This document shows, piece after piece, positions 1 to 64,000 of a stretch of DNA of 64,000 bases; positions within the stretch are counted from its first letter, which is position 1, and each line of letters begins with the position of its first letter. A model generated the notes under the pieces. It had not been told where the DNA came from and ran no database searches. It saw only the letters and a list, made by a program, of their open reading frames with translations. Both the position numbers and the translations under genes were made by a program. Source of the DNA: Haladaptatus sp. QDMS2 (lineage in GTDB: Archaea; Halobacteriota; Halobacteria; Halobacteriales; Halococcaceae). The stretch is from assembly GCF_029338295.1 (NCBI RefSeq), contig NZ_CP119791.1, forward strand, positions 930,001 through 994,000, written 5' to 3'.

Positions 1-260
1 CCGAGGAACTCACGACGATGGGCGCGTCGGTCACCGAACGACAGGACGAACTCATCGTCAGGGGCGGCGAATCTGACCTGTCTGGGGCGACGGTCGATGG
101 CTGGGCCGACCACCGCATCATCATGGCGCTGGCCGTGGCGGGACTGGTCGCAGAAGGGACGACGAAGGTGAAGGGCGCAGAACACGTAGACGTCTCGTTC
201 CCGAACTTCTTCGACCTGCTCTACGACCTCGGCGCGCAGGTGGACCAGCGCGTGGGGTGA
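1..260 (+). CDS. aroA: 3-phosphoshikimate 1-carboxyvinyltransferase (EPSP synthase), C-terminal end
   Basis: This is the last ~85 codons of a gene that begins before the window; the reading frame is open from base 3 and stops at 258-260. The segment 'GWADHRIIMALAVAGL' is the conserved C-terminal EPSP synthase motif with the catalytic-region Asp-His-Arg. The enzyme joins PEP to shikimate 3-phosphate in the cytoplasmic shikimate pathway. aroC, which catalyses the next step, lies 1.4 kb downstream on the same strand, separated by one unrelated gene. Only the tail is visible, so nothing can be said of the start or the N-terminal lobe. Confidence 0.93.
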   Translation, partial: EELTTMGASVTERQDELIVRGGESDLSGATVDGWADHRIIMALAVAGLVAEGTTKVKGAEHVDVSFPNFFDLLYDLGAQVDQRVG

Positions 261-308
261 CCTGCCAGACCGCAATCCTCTTTTTCTCGCTCCGTCCACG
301 TCGTATCA

Positions 309-1569
309 ATGCGACAAGACGACGTTGCCGCTTCCCTCCGCGACCGTCTCGTAGAAGACGGCTTTCTCTTTCCCGACTACGATGGCTTCTGCTTCGCCAA
401 CGTTCCCGACACGGTACTCTCCCTCTTCGATGCGCCGACCCGACGCACCCTCCCGGACAAGGCGTTCGCAGGCGTCGAAACCGACGCAGACCACGTCGTC
501 GTGCTCCTGCTCGACGGCTTTGGCTACGAGCAGTGGACGCGCGACCAGCACAAGCATTCGCACCTCGAAGCGCTCGCCGAGCAGGGTACGGTGATGCCGC
601 TCACTTCGACGTATCCCTCAGAAACGTCGGCAGCTATCACCACCATCTCGACGGGCACCCAGCCGGTCGAACACGGCCTGCTCGGCTGGTTCCAGTACTA
701 CGAGGAACTCAACGAAGTGCTCACGACGCTGCCGTTCTCGACGCTCGACGGCGACTACGCCCCGAAGAAGTTCGACGGCGTGGATGGCACGCTCCTCCTC
801 TCGCCACCCGAGCAGACGGTATACGAACGCACTCGCCACGCCACACGTCGTCATGCCAGAGCGAATCGCGACGTCCGAACACTCGAATCTCGCCATGGCC
901 GGGGCGGACGTGACCGGATACGGCGACCTCGCGCACATGGGCCGAGTCGTTCGCAAGACGCTCGAAGCCGCGGAAGGGCCGACATACACCTACGCATACG
1001 TCCCGCACATCGACGCCGTCTCCCACCAGCACGGGACCGAATCGCCCCAGTACGATGAGATGGTGGCGACAGTGCTGGGGCACGTTGAGCGCGAACTCAT
1101 CGGGCGACTGGACGCAAATGTGGCCGAGAACACCCTCCTCGTCGCCACAGCGGACCACGGCCACCTCAACACCGACCCAGAGACGAACGTCGACCTGAAC
1201 ACGATTGCGGGCCTTCACGACCACCTGCAACGCCGTCCACACGGTGAGCCAATCCCGGCAGTTGGATGCGGGCGAAACCTCCAGTTCCACGTTCGCGAGG
1301 GGCACGTCGAACCGCTCCGCGACCTGCTCTCTGCCGAGTTGGACGTTCTCACGTTCGACCGCGAGGAGTACACGTCGCGTGGATTGTTCGGTGACCGCAC
1401 TCCTTCCGCGCACTTCGAGGCGCACGCGCCTGACCTCGTGGCCGTTCACCGCGACAAATTCGTCTGGTACGACGACGGCGAACTGAACCAGGTTGGCTCC
1501 CACGGCAGCCTGAGTCCCGACGAGATGTTGTGTCCATTCGCGGTCTGTCGGCTTTCCGACCTCCAGTAA
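309..1569 (+). pseudogene. Alkaline phosphatase/nucleotide pyrophosphatase-family protein, frameshifted
   Basis: Two overlapping frames together encode one type I phosphodiesterase/nucleotide pyrophosphatase-like enzyme. The first (from ATG 309) has the metal-site strand VVVLLLDGFGYEQW and the nucleophile region TSTYPSETSAA near residues 98-108. The second frame (to the stop at 1567-1569) carries the metal-binding ATADHGH and a normal C-terminus. Homology-like sequence crosses from one frame to the other at about 818-835 (after SPPEQTVYE, resuming at ALATPHVVMPE), which needs one extra base relative to an intact gene. There is no homopolymer at the junction. It is either a recent mutation, a sequencing error or, less likely, recoding. 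The predicted role is metal-dependent hydrolysis of phosphodiesters or phosphomonoesters; the substrate is unknown. Confidence 0.75.
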
Positions 1570-1629
1570 GCGGCAACTTTGCGCCACGTCCTGTAAACAC
1601 TAAATGTGCGGCCACCCGAGTGGCCTGCA

Positions 1630-2784
1630 ATGAACGGTAACGAATTTGGCCGCCTCTTCCGGGTCACCACCTATGGGGAGAGCCACGGCGACGCGATGGG
1701 GGTCACCGTCTCCGGGTGTCCCGCCGGGCTGGAACTCACAGAAGACGACATCCAGGGCGACCTGGACCGACGCAAACCGGGCCAGTCGATGATAACCACG
1801 AGTCGCGGCGAACCCGACGAAGTGAAGATTCACAGCGGGGTACAAGACGGCTACACCACGGGCACGCCAATCGGGATGACCATCCAGAACAAGGACGCTC
1901 GCTCGGGGAAGTACGAACCCTTCATCACCGCCCCACGTCCGAGCCACGGCGATTTCACCTACTCTGCGAAGTTCGGCACGCGCAACTGGGGCGGAGGCGG
2001 TCGCTCCTCGGCCCGGGAGACGGTCAACTGGGTCGCCGCCGGGGCAATCGCGAAGAAGATTCTCGCCACGCAAGATATCAAAATCAAGGCCCACGTCAAC
2101 CAGATTGGCGACATCGTCGCGCCCGACGTGACGTTCGAGGAGATTCTCGAACATTCTGAGGAAAACGAGGTGCGGTGTGCGCATCCCGAGACGGCAGACG
2201 AGATGCGTGAGCGCATCAACGAGTATCAGGAGCAGGGCGACTCTATCGGCGGGAGCATCTACTTCGAGGCACAGGGCGTCCCTCGCGGCCTCGGCGCACC
2301 CCGTTTCGACTCGTTCTCCGCGCGCCTCGGACAGGCGATGATGGCCGTGCCCGCCGCTTCCGCGTTCGAGTTCGGTCTCGGCCGCGAGGCGCGAACCTAC
2401 ACCGGCTACGAGCGAAACGAAGACTGGACCTTCGACGAGAGTGGCGACCCGACGCCCGTCGGCAACGACCACGGCGGCATTCAGGGTGGCATCACGACGG
2501 GGCAGCCAATCTACGGCGAGGTGACGCTGCACGCGCCGACCTCGATTCCGAAGACCCAGACGACGGTCGACTGGGAGACGGGCGAGGAGAAGGAGGAGAA
2601 GGTCATCGGTCGCCACGACCCAGTCCTGCCCCCGCGCGGCGTCCCGGTGGTCGAGGCGATGTTCGCGCTCACCATCTTGGACTTCATGCTGCTCGCCGGG
2701 CGTATCAACCCGGACCGTCTCGACGGCAAGGTCGGCGAGTACCGAACCGATTATCACCCACGGAACCCCGAAAACGTCGAGTGA
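1630..2784 (+). CDS. aroC: Chorismate synthase
   Basis: 384 residues. It converts 5-enolpyruvylshikimate 3-phosphate to chorismate using reduced FMN, the last common step to aromatic amino acids. Visible family signatures are GRLFRVTTYGESHGDAMGV at the N-terminus, RPSHGDFTYSAKFGTRNWGG in the middle and GNDHGGIQGGITTGQPI near residue 280. ATG 1630 was chosen because family similarity begins at MNGNEFGRLF; the in-frame ATG at 1606 only adds eight atypical residues. Its TGA overlaps the ATG of the next gene by one base, implying co-translation with the UDG-family gene. Confidence 0.96.
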   Translation: MNGNEFGRLFRVTTYGESHGDAMGVTVSGCPAGLELTEDDIQGDLDRRKPGQSMITTSRGEPDEVKIHSGVQDGYTTGTPIGMTIQNKDARSGKYEPFITAPRPSHGDFTYSAKFGTRNWGGGGRSSARETVNWVAAGAIAKKILATQDIKIKAHVNQIGDIVAPDVTFEEILEHSEENEVRCAHPETADEMRERINEYQEQGDSIGGSIYFEAQGVPRGLGAPRFDSFSARLGQAMMAVPAASAFEFGLGREARTYTGYERNEDWTFDESGDPTPVGNDHGGIQGGITTGQPIYGEVTLHAPTSIPKTQTTVDWETGEEKEEKVIGRHDPVLPPRGVPVVEAMFALTILDFMLLAGRINPDRLDGKVGEYRTDYHPRNPENVE

Positions 2785-3416
2785 TGGCGGCGAATCCCGA
2801 CAACCTCAAGAATCCGTTCAACATGGACGAGGCGTGCGAGAACTGCGAGAAACTCTGCGAGACGCGCACGAACGTCGTCCACGGCTACGGCGACGTGAGC
2901 GCCGAGTTCGTCTTCGTCGGCGGCCAGCCGAGCGCGGGTCCAGACGAGACGGGAATTCCCTTCACCGGCAACGAAGGAGGTAAACGCCTCCAGCAGTTGC
3001 TCGGACGGGTCGGTTTCAGTTCGTCAGACCCGGACGCCGCCGAACCAGACCTGGAAAACGTCTTTCTCACCTACACCACGCGGTGTCGCCACCCCGAACG
3101 CGGGCCGACCGACGCGGAACTCATGGCCTGCGACGGCTATCTGACGGCCGAACTCCGGATGATAAACCCACAGATTATCGTACCGGTCGGCCAGCAGGCG
3201 CTCTCGGCGCTCGCGTTCGAATACACCACGCGTGACCCGGACGCCCTCGACATCGACGAGTGTCACGCGACGACGCTTCGCGGACGGGGTTTCGAGTTGA
3301 TTCCGCTGCTCGACCCGGCAGACATGGACGACGACGAGTACGAACAGTTCGTCAAGCACCTCTCTGCCGAGATGGGACGCGACTACCGCCAGACGAAGGG
3401 CCGACGCGGGCGGTAG
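2784..3416 (+). CDS. Uracil-DNA glycosylase superfamily protein
   Basis: 210 residues. The N-terminal cluster CENCEKLC, with a later TTRCRHP cysteine, resembles the iron-sulfur ligands of family 4 uracil-DNA glycosylases. The region FVFVGGQPSAGPDETGIPFTG aligns with their motif A, and PQIIVPVGQQALSAL with the central strand. Motif A normally reads GEAPG; here it is GGQPS, so the usual acidic residue is missing and activity may be altered. The start ATG overlaps the aroC stop. If active it would excise deaminated cytosine from DNA; this is inferred from the fold, and a non-repair role is possible. Confidence 0.8.
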   Translation: MAANPDNLKNPFNMDEACENCEKLCETRTNVVHGYGDVSAEFVFVGGQPSAGPDETGIPFTGNEGGKRLQQLLGRVGFSSSDPDAAEPDLENVFLTYTTRCRHPERGPTDAELMACDGYLTAELRMINPQIIVPVGQQALSALAFEYTTRDPDALDIDECHATTLRGRGFELIPLLDPADMDDDEYEQFVKHLSAEMGRDYRQTKGRRGR

Positions 3417-3417
3417 C

Positions 3418-3621
3418 TTACCAGTACGGGTTGGCGAGCCATTCTGCCGATTTTCTCGCGGTCCAGATAGCGCCGCCGAGCGCCACGAGAATGAGCGCAA
3501 TCGTCACGAGCGACGCCGGGGTCGCGAGTTCGCCGGTCACCACGAGGTTCACCAGCGCCCCGGCGAAGGTGAGACCGGTGAGAAGGAGCACGAGTCGTAC
3601 GAGCCACTGTTGCCACGTCAT
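3418..3621 (-). CDS. Small two-helix membrane protein, function unknown
   Basis: 67 residues from ATG 3621; an upstream in-frame ATG at 3660 would add 13 His/Cys-containing residues, but MTWQQWLVRL is the better amphipathic start. Two hydrophobic segments are visible, roughly LVRLVLLLTGLTFAGALVNLV and PASLVTIALILVALGGAIW, followed by a short polar tail. It is convergent with the UDG-family gene, with the stops one base apart. I do not recognise a family. Small two-span proteins of this kind are common in haloarchaea. Confidence 0.65.
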   Translation of the reverse strand: MTWQQWLVRLVLLLTGLTFAGALVNLVVTGELATPASLVTIALILVALGGAIWTARKSAEWLANPYW

Positions 3622-3651
3622 GTGCGAGTGCGCGTGCGGGGAACACATAAA

Positions 3652-3719
3652 TATAGTCACCCGACGCGCTGGTCGTGCCCCGACGTCTCAGATTCTGTAC
3701 AATTGGCAACATGACTATA
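3652..3719. repeat. Inverted repeat TATAGTCA / TGACTATA
   Basis: TATAGTCA at 3652-3659 and TGACTATA at 3712-3719 are exact reverse complements separated by 52 bases. They lie in the divergent region between the small membrane protein gene and hutG. They could be operator half-sites or chance. Confidence 0.35.
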
Positions 3720-3743
3720 GTGGTAATTCGCAAAGGGGGTTCT

Positions 3744-3887
3744 ATGGCGACGCAGTTACGGACGCATCTCGTCGCTCTGGGACGCGAGTTACAGGGGACG
3801 TCGGGGTATCGACACCAGCAACGCGAGGCGGTCACGCTTTCGAGTCGCCGGAGTCTGGCGCAGTCGGAGGGGCTCGACTCGCGATGA
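3744..3887 (+). CDS. Doubtful 47-codon ORF overlapping hutG start
   Basis: An ATG at 3744 is preceded by AAAGGGGG, a plausible ribosome-binding site, and the ORF ends in an ATGA overlap with hutG. Against it, the product is short and arginine-rich, unlike the acidic proteins around it, and matches nothing I recognise. It may be a leader peptide, a remnant of an upstream hut gene, or not a gene. Confidence 0.25.
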   Translation: MATQLRTHLVALGRELQGTSGYRHQQREAVTLSSRRSLAQSEGLDSR

Positions 3888-4813
3888 CGTTCGAGGCGCC
3901 GCCGTCGTGGCACGGCGATTCGACCGACCCGAACGACGAACAGTTCGGCGACGTGATTTCTCACGTCTCGCTCGACTCCGCCGACGAGTACGACGCGGTC
4001 ATCGTCGGTGAACCGTACGACGGCGCGGTCATCGGGCGTCCCGGTGCCCACGGTGGGCCCTCTGCCCTGCGGGCGGAGCTGGCGACGACGAAGACCTACC
4101 ACTTCTCGGGTCGCGAAATTCAGTCGGTCGCCGACCTCGGAGACGTTGCCCTGCCGGAGGGGACGGTGAGCCAGGTCCAACACGCCGCCTACGACGCGAC
4201 GAGCGCGGTGTACGATACGGGCGTAGTCCCGGTGTTTCTCGGCGGTGACAACTCGCTCACCGTGCCGAACGTGAGTCCGCTCGTCGACCGCGGGTCGGTC
4301 GGCGTCATCAGTTTTGACGCGCACCTCGACTGCCGAGAGGTTGGAGACGAACCGACGAGCGGGACGCCCTACCGCCAGTTGTTCGAATCCGGCCTCGCCG
4401 AGTTTGCGGTGGTTGGCGCGCGTCACTTCGAGACGGCGGGACCCTACGCCGAATTCGTCGAAGAGAAGGGCGGCACCATCGTCACCGCCTCCGAGGTGGG
4501 AACCGAGGGCGTGACGGTCATCGACCGCATCCTCGACGACATGGCACACGTCGATTCGGTCTACCTGAGCGTGGATCTGGACGTCCTCGACACGACTGCG
4601 GCCCCCGGCGTGAGTGCGCCGACGCCGGGCGGACTCACCACGCGCGAACTGTTCGAACTCGTCCACCGCGCGGCCGAGGACCACCGCGTGGCCGGGTTCG
4701 AGGTGGTCGAATACTCACCGCCCCTCGACATCGACAAGCGAACCGCCCACGCCGGGGCGCGCGCCGTCGCCCACTTCCTCGCGGGACTCCACGGCGAGGT
4801 TCGCTATGTGTGA
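3884..4813 (+). CDS. hutG: Formimidoylglutamase (arginase/ureohydrolase family)
   Basis: 309 residues from ATG 3884. Ureohydrolase landmarks are in order: GRPGAHGGPSALR, FLGGDNSLTVP, VISFDAHLDCR, and SVDLDVLDTTAAPGVSAPTPGG, supplying the Asp/His manganese ligands. In many family members the second motif is GGDHS, and its His binds metal; here the position is Asn. The enzyme would release formamide from N-formimino-L-glutamate at the end of histidine degradation. The assignment rests on hutH, 81 bases downstream. Agmatinase is the main alternative, but the context argues against it. Confidence 0.85.
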   Translation: MTFEAPPSWHGDSTDPNDEQFGDVISHVSLDSADEYDAVIVGEPYDGAVIGRPGAHGGPSALRAELATTKTYHFSGREIQSVADLGDVALPEGTVSQVQHAAYDATSAVYDTGVVPVFLGGDNSLTVPNVSPLVDRGSVGVISFDAHLDCREVGDEPTSGTPYRQLFESGLAEFAVVGARHFETAGPYAEFVEEKGGTIVTASEVGTEGVTVIDRILDDMAHVDSVYLSVDLDVLDTTAAPGVSAPTPGGLTTRELFELVHRAAEDHRVAGFEVVEYSPPLDIDKRTAHAGARAVAHFLAGLHGEVRYV

Positions 4814-4898
4814 CGGCCCGCTCGAAACCGACTTCACGCAATCCGACAAATTTGCAGGTATGCTCGCTGCACACGCTCTGTCGGGTGGTCACCGATGA
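4806..4898 (+). other. 30-codon ORF between hutG and hutH
   Basis: An ORF from ATG 4806 ends in TGA 4896-4898, overlapping the hutH ATG (4895-4897). It begins inside the last codons of hutG. The product is MCDGPLETDFTQ...ALSGGHR and resembles no known domain. It sits where hutI is often found in haloarchaeal hut clusters, so it could be the scar of a deletion or a coupling peptide. Confidence 0.25.
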
Positions 4899-6469
4899 CC
4901 GAGTCGGTCGTCCTGGACGGCGAATCGCTGACGCCGGAAGCCGTGGCTCGCGTCGCCCGCGAAGACGCGCCCGTGGTCGTCGCCGAGGAGGCAAAACGTG
5001 CCGTCCGCGATGCCCGCGCTCGCGTCGAAGACGTCGTCGAGTCCGGAGAGGCGGTCTACGGGGTCAACACGGGATTCGGCCAACTCGTGAACGAACGCAT
5101 CCCTCGCGAGGATATCGAACGACTCCAGACGAACCTGCTCCGCAGTCACGCGGCAGGCGCGGGACGTGAACTCGACCGCGAAGCGGTCCGGGCGATGCTC
5201 GTCACCCGGGTCAACGCGCTCGCGAAGGGCTACTCCGGGGTCCGACCTGTCGTCCTCGACCACCTCGTGACGTTCCTCAACGAAGGCGTCCACCCGGTCG
5301 TGAAATCTCGCGGGAGTCTCGGCGCAAGCGGCGACCTCGCCCCGCTCGCCCACATGGCGCTCGTACTCCTCGGTGAGGGAGAAGCGGTCGTAGACGGCGA
5401 CCGCCTCTCGGGCGCTGACGCCCTCGCTCGCGTCGGTCTCGAACCGCTCACGCTCGCCTCGAAGGAGGGGCTCGCGCTCATCAACGGCACGCAGTTGACC
5501 GTCGGCCTCGCCGCGTTGCTCGTCGTGGACGCAGACTCACTCCTCCGGGCCGCCGACACGGCCGGCGCACTTACCACTGAGGTGACGATGGGGACGACAG
5601 CGTCCTGTGACCCTGCACTCTCGTCGATCCGCCCCCATCCCGGGCAGGCGGCTACCGCACGGAACGTAAAGCGACTCACCGCGGAATCAGAAGTCGTCGA
5701 ATCCCACCGCAATTGTGACCGCGTGCAGGACGCCTACTCGATTCGGTGTCTGCCACAGGTCCATGGCTCGGTTCGAGAAGCCGTCTCCCACCTCCGCGAT
5801 GCCGTCGAAATCGAACTCAACAGCGCGACCGACAACCCGCTCATTTTCCCCGGCGGACAGGTCGATTCGCGGGCGAGCGGCACCGACTCAGCAGCGGTGC
5901 TGTCCGGAGGCAACTTCCACGGCGAGGTGCTCGCCCTGCGCCTCGACTACGTCGCGAGCGCCCTCACCGAACTCGCCGCCATCAGCGAGCGGCGAACCGA
6001 CCGCATGGTGAACCCGAACATCCAGGAAGCCCATCTGCCGCCGTTCCTGACCGAACACAGCGGCCTTCGGTCGGGACTGATGATCGCGCAGTACACGGCC
6101 GCCTCGCTGGTCAACGAGTGTCGATCCTTCGGACGAGCCTCCACGGACAACACGCCCGTCAGCGGCAATCAGGAGGACCACGTCAGCATGAGCGCACAGG
6201 CCGCCCACAACGCGCGACAGACGTTCGAAAACGCCCGTATGGTCGTCGCCGTCGAACTCCTCTGTGGCGCACAGGCCGCAGAATTCGTCGATGACGACCT
6301 CTCCCACGGCGTCGGGACGGCCGCGGCCTACGACGTGATTCGGGAGGTCGTCCCGCCACTCACCGACGACCGAGAGCTCCACATCGACATGGCCGCCGTG
6401 GACGACCTGCTCACCGCAGGCGTGCTGGACGACGCGCTCGCGGCGGCACTTCCAGAATCGCTCGAGTGA
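4895..6469 (+). CDS. hutH: Histidine ammonia-lyase
   Basis: 524 residues. It removes ammonia from L-histidine to give urocanate, the first step of histidine degradation. The self-cyclising MIO cofactor triad Ala-Ser-Gly is visible in SRGSLGASGDLAPLAHM (about residues 142-150), and YGVNTGFGQL carries the catalytic-loop Tyr. Further matches are NGTQLTVG and QEDHVSMSAQAA. Length fits the family (500-530). It follows hutG closely, but hutU and hutI, needed for the two middle steps, are not in the window. Confidence 0.96.
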   Translation: MTESVVLDGESLTPEAVARVAREDAPVVVAEEAKRAVRDARARVEDVVESGEAVYGVNTGFGQLVNERIPREDIERLQTNLLRSHAAGAGRELDREAVRAMLVTRVNALAKGYSGVRPVVLDHLVTFLNEGVHPVVKSRGSLGASGDLAPLAHMALVLLGEGEAVVDGDRLSGADALARVGLEPLTLASKEGLALINGTQLTVGLAALLVVDADSLLRAADTAGALTTEVTMGTTASCDPALSSIRPHPGQAATARNVKRLTAESEVVESHRNCDRVQDAYSIRCLPQVHGSVREAVSHLRDAVEIELNSATDNPLIFPGGQVDSRASGTDSAAVLSGGNFHGEVLALRLDYVASALTELAAISERRTDRMVNPNIQEAHLPPFLTEHSGLRSGLMIAQYTAASLVNECRSFGRASTDNTPVSGNQEDHVSMSAQAAHNARQTFENARMVVAVELLCGAQAAEFVDDDLSHGVGTAAAYDVIREVVPPLTDDRELHIDMAAVDDLLTAGVLDDALAAALPESLE

Positions 6470-6477
6470 ACCGCAAA

Positions 6478-6513
6478 CGGCGGGTTCAAGGGCCCGCCGA
6501 ACGGACCTGTTTT
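6478..6513 (+). terminator. Hairpin plus T-run after hutH
   Basis: CGGCGGG (6478-6484) pairs perfectly with CCCGCCG (6493-6499) around an 8-base loop, followed by TGTTTTC just before the next start codon. It fits a stem-loop terminator, although archaeal termination relies mainly on the T-run. Confidence 0.45.
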
Positions 6514-6514
6514 C

Positions 6515-7270
6515 ATGACCATGGTGGCCGTACTCGCAGACCCGCCACGACCCGGACTCGTACTCCCCGAGTTGGCCGCGTCCACGCCACTCTCGGAAGA
6601 CGAATGCGCTGACCTCTACGCCGCGATGCTGAAGGACGTGCTCCGCGCCGTCGAGAACAGCGGCGGCGACCTCCTCGTGAACTACCGGGCGGATGAAGAC
6701 CTACCCGAAGAACACCAGTCGATTCAGGCCGTCGAGTCCGAACTGCGCGACCTGGCCGAGGACTGCCTCGACGCACCCGAGGACGCCCGCTTCGAGGTGC
6801 AGGTCGGCCAGACGTTCTCGGGCCGAGTTGGCAACACGCTCACCCATCTGCTCGACCGCGAGGAGGTCAAGACCGCCGCTGCCGTCGAACCGACCGCGAT
6901 GTTCCTCACGCGCAAGGAAATCGACAACGCGGCGATGAAACTCCGCCGCCACCCGGTGATTCTCGGCCCCTCGACAGACGGGCGCGTCTACTACGCGGGG
7001 TTCGACGACCCAATCAACTTCGAGGGGGCATACACCTCCCCGGCAGTCGAGACGCTCACCGACCGCGGCCTCGACGCCGGGTTCGAGGTGGATTTCCTCC
7101 CGAACCTCCCCGTCGTCGAGACGGTGTCCGACCTCGTCACCGCCATCACCCTCATCAACGCCCGACAGGCGGCCGGTCGGATTTATCCGCGTCACTCCGC
7201 AGCGGTTATCGAAGCCCTCGGTCTCCGCGTCGAGAAGTCGGCCGACGGACTGGCCCTCATGCGCGACTGA
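6515..7270 (+). CDS. DUF2064 family (glycosyltransferase-A-like) protein
   Basis: 251 residues. The opening VAVLADPPRPGLVLPELA and the mid-region AMFLTRKEIDNAAMKLRRHPVILGPSTDGRVYYAGF match the DUF2064 branch of the GT-A nucleotide-diphospho-sugar fold, where the ILGPS-DG segment replaces the sugar transferase active site. No partner enzymes are adjacent, so the substrate cannot be guessed. A second ATG six bases in (6521) is an equally possible start. The hutH hairpin separates it from the hut genes. Confidence 0.7.
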   Translation: MTMVAVLADPPRPGLVLPELAASTPLSEDECADLYAAMLKDVLRAVENSGGDLLVNYRADEDLPEEHQSIQAVESELRDLAEDCLDAPEDARFEVQVGQTFSGRVGNTLTHLLDREEVKTAAAVEPTAMFLTRKEIDNAAMKLRRHPVILGPSTDGRVYYAGFDDPINFEGAYTSPAVETLTDRGLDAGFEVDFLPNLPVVETVSDLVTAITLINARQAAGRIYPRHSAAVIEALGLRVEKSADGLALMRD

Positions 7271-7314
7271 AAAGCGACAGGCCTTAATCGGATGCCGAGG
7301 TATGTCGGGGTGTT

Positions 7315-7398
7315 GGTGAGATGGCAGAGTGGCCAAATGCGCCAGTCTTGAAAACTGGTAGCCGCAAGGCTTCATGGGTTCAAATCCCATTCTCACCG
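7315..7398 (+). tRNA. tRNA-Ser (anticodon UGA)
   Basis: The acceptor arms GGTGAGA (7315-7321) and TCTCACC (7391-7397) pair fully. The anticodon loop CTTGAAA is closed by CCAGT/ACTGG and presents TGA. A long variable arm (AGCCGCAAGGCTTC region) is diagnostic of serine. The T-arm contains GGGTTCAAATCCC. The CCA end is not encoded, as is usual in haloarchaea. Confidence 0.95.
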
Positions 7399-7511
7399 CT
7401 TCTTCAGGAACAACTCAGTGAGCGCCGCGGAGCGTACACTCCCCAACTCTGTTTTCAACTCGCCACCTGTTTGCAGATTAATTCAAGTGTCGGCAGGTGC
7501 TAGCAGAAGAT

Positions 7512-8816
7512 ATGACTACGCCCGGCCACCTCCGTATTGGCGTTTTGAGTCTCCACTCCTCGAAAGAGACGAAGGCGATTCTCAACGCCATCGACGCGCT
7601 GGGGCACGACCCGGAATGGCTCCGGCGAGACAACACGGAAATCCGGATTCAGGACGGGACGGCCACGCTGTCGCCCGACGTGGACATCGTGATAAATCGG
7701 CTGTTGCTCTCGAAGGCAGATTACACCATCGAGGCGCTCTGCCTCGCGGATAGCATCAAGGGGTTGAAGCCGGTGCTCAACGACCCGGCGAAGGTCCTCA
7801 CGTCGATGCACAAGTACTCGACGGCGGTGCGCCTCTCGGAGGCGGGCCTGCCGGTTCCCGACCAACTACTCGCGCTCAATCCGGGTCGATTGAACGAACT
7901 GCGGTCTGCGTTCGACGACGAGGCGGTGTACAAGACCGCCATCGGAACCCACGGCGGGTGGACGTGGAAGGTCACGCCCGACGAGGTGCTCTCTCCGCAG
8001 GTTGGTAATCGGTGGGCCTTCTTACAGGAGTTCATCGAGGTGGACCCGGACCGCCATCGTGACCTTCGGGTGTACGTGGTCGGCGACGAAGTCGTCGCCG
8101 CGATGACGCGCCACGCGCCGGAGGGCGACTGGCGGACGAACGTGGCCCTCGGCGGCGAAATCGAAGATGCCACCGACGAACTCACAGCCGAGGTTCGAGA
8201 CATCGCGCTCCGGGCGACGAACGTGGTTGGCGTCGATTACGCGGGTATCGACCTCGTGGAGGGAACAGACGGCTGGTACGTCCTCGAAGTCAACCCGACC
8301 GCCGGGTTCAAGGGGCTGTTTCGCGCGACCGGAATCAACCCGGCCCCGTACATCGCAGCCCTCGCCATCGAGCGGGCAGGCGGGTCGGTGGACCGAGCGC
8401 TCGTCGCCGACCTCGCGGCCGAATTTGACGACTCGACCCCCTCATTCGTCGTCGAACAGGCGGCGGATTCACGCTCGGAGGAGCGACAGATTATCGGCTA
8501 CACGAACGAGGTGACGGTGTACGGCACGTCCGGCGCGAAGACGGTCACGGCGAAGTCGGACACGGGAGCGACCCGAACCAGCATCGACATCTCGCTCGCG
8601 GCGGAAATCGGGGCGGGCCCCATCACTGACCACACGCGCATCGTCTCCGGGAGCAACAAGAAAGGGAAGACGCGACCCGTCGTGGACGTCACCATCGAAA
8701 TTGGTGGGCGGACGCACACCCTCATGGCGAGCGTCGAAGACCGCAGCCACATGACCTACCCGGTCATCATCGGACGGGACATCCTGAAGGACTATCAGGT
8801 GAACGTCGGGGCGTGA
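7512..8816 (+). CDS. RimK-like ATP-grasp ligase fused to retropepsin-like ATP-dependent zinc protease domain
   Basis: 434 residues. Residues ~5-300 form a RimK-type ATP-grasp ligase: VYKTAIGTHGGWTW near 139 (nucleotide-binding loop), FLQEFIE, RDLRVYVVGDEVVAAM, and VLEVNPTAGFKGL near 257 (Mg2+-binding Glu/Asn). Residues ~320-434 match the PF05618 'ATP-dependent zinc protease' family, with the aspartyl-type motif SDTGATRTSID at 349-359 and a terminal GRDIL segment. RimK enzymes add glutamate to protein C-termini or make similar peptide bonds; the peptidase domain may cleave them. ATG 7512 is preferred to 7497. A clear paralog lies at 36071-37420. It is convergent with the Bat-like regulator, stops 7 bases apart. 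Confidence 0.88.
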   Translation: MTTPGHLRIGVLSLHSSKETKAILNAIDALGHDPEWLRRDNTEIRIQDGTATLSPDVDIVINRLLLSKADYTIEALCLADSIKGLKPVLNDPAKVLTSMHKYSTAVRLSEAGLPVPDQLLALNPGRLNELRSAFDDEAVYKTAIGTHGGWTWKVTPDEVLSPQVGNRWAFLQEFIEVDPDRHRDLRVYVVGDEVVAAMTRHAPEGDWRTNVALGGEIEDATDELTAEVRDIALRATNVVGVDYAGIDLVEGTDGWYVLEVNPTAGFKGLFRATGINPAPYIAALAIERAGGSVDRALVADLAAEFDDSTPSFVVEQAADSRSEERQIIGYTNEVTVYGTSGAKTVTAKSDTGATRTSIDISLAAEIGAGPITDHTRIVSGSNKKGKTRPVVDVTIEIGGRTHTLMASVEDRSHMTYPVIIGRDILKDYQVNVGA

Positions 8817-8823
8817 CGGGCGA

Positions 8824-9474
8824 TTAGCCGAGGAGGCCGGAAACGACGTGGGATTCCGCTTTCCTGAGATGTTCGTCTACGGTGCTCGGCGCACAGTCTA
8901 GATTCTTCGCGAGGTCCTTGTGTGTGGTCCGACGCGGCACTTCGTAGTAGCCTCGCTGGACGGCGGTCTTGAACACTTCCAGTTGTCGCTCGGTGAGCGG
9001 CGAGAGGAGTTCGCCGCGACCCGGTGTGTACTCGCCCGCTTGCTCGACGGAGATGTGGAGTTCGTCTGGAATCGAACAGAGCGCCTCCCTGAGCCTGTCG
9101 TGAGTGCCGACGAGCGTGACCCGAAGGCCGTCTTCCGTGTATTCGAGTGGCGTGTCGATAATGAGGGCGTTCTCGTGGACCAGCGAGATGAGTTCGCCAC
9201 CGACTTCGTCTGCGTCCACCTGAATGTAGATGTGGAAGGCGTCATCGTCCATGTCCACGAGTTCGTATGCCCGCACGTCGGGGTGGGCGGTGAGCGACCG
9301 TCCCAGTGCTCCCGGATCGCCTCGCAACCGGTACAGCAAGACGCCAGCGCCGTCCGGAAGGGAATCGACGTGTAAGAGCGCCTCGTGCGTGACTTCCGGA
9401 TGGTACTCGATTGTCTCATCGATTGGGTGGAGTGCTCGCGTGGTTGGTGAGATGACGAACTTGAGGTATTTCAT
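8824..9474 (-). CDS. Bat-like HTH-10 transcriptional regulator
   Basis: 216 residues. The N-terminal ~150 residues form the sensor-like region seen in bacterio-opsin-activator relatives. The C-terminus (about 160-212) is the HTH-10 DNA-binding domain, containing LTERQLEVFKTAVQRGYYEV and APSTVDEHLRKAES. There is no PAS or GAF domain, so it is the short form of the family. A close paralog is at 48210-48863 with the same domain plan. Its target is unknown; the adjacent convergent gene is the RimK/peptidase fusion. Confidence 0.87.
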   Translation of the reverse strand: MKYLKFVISPTTRALHPIDETIEYHPEVTHEALLHVDSLPDGAGVLLYRLRGDPGALGRSLTAHPDVRAYELVDMDDDAFHIYIQVDADEVGGELISLVHENALIIDTPLEYTEDGLRVTLVGTHDRLREALCSIPDELHISVEQAGEYTPGRGELLSPLTERQLEVFKTAVQRGYYEVPRRTTHKDLAKNLDCAPSTVDEHLRKAESHVVSGLLG

Positions 9475-9608
9475 GGTCGTTCATGCCTGCCCCCGGCACT
9501 GGCAGAAAGTCACCCAGAATCGGGGTTTAACATTGTGACAAACCCATCCAAACGTCCGGCCACCGCCGGAACATAAACCCTTTTGAGAGTTCGGGACTGT
9601 CAAAACGC

Positions 9609-9929
9609 ATGGACTGGCCCCACGACCCAGACGGTGAGGAAGGCAGCGAGGGCATGCGTAAATACGGCCACGCCATCCTCGCGAAGAAGATAAACGAAGA
9701 AGCGGACTTCCCGCTCGCGAAGGCGGACTACGTCGAGCAGTATGGGGACCACCCGATTCGCATCAACTACCAGCGCGTCGTGAGCGTCGCTGACATCTTC
9801 GAACACGTTCCAGAGGAGTCCTTCGCGGACTTCGTCGAGTTCCACAAGGCCGTCGGTCGCGGAATGCGCCGCGGTGGCTTCTGGGACTACGACACGAACG
9901 TCGAGAACCCAGACCGGCAAAAAGCGTAA
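9609..9929 (+). CDS. Conserved haloarchaeal protein (DUF5785-like)
   Basis: 106 residues, strongly acidic and soluble, starting MDWPHDPDGEEGSEGMRKYG. The whole length looks like one small domain with helix-rich segments (DYVEQYGDHPIRINYQRVVS, FADFVEFHKAVGRGMRR). I recall this pattern as a haloarchaea-specific family of unknown function, probably DUF5785. It is convergent with uridine kinase, with one base between the stops. No catalytic motif is evident. Confidence 0.7.
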   Translation: MDWPHDPDGEEGSEGMRKYGHAILAKKINEEADFPLAKADYVEQYGDHPIRINYQRVVSVADIFEHVPEESFADFVEFHKAVGRGMRRGGFWDYDTNVENPDRQKA

Positions 9930-9930
9930 G

Positions 9931-10590
9931 TTACTCAGGTCGCCCGGGACTCGACGCCTCTCGTAATTCCGTCGCGGTGCCGTTGATTTCTGCCTGTACC
10001 TTGTCCGCGAGCAGGTTTACCGCCACCCGATTCGCTCCTTCTGGGATGATGAGGTCTGCGTGTTTCTTCGTCGGTTCGACGAACTGTTCGTGCATCGGTT
10101 TGACTGTGTTCAGATACTGCTGGATGACGCCGTCCAGGTCACGACCCCGGTCGATGACGTCGCGGCGGATGCGCCGGAGGATACGCACGTCGGCGTCGGT
10201 TTCGACGTACACCCGGAGGTCCATCATGTCGTTCAGCGCCTCGTCGTAGAGCGAGAAGATGCCTTCGAGGACGATGACGTCCGTTGGCGCGACGGTGATG
10301 CGTTCGTCCCGGCGGTTGTGGATAGTAAAGTCGTACTGGGGCATCTCGATGCGCTGGCCCTCCATGAGCGCGCGCATGTGCTCGCGGACGAGTTCCCACT
10401 CGAAGGCGTTCGGGTGGTCGTAGTTGACCTCGGCGCGTTCTTCCATGTCGAGGTGTGAGAGGTCCTTGTAGTAGTTGTCGAGCGGGATGCGGGTGACCGA
10501 ATCGCCTGCGCCCTCGGTGAGTTCGCGGGCGACGGTCGTCTTCCCGGCACCGGTACCGCCCGCGATGCCGATGACGAACGAGGGAATCAT
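9931..10590 (-). CDS. udk: Uridine kinase
   Basis: 219 residues. The Walker A motif GIAGGTGAGKTT is at residues 8-19, followed by the uridine/cytidine kinase signature LDNYYKDLSHLDMEERAEVNYDHP and the LID-like region RRIRRDVIDRGRDLDGV. It phosphorylates uridine or cytidine to the monophosphate in pyrimidine salvage. It is divergent from the peroxiredoxin gene, with 135 bases between the starts. Confidence 0.92.
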   Translation of the reverse strand: MIPSFVIGIAGGTGAGKTTVARELTEGAGDSVTRIPLDNYYKDLSHLDMEERAEVNYDHPNAFEWELVREHMRALMEGQRIEMPQYDFTIHNRRDERITVAPTDVIVLEGIFSLYDEALNDMMDLRVYVETDADVRILRRIRRDVIDRGRDLDGVIQQYLNTVKPMHEQFVEPTKKHADLIIPEGANRVAVNLLADKVQAEINGTATELREASSPGRPE

Positions 10591-10693
10591 CGTTTCCCGA
10601 CTCCGTGGGCAGGCAGTTTTAATCTGCGGATTTCGATTGTTCTGGGTTCTACCGAGGGGCAGTCTTTCCTCTGGAAGTGCTCTCAGAACGGCA

Positions 10694-10702
10694 ACATATA
10701 TG
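10694..10702 (+). promoter_or_regulatory. TATA box of peroxiredoxin gene
   Basis: ACATATATG lies 24-32 bases before ATG 10726, the spacing of a leaderless haloarchaeal transcript. The alternative ATG at 10711 would be only 9-17 bases away, so this element supports 10726 as the start. Confidence 0.55.
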
Positions 10703-10725
10703 CCTCCGAGATGAGATGTCAGGGT

Positions 10726-11250
10726 ATGTTATCAGTGGGGAGTCACGCGCCGTCGTTTTCTTTGGCGGGCGTGCAAAATGGGGGACGTGAATCGTACGAC
10801 CTAACAACGCACACGTCGGCCGGGAATGCAGTGTTGGTGCTGTTCTACCCGTTCGATTTTAGCCCGGCGTGTACGCAGGAACTGTGCAGTGTTCGGGACG
10901 CAGAGTGGTTTACGCTTGTTGACGACCTGCACGTGTGGGGCATCTCGACCGATTCGACGTACGCCCACGAGCAGTTCGCGGCGGCATACCAGTTTCAATT
11001 CCCCCTGCTGTCAGACACAGACGGCAGCGTGGCGTCGGCGTTCGGCGTCCTGTACGACGAGTGGGAGGAACACAAGCACGTCCCGAAGCGAGCGGTGTTT
11101 CTCGTCGATAGCGACCAGACGATTCGGTACGCCTGGGCCACCGACGACGCTTACGACGAACCGGAACTGTCCGCCATCAAACGAGCACTCGACGAATTGG
11201 GTTCGTTCCGAGCAGACTTCACGCAGTCGGACGGGGTGTTCGACTCGTAG
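10726..11250 (+). CDS. Peroxiredoxin (AhpC/TSA family)
   Basis: 174 residues, thioredoxin fold. The peroxidatic cysteine is in FYPFDFSPACTQELCSVRD (about residues 45-60), with a second cysteine five residues later as in the BCP/AhpE-like CTxELC group. LLSDTDGSVASAFGV and KHVPKRAVFLVDSDQTIRY are family strands. It reduces peroxides using a thiol donor in the cytoplasm. The start was moved to 10726 because the upstream MRCQG extension is atypical and would lie too close to the TATA box. Confidence 0.9.
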   Translation: MLSVGSHAPSFSLAGVQNGGRESYDLTTHTSAGNAVLVLFYPFDFSPACTQELCSVRDAEWFTLVDDLHVWGISTDSTYAHEQFAAAYQFQFPLLSDTDGSVASAFGVLYDEWEEHKHVPKRAVFLVDSDQTIRYAWATDDAYDEPELSAIKRALDELGSFRADFTQSDGVFDS

Positions 11251-11304
11251 ACGAAATCACATCGAAAAGAAAGATACGCGCGGACTTCGTAGGGCCGACC
11301 AACC

Positions 11305-12075
11305 GTGACGAACACGCAGATAACGCTGATCCAAATCGACAACTACGGGCCCTGGACGGTCACGCCGGAACCACGCCGCGAAGTCGACCTCCAGACCCTC
11401 CAGTCGCGATTGTACGCCGACCTCTCACAACTGTTCGGGAACCGCGATGGCTACATCTTCTTCAGTCGCTTCGACAACATGATTGCCGTGAGCAATGGGC
11501 TCTCGATTGCGGACCACGCCCGGATTCAGGAGTCCGTGCGCAACCGCTACCCGGTGACTGTGAGCCTGAGCGTCGCGACGGGAACGACGCCGATTCAGGC
11601 GCTCGAAGACGCCACAAGTCAGTTACAGGAGGCGGGCAGCGCACAGGACAAGACGCGGACGGAAATCCTCCGGGGGCGCACCATCGACGAGGAGTTCCGA
11701 ACGACTGAGGACGTGCAACTCGCTCACTTCGACGTAAACGACGCGACGGGCCAGTACACGGACCGACTGAACGAATTTGACACGTTCATCAACATCGAGC
11801 AGGGCTACGCCGAACTGATGCGCTACATGCGCGAGGAAAACGGGGCGCTCTCGTTTTTCGTCGGTGGGGACAACATCATCGCCGTCTGTCCTGACATGGA
11901 CGAGGCAGCGTACCAGGGCGCAATCGACCACGTCCGCGAGGCCGTGAACGTCGAACTCAAGGTCGGTGTCGGCCGGGCGCGCTCTCCACAGGACGCTGGT
12001 ATGGCGGCAAAACACGCCCTCGAGACGTGCCGGGCCGTCGGGACGTCCGTCGAATTCGACTTCGAAACGGCGTAA
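11305..12075 (+). CDS. arfA: GTP cyclohydrolase III (GTP cyclohydrolase IIa)
   Basis: 256 residues from a GTG start. The protein is two tandem nucleotide-cyclase-like halves; the glycine-rich FFVGGDNIIAVCPDM (second half) and YIFFSRFDNMIAVSNGL (first half) are the repeated active-site strands typical of archaeal ArfA/MptA-unrelated GCH III. It opens GTP to a formylamino-pyrimidine, the first step of archaeal riboflavin and F420 chromophore synthesis. It stands alone between the peroxiredoxin and CBS genes. Confidence 0.93.
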   Translation: MTNTQITLIQIDNYGPWTVTPEPRREVDLQTLQSRLYADLSQLFGNRDGYIFFSRFDNMIAVSNGLSIADHARIQESVRNRYPVTVSLSVATGTTPIQALEDATSQLQEAGSAQDKTRTEILRGRTIDEEFRTTEDVQLAHFDVNDATGQYTDRLNEFDTFINIEQGYAELMRYMREENGALSFFVGGDNIIAVCPDMDEAAYQGAIDHVREAVNVELKVGVGRARSPQDAGMAAKHALETCRAVGTSVEFDFETA

Positions 12076-12150
12076 TTACTCACATACGGCGGGCGTATGC
12101 TTAAACGTGATGGGGGTAGCTTTTAGCCATAGTGTGCCAACTATTCTCAT

Positions 12151-12699
12151 ATGGAAGATACCGTCACGATTCGGGATGTGATGACGCGCGAATTTATCGG
12201 GGTGAGTGAGTCCGATTCGGCCGTGAACACGGCACACCTCCTACGCGAAGAAGGGCAGGGCTGTGCCGTGGTACTCCGCGGACAAGAGGCAGTTGGGCTC
12301 GTTACCGAAGGCGACATGCTGGCGCTCTTTTTGAACGGCGCGAACCCGGAAAAGGCGACGGTCTCTGACGTGATGCATCCGGGCATCGTGACCGTCGGCG
12401 ACGATATGTCCCTCGAAGAAGCAGCCGGAATGCTCACTCGTGGCGATGCCGGCCGACTGGTGGTCTTAGAAAACGAGAAACCTGTCGGAATTGTCACTGA
12501 AAAAGACCTCGTCACGGCATCAATCCTCGGGCATCTCGGACTCTCCGAAGAAACTGAGATCGAACCGAACATATCAGAGGTTGACCAGCTCGATACGGAA
12601 TACTCGAATCAGAGCATCTGTGAGGTCTGTGGGTCGCTTACGCGCGATTTGGTAAACGTGAATGGCCAACTCGTTTGCACCGATTGTCGTGACATTTGA
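12151..12699 (+). CDS. CBS-domain pair protein with C-terminal zinc ribbon
   Basis: 182 residues. Two CBS motifs are visible: VMTREFIGVSESDSAVNTAHLL...VGLVTEGDM (residues ~10-65) and VMHPGIVTVGDDMSLEEAA...PVGIVTEKDL (~70-125). The tail has CEVCGSLTRDLVNVNGQLVC followed by TDC, a four-cysteine zinc ribbon. CBS pairs usually bind adenosyl nucleotides and report energy state, and the ribbon suggests binding to nucleic acid or protein. No fused effector enzyme is present and no partner gene is adjacent. Confidence 0.85.
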   Translation: MEDTVTIRDVMTREFIGVSESDSAVNTAHLLREEGQGCAVVLRGQEAVGLVTEGDMLALFLNGANPEKATVSDVMHPGIVTVGDDMSLEEAAGMLTRGDAGRLVVLENEKPVGIVTEKDLVTASILGHLGLSEETEIEPNISEVDQLDTEYSNQSICEVCGSLTRDLVNVNGQLVCTDCRDI

Positions 12700-12762
12700 A
12701 CGGCGCTTTTATTTCGACAATTAATCAAAACCACGCCAGGGAGTCACATATTCAAGGGTAGT

Positions 12763-12770
12763 TTTATAAA
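12763..12770 (+). promoter_or_regulatory. TATA box of the Liv-type binding protein gene
   Basis: TTTATAAA lies 26-33 bases before ATG 12796. This spacing indicates a leaderless mRNA and an independent promoter for the binding-protein gene. Confidence 0.6.
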
Positions 12771-12795
12771 CTTCACGACCAATAGAGCGAGTTGT

Positions 12796-14169
12796 ATGGC
12801 ACCAAATAACGAACGCCGTAAATTCCTCAAGGGACTCGGCGCAGCAGGGATTGCTGGATTGGCCGGCTGTATCGGCAGCCCAGGCGACGACGGAACGACG
12901 ACGACGGGTGATGGCGGTGGAAACGGAACCGGTACCACAGATGGTGGCGGTGGCAACGGTGGCGGCGATGGTGGCCCCGACATCATCACGGTCATTGGCT
13001 ATCCCGAATCCGGTATCCAACTGTTTCGTGACTACTACAACCTGAGCGATGGAAGTGAACAGATCCTCGTTCCCGACGGATTGCAATCGACCACGCTTCC
13101 GGACCAGGTCGGTAACGACATGGCGAACGTAACCGGGACGGCTCCCGCGGCGGGCGGTCCGAACCAGGAAGCGTTCAGCCAACTATTCCAGGACGAGTTC
13201 AACGCGGCACCGTCCGTGTTCACCTCTCAGTCGTACGACTCGGTCGCACTCCTCATTCTCGCGAACGTCGCTGCCGGCGAGAACAACGGCACGTCGATTC
13301 GCGACCAGATGCGCCGTGTTGCAAATCCGGAAGGTGAAGAGTTCGGTCCAGCGAACCTCTCGGAGGCAGTCGAGGCCGTTGCCGCAGGCGACGACATCAA
13401 CTACCAGGGTGCATCCTCTGCGACGAACTTCAACGAGCTGGGTGACCCAGCGTCCGCAGCCTACTCCATCTGGGAGTTCGACCGCGCGAACCAGACCACG
13501 CCCACGCTCGAAACGCAGAGCTTCGAGGGTGACAACCCAGAAGGCTCCGGCGCGATGGCCGACTCGGCCCCCGGCGGCACGGACCGCGAAGTAAAAGTCG
13601 GAATCCTCCTGCCCGAGACCGGTGACCTCGCGGCAGTCGGGCGACCGATGATCAGCGCAGCACGCCTCCCGGCACTGCAAATCAACGACGCGAACCCGGC
13701 TGGTATCTCCGTCGATGCACAGGTCGAAGACACGCAGACGTCGCCCGACTCCGGTGTCGCAGCGGCACAGTCGCTCGTCAACGCCGGCTACCCGGCCGTC
13801 TGTGGGTCCGCCTCGTCCGGTGTGAACGTCCCTGTCTCACAGCAGGTGTTCATCCCGAACCAGGTCGTCGGTTGCTCGCCGTCCTCGACGGCGCTGTCCG
13901 TCTCGAACCTGGACGACGACGACTACATCTTCCGGACGGCACCGTCCGACTTCCTGCAGGGCCGTGTCATGGCACAGGTCGCCTCCGAACGCCTCGGGGG
14001 AGCCTCCGCTGCGACGCTGTTCGTCAACAACGACTACGGCCAGCAGCTGTCCGACCGCTTCGCGGACGTCTTCGAGAGCCAGTTCGGCGGCACCATCACG
14101 AACAAGGTGGCGTTCAACATCGGCGAGTCCTCGTACACGTCGGTCATCGAGCAAGTCCTCGGTCAGTAA
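12796..14169 (+). CDS. Branched-chain amino acid-type ABC transporter substrate-binding lipoprotein, circularly permuted
   Basis: 457 residues. The N-terminus has a Tat motif (ERRKFLKGLG) and a lipobox (GLAGC, Cys25), then a Gly/Asp/Thr-rich linker to residue 60. The order of the Peripla_BP_6 domain is reversed. Residues 61-246 (PDIITVIGYPESGIQLFRDY onward) correspond to the usual C-terminal half. Residues 265-457 (VKVGILLPETGDLAAVGRPM onward, ending YTSVIEQVLGQ) correspond to the usual N-terminal half. The ancestral joint would read VLGQ|PDIITVIGY. Both halves look complete and the total length is normal, so the protein may still fold. The livHMGF permease genes are nearby on the other strand, beyond a lipoprotein gene; this gene has its own promoter. 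Confidence 0.87.
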   Translation: MAPNNERRKFLKGLGAAGIAGLAGCIGSPGDDGTTTTGDGGGNGTGTTDGGGGNGGGDGGPDIITVIGYPESGIQLFRDYYNLSDGSEQILVPDGLQSTTLPDQVGNDMANVTGTAPAAGGPNQEAFSQLFQDEFNAAPSVFTSQSYDSVALLILANVAAGENNGTSIRDQMRRVANPEGEEFGPANLSEAVEAVAAGDDINYQGASSATNFNELGDPASAAYSIWEFDRANQTTPTLETQSFEGDNPEGSGAMADSAPGGTDREVKVGILLPETGDLAAVGRPMISAARLPALQINDANPAGISVDAQVEDTQTSPDSGVAAAQSLVNAGYPAVCGSASSGVNVPVSQQVFIPNQVVGCSPSSTALSVSNLDDDDYIFRTAPSDFLQGRVMAQVASERLGGASAATLFVNNDYGQQLSDRFADVFESQFGGTITNKVAFNIGESSYTSVIEQVLGQ

Positions 14170-14217
14170 ATCGACCACTTTTCTTTCGACGCGAGACGAC
14201 GAGCCGCAGGGTTCTCG

Positions 14218-15063
14218 CTACGATTGATACGGCTTCACCGTCGTCGTCGCCTTCTCATCCCCGTCGCGCCAGAGCATGGTGTAGTGCATCTTCCTCCCTT
14301 CCGCAGACGACCCGAGCGACGGCGTGTACGGGTAGGACCACGTCGTTGTCGCCCCCGCTTTCACATCCAATGCCACCTTCTGCACCGGCGTGTAGGCGAC
14401 TTGCGGTCCGATTCGGTTGAGTGCGCCGACGAACGTGCCGTCCGTCGTGCCCGTATTTTCGACGATGAGAGTGAGCGTCACGTTCTCACCTGCTCGTACT
14501 GACTCGGGTGTCGTAAATTCGCGGACGGCGAAGTTCGTCGGGTCGGTGGCGAGTTGTGCAGTCGTTTCTTCGGAGAGCGGATGCACCTCGTCTCGCCACC
14601 GAATCGAAATTTCTTGTGACGCTACCGGTTTCGGCACTTGGAAAACCAGATACCCACCCGTGGACTGCTCGTACCTAGTGGACCGATACTCCCAGAGGGT
14701 CCCGACGTCCGACCCATAGCTGGTATCGAGCGCGCCAAACTCGTTTTCCGCTATTCTGAGGTTGAACTTACCACGTTCCAGCGGGTCGTCGGTTTCCGTT
14801 CGCACTCGGGCGATGACGAACTGTTGGTCTCGCTCGCCGACGACGCCGATGGAGTCGGGGGAATTCAGGCTCACCACTTCGGGAGTAACGTGAACGTCGG
14901 TGACGGTTACGCTGGGCGCGTCCGGTGTTTGCTGGGTCGTCCCGCTTGTCGTAGATTCGGGGCTTTCCGACCCGCTCGGTTGCGCGCTCGTGCAACCGGC
15001 GACGAACGCGAGGCCGAGGCCGCCGATTCGCAGCAGGTCGCGTCGCGTGGGGGAGGACATCAT
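14218..15063 (-). CDS. Tat-exported lipoprotein, function unknown
   Basis: 281 residues. The signal TRRDLLRIGGLGLAFVAGC holds the twin arginines and a lipobox with the lipidated Cys near residue 24, followed by a Ser/Thr/Pro-rich linker. The mature part is all-beta in character; residues ~180-260 (VRAGENVTLTLIVENTGTTD) look like a CARDB/adhesion-type beta sandwich. It lies just downstream of livF on the same strand and may be transcribed with it. There is no evidence that it binds substrate. Confidence 0.78.
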   Translation of the reverse strand: MMSSPTRRDLLRIGGLGLAFVAGCTSAQPSGSESPESTTSGTTQQTPDAPSVTVTDVHVTPEVVSLNSPDSIGVVGERDQQFVIARVRTETDDPLERGKFNLRIAENEFGALDTSYGSDVGTLWEYRSTRYEQSTGGYLVFQVPKPVASQEISIRWRDEVHPLSEETTAQLATDPTNFAVREFTTPESVRAGENVTLTLIVENTGTTDGTFVGALNRIGPQVAYTPVQKVALDVKAGATTTWSYPYTPSLGSSAEGRKMHYTMLWRDGDEKATTTVKPYQS

Positions 15064-15138
15064 GTAGCATTGCTATGGTAATTTGCCATAAGCTTTCGGT
15101 GGACGCACCGACTAAAAAATGAAACTCCGCGACCGAAC

Positions 15139-15846
15139 TTAACCGCCGAGGAACTCCTGGCGCACTTCCTGGTCGCCGAGGAGCGCCTCGCCCGTGTCCA
15201 TGAAGCGGTTGCGGCCGTTCGCGAGCACGTAGCCGCGGTCACACCGCCGGAGGGCTTCTTTCGCGTTCTGTTCAACCATCATGATGGCCGTGCCAGCGTC
15301 GTTGATTTCGTCGATTTTGTCGAACATCTCCATTACGAGGTCCGGGGCGAGGCCCGCGGACGGCTCGTCGAGCAAGAGGAGTTCGGGTTCGAGCATGAGC
15401 GCCCGACCCATTGCGAGCATCTGGCGCTGACCACCGGACATCGTCCCCGCCTTCTGGTTCTTTCGCTCCTTGAGGATGGGAAAGCGTTCGTACACCGCGT
15501 TGAGGGCGTCCTGTGGGACCTCCTCTAAGATGTACGCGCCCATCTCCAGGTTCTCCTGAACCGTGAGCGTCGGGAAGATGTTCTCGTTCTGTGGGACGTA
15601 GCCGATGCCCTTGTGGATAATCTCCTCCGGTCGCAGTCCCGAAATCTCCTCGTCTTTGAACTCGACGCTCCCGCCCATGTGGGTGGTGAGCCCGAACACC
15701 GACTTCATCACCGTCGATTTGCCCGCGCCGTTCGGGCCGACGATGGTCACGTATTCGCTATTGCCGACTTCCATCTCCACGTCGTGGAGAATCTGGAGGT
15801 CCTTGCCGTAGCCGGCGTCCAAGTCGCGGACTTCGAGCAGGCTCAT
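15139..15846 (-). CDS. livF: Branched-chain amino acid ABC transporter, ATP-binding protein LivF
   Basis: 235 residues. Walker A is GPNGAGKST (about 37-45), the ABC signature is MSGGQRQMLAMGRALM, and Walker B is LLLLDEPSAGLAP, the form usual for LivF. It powers uptake through LivHM. Its start overlaps the livG stop by four bases (ATGA), and it is the last gene of the four-gene livHMGF operon. Confidence 0.95.
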   Translation of the reverse strand: MSLLEVRDLDAGYGKDLQILHDVEMEVGNSEYVTIVGPNGAGKSTVMKSVFGLTTHMGGSVEFKDEEISGLRPEEIIHKGIGYVPQNENIFPTLTVQENLEMGAYILEEVPQDALNAVYERFPILKERKNQKAGTMSGGQRQMLAMGRALMLEPELLLLDEPSAGLAPDLVMEMFDKIDEINDAGTAIMMVEQNAKEALRRCDRGYVLANGRNRFMDTGEALLGDQEVRQEFLGG

Positions 15847-16664
15847 ACGGTTCCTCCGAGGTAGGCTTCGATGACGTCCTCGTTCGCCTTTACCTCCTCC
15901 GGTGGGCCTTCAGTGAGCACCTTCCCCTGGTGCATCACGATGACGTGGGAGGTGTTGTTCATGATGAGGTCGATGTCGTGTTCGACGATGAGGAAGGTGT
16001 AGCCCTGCTCACGCAGTTCGTGAATGTGCTTGAGCAGGCGCTTTTCGAGCGACGGGTTGACCCCGGCGAACGGTTCGTCGAGCAGGAGCATGTCCGGGTC
16101 GGTGAGCAGCGCCCGCGCCATTTCGAGCAGTTTTCGCTGGCCACCAGAGAGGTTTCCAGCGTACTCCTCTGCGAGGTGGTCGATTTCGAAGAATTCGAGC
16201 ATGCCCCACGCGCGGTCGAGTAATTCTTCTTCCTGCTCGATGACCTCGTTTCGCGCGAACGGTAGCACAGAGCGCCAGAGCGCTTCGCCCTTCTGGTACT
16301 TTGGGGCGAGCATCATGTTCTCTAAGACGGTCATGTCCGCGAGCTCGCGGGCAATCTGGAAGGTGCGCACGAGGCCGCTGTTCGCGATTTCGTGGGCCGG
16401 ATGACCCGTGATGTCGCGTCCGTTGAAATGGACGGTGCCAGCGTCCGGCTTGTGCGTCCCCATGATGAGGTTGAACGTGGTGGACTTGCCAGCCCCGTTC
16501 GGCCCGATGAGGCCGGTCATCGTGCCGCGTTCGATTTTGAACGTGGCACCGTTTACTGCCTGAATACCGCCGAAGGACTTATACAGACCTTCGACTTCGA
16601 GGGGGTATTCGGTGAGGTCTGGGCCGTCTACTACCGGTTGTGCAACTTGTTCTGTGTCGCTCAT
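15843..16664 (-). CDS. livG: Branched-chain amino acid ABC transporter, ATP-binding protein LivG
   Basis: 273 residues. Walker A is GPNGAGKST (about 53-61), the signature is LSGGQRKLLEMARAL, and Walker B is MLLLDEPFAGVNP. The long insert after VLENMMLAPKYQ (WRSVLPFARNEVIEQEEELL) is characteristic of LivG rather than LivF. It overlaps livM and livF by four bases on each side. Confidence 0.95.
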   Translation of the reverse strand: MSDTEQVAQPVVDGPDLTEYPLEVEGLYKSFGGIQAVNGATFKIERGTMTGLIGPNGAGKSTTFNLIMGTHKPDAGTVHFNGRDITGHPAHEIANSGLVRTFQIARELADMTVLENMMLAPKYQKGEALWRSVLPFARNEVIEQEEELLDRAWGMLEFFEIDHLAEEYAGNLSGGQRKLLEMARALLTDPDMLLLDEPFAGVNPSLEKRLLKHIHELREQGYTFLIVEHDIDLIMNNTSHVIVMHQGKVLTEGPPEEVKANEDVIEAYLGGTV

Positions 16665-18004
16665 TGGTCGTCGCCTCCGTCGGTCACCGTCGGCTTCTTG
16701 GTCGTCTCAGGTCGCCCGAGGTCGATGCTCGCCGCAATCTCCTTGCGGTGGCCGAGCATTCCCTCGGGGCGGTTGTGCATCAGCCAGATGAGCACGAGGC
16801 CCATGAACACGAGCTGTAGCGTGTTGATGCTGTTCAGCGTGTAGATGATGAACGGCATCGGGTCGAAGTTCGAGAACAGCGGCCCGATGGCCTGCCCGAA
16901 GTTCGGCGGCCCGCGCTGTGGGATGTCGAGTGCCGTCTGCAGCAAGTTCTTCGCGTAGAGTGGTCCCTGGAACAGGAGCGCGGCGAACACCGCGCCGCCG
17001 AGGACGCTGCCGGTGTTCGACCCGGCACCGCCGATGATGAGCGCAATCCACACGTAGAACGTGATGCGCGGTAGGAAGAAGTTCGGCGTCACCGACCCCG
17101 ACCCCATCAGCCAGAGGATGCCGCCGAGGCCGATGAGCGCACACCCGAGCATGAAGGACTTAATCTTGAACCGATTGGTGTTCTTCCCGAGTGCGTTTGC
17201 TGCGTCTTCGTCCTCGCGAATCGCCTTGAGGACACGCCCGAACGGTGACTCACCAGTCCGCTTCATGAGCCAGTAGAACATGCCCACGAACAGGAGCAAC
17301 ATCAGGCCGTAGGCGAAGTTGTCCACGACCGGTTTCGGATTGTCGGGGATGATCGTGCCGAACACAGAGACGATTCCGAGGTAGATGTCCCAGAGGAACA
17401 CCGTCTCGAGAAACGCCTGAAGCGGGTCGGTGAAGTTGAGGATGAGGCCGCTGCCGCCACCCGTCCCCGTGGTCAGTCCAAACAGGGTGAACTTCTGGAA
17501 GGTTCCAGAGAGGTAGGCAAAGCGGATGATTTCTGAGAACGCAATCGTCACGATTGCAAAGTAGTCAGCACGGAGTTTCAGCGCCGGCAACGCGACGACG
17601 AAGCCGAAGATGGCCGCCGCCGCCATGCCTGCGAGGATGCCGACCCAGATGGGAAGCCCCAGTCCGGGGGTAAGCGACGACCCCGCCTGCACGGTCGCCG
17701 GTTTCGAGACCATCGCCATCGTGTAAATCGCGATGGCCATGAAGCCCGCGATGCCGATGTTGAACAGTCCGGTGTACCCCCAGTGGAGGTTGAGCGCGAG
17801 CGCCAGCAGCGCGAAGACGCCGATGTAGAACGTTAGGTTGGCGATGGCGTTAATCTGCCCGCGAACCGGATTTCCGAGCAATATCCCGCTGATGATGTAG
17901 GCGAGATAGATGAGCCCGAAGACTGCCGCGACCTTGACGATGTCGCGCTCCCAGAGCTCTGCGAGTGCTGCCTTCTCGTTGTCGATGATGTCTTTTCCGC
18001 TCAT
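16661..18004 (-). CDS. livM: Branched-chain amino acid ABC transporter, permease LivM
   Basis: 447 residues from ATG 18004; a longer in-frame extension exists but is arginine-rich shadow sequence overlapping livH. There are about nine to ten membrane segments. The LivM-type signature is GVLGRVLKAIREDEDAAN-like (here SPFGRVLKAIREDEDAANAL), which contacts the ATPases. LHWGYTGLFNIGIAGFMAI is also typical of LivM. Its start overlaps the livH stop. Confidence 0.94.
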   Translation of the reverse strand: MSGKDIIDNEKAALAELWERDIVKVAAVFGLIYLAYIISGILLGNPVRGQINAIANLTFYIGVFALLALALNLHWGYTGLFNIGIAGFMAIAIYTMAMVSKPATVQAGSSLTPGLGLPIWVGILAGMAAAAIFGFVVALPALKLRADYFAIVTIAFSEIIRFAYLSGTFQKFTLFGLTTGTGGGSGLILNFTDPLQAFLETVFLWDIYLGIVSVFGTIIPDNPKPVVDNFAYGLMLLLFVGMFYWLMKRTGESPFGRVLKAIREDEDAANALGKNTNRFKIKSFMLGCALIGLGGILWLMGSGSVTPNFFLPRITFYVWIALIIGGAGSNTGSVLGGAVFAALLFQGPLYAKNLLQTALDIPQRGPPNFGQAIGPLFSNFDPMPFIIYTLNSINTLQLVFMGLVLIWLMHNRPEGMLGHRKEIAASIDLGRPETTKKPTVTDGGDDQ

Positions 18005-19113
18005 GCCGTTGCCCTCCCGCTGAACAGGCCGCTTGGCTTGAACAGCAAGACCAGGATCATCACGATGAACGCGGCCGCCCGGGCGAACTCGGACGGAATC
18101 CAGATGACGGAGACGGACGCCGCGAGGCCGATGACGAGGCCACCGGCGATTGCGCCGTACACCGAACCGATGCCGCCGAGGATGACTGCGGCGAAGATGA
18201 GCAGCAACAGCAGCCACCCGTCGTTGAAGCTAATAGTCCCCTTCCAGAGGATGAAGACGTAGCCAGCGACGCCGGTGAGACCGCCGCCGATAATCCAGGT
18301 CGCCCGAATGACTTCCTCTGTCGGGATTCCCGTAATCCGTGCGAGGTCTTTATTGTCAGCCATCGCACGCATTGCCTTGCCCAGCTTCGTTCGCTGGAGC
18401 AGCAAGTGGACGCCGAGCATCAGTCCGACGCTCGCGACGACCAGTGTGACGTCGTGCGCGGTGATTTTGACCGCCCCGTCGACGAAGTACGGGGCAAATT
18501 CCGGCACGTTGCCGGCGTCAGTCGTTCCGCGCACGTCCGAGGTGAACACGAACAGTATGAGGTAGCGAATCGCGAAGGCCACCCCGATGCTCGTGATGAG
18601 CAAGGCGATGCCTTCTTCTGCTCGCATTGGCCGGTAGACGAAACGGTCGATTAATAGGGCGAGCGCTACCGAAAAGACGCCCGCGACGACCATCCCGATG
18701 ATGATGGCGAGCGGTGTCGCCGTGATGCCGATGCCGAGCGCCCCGCCGAACACGGAGCCACCCGCACCGACGAGGACGAGCGAGCCAATGTCTCTCGTGC
18801 CGAATCCGGCGATGACGTACGTCGTCGCCCAGCCGGCAAACGCGCCGCTCGTGATGTAATCACCGTGTGCGAAGTTTGCGAAGTTCAAAATGCTGTACGT
18901 CATCGAGAGGCCGATACCGGCGAGCCCGATGACGAGACCCTGCATGAGGCCGTCCCATACGAGGGTCCCAACCCGTGAAAATTGGATTCGACCCGTCGCC
19001 AGTCCATCGAGGAGGTCGATGATCATGAGGACGAAAACGAATCCGACCAGTAGCGCGAACGGTTGCTCTATGACAAACCGCCGTCCACGCGTGTAAGTTT
19101 CTGCTATACCCAT
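18001..19113 (-). CDS. livH: Branched-chain amino acid ABC transporter, permease LivH
   Basis: 370 residues, longer than many LivH proteins because of an N-terminal segment with one extra hydrophobic stretch. Family landmarks are GLAGIGLSMTYSILNFANFAHGD, KLGKAMRAMADNKDLARITG and FAAVILGGIGSVYGAIAGGLV. It is the first gene of the operon livHMGF. The start ATG at 19113 lies about 30 bases downstream of a TATA-like element. Confidence 0.94.
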   Translation of the reverse strand: MGIAETYTRGRRFVIEQPFALLVGFVFVLMIIDLLDGLATGRIQFSRVGTLVWDGLMQGLVIGLAGIGLSMTYSILNFANFAHGDYITSGAFAGWATTYVIAGFGTRDIGSLVLVGAGGSVFGGALGIGITATPLAIIIGMVVAGVFSVALALLIDRFVYRPMRAEEGIALLITSIGVAFAIRYLILFVFTSDVRGTTDAGNVPEFAPYFVDGAVKITAHDVTLVVASVGLMLGVHLLLQRTKLGKAMRAMADNKDLARITGIPTEEVIRATWIIGGGLTGVAGYVFILWKGTISFNDGWLLLLLIFAAVILGGIGSVYGAIAGGLVIGLAASVSVIWIPSEFARAAAFIVMILVLLFKPSGLFSGRATA

Positions 19114-19144
19114 TGAGAACGCTCCACATGGATACCGGGTCTTG

Positions 19145-19160
19145 ATACATCAATAAACCT
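19145..19160 (-). promoter_or_regulatory. BRE/TATA of the livHMGF operon
   Basis: Read on the minus strand the sequence is GAAAGGTTTATTGATG, a purine-rich BRE followed by TTTATTG. It lies 32-47 bases before the livH ATG at 19113. Confidence 0.5.
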
Positions 19161-19192
19161 TTCTTACTTCGGCCGGTTTTTCTGACAGATTT

Positions 19193-19220
19193 ATGGTCAC
19201 TTAATCAGACAGGTGACCAT
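19193..19220. promoter_or_regulatory. Palindromic putative operator upstream of livH
   Basis: ATGGTCAC (19193-19200) and GTGACCAT (19213-19220) form a perfect 8-bp inverted repeat with a 12-base spacer. It lies about 35 bases upstream of the livH BRE, suitable for an activator or other dimeric regulator. pgk starts 147 bases away on the other side, so it could serve either gene. Confidence 0.5.
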
Positions 19221-19366
19221 GAAAGGGCCGGGATTCATATACCCGCCCAGTCTTAGTTTTTTGCCCTTCCTCCATTTACTTTCGTGATAGAGGCGCGCGA
19301 CCACGACACAGGGGGCGCGCGTCGGAGCAGAAAGGAATTTGTGACGGCGCAACGCAGTCGTGGCTA

Positions 19367-20563
19367 ATGATTCAGACCCTCGACGACCTCTCCGTGGACG
19401 GAACCACGATTGGGGTGCGCGTCGACGTCAACAGTCCGCTCTCAGACGATGGCTCTCTCGCAGACGACGCGCGCATCCGGGCGCACGTGGACACTCTCTC
19501 TGAACTTCTCTCTCGCGGTGGGCGCGTCGTCATTCTCGCCCATCAGGGCAGACCGGGCGGTGAGGACTTCTCCGGGCTCGAACCACACGCAGAACGCTTG
19601 AACGAACTCCTCGACTTTCCCATCTCCTACTGTGACGGCAACTTTTCGGAGAACGCGCGCGACGCAATCCGGGCACTCGAAAACGGCGAGGGCGTCCTCC
19701 TCGAAAACACGCGCTTCTACAGCGAGGAGTACATGGAGTTCGACCCCGAGGTTGCCGGGCAGACCCACCTCGTCGACCGACTCGTCCCCGTCCTCGACGC
19801 GTTCGTGAACGACGCCTTCGCGGCCGCCCACCGCTCGCAACCCTCGCTCGTCGGATTCGCGACGCGCCTGCCCGCCTATGCGGGCCGCGTCATGGAGCGC
19901 GAAATCGACGTGCTCGGCGACATCGAGAGCGCCCCCACACCCCGAGTGTACGCCGTCGGCGGCGCGAAGGTGAACGACTCCATCGACGTCGCAGAGAGCG
20001 TCCTCGAACGCGACCTCGCCGACACGGTGCTCACCACGGGCGTCGTCGGGAACGTCTTCCTCATCGCAAACGGCATCGAACTCGGCAAGGCGAGTTCCGA
20101 GTTCATCTTAGACGAAGGGTACTGGGACGAAGTCGACCGCGCCGGCCGATTGCTCGATACCTACGGGCACAAAATCGTCCTCCCACGGGACGTGGCCGTT
20201 GAACGCGACGGCGAACGGGTCGAGATTCCACTCGCGGACCTCCCGGCAGGAGACGACGAACCAGCCCTCGACATCGGGACGCGCACGGTTGACCTCTACA
20301 GCGACATCATGGCGAACGCTGGAACGGTGATTCTGAACGGGCCGGCGGGCGTCTTCGAGATGGAGCAGTTCGCCGTTGGGACGAAGGGAATCTACAACGC
20401 GGCGACCGAAGCCGAAAACAGCATCGTCGGCGGCGGTGACACGGCAGCGGCCCTCAGACGACTCGGTATCGAGGGCTTCACCCACGTGAGCACCGGGGGC
20501 GGCGCGGCGCTCAAGATGTTGACCGGCGAACCACTGCCCGCCATCGAGGCGCTCGAACGCTGA
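19367..20563 (+). CDS. pgk: Phosphoglycerate kinase
   Basis: 398 residues. It transfers phosphate between 1,3-bisphosphoglycerate and ADP. Visible motifs are VRVDVNSPLSDDG (substrate-binding), ILAHQGRPGG, LLENTRFY, DAFAAAHRSQPSLVGF and the C-terminal nucleotide-binding NGPAGVFEMEQFAVGTKGI and GGGDTAAALRRLG...HVSTGGGAAL. The DSFSTAHR-like motif reads DAFAAAHR, an archaeal variant. Its last base is shared with the next start (TGATGG), so the acetyltransferase is probably co-translated. Confidence 0.96.
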   Translation: MIQTLDDLSVDGTTIGVRVDVNSPLSDDGSLADDARIRAHVDTLSELLSRGGRVVILAHQGRPGGEDFSGLEPHAERLNELLDFPISYCDGNFSENARDAIRALENGEGVLLENTRFYSEEYMEFDPEVAGQTHLVDRLVPVLDAFVNDAFAAAHRSQPSLVGFATRLPAYAGRVMEREIDVLGDIESAPTPRVYAVGGAKVNDSIDVAESVLERDLADTVLTTGVVGNVFLIANGIELGKASSEFILDEGYWDEVDRAGRLLDTYGHKIVLPRDVAVERDGERVEIPLADLPAGDDEPALDIGTRTVDLYSDIMANAGTVILNGPAGVFEMEQFAVGTKGIYNAATEAENSIVGGGDTAAALRRLGIEGFTHVSTGGGAALKMLTGEPLPAIEALER

Positions 20564-21045
20564 TGGAACTCGCGGTGCCGGACACGGAGGCCGTGGAGGT
20601 GCTCACCGACCTCTGGATAGCTCTCGCCACGGACCAGCGGTCGTTCGGGTCCCACCTGTTGCCAGAAGCCAACCGACCGACGATTCGGGCGGCAATCACC
20701 CGGTTCGTCGTCGCGGACACCATCGTCGTCGCCCGAGACGACGACGCGATTCTCGGATTCGTCATGTTCGACCTGGAAACCGGGATTTACCAGCAGGACG
20801 TGACTCGCGGCGTCGTCATGAACATCTTCGTCCGCCCGGAACACCGCGGGCAGGGCGTCGGGTCCGCACTCCTCGCGGAGGCGGAATCACGACTCGAAGC
20901 GGCGGGCGCGGACACGGTCACCCTCGACGTGATGGCCGCGAACGACCGAGCCATTCAGTTCTACGAACGCCACGGCTACGCCGCCCATCGAATCCAGTTG
21001 GAGAAGCACATCGAAAACGATAATCACTCAAAGGAGCAGGATTAA
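20563..21045 (+). CDS. GNAT-family N-acetyltransferase
   Basis: 160 residues. The acetyl-CoA-binding motif A is NIFVRPEHRGQGVGSALLAEAE (the Q/R-x-x-G-x-G/A loop), followed by LDVMAANDRAIQFYERHGY, motif B. The acceptor substrate cannot be inferred. The start overlaps the stop of pgk, so it sits in a two-gene transcription unit. Confidence 0.88.
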   Translation: MELAVPDTEAVEVLTDLWIALATDQRSFGSHLLPEANRPTIRAAITRFVVADTIVVARDDDAILGFVMFDLETGIYQQDVTRGVVMNIFVRPEHRGQGVGSALLAEAESRLEAAGADTVTLDVMAANDRAIQFYERHGYAAHRIQLEKHIENDNHSKEQD

Positions 21046-21056
21046 GCACGAAGTGC

Positions 21057-21130
21057 GCCAGGGGAGCATGGGTGGTTCATGCACTCGACTTGTAATCGAG
21101 ACTCCTCGGGTTCGAATCCCGACCCTGGCT
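21057..21130 (+). tRNA. tRNA-Thr (anticodon UGU)
   Basis: Acceptor arms GCCAGGG (21057-21063) and CCCTGGC (21123-21129) pair fully. The anticodon stem CTCGA/TCGAG presents loop CTTGTAA with anticodon TGT, and the T-arm has CGGGTTCGAATCCCG. There is no intron and no encoded CCA. Confidence 0.95.
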
Positions 21131-21307
21131 TCTTCTTGCGCTCACAAACCCGTGAGCGCGTTGAATACTATATACGGAATTCGAACTCCGCTGAGCAAAG
21201 CCCAGCGTGGTCACACTCGCGTTCGCTCGCGTGACCCCCGGTTCTGGCTTGATTGCGAGCGCCAATTCGGCGCGACTGCTTTGTTCGGGCCAATCGTAGG
21301 GTACTGC

Positions 21308-21451
21308 ATGATACAGCGGGTGGCCTATCACTGCCTCAAATGTGGGCGGTTCTACCAGCAGCTGGTCTCGGACCCCCCGGTCACGGTGTGTACCTGGTGT
21401 GGGGCGGAAAATCGGATGGAACGAATCGATCACGCGCCGACGGCGACCTAA
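21308..21451 (+). CDS. Small zinc-ribbon protein
   Basis: 47 residues from ATG 21308: MIQRVAYHCLKCGRFY, then a turn, then VCTWCGAENRME. Two CxxC knuckles 20 residues apart form a rubredoxin/zinc-ribbon-like fold. Haloarchaea encode many such one-domain zinc proteins, usually of unknown role. Its stop overlaps the stop of the convergent membrane-protein gene by four bases. Confidence 0.7.
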   Translation: MIQRVAYHCLKCGRFYQQLVSDPPVTVCTWCGAENRMERIDHAPTAT

Positions 21452-21615
21452 ACCGCGCCGCGACCGACGGTGTCGTCTACCCGCTCTTCTTCGACCAGTT
21501 CTACCTCGATGTCCGGGGCCATGATGCGTCCCACGAGGTACCGCCCCGCGAGGAACGCGAGGCCGAGGACGACGATCGAGACGAGCATCAGGACGAATCC
21601 AGTGGTGACTACCAT
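21448..21615 (-). CDS. 55-residue single-span membrane protein
   Basis: Starts at ATG 21615 with MVVTTGFVLMLVSIVVLGLA, a single hydrophobic helix, then RYLVGRIMAPDIEVELVEEE and a short acidic cytoplasmic tail. Composition and frame bias look coding. No family is recognised. It is convergent with the zinc-ribbon gene and lies downstream of two other small minus-strand genes. Confidence 0.6.
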   Translation of the reverse strand: MVVTTGFVLMLVSIVVLGLAFLAGRYLVGRIMAPDIEVELVEEERVDDTVGRGAV

Positions 21616-21663
21616 ACTATAACTATCACGTTCTTTAATAAAGAATCTAGCTTCGCGGGCAGG

Positions 21664-21810
21664 TCACTTCGACCCGAACCGATGTCGCAACCAATCGGTA
21701 ATCGTCGCCGAATCGAGTTGACACTCGGTACAGATGAGCGACCCCGGCGTCGGTCCAATTCCGGGGACGTGCGCGCCGTCTTCGCAGGCGGCCTCGAGTG
21801 ACGGCGTCAC
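21664..21810 (-). CDS. Small cysteine-containing protein, GTG start coupled to upstream gene
   Basis: 48 residues if translation starts at GTG 21810, which overlaps the TGA of the upstream 44-residue gene (GTGA). The product contains EAACEDGAHVPGIGPTPGSL and ICTECQLDS, so it has one CxxC pair and one more cysteine. It may be a separate coupled peptide or the second half of a single zinc protein broken by a frameshift at 21807-21812. Confidence 0.5.
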   Translation of the reverse strand: MTPSLEAACEDGAHVPGIGPTPGSLICTECQLDSATITDWLRHRFGSK

Positions 21811-21941
21811 TTCGCCCACTGGCGATTTCCACACTCGATGCACTCGTACAGCGGATACGCAGCGGTCCCCCGTCCGACGGATTCCCACGAGGTTTCGGTT
21901 CCGAGCCAATCGCCAACCGTCTCACAGTTATCGCACTTCAT
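21807..21941 (-). CDS. 44-residue double CxxC zinc-knuckle protein
   Basis: Starts at ATG 21941: MKCDNCETVGDWLG... and ends YECIECGNRQWAK. Two CxxC motifs 27 residues apart match haloarchaeal one-domain zinc-finger microproteins. The stop is shared with a GTG start of the next ORF. It is likely involved in protein or nucleic acid contacts, but this is inference only. Confidence 0.6.
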   Translation of the reverse strand: MKCDNCETVGDWLGTETSWESVGRGTAAYPLYECIECGNRQWAK

Positions 21942-22024
21942 TTCTTGTCACCCCATTGTGCAAAGTATATTTCCATAATGTTAATTGTTACCATCCATCA
22001 AGACAATTGAATGTTTACGGGATA

Positions 22025-22120
22025 GCCTAATATTCTGTCTGACCAATCTCAGGTTGGTAAAACGTGGCCTCGGTCATATCAATCTCAGGTTGGTAAAACG
22101 TGGCCTCGGTCATATTAGGC
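22025..22120. repeat. 9-bp inverted repeat enclosing the tandem repeat
   Basis: GCCTAATAT at 22025-22033 and ATATTAGGC at 22112-22120 are exact reverse complements. They bracket the two 36-bp repeat units closely, so the whole 96-base block looks like one structure. Confidence 0.7.
22044..22115. repeat. Two perfect tandem 36-bp repeats
   Basis: The 36-base unit starting CAATCTCAGGTTGGTAAAAC and ending CGGTCATAT occurs at 22044-22079 and again at 22080-22115 with no differences. Within the first unit, ACCAA-TCTCAGG-TTGGT forms a small hairpin. There is no spacer, so it is not CRISPR. Confidence 0.9.
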
Positions 22121-22344
22121 ACATTGTTGTCATTTTCCGGATTGTCTGACGCTACAGTTAATACTGCTTACGTGTTTGCTACAGATGCGAAGACAGAGTA
22201 GGCAACGAGCGAGTCGGCGCACAGTCCCTTCCCCCATACTCCCCTGACTGTGAACCGACTGGGAACTATTTCCCACCCCCCTAACACACTTTTCGTGTCT
22301 GGATTCGTCCGAACCGTTTTCTTTATGCACTACCTGAATACGGT

Positions 22345-23079
22345 ATGACCTATTCGAAGCAGCGGGCCCGCCCGCTGCCGACTGTGGCGATCGCCCTGGT
22401 CGTCGCGGCCATTGGCCTCGTGGCTGGTGTCGCGCTCTCTCTCGGCGCAATCGTGGTGCTCTCTGCGCTCGGTTTCTCGCTGGCTGCGACCCAGTTGCTC
22501 GTCATCTCGCTCGTGATGACCCAGGGCCTCGCCTTCGGCGGTGTCGCCCTGCTATATCTCCGATTTCGCGGCCTTCCGAGCTCGTTCATCGGTGCCCGCA
22601 TCCCAACCCTCGGCGACCTCGGCTGGGTCGTCGGTGGTTACATCGCGGCCATCCTCGCCGCGCTGCTCGGCGGCGTCCTCATCGTCCTGACGGGAGTCCA
22701 GGCCGCCTCGAACCAGGCGGCCGAATTCGGTATCGAGAACCCGGAAGCCCTCCTCCTGTTGATTCCGGCGTCCTTCCTCCTCATCGGGCCGGGCGAGGAA
22801 CTCCTCTTTCGGGGGGTCGTGCAGGGGACGATTCGTAAAGCACTCGGGCCGGTTCCCGGCGTCGTCCTCGCGAGTGCGGTCTTCGCCGCGATTCACTTTT
22901 TCGCCCTCACGGGTGGCGCCAGTGCCCGGTTCGTGAGCATCGGGATTCTGTTCCTCCCGGCGCTGGTGTTCGGGTTCGCCTACGAGCGCACCGGAAACAT
23001 CGTCGTCCCCTCGTTGATTCACGGGACGTACAACGCCACCTTGTTCTCGTTGCTCTACCTCTCGCTTCAGTTCGGCTGA
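22345..23079 (+). CDS. CPBP-family intramembrane protease (CAAX protease-like)
   Basis: 244 residues with about seven to eight membrane helices. The ABI/CPBP motifs are present: GPGEELLFRGVVQG (EExxxR, about residues 150-163), FAAIHFF (the second metal His), and a final SLIHGTYN with an additional His. Such proteases cut within or near membranes; in bacteria some process bacteriocins or prenylated peptides. No substrate gene is obvious next to it. Confidence 0.9.
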   Translation: MTYSKQRARPLPTVAIALVVAAIGLVAGVALSLGAIVVLSALGFSLAATQLLVISLVMTQGLAFGGVALLYLRFRGLPSSFIGARIPTLGDLGWVVGGYIAAILAALLGGVLIVLTGVQAASNQAAEFGIENPEALLLLIPASFLLIGPGEELLFRGVVQGTIRKALGPVPGVVLASAVFAAIHFFALTGGASARFVSIGILFLPALVFGFAYERTGNIVVPSLIHGTYNATLFSLLYLSLQFG

Positions 23080-23134
23080 CCGGAGCCGCTGGACCCTTAC
23101 CCTTACGGGGGTCGCTCACGGATACTCACTCGAC

Positions 23135-23329
23135 ATGGATACCGTCGTGGTCAGTCTTGCCCTCGCAACCGGATTCGCCGCTGGTGCGCTGTTCGCCTTC
23201 CTGCAGATTCCGATTCCCGCCCCGCCGAACCTCGCGGGCCTCATGGGCATCGTCGGCATCTACCTCGGATTCAAACTCGTAGAGCGCTTCGACGTGGGGT
23301 TCGACCTCCTCTCTGCGCTCGGCCTCTGA
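23135..23329 (+). CDS. XapX-domain small membrane protein
   Basis: 64 residues, two hydrophobic helices joined by the conserved loop FAFLQIPIPAPPNLAGLMGI, the hallmark of the XapX/DUF1427 family. Function is unknown across the family. It precedes the DsrE-like gene by 33 bases, with a strong hairpin between them. Confidence 0.82.
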   Translation: MDTVVVSLALATGFAAGALFAFLQIPIPAPPNLAGLMGIVGIYLGFKLVERFDVGFDLLSALGL

Positions 23330-23339
23330 AAGAGCAAAG

Positions 23340-23358
23340 CCCTCACCCGCCGTGAGGG
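23340..23358 (+). promoter_or_regulatory. Hairpin just before the DsrE-like start
   Basis: CCCTCAC (23340-23346) pairs fully with GTGAGGG (23352-23358) around the loop CCGCC. It ends four bases before the GTG start at 23363, so it could mask the GAGGG ribosome-binding sequence or end XapX transcription. Confidence 0.5.
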
Positions 23359-23362
23359 ACGT

Positions 23363-23704
23363 GTGAACACCGTATTCCATCTCTCTGACGGGAGTGACGA
23401 CGCACACGGTCACGCACTCAGCAACGTCGAGAATCTGCTCGCAGACGACTCCATCGCCGTCGAATCGGTCGTGTTGCTCACGAACGGCGACGGCGTCTCC
23501 CTCAGTCGAACGGACGGACCGCGTGCCGAACGAATCGACCGCCTCATCAGGCAGGGGGCGTTGATTCGCGTCTGTTTGAACTCGCTTCGCACTCGTGACA
23601 TGGACGCCTCGATGCTCCATCCAGGAGTGACGGTCGTTCCCTCTGGGGTGGGCGAACTCACGCGGTTGCAGTCGGCGGGCTACGCCTATATAAAAACACC
23701 ATGA
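23363..23704 (+). CDS. DsrE/DsrF-like sulfur-relay family protein, cytoplasmic paralog
   Basis: 113 residues from a GTG. The fold pattern is TVFHLSDGSDDAHGHALSNVENL, VESVVLLTNGDGV, a central cysteine in RVCLNSLRTRDM, and VTVVPSGVGELTRLQSAGYAYI. It is collinear with the exported paralog at 24087-24617. DsrE-type proteins often carry persulfide sulfur on that cysteine, or bind small ligands. A PadR gene lies between the two paralogs. Confidence 0.78.
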   Translation: MNTVFHLSDGSDDAHGHALSNVENLLADDSIAVESVVLLTNGDGVSLSRTDGPRAERIDRLIRQGALIRVCLNSLRTRDMDASMLHPGVTVVPSGVGELTRLQSAGYAYIKTP

Positions 23705-23784
23705 GTGGTTGTCACGTCATTAGCAATGTGCATAGGTCAGCTTAGACGGCCCATAATAATGGGGATACGAGGCTGATAGCCGAT

Positions 23785-24069
23785 ATGCCCATGAATGACC
23801 TGACTGGTTTTCAGCGCGACCTGCTGTACGTAATCAGCGGGCACGACAAACCACACGGCCTCGCTATCAAAGAAGAAGTTGAGGAGTACTACGAGAAGGA
23901 GATTCACCACGGGCGACTCTACCCGAACCTCGACACGCTCGTCGACAAGGGATTCGTGGAGAAAGGTGAACTGGATCGCCGAACCAACTACTACGACCTG
24001 AGCGAGAAGGGCCGAGCCGCGTTTGAAGAACGCGAAGAGTGGAAGGCCCAGTACGTCGACGCTGAATAA
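23785..24069 (+). CDS. PadR-family transcriptional regulator
   Basis: 94 residues. A winged-helix domain covers most of it: LYVISGHDKPHGLAIKEEVE, then HHGRLYPNLDTLVDKGFVEK and RRTNYYDLSEKGRAAF, which is the PadR recognition-helix and wing pattern. There is no C-terminal dimerisation extension, so it is the short form. It sits between two DsrE-like genes and is a natural candidate to control them. The start could also be ATG 23791. Confidence 0.87.
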   Translation: MPMNDLTGFQRDLLYVISGHDKPHGLAIKEEVEEYYEKEIHHGRLYPNLDTLVDKGFVEKGELDRRTNYYDLSEKGRAAFEEREEWKAQYVDAE

Positions 24070-24086
24070 CCCTTTTACAACCCCTC

Positions 24087-24617
24087 ATGGACCGCCGACA
24101 TTTCGTGACAGCGGCAGGACTGCTGTTCGCCGCAGGCTGTACTGGCGCAGGCGAGACGCAATCGACTGAGTCGTCTACGACGCAGTCTGCAAAGACGAGC
24201 GACCAACCAGACCAAACCACGACCGGGACGGACGAACAGACCACCGAAGAACCAGCAGAACCCCCAGAAATGAGTACCGTTTTCCACCTCCAGACCTACG
24301 GCGCAGAGCACGAACGAAAGGCCCTCAACAACGTCGAGAACCTGCGAAACGACGAGACAGTCCCTGTAGAGGACGTCGTTCTCGTCGCCAATAGCAAGGC
24401 CGTCAACTCGCTCACGAGTGAGGGTGCGGAGTACCCAGACCGGATAAAACAGCTTCAGACTGAGATGGACGTTACGTTCTGTGCGTGTCAAAACTCGATG
24501 GAGGCGGTCGGTATCGCGAAAGGAGAGCTCCTCGATGACGTCAAAATCGTTCCGTCCGGTGTCGGGGAGTTTACCCGTCTCCAGACGAAGGGGTACGCCT
24601 ACATCAAGGTCGCCTGA
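24087..24617 (+). CDS. DsrE-like lipoprotein (exported paralog)
   Basis: 176 residues. The start MDRRHFVTAAGLLFAAGC is a Tat/lipobox signal with the lipidated Cys near residue 18. A Thr/Gln/Glu-rich linker reaches about residue 65. The remaining ~110 residues repeat the DsrE-like fold of 23363-23704 (STVFHLQTYGAEHERKALNN to VPSGVGEFTRLQTKGYAYI), with cysteines in TFCACQNSM. The fold therefore acts at the outer face of the membrane here. It starts 17 bases after padR and may share its transcript. Confidence 0.83.
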   Translation: MDRRHFVTAAGLLFAAGCTGAGETQSTESSTTQSAKTSDQPDQTTTGTDEQTTEEPAEPPEMSTVFHLQTYGAEHERKALNNVENLRNDETVPVEDVVLVANSKAVNSLTSEGAEYPDRIKQLQTEMDVTFCACQNSMEAVGIAKGELLDDVKIVPSGVGEFTRLQTKGYAYIKVA

Positions 24618-25229
24618 TTACCGCGAAAAATCCCGAATGAAGCGTTCTGGCACCCGCTCTAGATACCGCGTCGGCACCCGCGGGATGAGGCGCTCTGCCA
24701 GATACACGATGGGTTTTCGGACGAGCGCGTAGGCGAGTGACACCGCGAGCGCGACGAGGACGACCTGTTCGAGCACCCCGTCGTAGAGCCACAACGCTGG
24801 CAGGCCCATCGCCCCTGCGAGAAGCATGTCCTCCGGTGCGCCGTCGTACCGAATCCATCGACGTGGTGGAAGCCACTCGCCGCGGAAGTGGTCGTAGACG
24901 GCCCGGTCTGAGATGCCCTGCCACGGCTTGAGTTCGAGGCCGCCACCGAAGATATCCATCACCGAGTGGGCGGCCGCCGCGAGCAGGAAGAACGCGAGCG
25001 CAATCGTCCAGACCGAGGGGTACACGAGTGCACCAATCGCCGCGCCGAACGAGGCGATAGAGAAGTACACTGGGTAGTGAAGCGTCTGCCGGTGCCCCCA
25101 GTAGAGGTCGAAATCCGGAAAGACGCCGCCAAGGAGGCCTGCTGTAACTGCAACTGGCGTGTACTCAGGGGCGAGAAACAGCGTGACAGCGGCCAACATC
25201 GCTCCCACGAGCGCGTGGGTCGTTGCCAT
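24618..25229 (-). CDS. YdjM-like membrane-bound metal-dependent hydrolase
   Basis: 203 residues from ATG 25229; an alternative ATG adds three residues. It has about five membrane helices. Possible metal ligands are seen in ATTHALVGAML (His), GVFPDFDLYWGHRQTLHYP (Asp/His) and AHSVMDIFGG (His, Asp), as in the DUF457 YdjM family. The substrate is unknown. It is convergent with the DsrE-like lipoprotein gene. Confidence 0.82.
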   Translation of the reverse strand: MATTHALVGAMLAAVTLFLAPEYTPVAVTAGLLGGVFPDFDLYWGHRQTLHYPVYFSIASFGAAIGALVYPSVWTIALAFFLLAAAAHSVMDIFGGGLELKPWQGISDRAVYDHFRGEWLPPRRWIRYDGAPEDMLLAGAMGLPALWLYDGVLEQVVLVALAVSLAYALVRKPIVYLAERLIPRVPTRYLERVPERFIRDFSR

Positions 25230-25336
25230 CATTTGCACCGCTTTTAGGCGTGGGGAGTATAAATCTGTGCGCCCAGTCGTATCAGCGATCCTGTAAATGG
25301 CGAGACCTTTGCTCTCACCGCTCGTATCTACGCTTC

Positions 25337-25984
25337 ATGGAATTGGCGCAGTTGCAGGTTTCGACCCGCCACCAGCGACAGGTCGGACAGGTGATGCAAC
25401 TCGCCATCGTCGCCGTCTTCGTCGTCGGCGCACTGAACAGAAACGTTAGCATCGTCGTCAACGCGCTCATCGCCCTCTCGATTACGTTCCTCCCGGCGAT
25501 TCTCGAACGCGACTACCGAATTCCGTTGAACCCGGCCCTCTCACTCTGGATTACGCTCGCGGTTCTCCTTCACGCGGTGGGGATGCTCGGTCTCTACACG
25601 ACCGTCTGGTGGTGGGACCACGTCACCCACACCCTCTCTGCGACCATCGTGGCGGGGGTGGGCTACACGACGGCCCGCGTCCTCGACAAACACCGCGCCG
25701 GCCTGTCGTTCCCACAGCCGTTTCTATTCGTCTTCGTCCTCACTTTCACGCTCGCGTTCGGCGTCTTCTGGGAGGTCATCGAGTTCGCTGTCCACGGCCT
25801 CGCAGAGGCCTATGGCTTCGGACCGGTGCTCATCCAGTACAGCCTGGAGGATACCATCGAAGACCTCCTATTCGACCTCGTCGGGGCGGTTCTCGTGGCG
25901 GTTTTCGGAACCAGAACGCTCGCGGACTTCGCGGACAGGGTGGCGATGGCCCGCGCTCGCGTCCGCGACGTGCGCCGCCGATGA
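25337..25984 (+). CDS. DUF2238 (YjdF-like) membrane protein
   Basis: 215 residues, about five to six helices. The conserved core WWWDHVTHTLSATIVAG, FGVFWEVIEFAVHGLAE and YSLEDTIEDLLFDLVGAV provides the His, Glu and Asp pattern of the DUF2238/YjdF family. Its biochemical role is not established. ATG 25337 is chosen because upstream in-frame sequence is not protein-like. Confidence 0.78.
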   Translation: MELAQLQVSTRHQRQVGQVMQLAIVAVFVVGALNRNVSIVVNALIALSITFLPAILERDYRIPLNPALSLWITLAVLLHAVGMLGLYTTVWWWDHVTHTLSATIVAGVGYTTARVLDKHRAGLSFPQPFLFVFVLTFTLAFGVFWEVIEFAVHGLAEAYGFGPVLIQYSLEDTIEDLLFDLVGAVLVAVFGTRTLADFADRVAMARARVRDVRRR

Positions 25985-26028
25985 CGCGATTCGCCACATT
26001 CTTGCGCTCGAACCGGCGAGAATAGCAC

Positions 26029-27411
26029 ATGGACCGCCTTCGGCGAGTGTCGCTCGCCGCCCTCACTCTCTGCCTCACGTCCGGCGTCGCCAGCGCCCAC
26101 GAAGTCGGCGGGTCACGCTTCGAGGCACCACTCCCGCTCGGCTTGCTGTTCGCAGGTGCGGGCCTGACTGTCGCCATTACCGCCGTCTGGGTCGGCTTTT
26201 CTGCCACCCGGTCCGAACGAGCGACAACCACGCCCATCGGAACCTTCTCAGCAACCCCGGCCCGGCTCGCCTCGCGCGTCGCGAGCATCGCGTTTCTCAC
26301 GCTCGTCGTGGCCGCCGTCGCGTGGGGACTGTTCGGCAAACAGGTCGGCGCGGAAAACCCCGCGACGTTCTTTACCTGGTGGGTCTGGCTCAAGGGCCTC
26401 GCCGTCGTGTCCCTTCTCGTCGGAAGTCCGTGGCGAATACTCTCTCCGTGGCGCACCATCTACCGAGGCCTCTCGGCCCTCGAAGGACGTGCCCTCCGGT
26501 ATCGCGACTATCCGAGTCCCCTCGCTCACTGGCCTGCCGTCGCTGGCTTCTTGCTCGTCGTTGGTGTGTTCGAGAATCTGACTGCCGTGCCACGTGACCC
26601 GCAGGCGACGGCGACGTTCGTCGCCACCTACGCGCTCGTCATGATACTGGGTGGCATCGTCTACGGCGAGGCGTGGTTCGAGCGAGCCGACTTCTTCGCC
26701 GTCCTCTATCGCCTGTTCGGACGCGTCGCGCCGTTCACGTTCACGCGAGCCGATTCTGGCGCGGTGCGTCTCTTGGTGCGCCGCCCGTGGACCGGCTGTC
26801 TCGACCCAGCACCGAACCTGAGCCTCGTCGCGTTCATCGTCGGGACGGTGTACGTCGTCAGTTTCGACGGCTTCACGAGCACCCCCGAGTTCCAGACGCT
26901 CACGACGGGGCTTCGCTCTATTCTCGGCATTGGAGCAGTCGCTGACCTTGCGCTGTTCCTCGTCGGCTTTGGGCTGTTTCTGACGAGTTACGCGCTCGTC
27001 GCCCTGCTGGTCAGTCGTGCAGGGGGCCGGACGACGTGGGCCGGGGCGACACTCGCATTCGCGCCGAGCATCCTTCCCATCGCCGTCGCCTACGACCTCG
27101 CGCACATCTATCCGTTCGTCCTCGACAACACCGGACAGTTCGTCGCACTCACCGTCGCCAGTCTCACGGCGCTGCCAGCTCCGACCGTAACGCTCACCGA
27201 CTGGCTCTCGCTGCCGGTGTTCTGGGGGTCGCAGGTGCTGCTCATTATTGTTGGCCACGTCGTCGCCGTCGTCGCCGCCCACGGCGTGGCGATTCGACGC
27301 TACGCGACACCCTCGCTTGCCCGCCGGTCGCACGTCCCGCTCGTCGCCCTCATGGTCGGGTACACCGTCCTCTCGTTATGGATTATCTCCCGACCGGTCG
27401 TCACGGGCTAA
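26029..27411 (+). CDS. Polytopic membrane protein with N-terminal signal, unknown function
   Basis: 460 residues with a cleavable-type signal (ALTLCLTSGVASAHEVGG) and about ten to twelve membrane helices. The start of the mature protein (HEVGGSRFEAPLPLGLLFAG), the central SPWRTIYRGLSALEG region and VVSFDGFTSTPEF resemble actinobacterial proteins often labelled fenitrothion-hydrolase-like, but that label does not establish activity. No catalytic motif is obvious. A Tat-exported DyP-like peroxidase follows 39 bases downstream, suggesting a shared function. Confidence 0.72.
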   Translation: MDRLRRVSLAALTLCLTSGVASAHEVGGSRFEAPLPLGLLFAGAGLTVAITAVWVGFSATRSERATTTPIGTFSATPARLASRVASIAFLTLVVAAVAWGLFGKQVGAENPATFFTWWVWLKGLAVVSLLVGSPWRILSPWRTIYRGLSALEGRALRYRDYPSPLAHWPAVAGFLLVVGVFENLTAVPRDPQATATFVATYALVMILGGIVYGEAWFERADFFAVLYRLFGRVAPFTFTRADSGAVRLLVRRPWTGCLDPAPNLSLVAFIVGTVYVVSFDGFTSTPEFQTLTTGLRSILGIGAVADLALFLVGFGLFLTSYALVALLVSRAGGRTTWAGATLAFAPSILPIAVAYDLAHIYPFVLDNTGQFVALTVASLTALPAPTVTLTDWLSLPVFWGSQVLLIIVGHVVAVVAAHGVAIRRYATPSLARRSHVPLVALMVGYTVLSLWIISRPVVTG

Positions 27412-27450
27412 GCAGAACACATTTTCCTGCGCGCCCCTAACTCAACGCCG

Positions 27451-28731
27451 ATGGACCCACGCACCAACCGAGGTCTTTCACGCCGGGCATTCGTGAAGAG
27501 CGCGGTTGCAATCGGCGGTGCCACAGCCCTCTCCGCCTGTCTGGATCGTGAGGAGAACCCGGACGTGCCGTCCGGGCCTTCTGACCTCTCTTCGTACCCT
27601 GCGCGCCAGCACGCCTGGAACGACGCCCTCACGAGGAGCGAGGCGGGGAACGTTCTCATGCCGAAACACCACCTCCTCCTGCCGCTCAGGTACACGGGTG
27701 ACGGGCCGACAGACGAGGAGCGCGAAACCGTCGAGGCCGCCCTCCAGAGCCTCGAACACGCCTACGCACGCGGCAACGACGGGTTGCTGTTCACCGTTGG
27801 CTACTCGCCCGCCTACTTCGACCGGTTCGACGACTCACTCCCGGAATCGGTATACCTCCCCATGCCGAAAGCCCTCTCCTCGTTCGAGGAACCCGAACTC
27901 GAGGATTACGACGCAATCGTCCACCTCGCGAGCGACTACGGCCACGTCGTCCTCGCCGCGGAGGAGGCGCTCACGGGCCGCCAATCCACGCTCAACGGCT
28001 ACGAGATGGACGCCTCGTTCGATGGCATCTTCGAGGTCCAAGAGCGCCGCACCGGTTTCATCGGCCGTGGCTTGCCGGCAGAGAATCAGGACGTAGACGG
28101 GGTTCCAGAAGGCGACCCCGTGCCCGAAGATTCGCCGCTCTACATGGGATTCGTCTCTGGATTCGAGGAGAATCAGGCGACAGAAGACCGGGTGACGATT
28201 GCCGAGGGCCCCTTCGCCGAGGGTAGCACCCAGCACGTCTCGCGCATCCGTCTTCGCCTCGACGACTGGTACGATGAACAGAACCGCGAGGAGCGCGTCG
28301 CGGAGATGTTCTGTCCGTTCCACGCAAAAGAGGGACTCGTCGAAGGCGCAGGCCACAACCTCGGAACCAGTTCGCAGGTAGACGACAAGTGCGCAGAAAC
28401 ACTCGACGAAGACGCCCGAACCTACGGACGGGTCGGTCACTCACAGAAGATGGTAAGCGTCCGCGAAGACGGCCGTCCCATCATCCTTCGACGGGATTTC
28501 GACTCGACCGACGGCGGTGAGGCAGGCGTTCACTTCGTCTCTCTCCACCGAGGAATCGGTGACTTCGAGAAGACCCGCGAGGCGATGAACGGCGAAAAAC
28601 AGGTTCAGGCGAGTCCCGCAATCCGCCAGCGGGTGAACAACGGCATCCTCGAATACATGTTCGTCAAACACCGCGCGAACTACTTACTTCCCCCACGCGC
28701 CCACCGCGCGCTTCCTACCCCGAACCCCTGA
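27451..28731 (+). CDS. Tat-exported DyP-type peroxidase-like protein
   Basis: 426 residues. The signal SRRAFVKSAVAIGGATALSAC has the twin arginines and a lipobox-like Cys. The C-terminal third matches DyP peroxidases: GRVGHSQKMVSVREDGRPI contains a candidate proximal haem His, followed by ILRRDF and AGVHFVSLHRGIGDFEKTR. The expected distal Asp motif GxxDG is not clear, so activity is uncertain. It is outside the membrane and paired with the preceding polytopic protein. Confidence 0.72.
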   Translation: MDPRTNRGLSRRAFVKSAVAIGGATALSACLDREENPDVPSGPSDLSSYPARQHAWNDALTRSEAGNVLMPKHHLLLPLRYTGDGPTDEERETVEAALQSLEHAYARGNDGLLFTVGYSPAYFDRFDDSLPESVYLPMPKALSSFEEPELEDYDAIVHLASDYGHVVLAAEEALTGRQSTLNGYEMDASFDGIFEVQERRTGFIGRGLPAENQDVDGVPEGDPVPEDSPLYMGFVSGFEENQATEDRVTIAEGPFAEGSTQHVSRIRLRLDDWYDEQNREERVAEMFCPFHAKEGLVEGAGHNLGTSSQVDDKCAETLDEDARTYGRVGHSQKMVSVREDGRPIILRRDFDSTDGGEAGVHFVSLHRGIGDFEKTREAMNGEKQVQASPAIRQRVNNGILEYMFVKHRANYLLPPRAHRALPTPNP

Positions 28732-28737
28732 GTCGGC

Positions 28738-28926
28738 TCAGTTCTCGGGGTCCCACTGCTCGCGACAGCCTTCGTTACAGAAGTGTCGCGACTGGACGGC
28801 GTTGTCTTCGATCCACGTGAGCACGCGGTGGTTGGGATCGTTTACGATACTTGACCCGCAGGTCGCACAGCGGGGGGCGTTTTCCTCGGTCACGTCTTCG
28901 CCGAGGTCTGATGTTGGGTCAACCAT
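28738..28926 (-). CDS. Small zinc-binding protein (DUF7576-like)
   Basis: 62 residues. Cysteine pattern RCATCGSSIVND then SRHFCNEGCREQW gives a C2-C2 TRASH-like metal site. The N-terminal 17 residues are acidic and probably disordered. It is convergent with the DyP-like gene, seven bases away. Possible roles include metal sensing or a protein-binding adaptor; nothing more specific is supported. Confidence 0.72.
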   Translation of the reverse strand: MVDPTSDLGEDVTEENAPRCATCGSSIVNDPNHRVLTWIEDNAVQSRHFCNEGCREQWDPEN

Positions 28927-29010
28927 GGTGAGTGAGTCAATGTAGCACGACTACTTAGAAGCACCCGTTACGGCAGTGCTGTCTGTCGATTCGGTGATTA
29001 TTTTCCGTGA

Positions 29011-29844
29011 CTATTGGCCGTAGTCGGGGTCGAAAAACTGTGCCGAGAGCGGCGGTGGCGACGCCCCCTCGACCACACTGTACGGCGAAAAGTCCGTGAC
29101 CCCCGCCTCCCGAAGCACCTCCTCGTCGTAGAAGGCGTTGCCCGTACATTCGTCGGGGTCGCGGCTGAGAATCTCCTTGACCGCATCCGCGACGATTTGT
29201 GGGCTACGCCAGTCTGCCTCCGTTCCGAGGCCGAAGTGCCGGGTCGCCTGCGAGTCGATGGCCGTCACGGGCCAGATGGAGTTGACGCCGACGCCCTCAC
29301 CGCGCATCTCTTCTGCGAGTGACTTCGCGATGAACGTCATGCCCACCTTCGAGAGCGCGTAGGCGGCTTTTCCGGGCGCACTGTCTGCTTTGATTGGCGG
29401 CGAGGACATGAGGATGTGGCCGTAGCCACGTTCGAGCATGTGGGGCAGGACAGCGTGCGAGCACGTGTACGCCCCGCGTGCGTTCACGTCCATGAGCAGG
29501 TCGAATCGCTCGGGCGGCGTTTCTGTGACTGGGTGCATGTCGATGGCCCCGGCGTTGTTGATGAGGAAGTCAATCTGCCCGAACTCCGCGATGACCTCGC
29601 CGACGGCCTCCTGGACGGCCGTCTCGTCGCGAATGTCGAGTTTGATGGCCATCGCGTTCGCTCCTCGTTCGCGCACCTCGTCTGCGGTCCGATAGATGGT
29701 GCCGGGGAGGTCGTCTTTTGGCGCACTCGTCTTGCCGGTCGAGATGATGGTGCAACCCTCGTCTGCGAGCGAGAGGGCGAGTTCTTTCCCGATACCGCGG
29801 GTGGTGCCGGTGATGAACGCGACCCGACCGTCGAGTGACTCCAT
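29011..29844 (-). CDS. SDR-family short-chain dehydrogenase/reductase
   Basis: 277 residues. NAD(P)-binding TGTTRGIGKELA (residues ~12-23), DFLINNAGAID, catalytic Ser in ILMSSPPIK and Tyr-x-x-x-Lys in AAYALSKVGMTF are all present. The long central loop APKDDLPGTIYRTADEVRERG resembles the HSDL2 branch of SDR. Substrate is not known; it could serve lipid or sterol-like metabolism. Confidence 0.9.
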   Translation of the reverse strand: MESLDGRVAFITGTTRGIGKELALSLADEGCTIISTGKTSAPKDDLPGTIYRTADEVRERGANAMAIKLDIRDETAVQEAVGEVIAEFGQIDFLINNAGAIDMHPVTETPPERFDLLMDVNARGAYTCSHAVLPHMLERGYGHILMSSPPIKADSAPGKAAYALSKVGMTFIAKSLAEEMRGEGVGVNSIWPVTAIDSQATRHFGLGTEADWRSPQIVADAVKEILSRDPDECTGNAFYDEEVLREAGVTDFSPYSVVEGASPPPLSAQFFDPDYGQ

Positions 29845-29915
29845 GATGAGACCCGCTTCTCAGGTCAGGGTAATAAACGAACCTCGCTCCGCAAAATTCG
29901 CACCGGGACGGGCAC

Positions 29916-31100
29916 TCAGCGGTCGCGCAGGACGGATTCGCCGGGTTTCGTCGTCGCGCCCGGCGAGAGCACGACACCGGCGTTCAGGCTGGTGTTGATG
30001 GCCGTCTTCGCGCCGTCGCCGACGACGATGCCGAACTTGCGCCGTCCCGTGGAGACGCGCTCGCCTTTCACCGTCATCTTCACGTCCGCGTCGTCGTGGC
30101 GGAGGTTCGCCACCTTGGTTCCCGCCCCGAGATTCACGTCCGGCGCGAGGAGACTGTCGCCGAGGTAGTTCAGGTGCGGGACGTTCGTGTCGTGCATCAC
30201 GACGCTGTTTTTGATTTCGACGCTCTGGCCGACGTGGCAGTTCTCGCCGATGAGCGTCGCCCCGCGAATGTAGGCGTTCGGCCCGACGTGCGCCCCGGAC
30301 TTGATGAGGACGGGACCTTCGACGACGACGCCGGGTTCGACGACGGCACCCTCTTCGACCACGACCGTACCTCGCAGTTCCGCGTCGCCGAGCACCTCGC
30401 CCTGAATATCGCGCTCTAACTCGCCGAGTTTCCACTCGTTGGCTTCGAGCAGTTCCCAAGGACGACCCACGTCCATCCAGCGGGTGACCTCGACCGGCGT
30501 CACGTCGTACTTGTCGATGACGCGGGCGACGACGTCCGTGATTTCGTACTCGCCACGCTCTGAGAGTTCGACCTCGTCCAGCCAGTCGCGAGCCTCGGCT
30601 GGGAAGGCGTACGAACCGGCGTTCGCGAGGTTCGTCGGTGGGTTCTCGGGTTTTTCGACGATTTCGGTCACCCGGCCGTCTTCTGTCGAGAGGACGCCGT
30701 AGTTCGACGGTTCTGGCACCCGGAAGGCGGCGATGGCAGGGGCTTCGGAGAAGAGTTTCTTGACGCCCTCCTTGTCGTAGAGATTGTCGCCGTTGAGGAC
30801 GGTGAAGTCGCCGTCGATGTGCTCTTTGGCGGCCCGGACGGCGTCTGCGGTACCGTTCTGTTCTTCCTGAACCGCAAAACTGACTGGCACGCCGCGGTAC
30901 TCGTCACCGTAGTACTCACGGACGGCTGCAGATTCGTATCCGACGACGAAGATGAGTTCGTCTGCGCCCGCCTCGACGGCGGCGTCCGCGGTGTGCGCAG
31001 AGAGCGGTCGGTCCGCGACGGGGAGCATCGGTTTCGGCGTGGAGGTGGTGAGCGGTCGCATCCGCGTGCCCTCTCCAGCGGCGAGGATGACTGCTTGCAT
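29916..31100 (-). CDS. Bifunctional sugar-1-phosphate nucleotidylyltransferase/acetyltransferase (GlmU-like)
   Basis: 394 residues from ATG 31100; the longer upstream extension is not supported. The N-terminal domain starts MQAVILAAGEGTRMRPLT, the nucleotidyltransferase signature, and includes FTVLNGDNLY. The C-terminal ~170 residues are a left-handed beta-helix with hexapeptide turns (YIRGATLIGENCHVGQSVEI). It would form UDP-GlcNAc or a dTDP/UDP-sugar for surface glycans and N-glycosylation. The exact sugar is uncertain. Confidence 0.9.
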   Translation of the reverse strand: MQAVILAAGEGTRMRPLTTSTPKPMLPVADRPLSAHTADAAVEAGADELIFVVGYESAAVREYYGDEYRGVPVSFAVQEEQNGTADAVRAAKEHIDGDFTVLNGDNLYDKEGVKKLFSEAPAIAAFRVPEPSNYGVLSTEDGRVTEIVEKPENPPTNLANAGSYAFPAEARDWLDEVELSERGEYEITDVVARVIDKYDVTPVEVTRWMDVGRPWELLEANEWKLGELERDIQGEVLGDAELRGTVVVEEGAVVEPGVVVEGPVLIKSGAHVGPNAYIRGATLIGENCHVGQSVEIKNSVVMHDTNVPHLNYLGDSLLAPDVNLGAGTKVANLRHDDADVKMTVKGERVSTGRRKFGIVVGDGAKTAINTSLNAGVVLSPGATTKPGESVLRDR

Positions 31101-31379
31101 TGACTGAGAGTTCGAATACTGCACAAAAGAACTATCGGCCACCGTGGGGCAGTTTCACAGGCCGTTGGGAGTGTTTAGCTGGTTGAGAGTTACGTGCGAG
31201 AAGGTGGTTCAGGGCCGTGGTTTGTCGGTGGTGAAATCGGATTACTGGTAGCCGCGTGGTCGCACGATTGCCGACGGCAATGGACCGCACTGCGACCGCA
31301 CGTGACCGCACCGCACGTGGACTGAGTCGCGAGCGCGTCGCCACTCGCTGGTCTGTGAAAACGGAAAGGAAGAATTCGC

Positions 31380-33209
31380 TCAGTAGGAGCGCTCTTTCGG
31401 CTCGTAGGTCTTCTCCTCGCCTTCGAGGATGACCGGTTTGTAGTAGAGCTCCGGCTTGCCGTCGTTCCAGGCCATGAGCGTGTGCTTGATCCACTCTTCG
31501 TCCTTGCGCACCTGGTGTTCTGCACGCCAGTGTGCGCCACGGAACTCGGTGCGAGCGAGCGCACCGGCCGTGATGGTTTCTGCGATGTCGATGAGGTTCT
31601 GGGTCTCGATGGTGTGGATGAGGTCCGTGTTGAACGTCCGACTCGGATCGGCGACGTAAACGTCCTCGTAGGCCTCACGGGCCTCGCGAATATCTCGCAG
31701 GGCCTGCTTGAGGCCATCCTCCGTCCGGAAGACGTTGACGTTGCGGGTCATCGCCTTCTGGAGTTTGTGGCGGATTTCCGCGTGCTGGACGCCCTCATCT
31801 TTCGTCATGAGGCGCTCGATGCGGGTGTTCTCGGCCTCTACGGCCTTCGACAGGACCGTATCCACGTCGACGGCCGCGCCGTCTGCGGCGACGTCGCCCT
31901 CCGGTGCATCCACCGCGCCGAGTGGGACGGGACTGTCGATGTGGCCGTCCTCGGACTTCGCGGAGTAGCCGGTCTGAATCTGTGGCTCGCCGAGGTCCGT
32001 TCCGGCCGCGTGACGGCCCGCGCGGGCCCCGTAGACGATGAGTTCTGGCAGCGCGTTCCCGCCAAGGCGGTTCGCGCCGTGGACGCTCACACAGGCACAT
32101 TCGCCAGCGGCGTACAGCCCGGAGATGCAGGTCTGCCCGTTCTCGTCGGTCTCGATGCCGCCCATGGCGTAGTGCTGGCCGGGTTTGACCGGCATCGGCT
32201 GGGTGAGCCCGTCGACGCCCTCGAAGTCCTCCGCGAGGTGGAGGATGTTTTCGAGGCGGTCGATGATGCGCTCTTCACCGAGGTGGCGCATGTCGAGGTG
32301 GACGTACTCGTCCTCGATACCGCGGCCCTCGTTGACTTCCGTCAACTCGGCGCGTGACACAACGTCGCGGCTGGCGAGCTCGCCAGCGTTGTTCGCGTAG
32401 CCGTACTCGAACATGAGGCGTTCACCGTTCGCGTTGTAGAGGATGCCACCTTCCCCACGGACACCCTCGGAGATGAGGACGCCCGTCGAAGGGAGGGTGG
32501 TCGGGTGGAACTGGATGAACTCCATATCTTCGAGTGGGACGCCAGCGCGGTAGGCCATCGCCGGGCCGTCACCGGTACAGGAGACGGCGTTGGTCGTGTG
32601 GTCGAAGGCCTGACCGGGGCCACCGGTCGCGATGATGACGCCCTGTCTGGCTTTGAACCCCTCGACGCGACCGGTCTGAATGTCGATTGCGACGACACCG
32701 TGGCAGGTCCGGTCTTCCGGGTTCTCGTGGTCGGTCACCGCGAGACGGGAGACGTACCACTCGTCGTAGACGGTGATGCCGCGTTTGACGACCTGCTCAT
32801 ACATCGTGTGGAGCAGGTGGTGGCCGGTTTCTGCACCGGCGTAGGTCGTCCGCGGGAACGAGAGGCCACCGAACGGGCGCTGGGAGACGCGGCCGTCTTC
32901 TTCGCGGGAGAACGGCATCCCCCAGTGTTCGAGCTGGATGACCTCGTCCGGGGAAGTCTTACAGAGCGTTTCGATGGCGGGGGCGTCGCCGAGGAAGTCA
33001 GACCCCTTCATCGTGTCGTAGGCGTGACTTTCCCAGGAGTCACCCTCTCGGAGGGCGGCGTTGATGCCACCTTCTGCGGCACCCGTGTGGCTTCGCACCG
33101 GGTGGAGCTTCGTGACCATTGCCACGTCCGCACCTTCTTCGTGGGCCGCCACGGCCGCGCGGAGTCCCGCGCCGCCTGCGCCGACCACAATTACGTCGTG
33201 TTCGTGCAT
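31380..33209 (-). CDS. sdhA: Succinate dehydrogenase, flavoprotein subunit
   Basis: 609 residues. FAD-binding VIVVGAGGAGLRAAVAAHEEG opens the protein, with the covalent-flavin His in VRSHTGAAEGGINAAL. The catalytic Arg is in the HGANRLGGNALPE region. It oxidises succinate to fumarate on the cytoplasmic face, linking the TCA cycle and quinone pool. One base separates it from sdhB; it is the last gene of sdhCDBA. Confidence 0.96.
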   Translation of the reverse strand: MHEHDVIVVGAGGAGLRAAVAAHEEGADVAMVTKLHPVRSHTGAAEGGINAALREGDSWESHAYDTMKGSDFLGDAPAIETLCKTSPDEVIQLEHWGMPFSREEDGRVSQRPFGGLSFPRTTYAGAETGHHLLHTMYEQVVKRGITVYDEWYVSRLAVTDHENPEDRTCHGVVAIDIQTGRVEGFKARQGVIIATGGPGQAFDHTTNAVSCTGDGPAMAYRAGVPLEDMEFIQFHPTTLPSTGVLISEGVRGEGGILYNANGERLMFEYGYANNAGELASRDVVSRAELTEVNEGRGIEDEYVHLDMRHLGEERIIDRLENILHLAEDFEGVDGLTQPMPVKPGQHYAMGGIETDENGQTCISGLYAAGECACVSVHGANRLGGNALPELIVYGARAGRHAAGTDLGEPQIQTGYSAKSEDGHIDSPVPLGAVDAPEGDVAADGAAVDVDTVLSKAVEAENTRIERLMTKDEGVQHAEIRHKLQKAMTRNVNVFRTEDGLKQALRDIREAREAYEDVYVADPSRTFNTDLIHTIETQNLIDIAETITAGALARTEFRGAHWRAEHQVRKDEEWIKHTLMAWNDGKPELYYKPVILEGEEKTYEPKERSY

Positions 33210-33210
33210 G

Positions 33211-34089
33211 TTACCAGAATTTCAGGTTGTTCTTGACCGCTTCACGCTTGAGTTCCTGAATGTGCTCGGTGAGCGGGATGTCCTTCGGACAGACGTTCGT
33301 ACAGGAGAACTGGGTCTGACAGCGCCAGACGCCGTGTTCCTGCTCGATAATCTGGAGGCGGTGTTGTTTCATGTCCTCGCCCTCGCGCTCGTCCATCGCG
33401 AAACGGTAGGCCTTGTTGAGCGCGGCCGGGCCGAGGTACTCGTTGTCGCCGGCGGCGATGTTACACGAGGACATACACGCCCCACACCAGATACACCGGG
33501 TGGACATCTTGACCTTCTCTCGGTTCTCGCGCGTCTGACGCTGTTCTTCGCCCTCGGGCAGGTCGTTCGTTTGGAAGTACGGTTCGACCGCTTCCATCTG
33601 GTCGTAGAAGTGCTCCATGTCCACGACGAGGTCTTTGACGACCTCCTGGTGGGGGAGCGGTTCGACGCGAACCGGTTCCGAGAGTTCGGAAATCTGGGTC
33701 TTACAGCAGAGACGCTGTCGCCCGTTTACGAACATCGCGTCGGAGCCACAGATGGCCTGTCGACACGAGTGGCGGAACGTAAGACTCGAATCGAACAGGT
33801 CACGCGCCTGCATGAGCGCGTCGAGAACCGTCATCCCCTGCTTGAATGGGACGTGGAAATCGTCGAAGCGCGGCTCCTTTTTCCCCTCGACCTCGGGGTC
33901 GTAGCGGAATACCTTGAGGTGAATCGTCTCCTCGTCGGCTGCGGCGTCGGCTTTCGCCTCCGCCTCACGTTCTGCCTGTCGCTCTCGTTTTTCCGCGAGC
34001 CGGCGCTGTTGGTGCTCCGGCTTCGAGGATTGTTCTAGCTCCTGTTCTTGCTCGGGTTCGGATTCGGTTTCGGGAACTTGCGTACTCAT
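33211..34089 (-). CDS. sdhB: Succinate dehydrogenase, iron-sulfur subunit
   Basis: 292 residues. The N-terminal ~50 residues are a Glu/Gln/Arg-rich acidic extension unusual in bacteria but common in haloarchaea. The [2Fe-2S] segment (SCRQAICGSDAMFVNG...CC) is recognisable, although the usual CGSCAM reads CGSDAM, an Asp in place of one cysteine. The cluster motifs CIWCGACMSSC and CQTQFSCTNVCP bind the [4Fe-4S]/[3Fe-4S] centres. Confidence 0.95.
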   Translation of the reverse strand: MSTQVPETESEPEQEQELEQSSKPEHQQRRLAEKRERQAEREAEAKADAAADEETIHLKVFRYDPEVEGKKEPRFDDFHVPFKQGMTVLDALMQARDLFDSSLTFRHSCRQAICGSDAMFVNGRQRLCCKTQISELSEPVRVEPLPHQEVVKDLVVDMEHFYDQMEAVEPYFQTNDLPEGEEQRQTRENREKVKMSTRCIWCGACMSSCNIAAGDNEYLGPAALNKAYRFAMDEREGEDMKQHRLQIIEQEHGVWRCQTQFSCTNVCPKDIPLTEHIQELKREAVKNNLKFW

Positions 34090-34090
34090 T

Positions 34091-34459
34091 TTAGAGACTC
34101 ACCCCGGTCATTGCAATCGCCACGCGAATGCCCTGCGCCGTGAGCGCGAGGCCGGCGATGATGAGGACGTACTTCACGACGTTCTTCTGGGTCCCCTGGA
34201 GACCCTGGTTGACCAGCGCGTTGTAGACGCCGTTTACGCCGTGGAAGGTCGCTGTGGTGAGGAACAGGACCATCGTGACGAAGTAGCCCGGTTGTTGCAT
34301 CCGCTGCAGCGTCTGGGCAAACGTGATCTCAGAGGGAAGATTCGCAAAGTGCAGAAGCATGAAGTGGAAGGCCAGAACGACGACCAAGAACGCGGCCGTC
34401 AGGCGCTGGAGCAACCAGCGCGTGCCCCCGTACTCGAACGAGGAGTAGCGCTCTGCCAT
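34091..34459 (-). CDS. sdhD: Succinate dehydrogenase, membrane anchor subunit
   Basis: 122 residues, three helices. LQRLTAAFLVVVLAFHFMLLHF and ATFHGVNGVYNALVNQGL carry the candidate haem/quinone His residues. ATG 34459 is used because the longer frame starts inside sdhC. It follows sdhC by one base and precedes sdhB by one base. Confidence 0.9.
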   Translation of the reverse strand: MAERYSSFEYGGTRWLLQRLTAAFLVVVLAFHFMLLHFANLPSEITFAQTLQRMQQPGYFVTMVLFLTTATFHGVNGVYNALVNQGLQGTQKNVVKYVLIIAGLALTAQGIRVAIAMTGVSL

Positions 34460-34460
34460 C

Positions 34461-34856
34461 TTAGAACACCCCGTGCATGAACGTCGGCACACTCGCGACG
34501 ACGATGGCACCGGTCAGGATGAGCGATGCGTAGAAACTCTTGTCCTCGGCTCCGAGACCGACGCCGAGGTCAACGAACAGCAGTCTGAGGCCGTTGAGGA
34601 TGTGGAACACAGCCACAGCCAGCAAGCCGACTTCGAGGAATCGAACGAGCATCAGGCTCTCGAGCCCCTGAATGGTGTTGGTGTAGACTGCGGGGTCGCT
34701 GGCGGTTGCGGTGCTCAACACGGCGATGTGCGTGAAGAGATAGCCGATAAGAACCCAGCCGGTGAATTTGTGGAAGATCCAAGCCCACATCCCGGCGGAG
34801 AACTCCCGCCAGCGGCCGAAGTCCTCGATTAGGCCACGATTGTAAGACTGACTCAT
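34461..34856 (-). CDS. sdhC: Succinate dehydrogenase, cytochrome b subunit
   Basis: 131 residues with three helices. The pattern [25 protein letters not shown] and [18 protein letters not shown] is the SdhC family signature with the axial haem His. It is the first gene of the sdhCDBA operon. Upstream on the minus strand, TTCTATACAC near 34888 could be the promoter. Confidence 0.9.
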
Positions 34857-34938
34857 GGGTACCTACTGGAAGCGTGGCACTACGGGTGTATAGAAGTTAC
34901 TAACCCGGCGGAGTGAGCAGTGTGCAAAAGTTGACGAT

Positions 34939-35982
34939 TTATGCCTGTTCGTTCTCGTGGACGGCTTTCATCGCCGCCGTCTGCTCGCGTTCGAGCGCAC
35001 GTTGGGTCGTTTCGTCGAGTTTCACGAGGTGGCAAATCGGATTGCCTGGGTAGACGAGGGGGTTTTCGAGCACCCCGACGAGCAGGCCCGTAAAGGGCGC
35101 TTCGATGGTCGAGGTGTCCGTTTTGAACGGATTCGTGATTTTACAGATACGGTCGCCCTCGTAGACGAGCGCCCCCCGTTCGTAGTGCATATCGACGAGG
35201 CCGCCGGCGTCTGCCCGGAGCCACGTCTTCTCGCTCGTGTCCTCGATGATGGTGCGCCAGCCGGGCCACATGACCGACTTCGTCGGTCGCATGCCGAACT
35301 CGGCGAAGACGCTCTCTACGCCTTCGAGCGCCCTGTCGATGAGTTCGCGCTGGAAGCGGTGGGCCTCGCCCATCTCGATAGTGATACACGGGACGCCGTA
35401 GCGCGTGGCTTCGCCGCGCAGCGACCCGTCGGGGGCCTCTCCCGAGAGGATGACGTTCGACGCGAACGCTTTCGCGAGGCGGGCGACCTTCGCATTCGCC
35501 ATGTCGCCCCGAACGTGGAGCATGTTCGTCCGGCCGCGCGTCGAGGTATGAAAGTCCAGTGCGAAGTCGCAGGGTTCGATGAAGTTCTTGAAAATTCGGT
35601 TGGCCATCCGTTTCGCGCTCGTTCCGTAATCGTTGCCCGGGAACGAGCGATTGAGGTCACGGTCGTAAATCGGGAGATAGCGCTGTTGTGCGATGAACGC
35701 GGGGACGTTCATCACGGGAATACAGACGATGGTACCGTGGAGTTCCGAGTGGTCCCATTCGTGGGCGACTTCGCGGACGACTTCGATGCCGTTCAGTTCG
35801 TCGCCGTGGGCGGCCGCGCCGATGAACGCCGTCGGACCGGGGTGGTCGCCATTTACGATGGTCACTGGAATCCGAACCGGGTCACCGAGGTACGTCTCGC
35901 TCACGGTGTACCGAAAGTTCCGCGTCTCGCCGGGGTCGACCCGCCCGCCGTCGAAGGTGAACGGCGGTGCCGCGTTAGACAT
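34939..35982 (-). CDS. AstE/AspA-like zinc deacylase (succinylglutamate desuccinylase/aspartoacylase family)
   Basis: 347 residues. Zinc ligands and catalytic residues are recognisable: IGAAAHGDELNGIEVVRE (His, Glu), YDRDLNRSFPG and ALDFHTSTRGRTNML (His), then ITIEMGEAHRF (Glu). The C-terminal ~90 residues form the beta domain seen in the longer members. The family hydrolyses N-acyl amino acids and some amino-acid tags. It is divergent from the RimK/peptidase fusion with 88 bases between the starts, so a joint role in tagging is suggested. A smaller paralog is at 62783-63571. Confidence 0.86.
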   Translation of the reverse strand: MSNAAPPFTFDGGRVDPGETRNFRYTVSETYLGDPVRIPVTIVNGDHPGPTAFIGAAAHGDELNGIEVVREVAHEWDHSELHGTIVCIPVMNVPAFIAQQRYLPIYDRDLNRSFPGNDYGTSAKRMANRIFKNFIEPCDFALDFHTSTRGRTNMLHVRGDMANAKVARLAKAFASNVILSGEAPDGSLRGEATRYGVPCITIEMGEAHRFQRELIDRALEGVESVFAEFGMRPTKSVMWPGWRTIIEDTSEKTWLRADAGGLVDMHYERGALVYEGDRICKITNPFKTDTSTIEAPFTGLLVGVLENPLVYPGNPICHLVKLDETTQRALEREQTAAMKAVHENEQA

Positions 35983-36002
35983 ACCTGTTCTCTGGGCGGG
36001 TA

Positions 36003-36010
36003 GTATAAAA
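36003..36010 (-). promoter_or_regulatory. TATA box for the AstE-like gene in the divergent region
   Basis: GTATAAAA reads TTTTATAC on the minus strand and lies 21-28 bases before ATG 35982, giving a leaderless transcript. The plus-strand gene has only a weak TTCTTTTGAA near 36038-36047. Confidence 0.55.
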
Positions 36011-36070
36011 AGGGTTCACCGTGCGTCTAACACCGTCAATTCTTTTGAAGGGGCCCGAGTAGAGGTGGCC

Positions 36071-37420
36071 ATGACCGATGACATTACTGTAGGTGTGCTG
36101 AGCACACACAACAGCAAGGAGACGAAGGCGATCCTCAATGCTGTTGACGACCTTGGTTACGAAACTGAGTGGCTGCGAGACGAGAACACGGTAGTGGACA
36201 TCGAACACGGTGAAATCTCGTTCGAACCAGACGTGGACATCATCGCGAACCGCCTCCTGCTCTCGAACGTCGAGCAACCGGCGGAACGACTGGGCCTTGC
36301 GATGACCTTCGAGAAACTCCGCCCGATGCTCAACACGCCGATGGCGACGATGACGGCGATGCACAAGTTCGCCGCCGCCTCCGCACTCTCCGCAAACGGC
36401 ATCTCCGTCCCCGACGCACTCCTCGCACTGTCGAGTGACAACCTGAACGCCGGTCGGAACCGCTTCGGCGAGGAAGCCGTGTACAAAACCGCAATCGGCA
36501 CCCACGGTGGAGGGACCTGGCGGGTCAATCTCGACGACCCAGTCAACCCGAAAGTCGGCACCCGACAGGCGTTCTTGCAGGAACTCATCGAGCGCGACGG
36601 CGAGCGCCACCGCGACCTGCGCGTCTACGTCGTCGGTGACAAAATCGTCGGCGCGATGAACCGCTACGCCCCGGAGGACGACTGGCGGACGAACGTCGCC
36701 CTCGGCGGCGACGTCGAAGACGCGAGCCAACGGCTTCCGGACGAAGTCCGCGAGATGGCCCTCAAATCCAAGGAAATTATCGGTCTCGACTACGCTGGCG
36801 TGGACATCGTCGAAGGCGAAGACGGCTGGTACGTCCTCGAAGTTAACCCGACCGCTGGGTTCAAGGGCCTCTACGAGGCGACTGGCCGCAGTGCCGCGCC
36901 GTATATCGCGCAACTGGCTATCGAGGCGGCGGGCGGCGAGGTAGACGGAGAGCGCGTCCGCGAACTCTCTGCCACCCTCGACGACTCCGTGCCGGCGTGT
37001 AAGCCACGCCGCGCACAGAAAGCTCCCTCCGAGCCAATCATCGTCGGCTACACGGAGGAAGTTCACGTCTCAGGTACCCGCGGCAGTCGCACCATCCTCG
37101 CGAAATCCGACACGGGCGCAAAGCGCACCTCTATCGACGCGCAACTCGCCGCCGAAATCGGAACGGGCCCCATCAAGAACATCGTCCGGGTCAAATCCGG
37201 CAGCCTGAAATCCGGTCGCTCGCGCCCCGTCGTCGACCTCGTCGTCGGTATCGGCGGCACCCAGCACACGGTGACGGCGAGCATCGAGGACCGCAGCCAC
37301 ATGGACTACCAGCTCCTGCTCGGCCGCGACATTCTGAAGCACTACCACGTCGACGTGCGCCGCCTCGCAGAGGAGGATTTCTCCGAGGACGAGGAAGAAG
37401 AGCAGGATATCGAAGAGTAA
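36071..37420 (+). CDS. RimK-like ATP-grasp ligase fused to retropepsin-like peptidase domain (second copy)
   Basis: 449 residues. It parallels 7512-8816 throughout: VYKTAIGTHGGGTW (ATP loop near 138), FLQELIERDGERHRDLRVYV, VLEVNPTAGFKGL, then the PF05618-like domain with AKSDTGAKRTSIDAQLA (DTG at 347-349) and LLGRDIL. It ends with an acidic tail of ~20 residues, EEDFSEDEEEEQDIEE, which the first copy lacks and which could be a self-tag or simply a halophilic tail. ATG 36071 is the best start: sequence similarity begins there. The divergent neighbour is the AstE-like deacylase. Confidence 0.88.
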   Translation: MTDDITVGVLSTHNSKETKAILNAVDDLGYETEWLRDENTVVDIEHGEISFEPDVDIIANRLLLSNVEQPAERLGLAMTFEKLRPMLNTPMATMTAMHKFAAASALSANGISVPDALLALSSDNLNAGRNRFGEEAVYKTAIGTHGGGTWRVNLDDPVNPKVGTRQAFLQELIERDGERHRDLRVYVVGDKIVGAMNRYAPEDDWRTNVALGGDVEDASQRLPDEVREMALKSKEIIGLDYAGVDIVEGEDGWYVLEVNPTAGFKGLYEATGRSAAPYIAQLAIEAAGGEVDGERVRELSATLDDSVPACKPRRAQKAPSEPIIVGYTEEVHVSGTRGSRTILAKSDTGAKRTSIDAQLAAEIGTGPIKNIVRVKSGSLKSGRSRPVVDLVVGIGGTQHTVTASIEDRSHMDYQLLLGRDILKHYHVDVRRLAEEDFSEDEEEEQDIEE

Positions 37421-37870
37421 CTACCGCGTATCGCCCAGATAGACGGGCGTTTTTTCGTTTTCTTCTGCCGTCAGCAGCGACGCGAGTTTTCGCGGGTAAA
37501 ACGCCTCGCGCTCTAAGTCAGTCACTCTGAGCCACTGACAGCCGACCTGATGTGGGTCGTCGGTATTGGCCGACTGGACTTCCCCCTTGATGCGCTCACA
37601 GCGAAAGAGGAAATTCGTCTGCTGGCGACCCTCGTGGCCGTGGTTCTCGGGGATGAACTCCTGGACGGCGAGCAGCGGCCCGACCGAGATATCGATACCA
37701 ACCTCTTCGCTCACTTCGCGCCGAAGCGTCTCGTGGAGGGTCTCGCCGGGGTACTGGCCGCCACCGGGGGTCAGGTACCAGCGGTCGCCGTTTCGCTCGT
37801 TTTCGGTCGTGAGGAGACGGCCGTCTTCGACGATGACTGCACGGGCGGCAGTGCGGATGGACATGCACAT
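37421..37870 (-). CDS. NUDIX hydrolase
   Basis: 149 residues; start ATG 37870 or 37864. The full NUDIX box is GGGQYPGETLHETLRREVSE followed by EVGI, matching GX5EX7REUXEEXGU. It hydrolyses nucleoside diphosphates linked to another group; the exact substrate is not predictable. Its stop abuts the stop of the RimK fusion gene on the other strand. Confidence 0.92.
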   Translation of the reverse strand: MCMSIRTAARAVIVEDGRLLTTENERNGDRWYLTPGGGQYPGETLHETLRREVSEEVGIDISVGPLLAVQEFIPENHGHEGRQQTNFLFRCERIKGEVQSANTDDPHQVGCQWLRVTDLEREAFYPRKLASLLTAEENEKTPVYLGDTR

Positions 37871-37900
37871 TCTCAGAAACCGGGCGATAAAACGGTTTGC

Positions 37901-39268
37901 TCACGCCGACCGTCGGCGCGGAACGACGACGATTGGCGACTTCGGTCGCGTGGTAATCGACGGTTTGAGGTTGAGGTCGCGTTCAGAGATGAGGTCGAAG
38001 CGGAACCGTTGGTACATCGTGGCGAGCACCAACACCGCCTCCAGCATGGCAAATCGTTCCCCGATGCACTTGCGCGGGCCGCCGCCGAAGGGGAAGTAGG
38101 CGAACCGTGGTAATCGGGCGGCGAAAGCTTCGGTCCAACGGTCGGGGTCGAACTCGTCCGGGCTTTCGAAGTAGCGTGGATCGCGGTGGACGACCAGCTG
38201 GTTCATTGCGACGACCGCACCGGCAGGAATTCGGTAGCCACCGATTTCGTCGGGTTCGATGGCTTCACGAATGATGCCGAAGACGGGGGGATAGAGTCTG
38301 AGCGCCTCTTTCACGATATTCTCCGTGTAGGTGAGCGAGCACACGTCTGCAAACGTCGGAGTTCTCCCACCGAGAACGGTATCCAGTTCCGCTTCGAATT
38401 TCGCCGTTACTTCGGGGTGGGTTGCAATGGAGTGAACGGCAAACGTGAGCGCGACCGCCGTCGTTTCGTGCCCGGCGAACAACAGGGTGAGCAGTTCGTC
38501 TTTGAGCTGTTCGTCGGTCTGTGGCGTTCCTGAGTCCGCTTCAGCCCGCAGTAGCATCGAAATTACGTCGTCACCGGCAGCCCCCGCTGTTCTGCGCTCG
38601 ACGATGAGTTCAGTGAGTATCCCGTCTAGCGTATCGAGTGCTCGTCGGTATCGTCGATTGCTCGGCGTCGGTACCCACATCGGCGGCGTGAGAGGCGAAC
38701 TGGTCCGTCGCACGAGATGGGCGAGCACGACGTTGACGGCTTCGGTAATCGCTCGTTCGTCCTCGCGAATATCAACGTCGAACAGAGCGTGGGCGACGAT
38801 TTCGAGCGTCAACTGACTCATCTGGGGCTGGAGGTCCTGTGGGACGTCGCCTTGCCACGTATCGAGTAGCCGCGTTGTGAACGCCGTCATGGTATCTGCG
38901 AAGCGTGCGATGCGGGTGGGATGAAACGCCGGTTGGACGAGTTGGCGTTGCTGACGCCATAGGGCACCGTCGCTCAGCAACAATCCCTCGCCGATGAAAT
39001 CGTCGAATTGCGCCGTGAGAAACGACCCCTTCTGGTAGTTCTTCTGGTTGTGAATGAGGACGTGTTCGATGTGTGCCGGGTGATTGAGCTGGTAGAACTG
39101 ACGCCCGAGAACGGTAAAGTTCACCACGTCGCCGTAGCGTGCGGCGCACTCACGGAGAAATGAAAAGGCGTCGCGACCAAACTGGAGCGTGTTGCCGAGT
39201 AACGGAACCCCTGCGGGACCTGGTGCTTGGTCGTCCACCGGCATCGGGGCTGCCAACTGTTGTGACAC
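37901..39268 (-). CDS. Cytochrome P450
   Basis: 455 residues, no membrane anchor. Signature elements are LLFAGHETTAVALTF (oxygen-binding helix I), EALRLYPP (ExxR), and the haem loop FPFGGGPRKCIGERFA with the Cys ligand near residue 400. It looks like a soluble monooxygenase of the CYP102/CYP110-like type. The natural substrate is unknown, and no ferredoxin or reductase gene is adjacent. It precedes an AlkA-like gene in the opposite direction of nothing obvious. Confidence 0.93.
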   Translation of the reverse strand: MSQQLAAPMPVDDQAPGPAGVPLLGNTLQFGRDAFSFLRECAARYGDVVNFTVLGRQFYQLNHPAHIEHVLIHNQKNYQKGSFLTAQFDDFIGEGLLLSDGALWRQQRQLVQPAFHPTRIARFADTMTAFTTRLLDTWQGDVPQDLQPQMSQLTLEIVAHALFDVDIREDERAITEAVNVVLAHLVRRTSSPLTPPMWVPTPSNRRYRRALDTLDGILTELIVERRTAGAAGDDVISMLLRAEADSGTPQTDEQLKDELLTLLFAGHETTAVALTFAVHSIATHPEVTAKFEAELDTVLGGRTPTFADVCSLTYTENIVKEALRLYPPVFGIIREAIEPDEIGGYRIPAGAVVAMNQLVVHRDPRYFESPDEFDPDRWTEAFAARLPRFAYFPFGGGPRKCIGERFAMLEAVLVLATMYQRFRFDLISERDLNLKPSITTRPKSPIVVVPRRRSA

Positions 39269-39326
39269 ATACTATACACGATGGGTGAGGACAAAAGCGT
39301 GAACCCTGCGAATCGAACGTGTTCGT

Positions 39327-39893
39327 TCAATCAATCGCCCGCCAGATGTAGCGACTCGCGTAACTGCGATACGGTCGCCAGTCTTCTGCCTTCTCGACCA
39401 TCGCCGGTTCCGCCTCCAAGGCGTAGAGTTTAGCCATCCCATTGCGGATTCCCAAATCTTCGACGGGAAACACGTCTTCGCGTGCGAGGACACTCATCAG
39501 GAACATCTTCGCCGTCCAGACGCCGACGCCCGTGATTTCGGTCAGGTCGTCGATGACCTCCTCGTCGGTCATCTCGGCGAAGTAGTCGTGTGAGATGCCG
39601 TCGTCGAAGTGGTCGGCGATACTCCTGACGTAGCGAATCTTCTGTCCCGAGAGGCCCACGTCTCGCAGTCCGTCTTCGTCGGCGGCGCGGATACCGTCGG
39701 GCGTGATTTCGTAGCGGTCGAACAGGCGTCCTCGGATGGCCGCTGCGGACTGCACGGAGAGTTGCTGGTTGATAATCGCCGTCACGAGGCGGGCGAAGGG
39801 GTCCTCCGCGCGTTCGAGCGGAATCTCGCCGTGTTCGTCGATGAGTCTGGAGAGCGTCTCGTCTGTTCGGAGGTGGGCGTACACGTCAGTCAC
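39327..39893 (-). CDS. AlkA-like DNA-3-methyladenine glycosylase (HhH-GPD family)
   Basis: 188 residues if GTG 39893 is the start; an ATG at 39959 would overlap cysE and adds unusual residues. The HhH-GPD core is seen: AIINQQLSVQSAA, DVGLSGQKIRYVRSIA, LTEITGVGVWTAKMFLM and FPVEDLGIRNGM with the catalytic Asp. It removes alkylated purines in base excision repair. It lies just downstream of cysE on the same strand. Confidence 0.88.
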   Translation of the reverse strand: MTDVYAHLRTDETLSRLIDEHGEIPLERAEDPFARLVTAIINQQLSVQSAAAIRGRLFDRYEITPDGIRAADEDGLRDVGLSGQKIRYVRSIADHFDDGISHDYFAEMTDEEVIDDLTEITGVGVWTAKMFLMSVLAREDVFPVEDLGIRNGMAKLYALEAEPAMVEKAEDWRPYRSYASRYIWRAID

Positions 39894-39930
39894 ACCGAAA
39901 TGGAGAACCCAGATGCAAAAAGCGGTTTGC

Positions 39931-40437
39931 CTACTCGACGGCTTTTGCGGGCACGCCAATCATCGTCGCGCCGGGGGCTACGTCCTCGATGACGACGGCT
40001 CCGGCCCCGATTTGTGCGTCGTCCCCAACCGTAATCGGGCCGAGCAGCGTCGCGTGTGCGCCGAGCAGTACTCCGTCGCCGAGCGTCGGGTGTCGCTTTT
40101 TCGGGTCTTCTGACGTACCGCCAAGCGTGATCCCGTGGAACATCACCACGTCGTCGCCAATGACGGCGGTTTCCCCGATGACGACGCCCATCCCGTGGTC
40201 GATGAACAGGCGGCGGCCGATTTTCGCCCCCGGGTGAATCTCGATGCCGGTGAGAAAGCGCGCGAATTGCGAGATGATTCTGGCGATGAGACGAAAGCCG
40301 CGGGTGTGGAGTCGGTGGGCGAGCCGGTGAAAGAGGAGTGCGTGAACGCCCGGGTAGGTGAGGGCTTCGGCCGTGGATTTCGCGGCGGGGTCGTTTTCGA
40401 TTACGGTTCGAACGTCTTCGCGGAGTCGGCTGAACAT
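39931..40437 (-). CDS. cysE: Serine O-acetyltransferase
   Basis: 168 residues from ATG 40437. The C-terminal half is a left-handed beta-helix: [40 protein letters not shown] and [16 protein letters not shown]. The short N-terminal domain and the GITLGG turn are typical of short (EpsC/CysE) forms. It acetylates serine for cysteine synthesis. No cysK is present here. Confidence 0.9.
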
Positions 40438-40769
40438 TGGATGTGAGATGGCTGAGTGGTCGTCGGACGGGACACAGACGTGAGCAGGAAAATCAGCAAC
40501 AACAGCCAGCCGCGAGCGTGCGCTGGTGAGCGAGCGAATCCGCAGTCGAGTCACGGGCTGTGACGACCATCGATATGCGTGCTAAGAGAGGGTGTCCTAA
40601 GAGCGTTTCCCGTCGGCGTGGCGAAATTGCGAGAATGAAGAAACGAGGTCGGTGCGGATGCGGTGCGGAAGGGAGGATTAGCAGCCGAGCGAGCGCGGAC
40701 GCGCTCGCACCGCTTTTTGATGAACCTTTTTCGCGGCGCGCTTTCATGTGCGCCGCCCAAAAAGTTGCG
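40438..40769. other. Intergenic region with strong hairpins
   Basis: No gene is supported in this 332-base region. It holds GCGAGCGCG/CGCGCTCGC (40689-40697/40700-40708), a 9-bp stem followed by ACCGCTTTTTG, a second stem GCGGCGC/GCGCCGC (40733-40739/40750-40756), and two copies of GGTGCGGA at 40651 and 40662. The stems could terminate transcription from either side. Confidence 0.5.
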
Positions 40770-41924
40770 TTAGAAGCCTTTCCCTAACAGCTCACGGGCG
40801 ATGATGTTCTTCTGAATCTCGGTGGTACCCTCGTAAATCTGGGTAATCTTCGCGTCGCGGTAGAAGCGCTCGACGTCGAAGTCGTTGACGTAACCAGCGC
40901 CACCGTGGATTTGGACGGCTTCGTCTGCAACGTCCACAGCGACGCGCGAGGAGAATTCTTTGGCCATGGAGGCGAGTTTCGTCAGCAGGCCGTCCTCGTT
41001 GTCGACAGACCACGCGGACTTGTAGGTGAGGTTGCGGGCGGCCTCGGTGCGGGTGTACATGTCTGCGAGTTTGTGCTGGATGGCCTGGAAGTCGCCGATT
41101 GGGCGGCCGAACTGCTCGCGTTCTTTGGCGTAGTCGAGGGCACGCTCAGAGGCTCCTCGGGCGATACCGACGCCCTGTGCGGCGACGCCGGTGCGGGTTT
41201 CGTCGAAGAACTGCATCTGCTGCAGGAAGCCCATGCCGCGAGTGCCGATGAGGTTCTCTTCTGGCACGCGGACGTTGTCGAAGATGAGTTCGGCCGTGTC
41301 GCTCGCTCGGATGCCGAGTTTGCCGGTGATTTTGTCGGCTTCGAAGCCGTCGCGGTCGGATTCGACGATAATCTGGGAGAAGCCGTTGTAGCGGCCGTCG
41401 GCGTCGGGGTCGGTCTGACAGAGAACGACGAAGAAGTCACCGACCGAACCGTTCGTAATCCACATCTTGTTGCCGTTTACGACCCACTCGTCGCCGTCTT
41501 TCTCGGCCTTCGTGGAGACGGAGGAGACGTCAGAACCGGTGTCGGGTTCGGAGATGGCAGCACCCATGATGGAATCGCCGCTCGCGATGCCGGGGAGGTA
41601 CTCCTCTTTCTGTTCGTCGGTGCCGAATTCCATGATGGCTTCCCCGCCGAAGCCGGTGGAGGTCAGACAGAGACCGATGCCGGGGTCTGCGGCGAACAGT
41701 TCTTCGATGATGATGGCGAGTTCGAGCGTCGAGTAGCCAGCGCCCCCGTACTCGATTGGGATGTTTGCACCGAGCAGGCCCATGTCGGCGGCTTTGTCGA
41801 TGATGTCGTGGGGGTACTTTTCTTCGACGTCGTACTCCGTCGCGACAGGTTTAATCTCGTTTTCTGCGAACCGGCTAATCTCTTCACGAATCTGCCGTTG
41901 TTCGTCCGTTAGGCCAAACTCCAT
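40770..41924 (-). CDS. Acyl-CoA dehydrogenase
   Basis: 384 residues. All usual elements are present: [73 protein letters not shown]-like [17 protein letters not shown], and catalytic Glu in [10 protein letters not shown]. It starts beta-oxidation by introducing the trans-2 double bond using FAD. The neighbouring HAD/ECH and acyl-CoA synthetase genes fit fatty-acid degradation; it is divergent from the HAD/ECH gene. Confidence 0.95.
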
Positions 41925-42081
41925 GGCGGTGTGAATGAGGATAGCATACTTAATTCCTTGTAACCAGCTGTAAACTAAATTCGGGTTTTTCCACCCCGTA
42001 GATAAACTACTCGTGAGTTTTGAAAATCACCCAAGGAAAACGTTGAAACCCCTGTGACGTGGACATACGACCAGACGTATC

Positions 42082-44046
42082 ATGGAACTTGATGACATCA
42101 ACACTATTGCGGTTCTCGGAGCCGGGAACATGGGCCACGGTATCGCCGAAATTGCGGCCCTCGCCGGTTACAACGTAACCCTCCGCGACATCAAAGACGA
42201 GTTCGTCCAGAACGGCTACGACAACATCGAGTGGTCGCTACAGAAACTCGCAGAGAAGGACCAGATCTCAGAAGAGGAGGCAGACGCCGCCCTCGAACGG
42301 ATTACTCCACTTGTGGACCTGGCAGAGGCCGTCTCGAACGCCGACTTCATCATCGAAGTCGTCCCCGAGAAGATGGACATCAAGAAGGAAGTCTACGCTG
42401 AAGTCGAGGAGCACGCTCCCGACCACGCCATCTTCGCGACCAACACCTCTTCGCTCTCCATCACGGAACTCTCCGAGGTCACCGACCGCCCAGAGCACTT
42501 CTGTGGGATGCACTTTTTCAACCCGCCCGTCCGCATGGCGCTGGTCGAGGTCATCACTGGCGCGTACACGAACGAGGACACCCTGAAACTGACCGAGGAA
42601 CTCGCCGAGTCCTTCGGGAAGACGCCAGTCCGCGTGCGCAAGGATAGTCCCGGTTTCATCGTCAACCGCGTGCTCGTCCCGCTCATGAACGAGGCCTGCT
42701 GGATCGTCGAAGACGGCACGGCGACCATGGAGGAAGTCGATTCCACCGTCAAGTTCGACATCGGCCTTCCGATGGGCGCGTTCGAGCTCGGTGACCAGGT
42801 CGGCAACGACGTCACCTACCACGTCCTCGAATACATGCACGAAGTGCTCGGCGACGCCTACGAGCCTTGCCCACTGCTCGAGGAAACCGTCGAGAACGAA
42901 CACTACGGCAAGAAGGTCGGCAAGGGCTTCTACGACTACGAGGACGGCGACGGCGCGAACATTCCGACCGACAAGGGCCGCGAGGACGTGAAACACCGTC
43001 TCCTCGGTATCATGGCGAACGAAGTCGGCAACCTCGTCGGGAACGACGTCGCACCCGCGAAGGACGTAGACGAGGCAGTCATGCTCGGCGCAGGCTTCCC
43101 GAAGGGGCCAGCCAAGATGGCTGACGAAGTCGGCCTCTCGGTGCTCGTCGAAGCCCTCGACGACCTCCACGAGGAGACCGGTGCAGCACGCTACGAGGTC
43201 GCAGACGCCCTCCGGGAGCACGCAGAAGAAGGCGGCTTCTACGCCGGCGAGGACGAATCGGTCGAGTTCTCGACCATCGAACTCGAGTACCCTGGCGACA
43301 TGATTGGCCACATCATCCTCTCGCGCGAGGCCCGCATGAACACGGTCAACGAGGAGATGCTGGACGACCTCTCGAACGCCATCGACCTGCTCGAAGCCGA
43401 CGACGAGGTCCGCGCCATCCTCATCACCGGCAAGGGCGGTCGCGCCTTCTCCGCGGGCGCAGACGTTTCCTCGATGGCCGGCAGCGCAGACCCACTCGAC
43501 GCCATCGACCTCTCGAAGAAAGGCCAGGAGACCTTCGGTAAACTCGAATCCTGCTCGATGCCCGTGCTCGCAGCCATCGACGGCTTCGCGCTCGGCGGCG
43601 GGTTCGAACTCTCGATGTGTGCGGACCTCCGCATCGCCTCCGAACGCTCCGAGATTGGGCTCCCAGAACACAGCCTCGGCCTCCTGCCGGGCTGGGGCGG
43701 CACCCAGCGTCTCCAGCGCCTCGTCGGCATGAGCCGCGCGAAGGAGATTATCTTCACCGCAGAGCGCTTCGACGCGGAGACGATGTACGACTACGACGTC
43801 ATCAACGAAGTCGTCTCGAACGACGACTTCGAGGAGCGCGCTCACGAACTGGCCGCGAAGCTGGCCGGTGGGCCGCCAATCTCCCAGAAGCTCACGAAGC
43901 GCGCGATGCTCCGTGGCTGGGAGAACGTCGACGCTGGTCTCGAACTCGAAGCAAGCGCCTTCGGTCACCTCATGGGGACCGACGACCTCATGGAGGGCGT
44001 AACCGCCTTCATGAGCAAGCGCGACCCAGAGTTTGAGGGCAAATAA
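42082..44046 (+). CDS. 3-hydroxyacyl-CoA dehydrogenase / enoyl-CoA hydratase fusion
   Basis: 654 residues. The N-terminal HAD half starts AVLGAGNMGHGIAEIAALAG (NAD-binding), with FATNTSSLSI and GMHFFNPP and the dehydrogenase C-domain to ~residue 380. The C-terminal crotonase half has FSAGADVSSMAG, AIDGFALGGGFELSM and IGLPEHSLGLLPGWGGTQR with the catalytic Glu. The order (HAD first, ECH last) is opposite to bacterial FadB and typical of archaea. It carries out two beta-oxidation steps. Confidence 0.95.
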   Translation: MELDDINTIAVLGAGNMGHGIAEIAALAGYNVTLRDIKDEFVQNGYDNIEWSLQKLAEKDQISEEEADAALERITPLVDLAEAVSNADFIIEVVPEKMDIKKEVYAEVEEHAPDHAIFATNTSSLSITELSEVTDRPEHFCGMHFFNPPVRMALVEVITGAYTNEDTLKLTEELAESFGKTPVRVRKDSPGFIVNRVLVPLMNEACWIVEDGTATMEEVDSTVKFDIGLPMGAFELGDQVGNDVTYHVLEYMHEVLGDAYEPCPLLEETVENEHYGKKVGKGFYDYEDGDGANIPTDKGREDVKHRLLGIMANEVGNLVGNDVAPAKDVDEAVMLGAGFPKGPAKMADEVGLSVLVEALDDLHEETGAARYEVADALREHAEEGGFYAGEDESVEFSTIELEYPGDMIGHIILSREARMNTVNEEMLDDLSNAIDLLEADDEVRAILITGKGGRAFSAGADVSSMAGSADPLDAIDLSKKGQETFGKLESCSMPVLAAIDGFALGGGFELSMCADLRIASERSEIGLPEHSLGLLPGWGGTQRLQRLVGMSRAKEIIFTAERFDAETMYDYDVINEVVSNDDFEERAHELAAKLAGGPPISQKLTKRAMLRGWENVDAGLELEASAFGHLMGTDDLMEGVTAFMSKRDPEFEGK

Positions 44047-44196
44047 CACAGCGCCGACGGAACGGAACGTTTAAACTTTTCTCCGCAAAACGCAGTAATG
44101 TACCCTGACGAAGCAGGGGAATCGGTCGACAGCAGGTGGATGAGCTCCACTGTCTGACCGAGCGAAAGCAATCCGTGGTCACACGGAACGAAGTAA

Positions 44197-44271
44197 GCTC
44201 CGTTGGTGTAGTCCGGCCAATCATTTCGGCCTTTCGAGCCGATGACCAGGGTTCAAATCCCTGACGGAGCA
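44197..44271 (+). tRNA. tRNA-Glu (anticodon UUC)
   Basis: Acceptor arms GCTCCGT (44197-44203) and ACGGAGC (44264-44270) pair fully. The anticodon stem TCGGC/GCCGA encloses CTTTCGA with anticodon TTC; the T-arm contains CAGGGTTCAAATCCCTG. No intron. Its 3' end is partly duplicated 142 bases downstream. Confidence 0.95.
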
Positions 44272-44392
44272 TTTCTCTCGAAGCAACGTACCGAGCGACA
44301 GCGAGGGATGTTTGGATTTCGTAATGCAGAGGAAGGGATTTGAGCAGACGAGTCGCAGCGCGTGAACAATGCGAACGCAGTCGTCTCGTCGA

Positions 44393-44413
44393 GTTCGTAT
44401 CCCTGACGGAGCA
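44393..44413 (+). repeat. Partial duplicate of tRNA-Glu 3' end (attachment-site-like)
   Basis: The 21 bases here match tRNA-Glu 44251-44271 with two mismatches; the last 15 (ATCCCTGACGGAGCA) are identical. A short direct repeat of a tRNA 3' end is what integrases of archaeal integrative elements leave. No integrase or element remains between the copies. Confidence 0.6.
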
Positions 44414-44478
44414 CTTTTCCAAATTCAACGTTCACAAGCGACCCGTTTTATCGCGTCTTCGGTTTGATTCGACGCCAT

Positions 44479-45039
44479 TCACCCCGAGTCGATGATTTCG
44501 ACGCGTCCATCCGCAGTCGTCAATCTAACGTAGAAGTTCGCGGCGAAGTAGTTCGATTTCTCGAAGCGAACGGTGAGTGTCTCGATGACCTGTGAGCTGT
44601 CGCCGTTGCCAGATTGCTCGGTGAGTTTCGCGTGGACTGTTCCATTGGCGTTGAGGAGTTCAGTGAGCTGCAGCGAGTACCCGCCACTGGGGAGGACTGC
44701 CTGAAAGATGAACAGGCTAAAGCGGTCGAAGTCTGTCTCCTTGACGAACGTGAGCAACTTCATACTTCCCTCGAATTGGCTGAGGTAGTCGGTGTTGAAC
44801 CGGGCGGTTTCTGGAGCCTCGTTCAGGAGGGTTACGAATCGCCGTTCGGGATTCGCGCCGGTCAGGCCGCCCTCGATGATGCGGCGGTTCTCGTCGTAGG
44901 TCTGTTGTCTGAGTGCGATGCGTGGGTGGGTAGGTTGTTCACTGGTCGATGAGGACGAATTCGCGGGGCCGAGTGTGGAACAGCCAGCGAGGAGACTCCC
45001 GCCTGCTGCGAGCGATTTGAGTGCCGCGCGACGGCGCAT
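44479..45039 (-). CDS. Tat-exported small lipoprotein, unknown
   Basis: 186 residues. RRRAALKSLAAGGSLLAGC is a Tat/lipobox signal with Cys near residue 20, followed by a serine-rich linker. The mature domain alternates beta strands (FSLFIFQAVLPSGGYSLQLT, YFAANFYVRLTTADGRVEII). No catalytic motif is evident. It is on the opposite strand from the tRNA-Glu and close to no operon partner. Confidence 0.75.
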   Translation of the reverse strand: MRRRAALKSLAAGGSLLAGCSTLGPANSSSSTSEQPTHPRIALRQQTYDENRRIIEGGLTGANPERRFVTLLNEAPETARFNTDYLSQFEGSMKLLTFVKETDFDRFSLFIFQAVLPSGGYSLQLTELLNANGTVHAKLTEQSGNGDSSQVIETLTVRFEKSNYFAANFYVRLTTADGRVEIIDSG

Positions 45040-45099
45040 ATGCTCTCAAAAGAAGATGCCTCGGAAAAAATGTGTTGTCCCCCACCCCGCGTGGTAGAA

Positions 45100-45249
45100 T
45101 TAGTCGACGTAGTGGCTCCAGACCATCTCTTCTAGGTACTCGCGCTGGTCCTCTTCTCCCCCATCAGCCTTGATGTCCGTTGGTTTCTCGACGAGCGGGA
45201 CGATTGGCGCACCGGTGTTTTCACCGTCGGTGTACTGACGTGCAGTCAT
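45100..45249 (-). CDS. 49-residue acidic protein
   Basis: From ATG 45249: MTARQYTDGENTGAPIVPLV..., ending EEMVWSHYVD. It is acidic, soluble and preceded by a good TATA box, which together support a real gene. I recognise no family. The C-terminal aromatic-rich end may be a binding helix. Confidence 0.6.
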   Translation of the reverse strand: MTARQYTDGENTGAPIVPLVEKPTDIKADGGEEDQREYLEEMVWSHYVD

Positions 45250-45274
45250 CACTGCCAAAGTCTACGCATCAGTA

Positions 45275-45284
45275 GATAAACTTA
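45275..45284 (-). promoter_or_regulatory. TATA box for the 49-residue protein
   Basis: AAGTTTATCT on the minus strand lies 26-35 bases before ATG 45249, consistent with a leaderless transcript. The surrounding region (45270-45360) is very AT-rich. Confidence 0.5.
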
Positions 45285-45473
45285 ATTATTGTTAATTAGA
45301 GATTCAGTAAAGTGGACAGAACAGTTCGGATTTAAAGTACATTATTTTCTGACGTTTCGCGTGTGTATCCGCCATCTATCACCGCTCTACACCTTCTCGT
45401 GGTGAACGACGAGCCGGCAGCAGAACTGGGGCGTATCTGAGGACTGGAGAGCGGTTCCCGCTGCCGATTATTG

Positions 45474-45483
45474 CTTATAAATA
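45474..45483 (+). promoter_or_regulatory. Putative TATA box for the DUF6114-synthetase gene
   Basis: CTTATAAATA is a good haloarchaeal TATA element. If used, transcription would begin near 45505, leaving a 5' leader of about 225 bases before ATG 45732. That is unusually long for a haloarchaeon. Confidence 0.45.
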
Positions 45484-45731
45484 CCCGTGTATGCGCCGGA
45501 CAAAAGACATGGGACCGTGCTAGGAATCAACAGCCGAAGACAGCAATCGACGTGACAGGTCGCTTCTCGGATCGCTCCGGCAGCACGGCGACTCATTCCA
45601 CAGACACTCGATGGTCGCACGCACCACTCACGAGGCGACCACCGTGGCTCGTGTCGCATTCGCGGCCGGCCTGTCCGCTGATTGCACACGATTTCGCTTC
45701 TCGGCGGAGTCGTTTTCATCTCTCACCCACC

Positions 45732-48209
45732 ATGTCAGAAATCGAATCACGGTCCACAGGTCACCGCACGAACGCACACCAGACCCCGACGTATCGCCGG
45801 TTATGGGCACGCCGCCCGCTCTTCGGAAGCAGTCTCCTTCTCATCGCCGGGGCCCTCATCGCAATCGCGCCGTTCGAACTCCCGCGCTACGCGAACATGC
45901 CGGGGGCGTTTACGTCCGCGGGCTTGCTGTTCGCGTTCCTCGTCGTCCTCTGTGGCGCCGCCGCGTACGTCCAGCCGAGTCTGTCCACGTTTTTCGGCGT
46001 CGGGGGCATCCTCTTCTCCATCGCCTCGCTCATGGGGGCGTTCAGCGTATACTCCATCGGGACCGTCTTCGGCGTCGTCGGAGGGGTTCTCTGTGCCGTC
46101 TGGGAGCCGGCTGTCGAATCGGAAGGGGAAGCAGTTACATCCGGTGAAGCCGTTGGAAAAAATATGACTGCGGCCGACTGTCGAACGGCGGAAACCGACT
46201 ACAGCGACGAGGTCATCGCCGACGACACGATTCCACGAATGTTCGAGGCGAGCGCGAACCGCAATGCACGACGCGACGCCCAGATGTACAAGGCCGGCAT
46301 CTACGACCGGTCGCTGGTTCCAGACGTAGTGAAGGAACCGACCGACGGGCAGTTCGGGTGTATCAGCTACGCGAAGATGCAGGACATCGTCCACAACTTC
46401 GCTGCGGGCTTCCGTGAACTCGGCGTCGAAGACGGCATGCGAGTCGGGATGTTCGCGAACACTCGCATGGAGTGGGCCCAGTGTGACTTCGCACTGCTCG
46501 CCGCGGGCGGGGTCGTGACGACGGTGTACACCGAGTCCTCGCCCACGCAGGTCGAGTACCTCCTCTCTGACCCCGGCGCTCGGGGCGTGGTCGTCGAGAA
46601 CGAAACCCTCCTCGAACGCGTCCTCGAAGTCGAAGATAATCTCGACCTCGAGTTCATCGTCGTGATGGACGAACTCTCAGAAGCGTACGGTGGCGACAAC
46701 GCGTTCACGCTCAGCGACGACGAGAACGGCGACGTCGCCGCGTCAGATGGTATCCGCGACGACATCTACACGCTCGCGGAGGTTCACGAACTCGGCGCGT
46801 CTGCCTTCGACGAGGACGCCTACGAACAGTGGCTCGTAGACCGGTCGCTCTCCGACCTCGCGAGTCTCATCTACACCTCCGGCACGACCGGTCGCCCGAA
46901 GGGAGTGCGGCTCACCCACGCAAACTTCCGGGCGAACGTGAACCAGATTCGCCGGCGGTTCGCCCCGCGACCCGACCGCGACCCCGACGTGCCGTCGCTC
47001 GACGCGGATGCGACGACGCTCTCGTTCCTACCGCTCGCACACGTCTTCGAGCGGACCGCTGGTCACTTCGTGATGTTCGCCTCCGGGGGGACAGTGGCCT
47101 ACGCAGAGAGTGCGGACACCGTGAGCGAAGACATCGTTCGCGTGCGCCCTACGACGGCGACGAGCGTCCCGCGCGTCTACGAACGCATCTTCGACTCGAT
47201 GCGCGAGCAGGCGAGCGAATCCGACGTGAAAGAGCGCATCTTCAATTGGGCCGTCGGCGTCGGTCGGGAGTACTATCGCGTGGCTGACCCCGGGCCAGTC
47301 TTGAAGGCGAAATACTTCGTCGCGAACCAGCTCGTCTTCTCACAGGTCAAAGAGCAGATGGGCGGCAACATCGAGTTCTTCATCTCCGGTGGCGGGAGCC
47401 TCTCGAAGGAACTCGCGGAACTGTTCCAGGGAATGGACCTCACCATTCTCGAAGGCTACGGTCTCACCGAAACTGCACCCGTGCTGACCGTCAACCCGCC
47501 CGAGGACCCGCGTCCCGGCACGCTCGGCGTCCCGCTCGTGGACGTGGAGACGAAGTTCGACGAAACCGTCGTCTCCGACGACCAGCGCGAGAAAGCCTCG
47601 GGCCCCATCGGCGAACTGCTCGTGAAGGGGCCGAACCTGACCGAGGGTTACTGGATGAACTCGGAAGCGACTGCGAATGCGTTCACGAAAGACGGCTGGT
47701 TCCGCACCGGGGACATCGTCGAGGAGGCCGACGACGGCTACCTCGTCTACCACGACCGCCTGAAGCAACTGCTCGTCCTCTCGACCGGTAAGAACGTCGC
47801 CCCCGGCCCCATCGAGGACGCCTTCGCGACCAGCCCACGGGTCGAGCAAATCATGGTCCTCGGCGACGACGAGAAGTTCGTTTCTGCGCTCATCGTCCCG
47901 AACTTCGAGAACCTGCGCGACTGGGCCGACCGCGAGGGCATCGACCTGCCCGCAGACGAGGCGGCGATGTGTGACGACCCACGAGTCGAACAATGGATTC
48001 GCGCGGAAGTTACCGAGAAGAACAAGCAGTTCAGCAAGTCCGAGAAGATAAAGAAGTTCGAACTGGTCCCCGTCGAGTGGACCCCCGAGAACGACCTGCT
48101 CACGCCGTCGATGAAGATGAAGCGCCGCAACATCCTCTCACGGTTCGATGACGCCGTGGACAGCATCTACGGTGAGGCAGAGGCGGAAAAGGCGGCGACG
48201 TCGTCGTAA
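45732..48209 (+). CDS. Fusion of a DUF6114-like four-helix membrane domain to a long-chain acyl-CoA synthetase
   Basis: 825 residues from ATG 45732 in a single frame. Residues ~20-125 carry four hydrophobic helices (PLFGSSLLLIAGALIAIAPF to SIGTVFGVVGGVLCAVWEP), resembling DUF6114, normally a separate protein. After a short acidic linker, residues ~145-825 are an AMP-forming acyl-CoA synthetase with LIYTSGTTGRPKG near 379, GYGLTETAPVL, and the C-terminal lysine motif PSMKMKRRN. It activates fatty acids, here perhaps at the membrane. ATG 46164 (MTAADCRTAE) could start an independent synthetase; the absence of a stop between the parts argues for fusion. Confidence 0.85.
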   Translation: MSEIESRSTGHRTNAHQTPTYRRLWARRPLFGSSLLLIAGALIAIAPFELPRYANMPGAFTSAGLLFAFLVVLCGAAAYVQPSLSTFFGVGGILFSIASLMGAFSVYSIGTVFGVVGGVLCAVWEPAVESEGEAVTSGEAVGKNMTAADCRTAETDYSDEVIADDTIPRMFEASANRNARRDAQMYKAGIYDRSLVPDVVKEPTDGQFGCISYAKMQDIVHNFAAGFRELGVEDGMRVGMFANTRMEWAQCDFALLAAGGVVTTVYTESSPTQVEYLLSDPGARGVVVENETLLERVLEVEDNLDLEFIVVMDELSEAYGGDNAFTLSDDENGDVAASDGIRDDIYTLAEVHELGASAFDEDAYEQWLVDRSLSDLASLIYTSGTTGRPKGVRLTHANFRANVNQIRRRFAPRPDRDPDVPSLDADATTLSFLPLAHVFERTAGHFVMFASGGTVAYAESADTVSEDIVRVRPTTATSVPRVYERIFDSMREQASESDVKERIFNWAVGVGREYYRVADPGPVLKAKYFVANQLVFSQVKEQMGGNIEFFISGGGSLSKELAELFQGMDLTILEGYGLTETAPVLTVNPPEDPRPGTLGVPLVDVETKFDETVVSDDQREKASGPIGELLVKGPNLTEGYWMNSEATANAFTKDGWFRTGDIVEEADDGYLVYHDRLKQLLVLSTGKNVAPGPIEDAFATSPRVEQIMVLGDDEKFVSALIVPNFENLRDWADREGIDLPADEAAMCDDPRVEQWIRAEVTEKNKQFSKSEKIKKFELVPVEWTPENDLLTPSMKMKRRNILSRFDDAVDSIYGEAEAEKAATSS

Positions 48210-48863
48210 TCAACGAACGAGCGACGTCAGCACACGCGATTCGGCTTTTCTCAGGTGCTCGTCGACCGTGCTCGGCGCACACCCCAGTTCTGCTGCGATG
48301 TCTTTGTGGGTTGCCCGTCGCGGAATCTCGTAGTACCCCTGTTCGACCGCCGTCTGGAACACTTCGAGTTGGCGGTCGGTGAGCGAGGAGAGCAGATTTC
48401 TACCGTCGGGACTGTAGCGGCCCACCTGCTCGACCGAGATGCGAATCGAGTTCGGAATCTCTTCGAGGGCCTGTCTGAGCATGTCGTGCGTGCCGACGAC
48501 GGTGGTCCTGATGCCGCCGGTTCCCGTGAACTTGAGCGGCGTGTCGATGATGAGCGCGTACTTCTGGGCGAGTTTCATCAACGTTCCCGCCGGTTCGCCG
48601 GGAACGACGTGGAAATAGATGTGAAACACGTCGTCGTTCACGTCGAGCAGGTCGTAGTTCAACACGGCGTCCTCCGCGCAGAGTTCGTCGATGAGCGGTT
48701 CGGGGTCGCCGCTGAGTCTGTAGAGCAAGACGCCGGTGCCGTCACCGAGCGAATTTACGTGCATCAGCGATTCACGGGTGACACCGGGAAAGTCGGCGAT
48801 GGCTTTGTCGACCGGGTGAATCGCGCCGTCTTCGGGTGTCAGGGTGAAATCGAAATACCTCAT
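48210..48863 (-). CDS. Bat-like HTH-10 transcriptional regulator (second copy)
   Basis: 217 residues from ATG 48863. Same plan as 8824-9474: N-terminal sensor-like region and C-terminal HTH-10 (LTDRQLEVFQTAVEQGYYEI, APSTVDEHLRKAESRV). It is convergent with the acyl-CoA synthetase gene, with stops touching. Its regulon is unknown; a role in lipid or stress response would be inference only. Confidence 0.87.
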   Translation of the reverse strand: MRYFDFTLTPEDGAIHPVDKAIADFPGVTRESLMHVNSLGDGTGVLLYRLSGDPEPLIDELCAEDAVLNYDLLDVNDDVFHIYFHVVPGEPAGTLMKLAQKYALIIDTPLKFTGTGGIRTTVVGTHDMLRQALEEIPNSIRISVEQVGRYSPDGRNLLSSLTDRQLEVFQTAVEQGYYEIPRRATHKDIAAELGCAPSTVDEHLRKAESRVLTSLVR

Positions 48864-49059
48864 ATCGTCACTGGGGTGGAGCGGGGGTGATTCATAACTA
48901 CAAATTCTCGTTTTTGGTTTATGGCTTGTGGCTCCTCGCGGCCCGCACTGTGGATACCGTGTTCGCAACTATCCTAATTATTCGTTTGCAATCGTGCAAG
49001 CGACGGACAGGACACTGTTTCGCCATCCGACGACGTCGTCGCTGCATCGAATCTGTGGG

Positions 49060-49575
49060 TTACAGGCGGTCTCCAAGGGATTCGTCTCGCGTAAGCAGCT
49101 GGTAGCCGGCGGCAACGCAGATACACACGAACCAGGTGGCCGACCAGACCTCCACTGCAACCTGCGAAACGTAGGGCACGTCCGTCACGGTTGCTCCGAC
49201 AGTCACGAGGCCGAGTGCGGCGACGCCGAAGTAGTACTCCGTCCAGGTCAGTCCGTACTCCGGTTCGATCGTCATGTACGCCTCCACCTCGCCGACGCGG
49301 TTCGCGAGGCGCACGACTTTGTGCTCCTCGTCGTACTCGACGATGTCGAGGTCCGCGAGTTTCGGCAGGTGGGTCTGGTGGAGCGAGACGTAGACGCTCT
49401 GGCGGATGTTCTTCGGCGGCGGTGACTGCGACGTCTCGTGTTCTGCGACGAGTTCGGACAGCGTTCGCACGCTCAGTTCTCCTCCCGCATCGCGGAGGGC
49501 GTTCAGTGCAAGTCGTCGGCGGTCGTTTCGGAGGACATCGTGAATCTCTCCCGTATCTAGTTCCCCGGTAATCAT
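49060..49575 (-). CDS. HTH protein with two C-terminal membrane helices (DUF7344-like)
   Basis: 171 residues from ATG 49575. The winged-helix domain (LRNDRRRLALNALRDAGGEL, SVYVSLHQTHLPKLADLDIV, VVRLANRV) is the haloarchaeal DUF7344 type. Two helices follow (YYFGVAALGLVTVGATVTDV, VEVWSATWFVCICVAAGYQL), so it is probably membrane-tethered. It may sense envelope state; this is inferred from topology. Confidence 0.78.
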   Translation of the reverse strand: MITGELDTGEIHDVLRNDRRRLALNALRDAGGELSVRTLSELVAEHETSQSPPPKNIRQSVYVSLHQTHLPKLADLDIVEYDEEHKVVRLANRVGEVEAYMTIEPEYGLTWTEYYFGVAALGLVTVGATVTDVPYVSQVAVEVWSATWFVCICVAAGYQLLTRDESLGDRL

Positions 49576-49661
49576 GGAAACCCCATCGGCCAGTCTCGTC
49601 AACTAGCCAAGTAGTCACGCAGGCTGAAAAATGTGAGCGACCTATATCAGAATATCGCCTG

Positions 49662-51653
49662 TCAGGCCAGCCACTCTTTTGGCTTCGTGTCGTAGTCTAT
49701 GTCGTCTGCGGCGATGTGTTCGACCTCTTCCCAGGGGAGGTCCTCTACCGTGATGGATTCGCCGTCGTAGCGGAGGAGTTTCCCGCGCTCTTCGGGTTCC
49801 GGTTCGCGGTCGCGACGGCGAGCGACCTCGATGGCGTGGTCGTCTACCTCCTTTACGATGGTCTTGAGACACACCGGACGTCCCCAGAGGTCGAAGACGC
49901 GCTCTATCACCTGTTTTGCTTGCTGGAGGTCGAGCATGACGCCATTGTAGCGGTGGCCGAGCAACAGTTCGTTACGGTTGTTATAGTTGCCATCCAGCAC
50001 TAGAACGGTCGGTCGCCCGAAGTTCGTAAACTGGAGCATGAGTTTCTTCTTTACGTCCCGGTGGTCCACGCTCGTCACGCGGAAGTCGCGGGTCGTCTGG
50101 ACGTACTCGTAGGTGAAGTAGTGGTTCTCGTCGACGAACTCCTGGGTGAGGAACTCGTCTAAAAACGTCACGTCGTTGTGGCTCTCTCGAATCTCGAACA
50201 TCCGGTCCCAGCCAGCGGTGAAGTCCACGTCCGCGAGCGCCTCGCCGACGTCGGCGTACTGGCTGTCGTCGAACATGTACCGGGAGAATCGTTCGAGTTC
50301 CTCCTGCGTGATGCGCTTTACGAACCCCTGGTTCTGCTGTTTGACCAGCGAGAAGTGGCGTTCTGCGAGTCCCTCAAAGGTGAGCACCTTCCACGGGTAC
50401 TTCTCGACGTCGAACTCGCCCGCTTTCGCCTGTTCGAGTGCCTCCGCGTCGATTCGCGGGTCCTCGGGGTCCAGATTCGACAGCGTCTCGGGGCGAATGG
50501 CATCAACCATGCCGTCCGGCTGGAGCGATTCCATCACGGCGTCGAAGTCGATGACGTCGTGGAAGTTGCGCCAGGTAACGCCGTCGATGCGGAGCAGGCG
50601 CTCTGCGACCATCGCCCGGTTGGTCGTGTTCTCTACGTACTCCCAGAGTTCCTTGCCGAGTTTGTACGGGTTGAGCCCCGGCGACCCGAGCACCTTCGCC
50701 TGGTGGTCGGCGTAGCTGATGAACTCGTCCGCCCCGGCGAAGTGCTCCTCGCCCATCATCACGGACTCCCAGTACGCCGCCCAGCCCTCGTTCATGACCT
50801 TCGTCATCTTCTGGGGGGCGAAGTAGTAGGATTCGCGGCGAAGGATTTCGAGCACGTCGCGCTGCCACTCCTCCATGTCGCGGGCCTTCCCCGACTTCTC
50901 GTCGAACTGCTTGCCGAAACTCCAGAGGAACGCGAGCAGGTCCTTCTCGGGTTCCGGCGGGAACGTGGGCGTCTCGTCGCCCTTCCGGCGGGCTTCGAGC
51001 CACTCTTCGTCGAACACCTCGCGCAGCACCTCTTCTGAGATGTTGAGACTCTTCAGGCGCTCGTCGATGTCTTCCTCGTCGGGCAATCGAGACGCGCGGT
51101 AGGACGCAGACCGGAACGGTCGGTGCTGGTCGATGTTGTCCTCCAGACAGAGGATGGAGTCAATCCAGGCTTCGATTTCGGAGCGGTCGATGTCCGGGTC
51201 GGCCATGTACTCACCGATGGTTTCGGCGTGGCGTGCGAGCATCGCGGCGGCGTTCGGCTGGGTTTCTGCGAACAGCCGGAACCAGCGGTTGTTGCGGAAG
51301 AAGTCCGCATGGGCTTCGACGTGCGTGATGACCGCCTTCTGGTCGGCCAGCGAGTTCGACACCTGCAGGAAGGCGTTCGAGGGGTTGTCGTTGTTGACGA
51401 TTTCGAACGCTTTCCCGCCGAGGAACTGCGTCTGCTTTTTCTGCTGTTCGTACTTCATCCCCCAACGCCAGTGGGGGTAGCGCGTCTGGAACCCGTCGTA
51501 GGCGATGAGGGCGTTCATCTCGTCGTAATCGACGATCCAGTAGTTGACCTGGTACGGCTCGAGGCCGAGTTTTCGCGCGAGCGCGTTCGCTTCGCGCACC
51601 GGCTCTTCGAGTTTCGCCGCGACTTTTCTGGTTTCGTATTGGTCTCCGGTCAT
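49662..51653 (-). CDS. SpoVR-family protein
   Basis: 663 residues, one long SpoVR domain ([55 protein letters not shown]) with the conserved His/Glu-rich segments. The function is not established in any organism. Its start overlaps the yeaH-like stop by four bases, placing it last in the operon prkA2-prkA1-yeaH-spoVR, the same association as E. coli yeaG-yeaH with ycgB. Confidence 0.9.
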
Positions 51654-52963
51654 GCTTCCTCCGTGCTCAGGATGGTGTATATCGCGTCGAGGACGTCCTC
51701 GGGGCTCGTGACGTAGGCCACGGCCACATTGTCACGCTCCGTGAAGTGGCGCTCGACTTCCTCTGCGTGGGTCGCGTTGATGGCGTTGCCCGAGGGCTGG
51801 GTCTCCACGTAGGCGTGGAGGTTCGCGTCGATGCTCTCCATCAACGGGATGACGCGCTCTTCGGTATCGTTCGAGGAGTTCTCGCTGTCCCCGGCGGCGA
51901 ACACGTAGCGGTTCCACTCGGCCCACGGGTACTCCTCGTCTAGGATGACCTTCGCGAGTTCGTACGCCGAGGAAATCTTCGTCCCGCCACCGGAGCGGAT
52001 GCCGAAGAACTCCGGTCGTTCGACCTGCCAGGCCTCCGCGTCGTGGGCGATGTAGACGAACTCGGCGTTGTCGTACTTGCCCTGCAGATACCAGTCGAGC
52101 GGCGTGAACACGCGTTCGACGAGTTCGCGCTTCGTCTCGCGCATCGACCCCGACACGTCGCGGATGTTCACCACGACGACGTTCTTCTCGCGAGTCTCGA
52201 TGATTTCCGGGTAGCGGTAGCGTTCGTCTTCACGGCGGAACGGCAGGTGCTTGATGCCGTCGCGGCGGATGCGCTCGATGGAAGTCGTCTTCTCTACGTT
52301 CTCCTCCATTTCCTCTATCGAGGACCAGGTGGTTCGTTCGTCGGCTGGAATCTCCTCGTAGCGCTTTTCGAGCCACGCCCGCGAGACGGGCATGTGCTGG
52401 CCTCGCGCCCACTCGAAGACGGCTTTCGGGCCCCAGCCATCGACTTTCAGCGCCTCAGTGACGTAGTCGCGGTCGAAGTCGAAGGCGAGTTTTCGTTTCA
52501 GGCCTTCCTTGAACATCCGCTCGAAGTCGAGCGTACTCGAGGGGCCGGTTCGGGTGATGTCCGTGTACTCACCCTCGATTTCCTCGACGATTTCCTTGCC
52601 TTTCGGCTCTAAGTCGAGGCCGAGGGTTTCGTCCAGTTCCTGAGCGAACTCCTCGGGGTCCATCTCGTAGTACTCGTGTTCGCCACCGTCCTCGCCGGGT
52701 TTCCCTTCGTCGCCGTCGCCGGGTTGTGGCTGTGGCTGACCGACTGGCGAGCCAACGTCGGGGGTGCCACCCTGGCCCTGGCCGACGCCGCCGCGGTCCC
52801 GGCGGTCGTACTCGAAGCCGGGTAAATCGACGATTTTGATGGGAATTTTCACCTGGTGGGGGAGGCTCCGCCCGAGGTCGCCGTACTGGATGAACTCGGC
52901 CAGGTCCTGGCGTCGTTCTTCCCCGACTTCACGGTACCGTTCGACGTCGTCTCTCAGTCCCAT
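51650..52963 (-). CDS. YeaH/YhbH-family protein (DUF444, VWA-like)
   Basis: 437 residues from ATG 52963; the upstream in-frame extension lies inside prkA1. A Gly/Pro/Gln-rich linker around residues 60-100 joins an N-terminal basic region to a DUF444 domain. The VWA-like metal site appears as [13 protein letters not shown] near residue 295. It is believed to work with PrkA kinases in stress response. It overlaps prkA1 by ten bases. Confidence 0.9.
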
Positions 52964-55239
52964 TTGTACATCACCTGGCTCATGACGTGGCGGCTCGTGA
53001 GCTCCGCCGAGGCCTCGGAGTAGTCGAACAGTTCGACCATGTTCTTGATTGTCCGGTCTTTGATACCGGCCGTCTCCGTCCCGCGCGCTGGGTCGTCCCA
53101 CTGGCGCGGATTGAAGTCGGGATAGATGCGCATCACGTCGTCCCAGTCGTGCAGTTCGAGGACGGTCTTGATGATGGGAATCTCCTTTAAGTTCACGTCC
53201 TGGACGTGGAAGTCCTCGTCGCGGTTCTGCCACGCGTGGCGGTTGAGCGCCGTGATAATCTTCTCGCGGCGGAAGTCCTCGACCGGCGCAGTCGGGCGGT
53301 TGCCGTTGTAATCTTCGCCGTCGAATCGCCCGAGGTGCTCGGTCTCGAAGATTTTCATCTTGAGCGGGTCCGGGTCGACGGACTCACCGCGGGCGTTCAC
53401 GATCTGTTCCTCGTTCGCCCACGCGTAGACGTGTTCGACGTACTCCTCGACGGTCGCCTCGTCGACGCGCTTTTCGCGCATTATCGCCTGGAGGACGTCC
53501 TGTTCTTGCTGGTGGAAGATGTGGTTTTTCACGGTCACGACGCGGTTTTCGAACTCGGCGCGTTCGCCCGAGGAGAACACCGGCGCTTCGGCCAGTCCCT
53601 TCGACATGGCGTTGAGCAGGTCCCGGGGCATGATGACGTGCTGGACCGGCAGGGTCGCGTGGTAGCGTTCCTGCTCGCGGTTCAGCAGGTCCGCGATGAT
53701 GTCGCGAGTGAAGGTGACAGGAATCCCTCGTTCGCCATCGCGGCTGTCCGGGTCGAACTCGAAGTCGTCGATGTCTCTGCGTTCGTCACCCTCCTGGAGG
53801 TAGCCCTGGTCGAACAGGAGCGCCTTGTCCACGAGGTTGAGTCCTGCGGGCAGGTCCTCGTTGTCGAGGCGGGTGACGACGCTGTAGAGCGCCGCCGCCT
53901 CGACGGCGTGGGGTGCGAGTTCCTTTTCGACGACCGTGTTTCGGTCGCCGCCGCGCACCTGCAGGCGCACGGGTTGGCGAATCAGGTCGCGAACCTCGTT
54001 GTAGTCGTCTTTCTTCCACACCTGCCGTTCGTTGGTCACCTCGCGGCGGACGAGTTCGGCCTCCAGACTCAGATTGGTCAGGTAGCCGAATTCGTGTTTG
54101 TCGAGGCGACGCTTGAGCGCCTTCAGTGGGTCCTGGTCGTTGCGCTCTGCGTGCTGGTTGAGTCTGGCTTCTAAGTCCGGGTTCGAGATGATGACCAACT
54201 GGGTGTCGATGTCCATTCCGATTCCCTTGTCGAGTTTTACCTGTGACTCGTCGGGTACGTTGAGCAGGCGCTGGAGCAAGTCTGCGTGCTGGGCCGCGTC
54301 CTCGACGACGGTGAGGACGCCATTACCCTGCGAGAGCACGCCGTCGTAACTGAACGCTTGCGGGTTCTTTCGTCCGCGCGAATCGAGTTCGCGGAGCATG
54401 CCGGCCATCCACGACCCGACGAGGCGCTCTTTGGGCGTGCCGTCGTCCTCCGAGTGAAGGACGCCGACGCCCTGACCCACGTCCACGACGAAGTTCTTCA
54501 CGCGCAGGTGTTTTGGGTCCGTGATTGCGCTGAAGAGGTCGTGTTTGCCCTCGCGGCGGTACTTCTCCTCTAAGAAGTTGTACGCCTCGCGGCAGAACGG
54601 GTCGAGGCGGCCCTCGACGACCACGTCGATATGGTCGCCGGAGCGCTCGTTGAGTTCGCGGAGTAGTTCGGCGCGAACCTCGCGGGGGAAGACGGTGAGC
54701 GGGTGTACCTGCACCGGGCTCTCGTACCAGTCGTCCTCCGTCGTTTCGATTTCGTCACCGTAGGTGAAGCCACTGCCACCGCTGGCCGAGGCGATGTTCC
54801 ACTCGACGGTGTAGCGACGGCCCTCTTCGGTCATCGAGTAGGCTTGCAGGCCGTTTACGAGACAGCGTTTCAACTCTGACTTGCCGGTGGCGGTCGGGCC
54901 GTGGAGCCAGATTATCTTCTCGTCTTTCCCGCGGCGGGCCGCGATAGACCGGAGGTCGTCGACGAAGGCGTTCAGCGTCTCGGTGTTGCCGAGAATCGCG
55001 TGTTCGCCGTCGTGTGACGGGTCGTCGAAGAAGCAGTAGCGCTGCTTCTCCTCGCCGTTCTCGATGACGGTGCGCGTGCCGGCCGCCTCGATGGCTTCGA
55101 GGAGGTACTTCGTCGCGTGGCTCGCCAGCCGCGGGTTGTCGAGGATGACGTCTACGTACTCCGACAGCGACATCGGCTGTTCGTACGCCTCCCGGAGGGC
55201 CTCGTTCGCCGCGGCGATGAAGTCGGTGCCTCTGCTCAC
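52954..55239 (-). CDS. PrkA-family AAA+ protein kinase (copy 1)
   Basis: 761 residues. Walker A GPTATGKS is at 114-121, and the AAA region extends through [17 protein letters not shown] and [15 protein letters not shown] (Walker B and sensor). The C-terminal PrkA-specific region includes [20 protein letters not shown]. These proteins are reported Ser kinases or AAA proteases involved in stress and starvation. It is seven bases after prkA2 and overlaps yeaH. Confidence 0.9.
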
Positions 55240-55246
55240 GGCATCA

Positions 55247-57319
55247 TCACTCCTCCATCTCCGCCTTCGCGACCTCCGCGCCGGCGAATTCGAGGACTTC
55301 TCTGGCCCCTTCGACCGAGTAGCCCTGGTCGACGAGTGCCTCGATCCAGGCGTTGCGCTCGTCGTCGTCGAGTTCTCCGGCCGAGACCAGCGCGGAGAAG
55401 TTGATGTTGTGCTTCTTGTCCTCCCACAGCTTGCGCTCTAAGGCGCGGCGGAGGCGTTCGTTGTCCTGCGGGCTGAAACTCGTCCCTTCGCGCGCTCTGC
55501 GCGAGACCCAGTTCGACACTTCCTGGCGGAAGTCGTCTTTGCGGTCTTCGGGGATGTCGAGTTTCTCCTCCACGGAGCGGAGGAACTTCTCGTCTGGGCC
55601 GGACTCGCGGCCCGTAATCTCGTCTTCCACGGTGTCGTCGTCGATGTACGCCATGACGTGGTCCATGTACTTCTCGCCCTGTCGCTGGATTTCGTCCAGG
55701 TCGTAGGCGAGGGCGTGGCGAACGTCTTCGATGGCGCGTTCTTTGTACTCTTCTCTGACTAGCTCGAGGTAGCGGTGGTACCGCTCTAAGTTGTCCTCTG
55801 GAATCGAGCCGTGATTCTCCAGGTTCTCCTCTAAGTGGTTGAACATCGTGAGCGGCGCGAGGAACTTCCGGCCGCGGTGCATCGAGTCCATGATGGTCTC
55901 TGCGATTTCGTCGCCGATGAACCGCGGCGAGATGCCGTCCATGCCTTCACCGATGTCGGCGGACTCTGCGGCCTCGTCCTGTAACTTTTTCACGTCGACG
56001 TCGTCGATGTCGTCGGTCTCGCCGTTGTACGCCTTGGCCTTCTGGAGCAGGTCAACCTGCTCGCTCGACGGCTGTTCGATGCGCGTGAGGACGGCGAACA
56101 GGCCAGCCATCTCGAGGGTGTGCGGCTCGACGTGGATGTCGGGCACGTCCGCGTTGCGCAGCATCTTCCCGTAGATTTTCGCCTCCTCTTCGTACTGGAG
56201 GACGTACGGGAAGTCGATGCGCTTCGTGCGGTCGTTGAACGCTTCCATCTTCTCGTCGCCTTTCTTTTCGCGGTACTCGGGCATGTTCGTCCGGCCAACG
56301 ATGACCTGGTCGATGTCCATCCGCGGGTTGTTCTTCGGCTTGATCGTCTGCTCCTGCGTGGCGTGCAGGAAGTCGTAGAGGAACTCGCGCTGTAACTTGA
56401 GCAACTCCTCACCGGAGAAGATGCCGCGGTTTGCGTTACAGAACGCTCCCGAGTAGTCGAACGCACGCGGGTCAGATTCGCCGTAGATGGCGATCTTCGA
56501 GTAGTTTACGTCGCCGGTGAGCTCGGTCTCGTCCTGATTTTTCTTGTCCTTTGGTTCGAACGTCTCGATGCACTGGCGCTTGTTCTCGTTCGCGACCAGA
56601 CGCACGATTTCGACGTGGTTCTCCAGGACTTTCTGGAGGTCGTCACCGTAGTTTTCGAGCAGGCGGTCCATGTAGAACTCGCTGGCTGGGTCCAGCGACT
56701 GTTCGTTGCGGATGGTGTACGGCGCGTCCAAATTCTCGTTTATCTGTTCCAGAATCTGGTCGCGCTGTGCCTGTGGCAGGAGCACGAGCGGGTCCTGGTT
56801 CATCGGCGAGCGGACGTGGTCGTCAGCAGGGTCCTGGTCGTCGATGATGTCACAGAGGTTCGTCCACTGGAAGGTGTACATTCGGCCTTCGTCGCGCATC
56901 GTGTAGTCTTCGAAGTACCGCCGGACCTGTCGGTCGAAGTCGGATTTACCCGAGCCGACGGGGCCGAGCAGCAGTTTGATGCGTTTCTCGGGGCCGAGGC
57001 CACGCGCACCACTCTTTACCTTGTTGACGAATTCGTGGATGGCTTCGTGGATGACCCGGCCGAAGAAGGTGTTCTCACCCTCGTGGAGGGGGTCTTCGGT
57101 CGCCAGTTTGTACTCGACGATACCGGCATCCTCGTTGTACTCGGTGCCGTAGAAGTCGAACATATCGGCGACTCGCTGGTGTGCATTGCGGGCGATTCGA
57201 GGGTTCGCTAACACCTCGTTTAAGTACCACGTGAACGTCCGCGTCTCGCGGAAGTCGTCCGGAATGGACGCTCGGTACTCCTCGCTCAGTATTTCTAACG
57301 TATCGATGTCACCTGTCAT
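55247..57319 (-). CDS. PrkA-family AAA+ protein kinase (copy 2)
   Basis: 690 residues from ATG 57319 (ATG 57334 or a longer start at 57421 are alternatives). Walker A GPVGSGKS is at 119-126. AAA features continue in FDYSGAFCNANRGIFSGEEL and DQVIVGRTNMPEYREKKGDE; the C-terminal PrkA region starts near GRKFLAPLTMFNHLEENL. It is the first gene of the operon. Sequence is clearly related to but distinct from copy 1, suggesting a hetero-complex. Confidence 0.9.
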   Translation of the reverse strand: MTGDIDTLEILSEEYRASIPDDFRETRTFTWYLNEVLANPRIARNAHQRVADMFDFYGTEYNEDAGIVEYKLATEDPLHEGENTFFGRVIHEAIHEFVNKVKSGARGLGPEKRIKLLLGPVGSGKSDFDRQVRRYFEDYTMRDEGRMYTFQWTNLCDIIDDQDPADDHVRSPMNQDPLVLLPQAQRDQILEQINENLDAPYTIRNEQSLDPASEFYMDRLLENYGDDLQKVLENHVEIVRLVANENKRQCIETFEPKDKKNQDETELTGDVNYSKIAIYGESDPRAFDYSGAFCNANRGIFSGEELLKLQREFLYDFLHATQEQTIKPKNNPRMDIDQVIVGRTNMPEYREKKGDEKMEAFNDRTKRIDFPYVLQYEEEAKIYGKMLRNADVPDIHVEPHTLEMAGLFAVLTRIEQPSSEQVDLLQKAKAYNGETDDIDDVDVKKLQDEAAESADIGEGMDGISPRFIGDEIAETIMDSMHRGRKFLAPLTMFNHLEENLENHGSIPEDNLERYHRYLELVREEYKERAIEDVRHALAYDLDEIQRQGEKYMDHVMAYIDDDTVEDEITGRESGPDEKFLRSVEEKLDIPEDRKDDFRQEVSNWVSRRAREGTSFSPQDNERLRRALERKLWEDKKHNINFSALVSAGELDDDERNAWIEALVDQGYSVEGAREVLEFAGAEVAKAEMEE

Positions 57320-57868
57320 TGTATCACGGACCATTGTCGCCCCGACCGGTTCGGGGACGGGGACCGACCCCACTGGCACGCTGGCTCCTGCGGGCGGACG
57401 GGCTGGGCGAAGTGGCTCCATGGCGAAAGCACCACCGTGTGGCCCGGCGTATCCGTTCCGTACGGTGAACTCGCCGCCGCGCTGAATCCACAGGAATCAG
57501 TCGTCCAGAGGGTATCGTATGCCATGTGTGAACTATTACCATCCAGCAGACGCAACGAGTTCCGTTACGGGTGGCGAATCACAACACGAATCGGCGCACG
57601 TCTGTCAGACAGCAGTCAGTACGGTGAGCGGACCCACCTATACTATTTATTCTTTGAGTGCTACATCCATATAACTATTATCTCACTACCTAGATTTGTC
57701 GGGATTCCCGCCGGTTAAATAACGCTAGAAAAGCACCGACACGACAATTATGTTGTGTCTTAACCGACTTGAATGGGTTATCACATTTAAATACTTTATA
57801 TTTGACGACTCCGCGCGCAACGCCTCCAGACCGCCCGACTCTTTGCCGGGGACGGCGTAGCCGTGGCA
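57320..57868. other. Long intergenic region between prkA2 and the DUF5820-like gene
   Basis: No gene is supported in this 549-base stretch. On the minus strand AGAATAAATAGTATAG (57640-57655) is a TATA-like element that would give the prkA operon a 5' leader near 300 bases. On the plus strand TTTAAATACTTTATATTT (57785-57802) may drive the next gene. An imperfect inverted repeat GACACGACAA...TTGTGTC lies at about 57738-57759. Confidence 0.45.
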
Positions 57869-58264
57869 ATGAGTTCGTTCGATTCCCTCCACGACGCGTG
57901 GGAGGTCTGGTCAGACGAAGAAGACGGGCGTACCGTACTCGCGTTCAGGCCGGACGTGTTCAACACGCAGGACTTTCCTCCGGTCTGTCTCCCGACGCTC
58001 TATCTAACTCAGGGACGGCGAAATCGACGCCCCGGTATCGAACACCAGTTGCGCCCTGACGACCCCTGGTTCATCACGCTCTACCTCGAACCGGACGTGA
58101 GCCGGAAGGCAGAACCGTTCGACACGCGCGCGGCGGCCGTAGACGCCGCGCTCTCGCTGACGACGCGCTTTGCGACGGGCGATTACGACTACCGGAGCCT
58201 GTATCAGGTGCCCCGGGAGGACTACCTGGACAAACTTGACGAACTGACAGGGCGCGAGGCTTAA
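57869..58264 (+). CDS. Conserved haloarchaeal protein (DUF5820-like)
   Basis: 131 residues from ATG 57869 (a GTG at 57863 is possible). Soluble alpha/beta domain with WEVWSDEEDGRTVLAFRPD, PTLYLTQGRRNRRPG and PWFITLYLEPDVSRKAEPF. I recall this as a haloarchaeal family of unknown function. It lies 25 bases upstream of the UPF0179 gene on the same strand. Confidence 0.68.
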   Translation: MSSFDSLHDAWEVWSDEEDGRTVLAFRPDVFNTQDFPPVCLPTLYLTQGRRNRRPGIEHQLRPDDPWFITLYLEPDVSRKAEPFDTRAAAVDAALSLTTRFATGDYDYRSLYQVPREDYLDKLDELTGREA

Positions 58265-58289
58265 CAACCCCGCCGGCGTAGCCAGGTTC

Positions 58290-58739
58290 ATGCCGAAGGT
58301 CTCGCTCATCGGGTCGCGACTCGCCGAGGTGGGCACGGAGTTCGTCTATCAGGGTGAATCGAGCGCCTGCGAAGGCTGTCCCTACCGCAACCAGTGTCTC
58401 AATCTCACGGAAGGGACCCGCTACCAGGTAACTGGCATCCGCCAGAACGCCCAGACGCTCGAATGCGCCGTCCACGACGCGGGCGTGAAAGCAGTCGAGG
58501 TCGAACCCGTCTCCGTCTACGCGAACGTCGCCGCGCGAGGTGCCTACGCCGGGAGTAAGGCAACCCTACCGGGGCCGTGTCCGTACACGGAGTGCCCGAG
58601 CCACGAATACTGCGTTCCGATGGGCGCGAATTTCGACGAGGAGTATCAGATAGAAGACGTCGTCGGCAAACCACCCCACGACTACTGCATGTTAGACCGC
58701 GACCTGACGCTCGTCAAACTCGCTCCGGACGGCGAGTGA
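58290..58739 (+). CDS. UPF0179 family protein
   Basis: 149 residues. Eight cysteines are arranged ACEGCPYRNQC, ECAVHDAG, GPCPYTECPSHEYCVP and YCMLD, the conserved pattern of archaeal UPF0179 proteins, which suggests metal or Fe-S binding. The function is unknown. It is probably co-transcribed with the preceding gene. Confidence 0.88.
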   Translation: MPKVSLIGSRLAEVGTEFVYQGESSACEGCPYRNQCLNLTEGTRYQVTGIRQNAQTLECAVHDAGVKAVEVEPVSVYANVAARGAYAGSKATLPGPCPYTECPSHEYCVPMGANFDEEYQIEDVVGKPPHDYCMLDRDLTLVKLAPDGE

Positions 58740-58740
58740 G

Positions 58741-59328
58741 TCAGTCGCGCTCGAACGTTTTCTTCCCGACGAAGCGCGGGACTTCGTTCGTATACTTTCT
58801 GTAGGGCTCTCCGAACTGCTGTTCGAGCCACGGCTCTTCGACGAACGGGAGTAGGAGGAGCCAACAGATGTGAATCGCGAGGAGAATGGTGAGAAACAGC
58901 GAGTTCACCACGAGAATGAAGCCGGCCAGTCCCACGAGCATGCCCACGTACTGCGGGTTCCGTGACCGGGCGTACGCGCCGGTCGTGTGGAGGTCGCCTT
59001 CGAGGCCCGTCGTCTCGTCTGTATCGAACTCACCCTCGCTTCGCACGTACACCCAGATACCCACGAGTGCGACCGGAACACCGACGACGAGACTCGCCGG
59101 GCGGGGCAACACCCCCGAGTTCCAGTCGAGAACGGCGACACCGATGGCGGTGACGTTGAACACCGCGATGAGTCCCCAGTGGAGGAAGTACTTCCAGGAT
59201 TTCTCCCCCGGCGGCCAGAACCGCCAGCCGGGAATCACCAGCGTGGAGGCGTAGAGACCGATAATCGAGACGGCAGCAGCCAGTCCGATGCTAAACACAA
59301 TGGTTAGCATATTGACGACTACTCGCAA
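58741..59328 (-). CDS. Isoprenylcysteine/phospholipid methyltransferase-like membrane protein
   Basis: 195 residues, four to five helices; start ATG 59328 or 59310. The C-terminal AYARSRNPQYVGMLVGLAG and FVEEPWLEQQFGEPYRKYT match the ICMT/PEMT family site that binds S-adenosylmethionine. It would methylate a lipid or small molecule at the membrane. It is convergent with the UPF0179 gene, one base apart. Confidence 0.83.
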   Translation of the reverse strand: MRVVVNMLTIVFSIGLAAAVSIIGLYASTLVIPGWRFWPPGEKSWKYFLHWGLIAVFNVTAIGVAVLDWNSGVLPRPASLVVGVPVALVGIWVYVRSEGEFDTDETTGLEGDLHTTGAYARSRNPQYVGMLVGLAGFILVVNSLFLTILLAIHICWLLLLPFVEEPWLEQQFGEPYRKYTNEVPRFVGKKTFERD

Positions 59329-59361
59329 CGAGGACTAAATTGTTCGGAAAAGCGCAGTCGG

Positions 59362-60663
59362 TCAGTCGCTTCCCGACCCAGTTCTGACGCCGTCACCCCA
59401 GACGCCAGCGCCGAGGTCGATGGCGTCGTTCCACTTTGCAACCAGCGTCGTCACCGCGAGGTCACCGGTCACGTTGTTCATGGTCCGCAGGCGGTCGAGA
59501 ATTGGGTCTACGCCGACGACCATCCCCGCGACTTCGAGCGGGAGACCGAGTTGCGTGAGGACGAGCGTGAGCATGATGACTCCACTGCCCGGGACTCCGG
59601 CGGTTCCAAAACTCGCGAGCAGCGCCACCAGCACCACGGTCCCCTGCTGGGCCAGCGTGAGGGTTTCACCGACGAGATTCGCCGCGAAGATGGCCGCGAT
59701 TCCCTGATACATGGCGGTGCCGTCCATGTTGATGGTCGCGCCGAGGGGCAGCGAGAAACTGTACACCTCCTCGTCTATCTTGAGGTTCTCCTCTGCGTCG
59801 CTCATCGTCACGGGAAGCGTCCCGCTCGACGAACGAATCGAGAGTGCCGTAATCATCGCGTCCTTCGCGCCGACGAGGAACGAGGCGGGAGACCCGCGGA
59901 CGAACCCGGCGATGATGACGAGCAGGTAGATGAGGACGATGTGGACGCCCACGGCGAGCGCCATCGCGCCGATGAGTTTGAGGAAGGGAAGGATGGCGTC
60001 GTAGCCAGCCTTTCCGAACACTGCGGCCATGAGCGCGAACACGCCGATGACACCGTACTCCATCACGCCCCAGACGATTTTGAACATGGCCTCTGCACCC
60101 GCTTCGACCACGTCGAAGATGGTCTCGACACCCCGACCGACCGGACTCTCGGCGTCGAACTCCTCCTGTAAGAGCGCGAGGGCGAGGCCGAAGACGACGG
60201 CGAAGAAGATGACGCCGAGGACGTTTCCGTCGGCCATCGCGCCCACAGGGTTCGTCGGCACGATGTTCAGGAACACGTCGGTGAGCGACGGGGCCTCCGC
60301 CGGTTCGACCGTCGCACTCTCCAGTTCGAGACCGATGCCGGGGTTCACGAGGTTACCCACGCCGAGACCGATGACAATGGCGATGGCCGTCGTCACCAGA
60401 TAGAGGACGAGCACCTGCCCGCCAATTGCTCCGAGACTCGACGGCGTGAGCCGACGAGCCCCGAGCACGAGGGTGAAAAAGACGATGGGGACGATGAGCA
60501 TCTTGAGCAACCGGACGAACAGGTCGCCAAGCGGCCGGAGCGCCGTCGCCGGTTGCCCGAGCGCGAGTCCGAGAATCGACCCGAGCAGGAACGCCGTCGC
60601 GATGCGATAGATGATGGGAATCGACCGATACTGTTGCCACAGAGACGCGTTAGGAGTTGACAT
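59362..60663 (-). CDS. Dicarboxylate/amino acid:cation symporter (DAACS family)
   Basis: 433 residues, eight helices with two re-entrant loops. The family motif for binding, ATINMDGTAMYQGIAAIFAA, and GTAGVPGSGVIMLTLVL are clear. It imports dicarboxylates or glutamate/aspartate, probably with sodium. It stands alone, with starts and stops well apart from neighbours. Confidence 0.92.
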   Translation of the reverse strand: MSTPNASLWQQYRSIPIIYRIATAFLLGSILGLALGQPATALRPLGDLFVRLLKMLIVPIVFFTLVLGARRLTPSSLGAIGGQVLVLYLVTTAIAIVIGLGVGNLVNPGIGLELESATVEPAEAPSLTDVFLNIVPTNPVGAMADGNVLGVIFFAVVFGLALALLQEEFDAESPVGRGVETIFDVVEAGAEAMFKIVWGVMEYGVIGVFALMAAVFGKAGYDAILPFLKLIGAMALAVGVHIVLIYLLVIIAGFVRGSPASFLVGAKDAMITALSIRSSSGTLPVTMSDAEENLKIDEEVYSFSLPLGATINMDGTAMYQGIAAIFAANLVGETLTLAQQGTVVLVALLASFGTAGVPGSGVIMLTLVLTQLGLPLEVAGMVVGVDPILDRLRTMNNVTGDLAVTTLVAKWNDAIDLGAGVWGDGVRTGSGSD

Positions 60664-60744
60664 ACGTTGACACGACTCTGCTAACTAAATCTGCCTGTGA
60701 AAGTATTAAGATTAACAATAGAATTTTTGGAAAATAGTTTCGTC

Positions 60745-61227
60745 TCAGTGGTCGAGCGCCGCCGCGTAGGTGAAATCCTCCTCGCGGGCCGTCGGCAGTT
60801 CGTCGTCGAGTCGAATCTGCCAGCCGTGGATGGCCGTCGGGTCCGAAAGTGCGTTGGTGAGGACGGTGCGCACGTCGAGGACATCGACGCCGTAGAAGTC
60901 GTGGGGAACTCCCTGGAGATACTCGAGGGCGGTGGTGAACAGCGACCGCATGCCGGCGTCGTCTTCGAAGTCGAAGTGCTTGTACGCGCCAGCGGCGACC
61001 TGCACCATTCCGTGGAGGAACTTGCTCTCTGTCTTCCCCGCCCCGTAGTTGTACCACTCGTCTTCGAAGCAGTCGTGGCTCTCGTGGAACTCCCCCGAGT
61101 TGTAGAGGCGCACCCCGTGGACGACGGCCCGTCGCAGCGTCGCGTGTTCCCACTGCCCGTCCGCGCGCCACCCGGTTGGATTGCCGACAGGCGGTTCGAC
61201 GGTTGGGTCGCGGGTGTGGTCGTCCAT
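60745..61227 (-). CDS. DUF309 family protein
   Basis: 160 residues. The DUF309 signature is visible: [20 protein letters not shown] (HExxE/W cluster) and [18 protein letters not shown]. It is thought to be a helical metal-binding or hydrolase-like fold, but no activity is known. It is divergent from the berberine-type oxidoreductase with 115 bases between starts. Confidence 0.85.
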
Positions 61228-61342
61228 TACGATTCACACTACCTGGGTGAAACGGGTGAATCCATCGGTCCATCCTCTCGGAAACGAGAGCGTCCAAATT
61301 TCTGTCGCAGAAGGCTATTTTCTGACTCGTCGAACGTACTGT

Positions 61343-62782
61343 ATGGTAAACGTGGAGAGCACAGCAGGGGGCGCATCGAAGGTGGACCTTTCTGACGAAG
61401 TGATTCGATTTTTCGCGACGAGGTTCGCCGGGCCGCTCATCAGGCCGGGCGACCCCGAATACGAGGACGTACGGGCGCTCTGGAACGGCGTCATCGACAA
61501 ACGCCCGGCGCTCATCGCGCAGTGTACCGGCACGGCAGACGTGGTTCAGGCGGTGACGTTCGCCCGCCAGCACAACCTTCCGGTGGCGGTTCGCGGCGGC
61601 GGACACAACGTCGCGGGATACGCGAGTGTCGACGACGGACTGGTTATCGATCTCTCACTCATGACGGGGGTGTACGTCGACCCAGAGGCACAAACGGTGC
61701 GGGCACAGGGTGGCGCGACGCTCGGGCACATCGACCGCGAGACGCAGGTATTCGGCCTCGCGACGCCACTCGGCGTCGTCTCCGAGACGGGCGCGGCGGG
61801 CCTGACGCTGAACGGTGGCCTCGGCCATCTCCGCCGGAAGTACGGCCTCTCATGTGACAATCTCGTCTCCGCGGAAGTCGTCACCGCGGACGGGGAGGTC
61901 CGGACAGCGAACGTGGACCACCACGAGGACCTGTTCTGGGCGATTCGCGGCGGTGGCGGCAACTTCGGCGTCGTCACGTCGCTCGAATACCGCCTCCACG
62001 AAATCGGCCCGATGATGCCGACGCTCTTCGTCTGGTATCACGGTGACGACGCGAACGCCGTCCTCGAAGCCTACCGCGCCTACACGGAGACCGCTCCCAT
62101 CGATTCGAGCACGCTCGCGTTCACCACGTTCGTCCCCTCGATAGAGGAGTTCCCGGAGACGACGTGGGGGTCGCCCGCCGTCGTCCTCCTCGGCTGTTTC
62201 GACGGCCCACAGGAGGCCGCAGACGAGGAGTTCGGGCCCCTGCGCAACATCTCCACGCCGATTGCCGACCTGAGCGGGCGCGAGTCGTACGTGGATTTAC
62301 AGCGGCTGCTCGACGAGGATTTCCCGGATGGCCTTCGCTACTACTGGAAATCGGTGTACGTAAACGAACTGACCGACCGAATCGTAGACCAGGTCGTGAA
62401 GACAGGACTGGACGCGCCCTCCGCGCTCTCGACCGTCGACATCTGGCACCTCGGTGGCGCAATCGCCGACCGTGCGTCGAACGAAACCGCCTTCGCCCAC
62501 CGTACTGCGCCCTATATGATTACGTACGAGGCGAACTGGGAGGACCCGGCGGACGACGACGCGAACATCGCTTGGGGGCGGGCGGGCATCCGCGAACTGC
62601 GACAGTTCGACGTGGTTTCAGGAGCGTACGGCAATTTCCCCGGCTTCGACGAAGCCCCGGCGAAGACCGTGTTCGGCGAGAACTACGAACGACTCGTGGA
62701 GGTGAAAACGGTGTACGACCCAACGAACCTGTTCAAACTGAACCAGAACATCGCTCCGCGAATCGAACCGGGAGACGAGTGA
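61343..62782 (+). CDS. FAD-binding berberine-bridge-enzyme-type oxidoreductase
   Basis: 479 residues from ATG 61343. The PP-loop and the covalent FAD His are in VAVRGGGHNVAGYAS (about residue 85-100), followed by VVSETGAAGLTLNGGLGHL and IRGGGGNFGVVTS. The C-terminal BBE segment (YGNFPGFDEAPAKTVFGENY then LKTVYDPTNLFKLNQNI) is complete. The second cysteinyl-flavin position is not evident, so flavin may be attached only through His. Substrates of such enzymes are often sugars or alcohols. Confidence 0.9.
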   Translation: MVNVESTAGGASKVDLSDEVIRFFATRFAGPLIRPGDPEYEDVRALWNGVIDKRPALIAQCTGTADVVQAVTFARQHNLPVAVRGGGHNVAGYASVDDGLVIDLSLMTGVYVDPEAQTVRAQGGATLGHIDRETQVFGLATPLGVVSETGAAGLTLNGGLGHLRRKYGLSCDNLVSAEVVTADGEVRTANVDHHEDLFWAIRGGGGNFGVVTSLEYRLHEIGPMMPTLFVWYHGDDANAVLEAYRAYTETAPIDSSTLAFTTFVPSIEEFPETTWGSPAVVLLGCFDGPQEAADEEFGPLRNISTPIADLSGRESYVDLQRLLDEDFPDGLRYYWKSVYVNELTDRIVDQVVKTGLDAPSALSTVDIWHLGGAIADRASNETAFAHRTAPYMITYEANWEDPADDDANIAWGRAGIRELRQFDVVSGAYGNFPGFDEAPAKTVFGENYERLVEVKTVYDPTNLFKLNQNIAPRIEPGDE

Positions 62783-63571
62783 TTAGATGTCGAAACTGAG
62801 CTCGCCGAGGTAATCTGCGGTGTATCCGAACACATTTCTGTACCCCGTCGCCGAGAGTAACACGGGGTAGAACGGCTCTTCTGCCACTTCGGTTTTTCCG
62901 TCGGCCGCGGCGAACGCTTTGCCTTTCTCGACTGGCTTGAAGTTCTCGACGAACACCTCGTACTGGTCTGCCGGCCCCTTCGGAATCTTGTCCTGTAATC
63001 GGAAATGGGGGACGGGCTTCTCCGGCGCGTCACCCGGGAGGACGCCCGTCGCGGTGAGGAACGCCCGCGTGAGGCGGTCTGCGTTCTCCGCCGCGTCGCG
63101 GGTACCCTGCAGTCCACACTCCACCTCGATGGTGTCGATGCTCGTGAACAGGCGTCCCTCGACGTAGTCGCCCGTCTCGACGACGGCGGCGATGGGGAGC
63201 CGTGGCATGATGTCGCGGACGTACTCGGTCATGTCGTCGAAGATGGCGAACGGCTCTGCGTGCGATTTCGTCGAGTGAAGCGCGAGCGTAAGACAGGAAT
63301 CGAGTTCTTCGATGAGTTCCGCGGCGAGTCGCGACTCGTGGGTGTCGCCATCGGGGTCGCCCGGGAAGGTGCGGTTCAGGTCCTCATCGAGAAAGCGGAC
63401 GCCCTCTGCGAGGGCTTCCTCGTTCGCGACGATGAGTTTGACCGGTCTGCGAACCTGCGGGCGCTCTTCGAGCAATCGCTCGACGGCGCGGACGCCACAG
63501 GGTTCGTCGCCGTGGATGGCGGCGACGACGGCGATGGCCGGGTCGCCCTCGCCTATCTGTTCGACTCTCAT
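62783..63571 (-). CDS. AstE/AspA-like zinc deacylase (short paralog)
   Basis: 262 residues. Zinc site AAIHGDEPCGVRAVE, DEDLNRTFPGD, LTLALHSTKSHAEP and a later Glu in IEVECGLQGTRD match the aspartoacylase/succinylglutamate desuccinylase family. It lacks the C-terminal extension of the 34939-35982 protein. It is convergent with the oxidoreductase gene, with the stops touching, and isolated from amino-acid degradation genes. Confidence 0.85.
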   Translation of the reverse strand: MRVEQIGEGDPAIAVVAAIHGDEPCGVRAVERLLEERPQVRRPVKLIVANEEALAEGVRFLDEDLNRTFPGDPDGDTHESRLAAELIEELDSCLTLALHSTKSHAEPFAIFDDMTEYVRDIMPRLPIAAVVETGDYVEGRLFTSIDTIEVECGLQGTRDAAENADRLTRAFLTATGVLPGDAPEKPVPHFRLQDKIPKGPADQYEVFVENFKPVEKGKAFAAADGKTEVAEEPFYPVLLSATGYRNVFGYTADYLGELSFDI

Positions 63572-63648
63572 TGCCGAAACAATCGGGTATCTACCTAAAA
63601 GCGATACGGTTCGAAGGCCGTGATGGACCGCGAGAACTCGTCACGAAC

Positions 63649-64000
63649 TCACGACGTGGCGGGGACGAGCAGGACCGTAGCCAGTCCGAGTAGCGCGAGC
63701 ACGGCAGCAAATCCGAACCCCATCGTCCAGGAATACTGGGTTATCATCCAGCCTCCGAGGACAGGGGAAACGAGATTTCCGACTTGCGAGAACGTGAGCA
63801 GTACGGAGAGGCTCGTCCCGTGCGTCGATGCTCCGGTAAATTGGTTCACGTAGACGAGATAGAGACCGACCGAGAGATTCACCGATGCGCCGGTCAACGC
63901 CAGCAACACTGCGAACACGCGAGGCGTTGGCGCGCTGCTCAACGCGAGCAGCAGTGGAACCGTCAGGATAAACGAGGTGGCGATGACCGGGCGCAACCGA
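63649..64000 (-). CDS. MFS-type transporter, C-terminal part
   Basis: The last ~115 residues of a protein whose start lies beyond the window; the frame is open through base 64000. Four hydrophobic helices are visible, with LTFSQVGNLVSPVLGGWMIT typical of helix 11 to 12 in major facilitator proteins. The final helix is followed by LLVPATS and the stop. The substrate is unknown. Confidence 0.8.
   Translation of the reverse strand, partial: RLRPVIATSFILTVPLLLALSSAPTPRVFAVLLALTGASVNLSVGLYLVYVNQFTGASTHGTSLSVLLTFSQVGNLVSPVLGGWMITQYSWTMGFGFAAVLALLGLATVLLVPATS

Follow-up and report, generated by a model that had tools for sequence, protein, structure and literature searches.

Organization of the locus

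Can the substrate-binding protein of an ABC importer be encoded with its two halves exchanged and still be a working subunit, and how would such a gene have arisen? This question is raised by the ORF at positions 12796-14169 (+) of the window, the 64,000-nucleotide stretch of Haladaptatus sp. QDMS2 analysed here. A first-pass annotation, correct in its coordinates, frame and landmarks for this ORF, had read it as a circularly permuted Liv-type (Peripla_BP_6) binding protein.

The ORF encodes a Tat/lipobox lipoprotein of 457 aa, for which profile and homologue matches give the segment order designated CP1. A twin-arginine signal followed by the lipobox cysteine Cys25 (ERRKFLKG...GLAGC25, 12796..12870, +) is retained at the new N-terminus; TIGR01409 matches with 18.8 bits (cut-off 16.7), while the TAT_signal match is weak. 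A Gly/Asp/Thr-rich tether comes next (residues 26-60, 12871..12975, +), which is predicted to be disordered and has an AF2 pLDDT below 50. The canonical second half, corresponding to Peripla_BP_6 from position 191 onwards, now stands first (residues 61-246, 12976..13533, +), as indicated by profile, synteny and PDB matches. It is connected by a new linker, running between the former C- and N-termini (residues 247-263, 13534..13584, +) and recognized from linker comparison and a dN/dS of 0.7-1.0, to the canonical first half (Peripla_BP_6 positions 1-186; residues 264-457, 13585..14166, +). This last part, supported by profile, synteny, AF2 and structure overlay, terminates within an alpha-beta loop of lobe II.

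The permuted gene lies beside a complete livFGMH set, as in Liv-HAAT systems encoded with LivHMGF. Profiles and neighbourhood identify a LivF-type ATPase, convergent with the binding-protein gene (15139..15846, -), a LivG-type ATPase (BCA_ABC_TP_C; 15843..16664, -) and a LivH-type permease (18001..19113, -). The LivM-type permease, found by profile, was placed at 16661..18004 (-), with its putative start at the internal ATG that follows the stop of LivH; the longest livM ORF (16661-18217, -) overlaps livH by about 216 bp, and the likely ATG at 18004 leaves a 4-bp overlap with the livH stop. No second binding-protein gene was seen in the livFGMH cluster of the window. Three neighbours serve as syntenic markers: GTP cyclohydrolase III (11305..12075, +), which lies 5' of canonical and permuted genes alike, a CBS-pair protein (12151..12699, +), and phosphoglycerate kinase behind livH (19367..20563, +). 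A small Tat/lipobox lipoprotein gene (14218-15063, -) is located between the binding-protein gene and livF; its product has no Pfam match and a weak choice-of-anchor D match. This gene looks inserted, because the binding-protein gene and livF are just about 190 bp apart in the congener G001 (L101).

Order of the two halves

The canonical N-to-C segment order of Peripla_BP_6/Liv-HAAT proteins is not the order of the window protein. PF13458 recognizes the natural chain with 110.1 bits (cut-off 31.7) in two reversed stretches, residues 61-175 corresponding to profile positions 191-311 and residues 265-454 to positions 1-186. The second-half segment thus begins the mature protein at residue 61 and the normal first half comes last, exactly as the first-pass annotation had described. 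When the halves were exchanged, the same letters scored 123 bits in a single stretch, so that re-ordering heals the two matches into one. In the same way, phmmer searches against the PDB split the natural chain into two reversed stretches, whereas the re-ordered chain was matched from end to end in one (3td9, 5e-16; 4gnr, 2e-15; 1usg, 5e-7). A chance order is excluded by these E-values and by more than 50 homologues in the identical order. The protein descends from the Peripla_BP_6 family and should work as its members do, but as a permuted variant. These matches also carry a warning, since profile annotation splits permuted proteins silently.

An AF2 model of the window protein, built from 20 CP1 sequences, had a pTM of 0.76 and a well predicted core, but two stretches were of low confidence (residues 339-355 and 365-376). 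In this model, residues 264-457 superpose on residues 1-192 of Liv proteins (Z about 10, rmsd 2.5-3 Å), for example on those of 3ip5 (Z 10.7, rmsd 2.6 Å over 184 residues). Foldseek and VIA align in sequence order, so the permuted chain was matched by halves; the structural check proposed by the first-pass annotation consequently bears on the canonical first half, the other half not being listed separately. VIA matches that covered the full length in a different register (5er3, rmsd 5.2 Å) were set aside. Both new termini are found in the alpha-beta loop of lobe II that precedes the 'PDIITVIGY' strand. From the usual geometry of such folds, they would be on the face away from the cleft.

Distribution, selection and synteny

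One search returned collinear full-length homologues with 51-86% identity, and in another a full-length collinear permuted homologue was present in about 160 of 392 haloarchaeal genomes (about 40% of the sample; a hand count of best matches with E <1e-95, half-only matches of canonical-order proteins lying near 1e-55 to 1e-70). The named genera include Haloferax, Halobellus, Haloquadratum, Halorubrum, Haladaptatus and Halomicrococcus. The permuted order is a widespread haloarchaeal form and not a peculiarity of the Haladaptatus sp. QDMS2 genome. Every solved relative that was matched has the canonical order. Against three relatives, dN/dS was 0.09-0.19 in both halves and 0.74-0.99 in the linker. 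Purifying selection acts on both halves, while the new linker evolves almost neutrally, a pattern which fits a functional protein with a flexible linker joining its halves.

The first-pass annotation had named one order across all homologues as the outcome that would speak against its reading. Instead, homologues in canonical order, with 45-61% identity, are found at the same locus and are about as common as the permuted ones; a canonical query matched 180 of the 392 genomes at E <= 1e-70. Canonical, once-permuted (CP1) and twice-permuted (CP2) genes share one slot, udk - GTP cyclohydrolase III - CBS - binding protein, convergent with livFGMH - pgk, and the permutation therefore took place in situ rather than being imported with a foreign locus. 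Its presence in many genera, the selection on it and the locus common with canonical homologues support the proposal of a natural circular permutant that kept its export signal.

Several individual genes deserve mention. The canonical homologue of G096 (L092 3676-4938, -) is 61% identical to the window protein in its N-half and 45% in its C-half, reflecting either uneven divergence or recombination between halves. Two permuted genes show an assembly gap or frameshift, one with a run of undetermined bases (L047 6001-7770) and one with an apparently altered 3' end (L063 6001-7821). The second copies of tandem pairs in Haladaptatus and a single copy in Halomicrococcus are permuted and have a Tat-like signal without the lipobox Cys (e.g. 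GLMGTLQQD); such copies (L051 6001-7284, L052 7478-8761, L053 6001-7272, L055 6001-7272 and L057 6001-7284) may, to judge from their signals, be released rather than anchored.

Number of origins and second permutation

All proteins were put into canonical order before trees of 88 rows and 55 rows were built. In both trees, the CP1 proteins formed four groups (main, G36, G96 and G181) with canonical genes between them, and the groups obtained from the N-half or the C-half only were identical to those of the whole-protein tree. The tree of livFGMH, genes without any permutation, gave nearly the same picture, with G96 and G181 near each other beside canonical genes.

Genes of three genomes have been permuted a second time (CP2: L058 51-1412; L059 1969-3390; L165 1471-2832, -). 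Their order is N43-192, C, linker, N1-35 in L058 and L059, and N39-192, C, linker, N1-37 in L165; the N-C junction is seamless again, and the CP1 linker FEG..P.G.G.SAD.MPG is kept. The CP2 genes nest inside the main CP1 clade. Since L165 is sister to the CP1 gene L056 (support 100/100, 88-row tree) and CP2 rows as one clade are rejected (AU p 1.7e-4), the simpler account is that CP2 arose twice, the alternative being one origin with reversals. The strand order suggests that CP2 moves the N-terminus and the tether back to lobe I. The description of CP2 is drawn from sequence, because its AF2 model, built from two sequences, failed (pLDDT 28.6).

Did the scattered CP1 groups nevertheless come from one event in an early haloarchaeon, followed by horizontal transfer, by gene conversion with the canonical genes already present, or by reversion? 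All CP1 groups are cut at one loop (between YTS..EQAL and PD..VIGYP), with a breakpoint common to within a few residues, and the linkers of three groups look alike (DSIPG..DRT, EP.G.GS.SGRT), as such an event would leave them. The linker of G36 differs, however, and all four trees (whole protein, N-half, C-half and livFGMH) place a canonical gene as the sister of this group. For the binding protein, AU tests (55 rows) point in both directions. They kept main+G96 (p 0.11), main+G181 (p 0.185) and main+G96+G181 (p 0.076) as clades, but rejected a single clade of all permuted genes (p 0.0105), as well as main+G36 (p 0.044) and G36+G96 (p 0.020), where p values near 0.05 are weak because the groups were named after the trees had been seen. 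With livFGMH, a single clade is rejected for all carriers (p 5e-38) and also for just main+G96+G181 (p 2e-6), and on the 55-row tree a single gain would have to be followed by about eight exact reversions. A single origin is therefore considered the less probable account, though one to be reckoned with. The re-ordered alignments indicate that the permutation probably arose more than once; at least two origins are likely, and three or four are possible. The chances are about even that at least three independent permutations at one alpha-beta loop, followed by CP2 (once or twice) at a second loop, make this a natural hot spot with its canonical sisters extant.

Function and route of origin

The order, conservation, selection, synteny and phylogeny described above are best explained by a permuted-in-place, working, membrane-anchored binding subunit of the adjacent LivHMGF-type importer, a reading that we hold with high confidence. 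That the subunit works is read from the complete livFGMH set beside it and from Asp94, which is invariant and aligns with the Asp/Glu-Gly of solved Liv proteins. With the old N- and C-termini joined via a flexible linker of about 17 residues, the chain would adopt the usual two-lobed fold of type I binding proteins and close around a small ligand, which is probably an amino acid or amide, before handing it over to LivH/LivM. The main physical change would be that the lipid tether pulls lobe II, not lobe I.

Most likely, a canonical gene at this locus was duplicated in tandem, the copies were fused in frame and the outer halves were trimmed away; the first-pass annotation had likewise supposed a tandem duplication with loss of the outer halves. 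Tandem CP1 gene pairs do exist in Haladaptatus, a ready substrate for further permutation, and CP2 is the product expected from trimming a fused tandem at other points, which fits a second round. Among some 160 distinct proteins classified, none was a fused double-length form or a full N-C-N intermediate, and tblastn with both halves revealed no relic second halves beside canonical genes, so that for the duplication step itself we infer rather than observe. Long alignments through stop codons that hinted at relic halves (e.g. G063 60-301) proved to be alignment padding.

The missing duplicated intermediate would also be expected if the halves had become separate genes and were re-fused in the opposite order, a route that leads to an identical end product. 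Such fission and fusion is nevertheless improbable: whole-gene tandem copies are seen while separately encoded halves are not at the loci examined, and the trimming of a tandem fusion would readily give the CP2 order (N43-192, C, linker, N1-35). Tandem copies of the binding-protein gene in some genomes could equally recall the artefact that had been raised beforehand, two adjacent canonical genes mis-joined in assembly or annotation. Order and junction are identical in dozens of independent assemblies, closed chromosomes included, so that relatives with the same junction were indeed found where the first-pass annotation had proposed to search; both halves are under selection, and the genome itself has no second copy of either half next to the gene. 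The artefact was rejected on the conserved junction and can practically be dismissed. A further proposal, compatible with duplication in place, concerns the spread of the permuted form: moving the anchor from lobe I to lobe II might aid tethered binding proteins. It agrees with the seemingly repeated gain of the permuted form at a single loop in a family that consists entirely of lipoproteins, and TpMglB-2 of Treponema pallidum, like most of its permuted homologues, is probably tethered as well (PMC4990184). An advantage of this kind is doubtful, as CP2 appears to return the N-terminus to lobe I, canonical tethered homologues are common, and the second Haladaptatus copies are permuted yet without the lipobox Cys.

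Comparison with known permuted proteins

Natural circular permutants are usually ancient pairs, compared over large distances. Here canonical, once- and twice-permuted versions, 45-75% identical, occupy one locus in related archaea, some of which can be cultivated, and this family lets the how and the why of protein circular permutation be studied. The Liv/HAAT proteins themselves (PF13458; 3td9, 4gnr, 1usg) are homologous to the window protein end to end after re-ordering and likewise adjoin livHMGF, but differ in their canonical order.

In the searchable literature, from which subscription journals were mostly absent, no haloarchaeal or Liv permutant was found, and TpMglB-2 (Tp0684) was the only natural permuted binding protein. 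It is a sugar-binding lipoprotein designated 'Type Ic', in which the first three N-lobe strands have moved to the C-terminus and the permuted part is 13% identical to its counterpart; its authors suggested that tethering may favour permutation (PMC4990184). Both are natural permutations of a lipid-anchored type I protein with an ABC importer, and in both the homologues share the permuted order. The window protein falls under 'Type Ic' in the sense of a type I binding lipoprotein with a natural circular permutation (PMC4990184), but lacks the N-lobe break, CP1 sending the whole first ~190 residues to the C-terminus and CP2 about the first 35. TpMglB-2 belongs to the bacterial MglB family, whereas the window protein is an archaeal Liv/Peripla_BP_6 protein broken in lobe II, and its halves are 45-60% identical to extant canonical homologues at one locus. 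The haloarchaeal case differs from TpMglB-2 in several respects: the family and domain of life, the place of the break, the homology that has been preserved, the locus shared with canonical sisters, the apparent recurrence and the second permutation.

The pieces of the type I fold tolerate permutation, as reported for Thermotoga maritima ribose-binding protein, the halves of which were permuted in a laboratory construct, not a natural gene (PMC9815098). Saposin/swaposin and DNA methyltransferases are natural permutants generally explained by permutation by duplication (PMC3320104). They resemble the present case in being permuted at the gene level; in contrast to them, canonical sisters, several permuted groups and two breakpoints are found here in one syntenic locus.
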